A stretch of 14,638 bases of DNA, taken from contig JAEEXJ010000083.1 of the NCBI GenBank assembly GCA_016291475.1, positions 1-14,638 of the forward strand, read 5' to 3'. Positions within the stretch are counted from its first letter, which is position 1, and each line of letters begins with the position of its first letter. This DNA is from Lachnospiraceae bacterium (lineage in GTDB: Bacteria; Bacillota_A; Clostridia; Lachnospirales; Lachnospiraceae). The position numbers and the translations under genes are program-made. The notes below the pieces were generated by a model. That model was not told the DNA's origin. It made no database searches and saw only the letters and a program-made list of their open reading frames with translations. This document shows, in pieces, positions 1 through 14,638 of the stretch.

Positions 1-1
1 T

Positions 2-1039
2 TTTTCCAAGATCGAATCCGGTAAGATGCAGCTTGTGGAATCGGACTATATGTTCAGTTCAGTTTTGAACGACGTAAGTAACATGATCTACTTCAAGGCC
101 AAGGAAAAGGGGCTTTCCTTTGAAGTGGATGTTGATAAAAACATTCCGGACGGACTTCACGGCGATGAGGTCCGCGTGCGTCAGATCATCACCAACATCC
201 TGAACAATGCGGTGAAATATACCAAGGAAGGCTCTGTACATCTGAGGGTTAAGGGTGAAGAAAACACGCATTTGTCCGCAAATGTATTCAACCTGATGAT
301 CATTGTTTCGGATACGGGTATAGGTATTAAGGAAGAGGATATCGGAAAACTCTTCAACAAGTTTGAACGTATGGACCTTGATCATAACTCCACGATAGAA
401 GGTACGGGTCTTGGACTTGCAATCACCAAGAATCTCCTGGAGATGATGGGCGGACACATCGATGTACACAGTGTCTATGGCCAGGGTTCTGTTTTCACCA
501 TATTCCTGCCGCAGATCATCGTTTCGAAAGAACCTGTCGGTGATTTCAGAAGGAAATTCGATGAAAGCATTGAGGCCATGGAAGAGTATGAGGAATCATT
601 CCATGCACCCGATGCGAAAGTACTTATCGTCGATGATACAAGGATGAATCTCATGGTTGTTCAAGGACTCCTTAAGGACACCGGACTTCAGACAGATACT
701 GCTTCAAGCGGAACTGAGGCCATCGAACTTGCGTATAAGAACACTTACGACCTTGTGCTTATGGATCAGAGAATGCCGGGTATGGGCGGAACCGAGACCA
801 TGCAGCATATCAAGGAAGAGTGTCCTGCATATAAGGATATTCCTTTCATATGTCTGACTGCTGATGCAATAAGCGGAGCCAAAGAAAGATATCTGTCTGA
901 AGGTTTCGACAATTATCTGACCAAGCCAATAGATTATAAGGCTCTTGAGAAGATGCTGATCAAACACCTTCCTCTTGAAAAAGTAGTACTGAGTCCCAAG
1001 AAGATGCAGGAAGTTTTGGCGGGAGAAGACTATGAATAA
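2..1039 (+). CDS. Hybrid sensor histidine kinase, 3' part (HATPase + receiver domain), 5' truncated by window
   Basis: The reading frame is already open at the left edge and begins with FSKIESGKM, the typical end of the second helix of a HisKA dimerisation domain, so the phosphoacceptor His and any sensor region lie outside the window. The ATP-binding domain follows, with an N-box (IITNILNNAVKYT, about 184-222), a G1 box (DTGIGI, 311-328), an F-box (LFNKFERM) and a G2 box (GTGLGLAI, 401-424). After a linker comes a receiver domain (about 617-990) with the acidic pair in VDD, phospho-acceptor Asp in LMDQRMPG (codon at 764), a Thr in LTADA and the conserved Lys in LTKP. There is no Hpt domain after the receiver. 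The family autophosphorylates and passes the phosphate to its own receiver; the downstream Hpt or output partner is not in the window. The next gene starts inside its last codons. The signal is unknown. Confidence 0.93.
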   Translation, partial: FSKIESGKMQLVESDYMFSSVLNDVSNMIYFKAKEKGLSFEVDVDKNIPDGLHGDEVRVRQIITNILNNAVKYTKEGSVHLRVKGEENTHLSANVFNLMIIVSDTGIGIKEEDIGKLFNKFERMDLDHNSTIEGTGLGLAITKNLLEMMGGHIDVHSVYGQGSVFTIFLPQIIVSKEPVGDFRRKFDESIEAMEEYEESFHAPDAKVLIVDDTRMNLMVVQGLLKDTGLQTDTASSGTEAIELAYKNTYDLVLMDQRMPGMGGTETMQHIKEECPAYKDIPFICLTADAISGAKERYLSEGFDNYLTKPIDYKALEKMLIKHLPLEKVVLSPKKMQEVLAGEDYE

Positions 1040-1616
1040 TAACAATTCCAATAAAGCTCTGAAAATAGTACTCATAGTGCTTGGATCTATATTCGGCGCA
1101 ATTGCTTTACTGATAGGCGGAGTGATCTTATTGGGATATTTGCTTATTCGCGGAGGTTCTCATGCCTTAAGCGAATATGTTGATAACAGGAATGAAGAAG
1201 CTCGCGCCAAGACATTTACCACTTACTATGATGAAAGTGAGGTGGTATCCGCAAGTTATTTCTATCATGAAGACGGTGAAGTAATTTGGACGGATATTCC
1301 GGAAAATAAGGTTGCCGAGCTGGCAGAGGATCTGGATTCACTCCATATTTCAAGAGTTGGTGGAATGAAAGATTATTACTACGGCGGAAGAGCAGGGATC
1401 AAACTGGTTTACGAAAATGGAAACAGCATATTGTTTGATGGAGAGAGGATACATTATTATCTGAGCGGAAATTCGGAGGAAAAGGACTCCATTTATATGT
1501 ACTTTGAGGAAGATTTCGAAGGCTTCTGGGATATTCTGAACAAGTATACGGAAGAGGGAGTTGAGCTACACAGTCCGTTTTATCAACCTGAACCCGGAGA
1601 TGTAAGCGGCGGCTGA
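1032..1616 (+). CDS. Single-pass membrane protein of unknown function
   Basis: A 194-residue protein whose ATG overlaps the end of the hybrid kinase gene by 8 bases, with a GGGAGA ribosome binding site inside the kinase gene, so the two are probably translationally coupled. Residues 9-38 form one strongly hydrophobic helix (rich in I, L, V, G, A) after a short Asn/Lys-rich N-terminus. The remaining 155 residues are hydrophilic, acidic and rich in Tyr, Asp and Glu, with no cysteines and no catalytic motif I recognise. The most likely arrangement is an N-terminal anchor with an extracytoplasmic domain. I do not recognise the family. The tight overlap suggests a role with the kinase, for example as a membrane accessory or signal-input protein, but that is inference only. 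Confidence 0.8.
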   Translation: MNNNNSNKALKIVLIVLGSIFGAIALLIGGVILLGYLLIRGGSHALSEYVDNRNEEARAKTFTTYYDESEVVSASYFYHEDGEVIWTDIPENKVAELAEDLDSLHISRVGGMKDYYYGGRAGIKLVYENGNSILFDGERIHYYLSGNSEEKDSIYMYFEEDFEGFWDILNKYTEEGVELHSPFYQPEPGDVSGG

Positions 1617-1645
1617 TGACAGTGGGGACAAAGAACCGTCCCCAC
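1617..1645. repeat. Short palindromic element (TGACAGTGGGGAC type), copy 1
   Basis: GTGGGGAC (1622-1629) pairs perfectly with GTCCCCAC (1638-1645) around an 8-base loop. The 13 bases TGACAGTGGGGAC at 1617-1629 are identical to 3510-3522 in the second element on the other side of the GH13 gene. No T-run follows it, only an A-run, so it is not an ordinary terminator on the + strand. It resembles REP-like intergenic palindromes, which in other bacteria are linked to Y1-type (RAYT) transposases; no such transposase is present here. Confidence 0.6.
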
Positions 1646-1662
1646 CGGCAAAAAAAATCTTG

Positions 1663-1691
1663 TTGCAATAATTCCATGCATAGGTTATATT
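1663..1691 (+). promoter_or_regulatory. Sigma-70-type promoter of the GH13 gene
   Basis: A -35-like TTGCAA (1663-1668) is followed by a 17-base spacer and a -10-like TATATT (1686-1691). Transcription would start near 1698, just ahead of the palindromic operator at 1706-1719 and about 40 bases before the ATG. Confidence 0.6.
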
Positions 1692-1705
1692 TTTTTTAGT
1701 TGAAC

Positions 1706-1719
1706 GGAAAACGTTTTCC
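1706..1719. promoter_or_regulatory. LacI-family-type operator, perfect 14-bp palindrome
   Basis: GGAAAACGTTTTCC is a perfect palindrome with a central CG, the classic form of LacI/GalR-family operators, including MalR- and CcpA-like sites. It sits just downstream of the predicted start point of the GH13 gene, a position suited to repression by roadblock. Repression relieved by malto-oligosaccharides is the simplest inference; the regulator gene is not in the window. Confidence 0.6.
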
Positions 1720-1737
1720 TAGAAATGGGGAGAGAAT

Positions 1738-3507
1738 ATGGAATTAAGTGCGATTTATCACAGAATGTCAGAACAGTACTGCTATCCGCTTGATGAAAAT
1801 AAACTAATAATCAATATAAAAACAGGTTATGACGTAGATCATGTATATCTGATCTACGGAGATCCCTATGATGCCGGAATAATGGGCGGCAAGGAACGCT
1901 GGAGCGGCGAGCGCCTGGAGATCGTTTACAAAAAAAGACTTAAGAATCACATCTGGTGGACCACAACAGTAGAGCCCGCCTATAAGAGATGTAAGTATTA
2001 TTTTGAACTTCATTCAGGAGATGAATGCATCTATCTGTACGAAGACGGATTCTATACGGAAGAGGAGATGAATCAGGAAGGAAAGACTCTTTCCCAGTTC
2101 ATCATGCCCTGGATGAATCCCGCAGACATTTGCAGGACTCCAGACTGGGTCAACGATACCGTATGGTATCAGATCTTTCCCGAGAGATTCTGTAACGGTG
2201 ATAAGAGTCTTGATCCCGAGGGTGTACTTCCCTGGCAGAGCGGCAAAGTTGGAATGCATGACTACTACGGCGGAGACATAAAAGGTATCAGGTACAGACT
2301 TCCATATTTGAAAGAACTCGGAATTACCGGTCTTTATCTGAATCCCATATTTGAAGCGGACAGTAATCACAAATACAATACGAAAGATTACAAGAAAGTA
2401 GATCCTCATTTCGGAACCAACGATGACCTGAAGGCTCTTGTAAAAGAAGCCCATGAAGCAGGCATCAAGGTTATGCTGGATGCGGTGTTTAACCATACCG
2501 GTTCCGACCATCCCATGTGGGTAGATGTATTGGAAAAGGGGGAGAAGTCCGAGTACGCCGACTGGTACATGGTCAATAAGTGGCCTGTAGAGCAGGGCAG
2601 GGATACAAGGGACGGAAGGTATTATTCTTTTGCTTTTGCGGAGTACATGCCCAAACTCAATACCAATAACCCGGCCGTTCAGGATTATCTTCTTGATATC
2701 ATCAGATTCTGGATCGAGGAATTTGATATAGACGGACTCAGATTCGATGTTGGCAACGAGATATCTCATTCATTCTTAAAGGCTGTCAGATATATGGCGT
2801 ATCACATAAAGAATGATTTTTATCTTCTAGGCGAGATATGGCATGATTCCGTTTCATGGCTTCGCGGAGACGAATACGATTCCGTAATGAATTATCCTCT
2901 TTCAACAGCCATTGCGGATTTCTGGGTTTATAAAAACAGAGGCCGCGAGACGTTTGAATACGATATCAACAGATGCTTTACCATGTACTATTCTCAGGTA
3001 AATGACGTGCTCTTTAATCTCCTTGATTCACACGATACCAACAGACTCATGGAAAAAGCAGGCGGAAACATAGATGTGTTTTATCAACAGCTTGCGGTTC
3101 TTTTTACGATGCCCGGATCGCCCTGCATCTACTACGGAACTGAAGTTGCAATGGACGGTGGACACGATCCCGATTGCAGAAGATGTATGCCATGGGACGA
3201 GATCGATTCCGGAGTATTTGATGACCGCATAAATGATATGAAGTCACTCATCGAGATGAGAAAGAATCTGCAGTCTGCCAAGAGCAGAAACTTTCATTTT
3301 CCCGATGATATCCCCGAGAAAAGAGTGATCACATATCTGAAGCTCGGAGAAAAAGAAAGCATCAAAGTATATCTGAATTGTGAAGAGTCGGATGTAAAAC
3401 TTGATATTGAAGATCTCGGCGAAGTGATCTATTCCAGAAAGTGGAATGAAGAAAAAAGCGGATGCGGAGTGCTGGGAACTAACGGGGTTCTGATAGTAAG
3501 AGTTTAA
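1738..3507 (+). CDS. GH13 alpha-glucan hydrolase (neopullulanase / cyclomaltodextrinase / maltogenic amylase type)
   Basis: A 589-residue enzyme with the usual length and layout of this GH13 group: an N-terminal beta-sandwich (about 1-120, CBM34-like), then the (beta/alpha)8 barrel starting at WYQIFPERF (143-151), and a short C-terminal beta domain. All GH13 regions are intact: region I DAVFNH (248-253), region V MPKLN (304-308) as seen in the neopullulanase subfamily, region II GLRFDV with the nucleophile Asp337, region III GEIW with the acid/base Glu366, and region IV DSHDT with His432-Asp433. There is no signal peptide, so it should act in the cytoplasm on imported maltodextrins, cyclodextrins or pullulan fragments, cleaving alpha-1,4 bonds. 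The ATG has a GGGGAGAG ribosome binding site. The gene is monocistronic, with its own promoter and LacI-type operator. The exact substrate preference cannot be read from the sequence. Confidence 0.93.
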   Translation: MELSAIYHRMSEQYCYPLDENKLIINIKTGYDVDHVYLIYGDPYDAGIMGGKERWSGERLEIVYKKRLKNHIWWTTTVEPAYKRCKYYFELHSGDECIYLYEDGFYTEEEMNQEGKTLSQFIMPWMNPADICRTPDWVNDTVWYQIFPERFCNGDKSLDPEGVLPWQSGKVGMHDYYGGDIKGIRYRLPYLKELGITGLYLNPIFEADSNHKYNTKDYKKVDPHFGTNDDLKALVKEAHEAGIKVMLDAVFNHTGSDHPMWVDVLEKGEKSEYADWYMVNKWPVEQGRDTRDGRYYSFAFAEYMPKLNTNNPAVQDYLLDIIRFWIEEFDIDGLRFDVGNEISHSFLKAVRYMAYHIKNDFYLLGEIWHDSVSWLRGDEYDSVMNYPLSTAIADFWVYKNRGRETFEYDINRCFTMYYSQVNDVLFNLLDSHDTNRLMEKAGGNIDVFYQQLAVLFTMPGSPCIYYGTEVAMDGGHDPDCRRCMPWDEIDSGVFDDRINDMKSLIEMRKNLQSAKSRNFHFPDDIPEKRVITYLKLGEKESIKVYLNCEESDVKLDIEDLGEVIYSRKWNEEKSGCGVLGTNGVLIVRV

Positions 3508-3508
3508 A

Positions 3509-3571
3509 GTGACAGTGGGGACGCTTCGGTTTTGTCACCTGATGACAAAACCGAAGCGTCCTCACTGTCAC
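3509..3571. repeat. Long palindromic element (TGACAGTGGGGAC type), copy 2
   Basis: Two 29-base arms (3509-3537 and 3543-3571) pair around a 5-base loop with a single mismatch, which would be a G-U pair in RNA. The outer part TGACAGTGGGGAC is shared with the element at 1617-1629; the inner part differs (CGCTTCGGTTTTGTCA). It starts 2 bases after the stop of the GH13 gene. It could stop or protect the GH13 transcript, but it has no T-tract, so a mobile REP/MITE-like palindrome is the better description. Confidence 0.7.
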
Positions 3572-3623
3572 CATATAAACGAAAGTTATAGCAGGCATAA
3601 AGATTTAGGAATAGCCTGAAGTA

Positions 3624-3652
3624 TTGCATTAAGATTATGCATAACATATAAT
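3624..3652 (+). promoter_or_regulatory. Strong promoter of the leader-ORF / yezD / metK operon
   Basis: TTGCAT (3624-3629), a 17-base spacer and a perfect TATAAT (3647-3652). The start point would be near 3659, giving a leader RNA of about 280 bases before yezD. It is the only good promoter I see between the GH13 gene and metK. A small hairpin, CTTGAT/ATCAAG (3661-3666 / 3673-3678), lies at the very 5' end of the RNA. The stretch 3572-3623 upstream holds nothing I recognise. Confidence 0.65.
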
Positions 3653-3706
3653 TCGACTAACTTGATAAATTGATCAAGCAAAGTGTATGGGAAAGGAAAT
3701 GTGATC

Positions 3707-3838
3707 GTGAGAACAGCTTATGTAAAAGCCGATATGATGAATGAAGCCTGTATGATGTGTTGTCAGGTTGTTATTTGTTGTACCATTATCCAGCTCTGTT
3801 CCAAAAAGAACAGTCTGTATGCCGGGCTAAAAAGCTGA
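3707..3838 (+). CDS. Cys/Met-rich 43-residue peptide, candidate attenuation leader peptide
   Basis: An open frame starting at GTG 3707 (AAAGGA at 3692-3697, 9-base spacing; an in-frame GTG at 3701 is possible but sits too close to the site) and ending with TGA 3836-3838. It begins MRTAYVKADMMNEACMMCC and contains 6 Cys and 4 internal Met codons, five of the Cys and all the Met within codons 10-25 from this start, followed by a basic tail. It lies between a strong promoter and an intrinsic terminator (3861-3909), ahead of yezD and metK. Sulfur amino-acid codons before a terminator are what a leader peptide for ribosome-mediated attenuation looks like. The middle is hydrophobic (VVICCTIIQLC), so a functional small membrane or metal-binding peptide is an alternative. 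I do not recognise a named family. Confidence 0.55.
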   Translation: MRTAYVKADMMNEACMMCCQVVICCTIIQLCSKKNSLYAGLKS

Positions 3839-3839
3839 A

Positions 3840-3871
3840 CTTAAGTTGATTGATAAGATCAAAGACTTGGG
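3840..3871 (+). promoter_or_regulatory. Candidate antiterminator hairpin of attenuator 1
   Basis: CTTAAG (3840-3845) can pair with CTTGGG (3866-3871, two G-U pairs) and TTGAT (3846-3850) with ATCAA (3858-3862), with a 3-base bulge at 3863-3865. This uses the left arm of the terminator at 3861-3873, so the two structures exclude each other. It starts 2 nt after the leader-ORF stop codon, where a terminating ribosome would cover it. Predicted by eye, with no energy calculation. Confidence 0.35.
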
Positions 3872-3909
3872 ACGTAAGCTTAAAGGCCGATTGTCCCAAG
3901 TCTTTTTTT
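3861..3909 (+). terminator. Intrinsic terminator 1 (attenuator) between leader ORF and yezD
   Basis: GACTTGGGAC (3864-3873) pairs perfectly with GTCCCAAGTC (3893-3902), extended by three A-T pairs (3861-3863 with 3903-3905). The loop is 19 bases and seven T residues run from 3903 to 3909. The yezD ribosome binding site begins only 24 bases later with no evident promoter between, so the terminator should be conditional. Confidence 0.85.
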
Positions 3910-3944
3910 ATCCTTCGATGATCCGTGATGCGAAAGGAGTAGGG

Positions 3945-4088
3945 ATGGCGGAACCAAAAGAAGTTACTGAAGAAAGACTTGCACAGATCAAAGAATACAT
4001 TGAATCCGTCAAATACGGATCGGTAAACATCATAATTCAGGATGGGAAGATCATCCAGATCGATAAGAACGAAAAGATAAGACTTTAA
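3945..4088 (+). CDS. yezD: YezD-family (DUF2292) mini-protein
   Basis: A 47-residue protein starting at ATG 3945, preceded by an excellent AAAGGAG (3933-3939). The frame can be extended upstream to TTG 3846, but that would run through the terminator and has no ribosome binding site. The sequence has an N-terminal helix (EERLAQIKEYIESVKYG) followed by SVNIIIQDGKIIQIDKNEKIRL-like strands; the pattern YGSVNIIIQDGKIIQID...EKIR is what I know from YezD/DUF2292 proteins. The biochemical function of the family is unknown to me; from memory its members often lie near sulfate or sulfur-assimilation genes, which fits the metK and SsuA-type transporter genes that follow. No signal peptide and no cysteines. 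It sits between two terminators, so its translation may itself affect read-through into metK. Confidence 0.78.
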   Translation: MAEPKEVTEERLAQIKEYIESVKYGSVNIIIQDGKIIQIDKNEKIRL

Positions 4089-4113
4089 GAACTGACCGGT
4101 AAACCGGAGGTTC
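4089..4113 (+). promoter_or_regulatory. Candidate antiterminator hairpin of attenuator 2
   Basis: GAAC (4089-4092) can pair with GTTC (4110-4113) and CCGG (4096-4099) with CCGG (4104-4107) around a TAAA loop, with a small internal loop between the two stems. It uses bases 4107-4113 of the left arm of terminator 2 and so competes with it. It starts immediately after the yezD stop codon. It is weaker than the terminator hairpin, so it would need to be favoured by timing or a factor. Confidence 0.3.
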
Positions 4114-4158
4114 AGGGTCACGGTTCCATTAGCCGTGATCTTGAACCTCATTTTTTTT
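4107..4158 (+). terminator. Intrinsic terminator 2 (attenuator) directly before metK
   Basis: A 17-bp stem pairs 4107-4123 with 4133-4149 (two G-U pairs) around a 9-base loop, and eight T residues follow at 4151-4158. The metK ribosome binding site AAAGGAG begins at 4169, so no promoter fits between. It must either be read through or be regulated for metK to be expressed. Confidence 0.88.
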
Positions 4159-4181
4159 ATACATATTTAAAGGAGAAGAAC

Positions 4182-5363
4182 ATGGGAAAATTATTTACTT
4201 CGGAATCGGTAACGGAAGGACATCCCGATAAAATAGCAGACCAGATTTCCGACGCAATACTCGATGCGCTGATCGAACAGGATCCATATTCGAGAGTTGC
4301 TGCAGAGACAACGGTCGCTACGGGACTTGCACTTGTAGTCGGAGAGATTACCACAAAGGCGTATGTGGATATCGCAAAGATAGCCAAGGAGACCATAAGA
4401 GACATCGGATACGTTAACAACGTTGACGGATACAATGCGGATTCCATCGCAGTACTTACTTCCATTGATGAGCAGTCTGCTGATATCGCACTGGGTGTTG
4501 ATAAAGCATTCGAATCAAAACAGGACGGAGCAACAGAAGACTTCGGAACAGGCGCGGGAGATCAGGGAATAATCTTCGGATATGCTACCAATGAGACTCC
4601 GGAATACCTTCCTCCCGCGATCTCTTTTGCACACAGGCTTACAAGGCAGCTTACAAAAGTCAGAAAGGACGGCACGCTCCCTTATCTGAGACCCGACGGA
4701 AAATCACAGGTAACAGTTGAATTTGCCGAAGACGGTCAGACTGTAAAAAGAGTACATACTATCGTTATATCAACACAGCACTCTGAAGAAGTAACTCTTG
4801 AACAGATCAGAAAAGACGTAATTGAAAAAGTCATCAAGCCTGTGATCCCCGCAGAACTTCTGGATGATGACACAATTTATTATGTCAATCCTACAGGAAG
4901 ATTTGTTATAGGCGGACCTCAGGGTGATGCGGGACTGACAGGAAGAAAGATCATAGTAGATACCTATGGTGGTACGGGGCGTCACGGAGGCGGTGCATTT
5001 TCCGGAAAAGACCCCACGAAAGTAGACCGTTCAGCCGCATATGCCGCAAGATGGGTTGCCAAGAATCTTGTAGCAGCAGGTGCGGCAGACAGAGCCGAGG
5101 TTGAGCTCGCATATGCGATCGGTGTGGCAAAGCCCGTATCCATCGCAGTTGAGACCTTCGGAACAGGTAAGGTATCCGATGAGAAGATCGTTGAGATCAT
5201 CGAGACAGTATTTGACTTAAGACCTGCAGCGATAATCGATGCACTTAATCTCAGAAGACCTATCTACAAGCAGACTGCAGCATACGGACATTTCGGAAGA
5301 ACAGATATCGATCTTCCCTGGGAGCATCTGGATAAGGTCGATGAGATCAAGAAATTACTTTAA
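4182..5363 (+). CDS. metK: S-adenosylmethionine synthetase (methionine adenosyltransferase)
   Basis: MetK joins methionine and ATP to give S-adenosylmethionine, phosphate and pyrophosphate in the cytoplasm. The 393-residue length is normal for the family. Diagnostic segments are present: [14 protein letters not shown] near the N-terminus, the [12 protein letters not shown] motif, the glycine-rich [18 protein letters not shown] loop and the C-terminal YGHFGR. The ATG has AAAGGAG 6 bases upstream. The gene is preceded at once by terminator 2 and followed after 25 bases by the ABC-transporter lipoprotein gene with no terminator between, so SAM synthesis is probably co-transcribed with the importer and the SAM-using radical enzyme downstream. 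Nothing is missing or truncated. Expression probably depends on read-through from the promoter at 3624. Confidence 0.98.
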
Positions 5364-5388
5364 TAAATAAATTCATGAGGAGAGAAAA

Positions 5389-6495
5389 ATGAAAAAAATA
5401 TCTGTCAGTAAAATCAGCAGAGTTTTTATAACTCTTGCAGCTCTTGCCACACTTATATTCACGACCGCATGCGGATCGTCATCAGCATCCGATTCCGGAT
5501 CGTCTTCCGTAACATCAACCACACTCACCGCATCCGCACAGGAACCTGCTGACGGAAGCGCAGGAGTTCCTTTTACCGGAATCGAAGTGACTTCAAGAGA
5601 TATTACGGTAACGATTGCAGAACAGGGATATTACATTGTCCCCGTCATACTTGATCAGGGATGGTTTGATGAAGTATTTGCGCCGTACGGGATCAATATA
5701 GAGATCGCAAGATTTAATAACGGTCCCGAGATGCTTGAGGCATATACTGCAGGAGTAATTGATTTTGCACAGCTTGGTCTTCAGCCTGCGGTATCCGGTG
5801 CGGCAAACGGAGTGGATATAAGAACAATATCTCTGATCGATGATGCGGAGAAAAATATCTTACTTGTAACAAAAGCGGATTCGGACATTCAGACCGTTGA
5901 GGATCTCAGAGGAAAGAAGGTTGCGGTAACGATCGGATCAAACGGACACAGCTTCCTGATCAAGAGACTTGAAGAAGCAGGACTCACCGTAGATGACATT
6001 GAACTAATCAATATAGATTTCAACACAGCAGCTACCGTTCTTGAAGCCGGTGAGGTTGATGTATCTGTAGGATATAAGACCATTTTTGATAATGCTACCA
6101 AGGATAACGGAACCGAATTCCGTATTGTATCCGATTCCACAGGACTGGGAATTGCAAAGAGCATCCTGACTGTTAAGAACGAATTCTCCGAAGAGCATCC
6201 GGATATAGTGCTTAACATTGTGGCACTTTTCGGTAAGGCAATAGATTTCATCGTAGAAAATCCTGAGGAAACCGTTCGAATCGCGTCAGATTATTACGGA
6301 ACCGATCCCGATATCATCAGAAATGCACTTCCCGTTCAGAATTACAACAACCACGGAAATAATGAAATTGCAGACGACCTGGAAGGTTATATCGACTTCA
6401 TGTATGATAACGGGCTTATCACCGTTCAGGTCGATGTCGAAGATATCTACGATGATTCCTATGTTAAGGAAGTCGGCCTATACGAGGAAAAATAA
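5389..6495 (+). CDS. ABC transporter substrate-binding lipoprotein, SsuA/TauA/NMT1-like
   Basis: A 368-residue secreted lipoprotein. Residues 1-27 form a lipoprotein signal peptide (basic start, hydrophobic stretch, lipobox TTAC with Cys28), followed by a Ser-rich linker and the binding domain. Features of the SsuA/TauA/NMT1 group are visible: an early strand with the EQGYY ligand segment, FNNGPEMLEAYTAGVIDFA (the usual 'G-leu-Ala-G-xx-D' pattern) followed by LQPAVSGAANG, and EDLRGKKVAV at the domain crossover. Family members bind aliphatic sulfonates, taurine, nitrate or thiamine pyrimidine precursors. Given metK, the YezD homologue and the Cys/Met leader upstream, an organosulfur ligand is the best inference, but a thiamine-precursor ligand cannot be excluded. 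The ribosome binding site is GAGGAGAG; the stop overlaps the permease start (TAATG). Confidence 0.9.
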   Translation: MKKISVSKISRVFITLAALATLIFTTACGSSSASDSGSSSVTSTTLTASAQEPADGSAGVPFTGIEVTSRDITVTIAEQGYYIVPVILDQGWFDEVFAPYGINIEIARFNNGPEMLEAYTAGVIDFAQLGLQPAVSGAANGVDIRTISLIDDAEKNILLVTKADSDIQTVEDLRGKKVAVTIGSNGHSFLIKRLEEAGLTVDDIELINIDFNTAATVLEAGEVDVSVGYKTIFDNATKDNGTEFRIVSDSTGLGIAKSILTVKNEFSEEHPDIVLNIVALFGKAIDFIVENPEETVRIASDYYGTDPDIIRNALPVQNYNNHGNNEIADDLEGYIDFMYDNGLITVQVDVEDIYDDSYVKEVGLYEEK

Positions 6496-7265
6496 TGTTT
6501 AACAATAATACCGGAAAAAATAAAATACTGGATCTGTTAACATTTTCTTTCTTCCCGGTTGCCCTGATACTTTTGTGGTTTCTTGCCACAAAGTTCGGAT
6601 GGGTTAAGGCATCGATAATTCCCGCACCGAAGACCGTTAAAGAATCGCTGGTTTATCTGTTGGATAAGAATATCTTTATCGAGGATGCTGTAAGCAGTTT
6701 ATCCAGGATCTTAAAAGGATTCGTCATCGGAGCAAGTGTGGGGATCATACTCGGAATTCTCGTGGGTATGCTTCACGTAGTTGATAACCTTACCAAAGTC
6801 TTTATAGCATTATTCAGACCGGTTCCCATCATAGCACTCATACCGCTTTTCATATTGTGGATGGGAATCGGCGAAGAATCCAAGGTGATGGTCATAGCTC
6901 TGGGTACATTCTGGGCTCTTCTCATTAATACCATCGATGGCATCAAGGGCGTGGATAAGAAACTTGTGGAACTCGGTATCAATCTCGGAAAGAGCAAAGG
7001 GGAGATCGTAAGATCCATCATCTTCCCGGCGGCATTTCCTTCCATATACACGGGACTAAGGATCGGAATCACATCATCCATCGGCTTTGTTATCACCGCG
7101 GAAATGATCGCAGCATCCGCAGGTGTCGGCTACAGGATAATGTACGCGAGAAATATGGCAATGCCGGGAATCCTGTTTGTGGGGATCATAGAGATCGGAC
7201 TGTTCGGACTGGTGGTTGATCTCCTTGTTCTGAAACTTCAGAAATATTTATTCAGGTACAGGTGA
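6495..7265 (+). CDS. ABC transporter permease, SsuC/TauC-like
   Basis: A 256-residue inner-membrane permease of the binding-protein-dependent family. It begins at the A of TAATG shared with the lipoprotein stop. There are about six hydrophobic helices: residues 14-32, 70-100, 103-125, 130-150, 190-212 and 228-246. The cytoplasmic EAA-type loop (ELGINLGKSKGEIVRSIIFP then AAFPSIYTGLRIG) that docks on the ATPase is clear. The PAPKTVKESL segment after the first helix and the overall spacing are typical of SsuC/TauC/ThiX permeases. It should form the channel as a dimer with the ATPase encoded next, whose coding region is essentially contiguous. The substrate is not readable from the permease alone. 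Confidence 0.92.
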   Translation: MFNNNTGKNKILDLLTFSFFPVALILLWFLATKFGWVKASIIPAPKTVKESLVYLLDKNIFIEDAVSSLSRILKGFVIGASVGIILGILVGMLHVVDNLTKVFIALFRPVPIIALIPLFILWMGIGEESKVMVIALGTFWALLINTIDGIKGVDKKLVELGINLGKSKGEIVRSIIFPAAFPSIYTGLRIGITSSIGFVITAEMIAASAGVGYRIMYARNMAMPGILFVGIIEIGLFGLVVDLLVLKLQKYLFRYR

Positions 7266-7270
7266 CGCTT

Positions 7271-8044
7271 ATGGGAACAATAGTACAGATAAAAAATGTG
7301 GATAAAAAATTCACCATAAACGGCGAAACCAAAGAGATCCTTAATGAGATAAATTTCGATGTGCAGGAAGGAGAATTTGTATCGATAGTAGGCTCCTCCG
7401 GATGCGGCAAAAGTACGCTTCTTAAGATGATCGCCGGACTGGAAACCATAACCGAGGGAGAAATACTGATAAATGGCGAAGCGGTAAACGGACCTGCAAC
7501 CGAATGCAAGATGGCATTTCAGGAAGCCAGACTGCTTCCCTGGAGAAATGTATATAAGAATATCGGATTCGGGCTTGATAAAAGTGTTCCAAAGTCCGAA
7601 AGAGATGAGCTGATCAAAAAATACATCAACATGGTCGGACTTAACGGATTTGAAAATGCACTCCCCAAGCAGCTCTCGGGAGGAATGCAGCAGAGAGTAA
7701 GTATTGCAAGAGCTCTCATATCCGATCCAAATATACTGCTTCTTGATGAGCCCTTCGGTGCACTTGATGCACTTACAAGGATCAATATGCAACGCGAGAT
7801 ACTTAAGATCTGGAAACAGGAAAACAAGACGATGATCCTGGTCACACATGATATCGAAGAAGCGGTCTATCTGAGCAATAAAGTTGTAATACTATCCGAG
7901 AGGCCCGGACGGATCAAGAAGATATTAAACATAGATCTTGCTTATCCCAAGATAAGAGGTTCTAAAGATTTCGCATATTATACCAAAGAGATTTACAAAG
8001 AATTCTTTGAAGAGAGCGAGCACGAGATCGATTACGCGATTTAA
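7271..8044 (+). CDS. ABC transporter ATPase, SsuB/TauB-like
   Basis: The 257-residue ATPase of the importer. I chose ATG 7271 because AGGTGA (7260-7265) is well placed for it; an in-frame GTG at 7262 overlapping the permease stop would add three residues. All nucleotide-binding motifs are intact: Walker A GSSGCGKST (41-49), Q-loop QEARLLPW, which is characteristic of the nitrate/sulfonate/taurine group, signature LSGGMQQR, Walker B ILLLDEPFGALD, and the switch His in LVTHDIEEA. The D-loop GALD then TR is also typical of this group. It energises uptake together with the preceding permease and lipoprotein. The next gene follows after 15 bases with its own GGAGG site, so the operon continues. 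Confidence 0.93.
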   Translation: MGTIVQIKNVDKKFTINGETKEILNEINFDVQEGEFVSIVGSSGCGKSTLLKMIAGLETITEGEILINGEAVNGPATECKMAFQEARLLPWRNVYKNIGFGLDKSVPKSERDELIKKYINMVGLNGFENALPKQLSGGMQQRVSIARALISDPNILLLDEPFGALDALTRINMQREILKIWKQENKTMILVTHDIEEAVYLSNKVVILSERPGRIKKILNIDLAYPKIRGSKDFAYYTKEIYKEFFEESEHEIDYAI

Positions 8045-8059
8045 TAAACGGAGGTTGAA

Positions 8060-9316
8060 ATGGAAACCAAAATACAGAACTGGAGGGAAAAGGAACTTTC
8101 CATAGAGGAAGTATTTGCAAAGTATCCTGAGATCCCTAAGATCGTTATTTTAAAGACGGATGTTCACAGGAGAGGATACATCTTAAGTGAGAAGGCACAG
8201 GTGCTTTTTAACAAGGGAGATTATCAGAGCCAGGCAGATACGATCTTTGGTAAGAAGGAAGGAGAAAACAAGATCCCTATCGGACTTGTTTTCAGAGACG
8301 GAACTTCTCTTGTGGGAGGATACTATACCAATTATGGGATCAGAGATCCTTATGTGATCGATGATATAGACGGAAAATTTGTCCTGACCGATAACGGTAA
8401 GGTATATGAGGAGGTAGAGTTCTGGCGTGAACCGGATTTCTATAAAAAGAAAACAAGCAAGGGCACTCCAATGGGCGAGGTTGTCAATGTAAGACCCCAG
8501 AGACTCAATGTCGCCATCAGCCGTGTATGCCATTTCTGGGATAAACCCGGTGAGGGATGCAAGTACTGCAACGTAGGAATAAACGGAATCGATTCTGTTA
8601 AGAAGGGTATCCCCGATCTTTTCGATTACGATGAAGTTGCGGAAGCAGTAGCCGAAGCTGTTAAGCAAAAGGGACGCTTCGCAATGATCATGGTCACTAC
8701 CGGATCTATCCTTACGGGAGAGAAGGTATTTGACGATGAGGTTGATGAGATCATCAAGGCTTTTGAGAAGATCAAACCTATCTTCAAGACCAATGATCTT
8801 AAAGTACAGCTCATTGCATCTGCATATGATAAAGAACAGCTGAAGAGACTCAAGGAAGCAACCGGTATCATCGGATACACTTCGGACATCGAGGTTATGA
8901 ATAAGGAGCTGTTTGAGTGGATCTGCCCCGGAAAAGCGGCACACATCGGATATGATGAGTGGAAAAAGAGGATTTTCGATGCGGTTGAAATATTCGGAGA
9001 GGGAAATGTTAACTCCGGAATCGTCGGCGGCGTTGAACTGGCACAGCCTAACGGTTTTAAGACTGAGGAAGAAGCGCTGGAGAAGTATCTTGCGGAGGCT
9101 GAAGATTTTGCAAAGCATGGTGTATCCATCGCATACATAGTATGGGGCGTCTGCGGAATATTCCATAATCAGGTCGTTCCTTCGCTGGATTATTATATCG
9201 CTCTTGCCAAGGGACTTAACGAGATAAATGTAAAATATAACCTTAAATCCTATTTCGATGATTACAGAAGATGCGGCAATCATCCCAATACGGATATCGG
9301 AAGAATATATTGGTAA
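8060..9316 (+). CDS. Radical SAM enzyme with CX9CX2C cluster motif, function unknown
   Basis: A 418-residue protein starting at ATG 8060 behind CGGAGG. Residues 1-145 form an N-terminal region I do not recognise. The cluster motif follows the strand RLNVAISRVC: Cys157, Cys167 and Cys170, i.e. CX9CX2C in place of the common CX3CX2C (Elp3-type enzymes have the same spacing). Next comes a TIM-barrel pattern: FAMIMVTTGS in the position of the SAM-binding GGE segment, VQLIASAY, GYTSDIEV, then GEGNVNSGIVGGVE. Three further cysteines (289 in WICPGK, 365 in WGVCGIF, 405 in RRCGNHP) sit in conserved-looking surroundings. There is no SPASM or B12 domain. It probably reductively cleaves SAM to a 5'-deoxyadenosyl radical acting on the compound imported by the preceding ABC system. 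An oxygen-free C-S or related cleavage is a hypothesis only. Confidence 0.85.
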   Translation: METKIQNWREKELSIEEVFAKYPEIPKIVILKTDVHRRGYILSEKAQVLFNKGDYQSQADTIFGKKEGENKIPIGLVFRDGTSLVGGYYTNYGIRDPYVIDDIDGKFVLTDNGKVYEEVEFWREPDFYKKKTSKGTPMGEVVNVRPQRLNVAISRVCHFWDKPGEGCKYCNVGINGIDSVKKGIPDLFDYDEVAEAVAEAVKQKGRFAMIMVTTGSILTGEKVFDDEVDEIIKAFEKIKPIFKTNDLKVQLIASAYDKEQLKRLKEATGIIGYTSDIEVMNKELFEWICPGKAAHIGYDEWKKRIFDAVEIFGEGNVNSGIVGGVELAQPNGFKTEEEALEKYLAEAEDFAKHGVSIAYIVWGVCGIFHNQVVPSLDYYIALAKGLNEINVKYNLKSYFDDYRRCGNHPNTDIGRIYW

Positions 9317-9326
9317 GGGGGATAAT

Positions 9327-9803
9327 ATGAGCGTAACACTTACACAGGAAGTAATAGACGTAATCAACGGAAAAGAAACCCAAAAGGTTCTTGCAACCGT
9401 CGATAAGGACGGAAGGGTGAATGTCGCCTTTAAAGGATCCCTTCATTATGAAGACGGATTGCTTGTTGTAAATGAATTGCTTGAAACATCACAGACAAAT
9501 AAGAATCTCACTTACAGTCTGTGGTTTGATAAGGAGGTTGCTGCGGTATTCCACGGACCCGGAGCAACCGAATACCAGATAAAGGGAATTCCGAGAAGAG
9601 TTCTTATCGAGGGACCTGTCTACGAAAAGGCCTATGTCTCCGCACTCGAAAGAAATCCGGAGAATGATCTTGCAGGTGTGTGGTATATAGAACCTACCGA
9701 ATTCAGAGATCTTACCCTCCCTGTCAGACTTGCCGAGCAGAAGGCAAAATATCCCATTCTCGGACATCTTGATAAAGATGTAAATCCCGATTATTACAAG
9801 TAA
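9327..9803 (+). CDS. Pyridoxamine 5'-phosphate oxidase-like (FMN split-barrel) protein
   Basis: A 158-residue protein starting at ATG 9327 behind AAGGGGG, 10 bases after the radical SAM stop; an upstream in-frame ATG at 9258 lies inside that gene and has no ribosome binding site. The N-terminal pattern (short helix, then KVLATVDKDGRVNVA, GSLHYEDGLLVVNELLETSQTNKNL, KEVAAVFHG, GIPRRVLIEG) is that of the PNPOx-like split-barrel fold, which normally binds FMN or F420 at a dimer interface. The true PNP oxidase signature is absent, so pyridoxal phosphate synthesis is unlikely. The C-terminus is rich in Asp, Pro and Tyr. The position suggests it supplies electrons to, or reduces a product of, the radical SAM enzyme; this is inferred from adjacency alone. 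No Cys residues. Confidence 0.8.
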   Translation: MSVTLTQEVIDVINGKETQKVLATVDKDGRVNVAFKGSLHYEDGLLVVNELLETSQTNKNLTYSLWFDKEVAAVFHGPGATEYQIKGIPRRVLIEGPVYEKAYVSALERNPENDLAGVWYIEPTEFRDLTLPVRLAEQKAKYPILGHLDKDVNPDYYK

Positions 9804-9829
9804 GCATTTCTCAATATTTCCTCACTACA

Positions 9830-9859
9830 GAGCCCGGTGACGATCTTTGTCCCGGGCTC
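9830..9859 (+). terminator. GC-rich hairpin after the sulfur operon, weak terminator candidate
   Basis: GAGCCCGG (9830-9837) pairs perfectly with CCGGGCTC (9852-9859), and an inner GAC/GTC extends the stem. The tail (ACTCCTTGTGC) is poor in T, so it is a weak intrinsic terminator at best. It overlaps the -35 region of the next promoter, so it may equally be part of that gene's control. Confidence 0.4.
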
Positions 9860-9876
9860 ACTCCTTGTGCTATAAT
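9847..9876 (+). promoter_or_regulatory. Promoter giving a probably leaderless response-regulator mRNA
   Basis: TTGTCC (9847-9852), an 18-base spacer and a perfect TATAAT (9871-9876). The ATG of the regulator begins at 9884, 7 bases after the -10 box, just where transcription should start. There is no usable Shine-Dalgarno sequence before that ATG. Confidence 0.55.
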
Positions 9877-9883
9877 AGCGGGT

Positions 9884-10543
9884 ATGAAAAAAAGAATTTA
9901 CATAATAGAAGACGATCCATCCATCAATCACGGAATACAGCTATCACTCGGAAGCGAGCTGTATGAGTTTTCTCCTTTCCTGTGTCTGAAAGATGTTAAG
10001 GAACCGGAAAAAGCAGATCTTATAATACTTGATGTCAATCTCCCGGACGGTAACGGTTTTGATTTTTTAAGGGAATTCAGAAAGTCATCACAGGTTCCCG
10101 TTCTGATGCTTACCGCCAATGATACGGAACTTGATGAGGTAACGGGGCTTTCACTCGGGGCAGATGACTATGTGACAAAGCCCTTTTCGTTAATGGCTCT
10201 CAGACTGAGAGTTGAGAAGCTTATAGGACGGAGCGGAAGTTCTTATGCATACGATAAGCACGGCCTCAGTCTTGATTTCGACGGACTCAGATTCCTTAAA
10301 AACGGAAAAGAGATCGAACTGAGTAAGACAGAGATCAGACTTCTCAGATGCTTTACCGAAAATGAAGGCACAACTCTTTCGAGAGATAAACTCATCGATT
10401 ATGTATGGCAGAACGAACAGTACGTGGATGAAAATGCTCTCACCGTATCCGTTAAAAGACTGCGCAGCAAGATAGAAGATAAGAACGAAAAGCTCATCCA
10501 TACCGTATACGGTATAGGATATGTGTTTAAACGGGAGCAGTGA
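9884..10543 (+). CDS. OmpR/PhoB-family response regulator
   Basis: A 219-residue two-domain regulator. The receiver domain (1-115) shows the acidic pair in YIIEDDPS, phospho-acceptor Asp50 in LDVNLPDGNG, Thr77 in MLTAND and Lys99 in VTKPFS. The winged-helix DNA-binding domain (about 125-217) has the typical LSKTEIRLLRCF, LSRDKLIDYVW, ALTVSVKRLRSKIE and HTVYGIGYVF segments. It resembles the VanR/BceR-type regulators of cell-envelope stress systems. The kinase gene starts 2 bases after its stop. Its targets are probably the ABC exporter genes at 11470-14638, judged only from adjacency; I see no clear direct-repeat operator in front of them. The start is well set by the receiver fold although no ribosome binding site precedes it. 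Confidence 0.95.
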   Translation: MKKRIYIIEDDPSINHGIQLSLGSELYEFSPFLCLKDVKEPEKADLIILDVNLPDGNGFDFLREFRKSSQVPVLMLTANDTELDEVTGLSLGADDYVTKPFSLMALRLRVEKLIGRSGSSYAYDKHGLSLDFDGLRFLKNGKEIELSKTEIRLLRCFTENEGTTLSRDKLIDYVWQNEQYVDENALTVSVKRLRSKIEDKNEKLIHTVYGIGYVFKREQ

Positions 10544-10544
10544 T

Positions 10545-11387
10545 ATGTTTAAATCTACGGAATACAAGCTCCTGAATAAAATGCTGGATGAAGCCATAAG
10601 CGGTGAATTTGCCGAAAGCAGCTTTGATGAGAGCGAACTTTCCAAATTGCAGAGTAAGCTTATGCGCTTTCTTACAACCTCATCAATTTCGGAGAAAAAA
10701 CTTCGCGAGGAAAAAGAAAACATCGAAGAACTCATCACCAACATCTCTCATCAGACCAAGACTCCTCTTACCAATATAATGATGTATTCGGAACTTCTTG
10801 GCGAAAAGGCGGACGGTGAGTTGAAAGAGTATGCGGACGAGATTCATTCGCAGAGTAAGAAACTTGAAGAACTCATAACCGCACTGGTTAAGATGTCGAG
10901 ACTTGAAACGGGTATCTTCAGACTTCAGCCGGAAGAAAACACTCTTATGAGCGTTTTGAAAAGGGCATATGATCAGGCTCTTCCCAAGGCAAAGCTTAAG
11001 ATCATAGAACTTGTTCTGCATGAAGATGCTGATGCGAAGGCAAATCTGGATCTTAAGTGGACCGCAGAGGCTGTCTTCAACATAATTGATAATGCCATTA
11101 AGTATTCGGGCGAGGGAACAAGTATAAATCTGAAGATTAATACTTTTGAAATGTTCTCCTGTATAAGCGTGGAGGACCATGGAATTGGGATAGAGGAAGA
11201 GGAAATTCCCAAGCTCTTCGGCAGATTTTATAGAAGCCGTGAAGTCAGGGATAATGAGGGAATAGGCGTAGGCCTGTATCTTGCAAGGCAGATTGTGGAA
11301 GAGCAGGGCGGATATATAAAGGTTAAGTCTACGCCCGGCAAAGGAAGCACTTTCGAACTCTTTTTCCCAAATGTGTCAAAACTGTAA
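10545..11387 (+). CDS. Histidine kinase without membrane segments, partner of the preceding regulator
   Basis: A 280-residue kinase starting at ATG 10545 behind CGGGAG; earlier ATGs in the frame lie within the regulator gene. Residues 1-55 are charged and helical, with no hydrophobic helix and no recognisable sensor fold. The HisKA domain has phospho-acceptor His69 in NISHQTKTPL, followed by a helical dimerisation region to about 130. The ATPase domain carries the N-box (FNIIDNAIKYS), G1 (DHGIGIEEE), F-box (LFGRFYR) and G2 (GIGVGLYLARQI). It should be cytoplasmic and phosphorylate the upstream regulator. Related BceS/VanS-type kinases have two transmembrane helices, so the lack of any is unusual and implies that input comes through another protein, possibly the adjacent ABC permease. 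Confidence 0.93.
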   Translation: MFKSTEYKLLNKMLDEAISGEFAESSFDESELSKLQSKLMRFLTTSSISEKKLREEKENIEELITNISHQTKTPLTNIMMYSELLGEKADGELKEYADEIHSQSKKLEELITALVKMSRLETGIFRLQPEENTLMSVLKRAYDQALPKAKLKIIELVLHEDADAKANLDLKWTAEAVFNIIDNAIKYSGEGTSINLKINTFEMFSCISVEDHGIGIEEEEIPKLFGRFYRSREVRDNEGIGVGLYLARQIVEEQGGYIKVKSTPGKGSTFELFFPNVSKL

Positions 11388-11419
11388 TATTTCAGAAATT
11401 ATCTGGTTAGATTGTATTG

Positions 11420-11456
11420 ATATGCTAAGTACATCAAAGGTGCTTAGCATATTTTT
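11420..11456 (+). terminator. AT-rich hairpin with T-tail between the kinase and ABC genes
   Basis: ATATGCTAAG (11420-11429) pairs perfectly with CTTAGCATAT (11443-11452) around a 13-base loop, and four more T residues follow. The ribosome binding site of the ABC ATPase (GGAGG, 11459-11463) comes 2 bases later. It looks like a moderate terminator placed as an attenuator or partial polarity point; it could also act as an operator since it is a perfect inverted repeat. Confidence 0.6.
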
Positions 11457-11469
11457 ATGGAGGTAAGAA

Positions 11470-12156
11470 ATGGAAATCTTAAGAACTGAGAATTTGAAAA
11501 AATATTACGAGCAGGGTGCTTCACCTGTTAAGGCAATAGACGGAGTTAACATCAGTGTAGCTCAGGGCGAGTTTGTGGCAATCGTCGGAACCAGCGGAAG
11601 CGGTAAGTCAACACTTCTTAACATGCTTGGTGGTCTCGACCGCCCCACGGACGGAAAGGTGTTCGTAGACGGTAAGGATATCTTCTCACTTAAGGATGAG
11701 GAACTTACGATCTTCCGTAGGAGAAAGATAGGATTTGTATTCCAGGCTTATAATCTGGTGCCGGTCCTGAATGTATATGAAAATGTTGTTCTTCCGATAC
11801 AGCTGGATGGAAACGAAGTTGATGAAGAATACGTTAAAGAGATCATTGATATCTTAGGACTTAGCGAGAAGGTAAACAGCATGCCCAATCAGCTCTCCGG
11901 CGGACAGCAGCAGAGAGTTGCCATAGCAAGAGCACTTGCAACAAAACCCTCATTCATACTCGCAGATGAGCCCACAGGAAATCTTGATTCAAAAACAAGT
12001 CAGGACGTTCTGGGACTTCTTAAAACTACAGGAGCTAAGTTTAATCAGACCATGATCATGATCACGCATAATGAAGAGATCGCTCAGATGGCGGACAGGA
12101 TCATACGTATCGAAGACGGACATGTGATCACAAAGGACGGTGCAGCAAATGCGTAA
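11470..12156 (+). CDS. ABC transporter ATPase, MacB/LolD/BceA-like
   Basis: A 228-residue ATPase with Walker A GTSGSGKST (40-48), Q-loop FQAYNLVP, signature LSGGQQQR, Walker B FILADEPTGNLD and switch His in MITHNEEIA. The ADEPTGNLD motif and short length place it in the MacB/LolD/BceA group that works with FtsX-type permeases rather than with importers. Such systems export or sense antimicrobial peptides, or drive mechanical work at the membrane. The ATG follows GGAGG by 6 bases. The permease gene starts inside its last codons (ATG 12149), showing tight coupling. With the two-component system upstream it forms the common 'regulator-kinase-ABC' detoxification layout. Confidence 0.94.
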   Translation: MEILRTENLKKYYEQGASPVKAIDGVNISVAQGEFVAIVGTSGSGKSTLLNMLGGLDRPTDGKVFVDGKDIFSLKDEELTIFRRRKIGFVFQAYNLVPVLNVYENVVLPIQLDGNEVDEEYVKEIIDILGLSEKVNSMPNQLSGGQQQRVAIARALATKPSFILADEPTGNLDSKTSQDVLGLLKTTGAKFNQTMIMITHNEEIAQMADRIIRIEDGHVITKDGAANA

Positions 12157-14638
12157 TGTTAAGAATAAAAAGTGCATAGATAATCTGTGCAAGAAAAGTA
12201 TATATGCAAATGTAAGAAGAAACGTGATCCTTGCCTTTGCCATCATTCTTTCAACAATGATGCTTACCACTTTGTTCACTGTATCCGGAAGCATAATAGA
12301 GTCCATAGAACAGAGCACTTTACTTCAGGTAGGAACTACCAGCCATGCGGGATTTAAGTTCTTGACCGAAGAAGAATACGAAATTCTCAAAACGGATTCC
12401 GGGATCAGAGACCTTTCCTATAACGTAATTGTCGGGTCGCTTTTGAACGATGAACTGTATGAGGATTATACAGAGATCAGATATACAACCGATGAGTGCG
12501 CCAAAACCTCATTCAGTTATCCCGAAGTGGGAAGGCTTCCGGAGGATATGTATGAAATAGCGACCTGTACTGAGGTGCTTGATGATTTCGGCCTTCCGTA
12601 TGAATTGGGCGAAACGCTTCATTTGATCATATATGACGGAGAGACGGTCCGAGAATTTGATTTTGTGTTGAGCGGCTACTGGGAAAAGCCTGCGGCAACA
12701 CTTGCAAATCAGATCTATGTTTCAAAGCAGTTCCAGGAGACATATGCTCCCGTCTGGAAGGATGCGGAAGATAAGAAGGCCCATTTGATGAATGAGACCT
12801 ATACCGGCGCCATTAATCCTGATTTCAACTTCCCCTCAAAATATAATCTGGAAGGACAGATGGAAAATTTGAAGGAAAGACTTGGATTCGGCCCCGATGT
12901 TAATGACGGAATCAACTGGGCATATGCTACCGCAAAAACAGATCCTACTTCGATTATTATGATAGCATTCATCCTGATTCTTATTATGGGATCCGGATAT
13001 CTGATCATCTATAATATCTTCTGCATTGCGGTCTCTTCGGATATAAGATATTACGGATTATTAAAGACTGTCGGAACTACAAATAAGCAGCTTAAGAGGC
13101 TTATCGTAAGGCAGGCTGTCCTCCTTGCGGTGATTGGAATACCTGTCGGAATGGTATTCGGGTATCTCGTATCGGTTGTTTTGCTCCCCGTCATCACGGA
13201 AAATATGCTTGACGTTTCCTGTGAAATCCATCCCAGTATATTGATATTTGTGCTGAGCGCACTTTTTTCCTGGATCACGATCAGGATCAGCTGTATCAAG
13301 CCCTGTAAAGTAGTAAAGAAGATCTCTCCTGTTGAGGCGGTAAGATACAGCGAATATACCGGAGCAAATCTGTCTAAGAAAAAGAAGATAAGCAAAGTAA
13401 CTCCTTTTTCCATGGCAAGAGAGAATCTGAAAAGAAACAAGAAGAAATCATTTGTTGTTGTTCTTTCACTGTCTCTGAGCATCCTGATGATAAATGTTAC
13501 GGTATCCATCACCAGGAGCTTCGACAAAAACAAATATATAAGTAATTTTGCTGCATCCGATTTTACTGTTTCCGAAGGCTCCCTCATGAACAGAAACTAT
13601 GCAAATGAGGTATATGACGGGGTCTCTCAGGCAGATATCGAAACACTTTCTTCTATTCCGGGAATTACCGATATCGGAGCATCATATATGATGGAATCCC
13701 TTCAGCATGTAGAAGGAGATGCATATGACAGAATGGTCGCATTATATGAAGCCCATTTGGATTGGTTTGTATATAATGATGAAGCAAGAGAGTCATATGA
13801 CAAATGGGTTTATGACGATAAGGTCATGGGTTCTCATGTATACGGAGCAGATGAATTAGTCTTCGATAACATGGACATTGATTCAGGGGACCTTAACTGG
13901 GAGAAGTTTTCTACAGGTAAATATGTGATTGCATCCGCTTCGGTTCAGAGCGGACATGATGATTCGGAATATGCGGTCTACCGGATCGGAGACAAAGTGA
14001 ATGTATATTTTGAAGACGGAACCTGTGAGGAATATGAGGTTATGGCCATCGGGGATCTGGCTTACTCAATGGGACCTCAGCACAGTCACGGAATGGATGT
14101 GTATTTTACACTTCCTGCCGATGAATATCTCAGACACGCTTCTACCGACGGAGCAATGAAATTGTTCTTCGACGTTGAAGAAGGAGCATATCAGGCTGCG
14201 GAAGAATTTGTAGACGAGTACTGCTCAGTGACTAATCCCGGACTTGCCTATGAATCCAGAGAAACATATCTCGAGGATTTTGAGGATATGGTGAATGTAT
14301 TCTTAATCGTAGGAGGAGCATTAAGCCTTATCCTTGCTCTTATCGGAATACTGAATTTCGTAAACCTTACCTATACTTCAATCCATGAGCGCAAGAAGGA
14401 ACTTGAGGTCTTAAGGGCAATCGGTATGACCCGAAAGCAGCAGAAGAGCATGCTTATCGGGGAGGGACTTATCCACATCATTCTGACATTTTCACTGGTT
14501 CTTACCGTCGGAATGCTCCTTAATTACCTGATCGTCAACCTGATCGCCGGAGGAATGATAATGTTTACCTATAAGTTCGTGATATGGCCTGTGTTTGCTT
14601 GTATTCCTGTATTTGTGGCCGTAGCTGCAGGTGTCCCC
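12149..14638 (+). CDS. FtsX-family ABC permease (MacB-like), 3' end outside the window
   Basis: The frame starting at ATG 12149, which overlaps the ATPase stop by 8 bases, stays open for 830 codons to the right edge. Layout by hydrophobicity: helix 1 (about 27-50), a large extracytoplasmic domain (about 55-265), helices 2-4 (about 268-295, 320-350 and 365-382), helix 5 (about 430-452), a second extracytoplasmic domain (about 455-710), helix 6 (about 714-742), then the FtsX signature ERKKELEVLRAIGMT, helix 7, and a last helix cut by the edge. So it holds two FtsX-type modules in one chain, each with its own outer domain, unlike BceB with its single outer domain. Only a few residues should be missing. 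Export or sensing of a peptide antibiotic is a likely role by analogy. The outer domains are rich in Asp, Glu and Tyr. Confidence 0.92.
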   Translation, partial: MRNVKNKKCIDNLCKKSIYANVRRNVILAFAIILSTMMLTTLFTVSGSIIESIEQSTLLQVGTTSHAGFKFLTEEEYEILKTDSGIRDLSYNVIVGSLLNDELYEDYTEIRYTTDECAKTSFSYPEVGRLPEDMYEIATCTEVLDDFGLPYELGETLHLIIYDGETVREFDFVLSGYWEKPAATLANQIYVSKQFQETYAPVWKDAEDKKAHLMNETYTGAINPDFNFPSKYNLEGQMENLKERLGFGPDVNDGINWAYATAKTDPTSIIMIAFILILIMGSGYLIIYNIFCIAVSSDIRYYGLLKTVGTTNKQLKRLIVRQAVLLAVIGIPVGMVFGYLVSVVLLPVITENMLDVSCEIHPSILIFVLSALFSWITIRISCIKPCKVVKKISPVEAVRYSEYTGANLSKKKKISKVTPFSMARENLKRNKKKSFVVVLSLSLSILMINVTVSITRSFDKNKYISNFAASDFTVSEGSLMNRNYANEVYDGVSQADIETLSSIPGITDIGASYMMESLQHVEGDAYDRMVALYEAHLDWFVYNDEARESYDKWVYDDKVMGSHVYGADELVFDNMDIDSGDLNWEKFSTGKYVIASASVQSGHDDSEYAVYRIGDKVNVYFEDGTCEEYEVMAIGDLAYSMGPQHSHGMDVYFTLPADEYLRHASTDGAMKLFFDVEEGAYQAAEEFVDEYCSVTNPGLAYESRETYLEDFEDMVNVFLIVGGALSLILALIGILNFVNLTYTSIHERKKELEVLRAIGMTRKQQKSMLIGEGLIHIILTFSLVLTVGMLLNYLIVNLIAGGMIMFTYKFVIWPVFACIPVFVAVAAGVP

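Follow-up and report, generated by a model that had tools for sequence, protein, structure and literature searches.

What controls metK in a Firmicute genus whose genomes give no match to a SAM riboswitch? The S-box (SAM-I) riboswitch controls metK-type genes by premature termination, and an earlier note on this DNA had remarked that Firmicute metK genes are usually discussed with SAM riboswitches, so that a peptide-based switch before metK would be notable. The contrast held: the SAM-I model RF00162 had no match in the window (the whole stretch of 14,638 nucleotides analysed here, from a gut-type bacterium) and was found in 0 of 29 genomes of the genus, in a search where 90 of the 96–249 first-look candidates were scored per genome and three control genomes were positive. 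The terms genus, which is Pseudobutyrivibrio, and family denote the taxa assigned to the genome (G001) of the Pseudobutyrivibrio MAG contig L056, which carried the metK nearest to that of the window among the matches listed (92% at the protein level; 80 loci).

The forward strand of the window contains, in this order, the leader, yezD/oscA, metK, ssuACB and a radical SAM gene. The yezD/oscA-like small protein (DUF2292; 3945–4088) matched PF10055 above the cut-off (6.7e-19), and its match to the OscA model NF033785 (9.9e-7) was below that model's cut-off. The S-adenosylmethionine synthetase gene metK (4182–5363; TIGR01034, 585 bits), the SsuA-type sulfonate-binding protein (5389–6495; TIGR01728) and the variant radical SAM protein (8060–9316; NF045502) were all matched above cut-off. 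The SsuC-like permease (6495–7265) had PRK11365 as its top model, below its cut-off, and the SsuB/TauB/SaoA-like ATPase (7262–8044) scored under the cut-off of every model listed for it. The radical SAM protein adjoins SsuACB. Of seven genus regions compared, five have distant relatives of it (25–30% identity) downstream of metK, and four of those five also have SsuABC-like genes. A search of a plasmid collection returned no match.

Upstream of yezD, the earlier note had described an ORF of 43–45 codons with six Cys and four internal Met codons, followed by a perfect terminator and by a hairpin competing with that terminator, and all three were present. The ORF is open from GTG 3701 (45 codons) or GTG 3707 (43 codons) to the TGA stop at 3836–3838. 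GTG 3707, giving an ORF of 3707–3838, is the more likely start from the alignment of relatives and the spacing to a Shine-Dalgarno-like GGAAAGG at 3690–3696, for which the type-A relatives described below have GAAAGGA at a like spacing. The six Cys codons (3749, 3758, 3761, 3776, 3779 and 3797) are all TGT and the four internal Met codons are ATG. Of 3000 dinucleotide shuffles of 3652–3863, 26 contained an ORF with six or more Cys and a length of 30 codons or more, and a Cys-rich leader ORF is thus unlikely to be present by chance; beyond these odds, the ORF was taken as real because it is conserved in relatives. The intrinsic terminator (3861–3909) has its stem at 3861–3905 and a U-tract to 3909 (−23.1 kcal/mol), and the fold of 3836–3915 was better than that of all 200 shuffles (0/200 as good; z −5.3). 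A simple terminator scanner did not list 3861–3909, probably since its loop is above the limit of the scanner. The competing hairpin, a candidate antiterminator at 3840–3871 (−8.1 kcal/mol), occupies the left arm of the terminator.

Judged from its sequence, the region 3624–3909 is very probably a ribosome-mediated transcription attenuator that senses Cys-tRNA, and possibly Met as well. In the proposed mechanism, a ribosome that has translated the Cys-rich ORF as far as its stop (3836–3838) would cover the RNA able to sequester the left arm of the terminator, and the terminator 3861–3909 would form. When Cys-tRNA is scarce, the ribosome would wait on the Cys codons, to which scarcity of Met-tRNA may add, and the RNA downstream of the stalled ribosome (the late ORF and/or 3840–3850) would pair with the left arm. 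With this arm sequestered, the polymerase would continue into yezD-metK-ssuACB-rSAM. We infer translation of the leader, stalling, the direction of the response and the pairing partner in the window.

The conservation of the leader was followed in the genus. Of the 29 genus genomes, 20 have a DUF2292 gene, and metK follows it in 19 of these 20 loci, the remaining one (L082) being a short piece. A Cys/Met-rich ORF of 31–45 codons and then a terminator were found upstream of yezD in 13 of the 20 loci, the terminator being present in 13/13 leader-bearing loci, and the other 7 had no leader. Together with the window these gave 14 leaders for comparison, which are not independent and include near-identical groups. 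Each has 5–9 Cys in 31–45 codons and 3–5 internal Met codons. The window, L084, L085, L086, L092 and L094 have type A leaders, L082, L083 and L087–L091 have type B leaders with a C-M-C-M-C or CCC cluster, and L098 has a shorter leader. In ungapped comparisons with the window as reference, where "other" residues are neither Cys nor Met, Cys was retained at 6/6 positions and other residues at 8/32 in each of L084, L085 and L086 (Fisher p 0.0011 each), at 6/6 and 4/32 in L092 (p 7.6e-5), and at 5/6 and 4/28 in L094 (p 0.0024). Cys was retained despite a nucleotide identity of 51–59% over 25 codons. Among pairs of relatives, 3 of 10 gave p < 0.05 (L092 with L084, L085 and L086) and the rest were not significant, several being too alike. 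The invariant columns of the five aligned type-A leaders were M1, C15, C18, C19, Q20, C24, C25, T26 and C31.

The earlier note had proposed a Cys or Met sensor and had suggested looking in relatives for an ORF that keeps its Cys and Met codons while the rest drifts. The ORF was found in 13 of 20 genus loci, and the Cys part of the proposal stood, with 6/6 codons kept in four relatives and the rest drifting; the Met part was weaker in the window, where only 1 of 4 Met codons was retained against each of L084, L085, L086, L092 and L094. Met codons could nevertheless be a second input, considering the 3–5 internal Met codons in 14/14 leaders and the MetN/MetI-like genes found under one leader (below).

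The peptide itself might instead be functional, as a Cys/Met-rich metal- or thiol-binding peptide or an arrest peptide, with a constitutive terminator behind it. The type-B invariants R2, M12, M14, L18, Y19, Q21, A25, M29, A30 and L33–P35 (5 sequences) fit such a peptide, as does the recurrence of CCMCMC[RK]ML[YF]S-type peptides in predicted proteins. The window peptide alone as a query returned zero leader homologues, and two leader alignments as queries matched 2 and 5 proteins (E ≤ 1). Two of these matches were weak (0.046 and 0.13), and another, P0003, shares 98% identity with one of the leaders that made up the query alignment. Against a functional peptide, the lengths and C-terminal parts of the leaders diverge (31–45 codons within the genus against 28 for L122), type A retains mainly Cys, and the leader-terminator unit also stands before MetN/MetI-like genes; moreover, the late-ORF RNA of type B pairs with the terminator arm, which may explain the conservation at the peptide level. 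We therefore regard the functional peptide as unlikely.

The region could instead be a non-translational 5' UTR switch, such as a metabolite riboswitch, a T-box or a protein-bound antiterminator, across which an ORF is open by chance. This would agree with the folding of the leader region, which beats shuffles (z −3.7), and with a palindrome, TCGTA(T/A)ATACGA, which in 7 of the 14 leaders, the window not among them, lies after the ORF or overlaps its end. The retention of Cys at 51–59% nucleotide identity speaks against it; the window gave no Rfam family at gathering score, and among 12 loci of relatives the tRNA model alone reached gathering. Such a switch is very unlikely in our estimate. 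The palindrome was mapped at or after the leader stop in L083–L086 and L089–L091 and also in L323, and L099 and L100 have it without any leader, as though the leader had been deleted.

For the attenuator, pairing of the terminator arm was then calculated with a ribosome footprint represented by masking 12 nt past the A-site codon; the earlier note had suggested folding the leader with and without the end of the ORF blocked. When the ribosome was placed on the first Cys cluster, the 5' arm of the terminator paired upstream with a mean P of 0.29–0.85 in 14/14 leaders, and with the ribosome at the stop this was 0–0.25, or the arm itself was covered (L082, L087 and L088). In the window, arm pairing had a P of 0.66–0.68 with the ribosome on a Cys codon versus 0.03 at the stop. 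In the seven type-B leaders, a stall at late Cys codons gave less sequestration of the arm. The direction was therefore as expected in all 14 leaders and in L323, while the antiterminator of the window itself was only marginally better than chance (14/150 and 49/500 shuffles in the two tests). When the intervening RNA was dinucleotide-shuffled, the pairing probability was reached by 1–14 of 150 shuffles for 9 of the 14 leaders, the window having 14, and by 27 for L086, 45 for L094, 79 for L091, 87 for L092 and 114 for L085. The best duplex was reached by 15–33 of 500 shuffles for L082, L083, L087, L088, L089 and L098, by 49 each for the window and L092, and by 101 for L086, 118 for L084, 134 for L090, 155 for L091, 194 for L094 and 410 for L085; for L323 and for L122, where the ORF and the terminator arm are almost perfectly complementary, it was reached by 0/500. 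The test was decisive in these two alone, and several of the 14 leaders did no better than shuffled RNA. The best duplex partner of the terminator arm in the window was the late ORF and not 3840–3850.

L323 and L122 came from searches beyond the yezD loci of the genus. The C-M-C-M-C pattern matched in 6 of 29 genus genomes, four of these matches being known leaders. The match in L322 was not a leader. In L323 (1350–3015), a type-B Cys/Met leader with its terminator immediately precedes MetN/MetI-like ABC importer genes, for which the MetN and MetI models were the best matches, below their cut-offs, in a genome without a DUF2292 match. Its arm pairing had a P of 0.98 with the ribosome stalled on Cys versus 0.01 at the stop, with a duplex of −25.0 kcal/mol. 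In a wider-family sample of 28 yezD loci of other Lachnospiraceae (L101–L128), L122, which lies outside the genus, has on its reverse strand (~1090–1300) a 28-codon leader with MCCCRMLFS, a terminator and then yezD; here the ORF just past the Cys cluster forms a 10-bp duplex with the terminator arm. No leader was recognised in the other 27 by eye or by motif search. The yezD gene of this sample was often 3' of a cysK-like sequence (by eye), and metK gave no match in L101–L128. The occurrence of leaders before MetN/MetI-like genes in L323 and before yezD in L122 shows that leaders accompany sulfur genes and extend past the genus. At the equivalent position, L323 and L083 have different sequences, each of which pairs with the terminator arm of its own locus. 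The strongest indication of a real antiterminator is that both partners differ among L122, L323 and L083 yet stay complementary.

Counted against the attenuator are the shuffle results of several leaders, the near-identical groups among the leaders, the single Met codon of four retained, the seven leaderless yezD loci, the mostly non-significant comparisons among relatives and a second terminator-like hairpin standing before metK. This hairpin (4107–4149, in the yezD/metK gap) was missing from the earlier note and is conserved in relatives. At the foot of this strong hairpin is CTGACCGGTAAACCGGAGGTT, and the motif and hairpin together span 4092–4150 of the window. A pattern made from the copies seen, CTGACYRG-N3-5-CYRGAGGTT, was searched in 326 sequences (1.46 Mb, biased towards yezD loci), and 29 distinct copies lay no more than 400 nt past yezD, against 2 in other positions (L118 and L266), with 0 copies of the reversed pattern as control. 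The motif also precedes the tRNA-like element described below in several loci, including L266. Its small CYRG/CYRG hairpin shows compensating changes by eye (CTAG, CCGG, CTGG/CCAG) and overlaps the left arm of the terminator-like hairpin. Because this varying hairpin overlaps the left arm, the two together may constitute a second attenuator before metK.

The leader promoter (3624–3652) consists of TTGCAT (3624–3629), a 17-nt spacer and TATAAT (3647–3652). It had been called strong in the earlier note, which is right for the perfect −10 box and overstated for the −35 box (3/6), and a promoter scan of the window did not list it. The type-A relatives L084, L085, L086, L092 and L094 have TTGACT or TTGACG plus TATAAT at this position. 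The absence of a second promoter claimed earlier agreed with the scan, which listed zero promoter-like sites from 3909 to metK, and we infer that metK and the importer share the leader promoter past the second hairpin. A palindrome, CTTGATAAATTGATCAAG, lies directly 3' of the −10 box at 3661–3678 and is a possible operator. The operon might be governed at initiation only, by a CymR/Rrf2-type repressor, with the leader and terminator incidental: CCTA..TAGG-type repeats, which may resemble CymR boxes, were seen by eye at promoters of loci with and without a leader. Repression alone would leave the conserved Cys codons, the terminator and the pairing unexplained, and both layers can coexist; we consider it extremely improbable as the sole control.

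A tRNA-like element of 70–71 nt stands between the terminator of the leader and yezD in 12 of the 13 genus loci that have a leader (L082–L092 and L094); it was found in 0 of the 7 leaderless yezD loci and has no copy in the window. There is no room for a promoter before the element where the terminator U-tract abuts its first base, as it does in 9 of 12 loci. A pattern derived from the genus copies gave one match each in 12 of 29 genus genomes. The tRNA model RF00005 scored 35.7–45.2 bits (gathering 29) in the seven loci that bear the element among the 12 searched, and ARAGORN, given 17 loci of which 12 bear it, called a tRNA (Cys, GCA) in L091 only. Across 9 distinct copies, 99.4% of the cells at paired positions were complementary and the covariation score was reached by 0/500 shuffles; five pairs changed on both sides (reached by 1/500), and the count of further pair types was reached by 49/500. 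The 24-copy alignment, which was made with a covariance model and is hence biased towards it (L188 was added by eye), again gave a covariation score reached by 0/500 shuffles, with 185/500 for two-sided pair changes and 136/500 for further types. The metK tree was poorly resolved, and the leader and the element each change at least four times on it; the ancestry of either is not claimed from this tree.

The true tRNA-Cys of the genus, GGTGCCATAGCC...GGCACCT, is like the element at the 5' end, and its apical GCA is kept. Among the tRNAs of G003 (57 compared, 2 loci skipped), the nearest to the element was, by a narrow margin, tRNA-Cys at 15.0 versus tRNA-Gln at 14.5, and tRNA-Cys fits 11 of the first 12 nt of the element, the next best (tRNA-Gln) fitting 9. 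Pseudobutyrivibrio copies have A73 and a 4-nt GGCA anticodon loop (5-nt CGCAA in L091), not one of 7 nt; in most copies from elsewhere a 7-nt loop with GCA is possible. The U73 discriminator is important for CysRS, and the genus tRNA-Cys genes examined end in T. N73 of the element was A in 19, G in 5 and U in 0 of the 24 aligned copies, the apical GCA being present in 23; U73 was found in none of the further copies L231, L261 and L265, and L231 and L261 are without GCA. The collapsed anticodon loop argues against decoding by the Pseudobutyrivibrio element. A mimic directed at CysRS or a T-box, a punctuation mark in the mRNA for RNase P/Z, and a special tRNA are possible roles. Tentatively, the leader of most leader-bearing relatives might gate, besides yezD-metK, a dedicated, non-translating tRNA-Cys mimic that is transcribed upon read-through and signals like uncharged tRNA, its partner being CysRS, a Cys T-box or a processing enzyme; we hold this reading to be possible rather than probable. 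If true, the mimic would represent a new class of sulfur-starvation RNA.

The element was not confined to the genus. A covariance model found it in 15 of 397 family genomes, including one genus genome, with scores of 74.6 bits or more (next best 46.7), and a second model in 2 of 391 class genomes and 8 of 392 order genomes (at least 77.5 bits; next best 59.1). The sets overlap, and the class and order searches used stricter filters. These counts may be low because the low scorers L188 (45.6 bits) and L266 (59.1 bits) look like diverged copies. The contexts of 14 loci outside the genus (L172–L185) were read with models for some, including L184 and L185, and by reading-frame likeness for the others. 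In 10 of the 14 (L172–L175, L177, L178, L180–L182 and L184) the element stands before a nifB-like gene and behind cysK-yezD or cysK. Elsewhere it precedes metK (L179), a cysK-like gene (L183) or an amidohydrolase (L185), or follows cysK (L176). In L184 the nifB and nifH matches were below cut-off, the latter coming from a piece of 69 residues; a small ORF that separates these two genes gave no match at 1e-20. The element of L266 stands before an apparent amino-acid ABC transporter (by eye), and that of L265 has an ABC/HD-type neighbourhood with no obvious sulfur tie. The cysK(-yezD)-element-nifB-like clusters in Lachnospiraceae recall nitrogenase-like sulfur-assimilation systems. PMC11423573 reports that sulfonate assimilation involves a nitrogenase-like enzyme, which has a radical SAM protein as its partner, and this system parallels the nifB/H-like genes adjoining the element.

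Among the literature matches listed, which included few subscription papers, the tRNA-like element was unreported. It is like the tRNA-Other of B. cereus in being a tRNA-like RNA outside translation; according to PMC3399842, tRNA-Other is a pseudo-tRNA with a Trp anticodon beside a genomic island, for which a T-box role was tested. The element differs in being Cys-like, in lying in sulfur operons and in having, in most copies from Pseudobutyrivibrio, an anticodon loop of only GGCA. Its place beside the switch in relatives makes tRNA mimicry in the control of sulfur metabolism an idea that can be tested.

For the leader, the same literature matches (few subscription papers) contained no Cys leader before metK or yezD. 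With no SAM riboswitch matched in the genus (0/29), the leader would hold the place often occupied by an S-box. One sensor would have replaced another at metK, a gene central to metabolism, and a peptide would serve as the sulfur switch for both metK and the import of organosulfur compounds in this Firmicute genus. Attenuation at Cys codons is already known from mycobacteria and from Rhodobacterales cysS; the gene set and the clade appear new. Leader-peptide attenuators in Firmicutes are represented by the His leader peptides of hisS/hisZ in bacilli, which use His codons, and the available part of PMC2965389 names no Cys leader. The polycysteine leaderless ORFs of mycobacteria form a cysteine-responsive attenuator (Canestrari 2020, cited in PMC13236596), which PMC13236596 describes as translation attenuation, whereas the window has a Shine-Dalgarno-led ORF and then an intrinsic terminator. 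The uORFC-8-2 motif of Rhodobacterales cysS (PMC8632094) comprises a short ORF in which Cys codons stand in tandem, together with two stems and a U run, and ribosome-mediated transcription attenuation by Cys-tRNA was proposed for it. That motif, as given there, belongs to Alphaproteobacteria and cysS and has two Cys codons, whereas the present leaders belong to Lachnospiraceae, precede yezD-metK-importer or MetN/MetI-like genes and, in the genus, carry 5–9 Cys together with Met.
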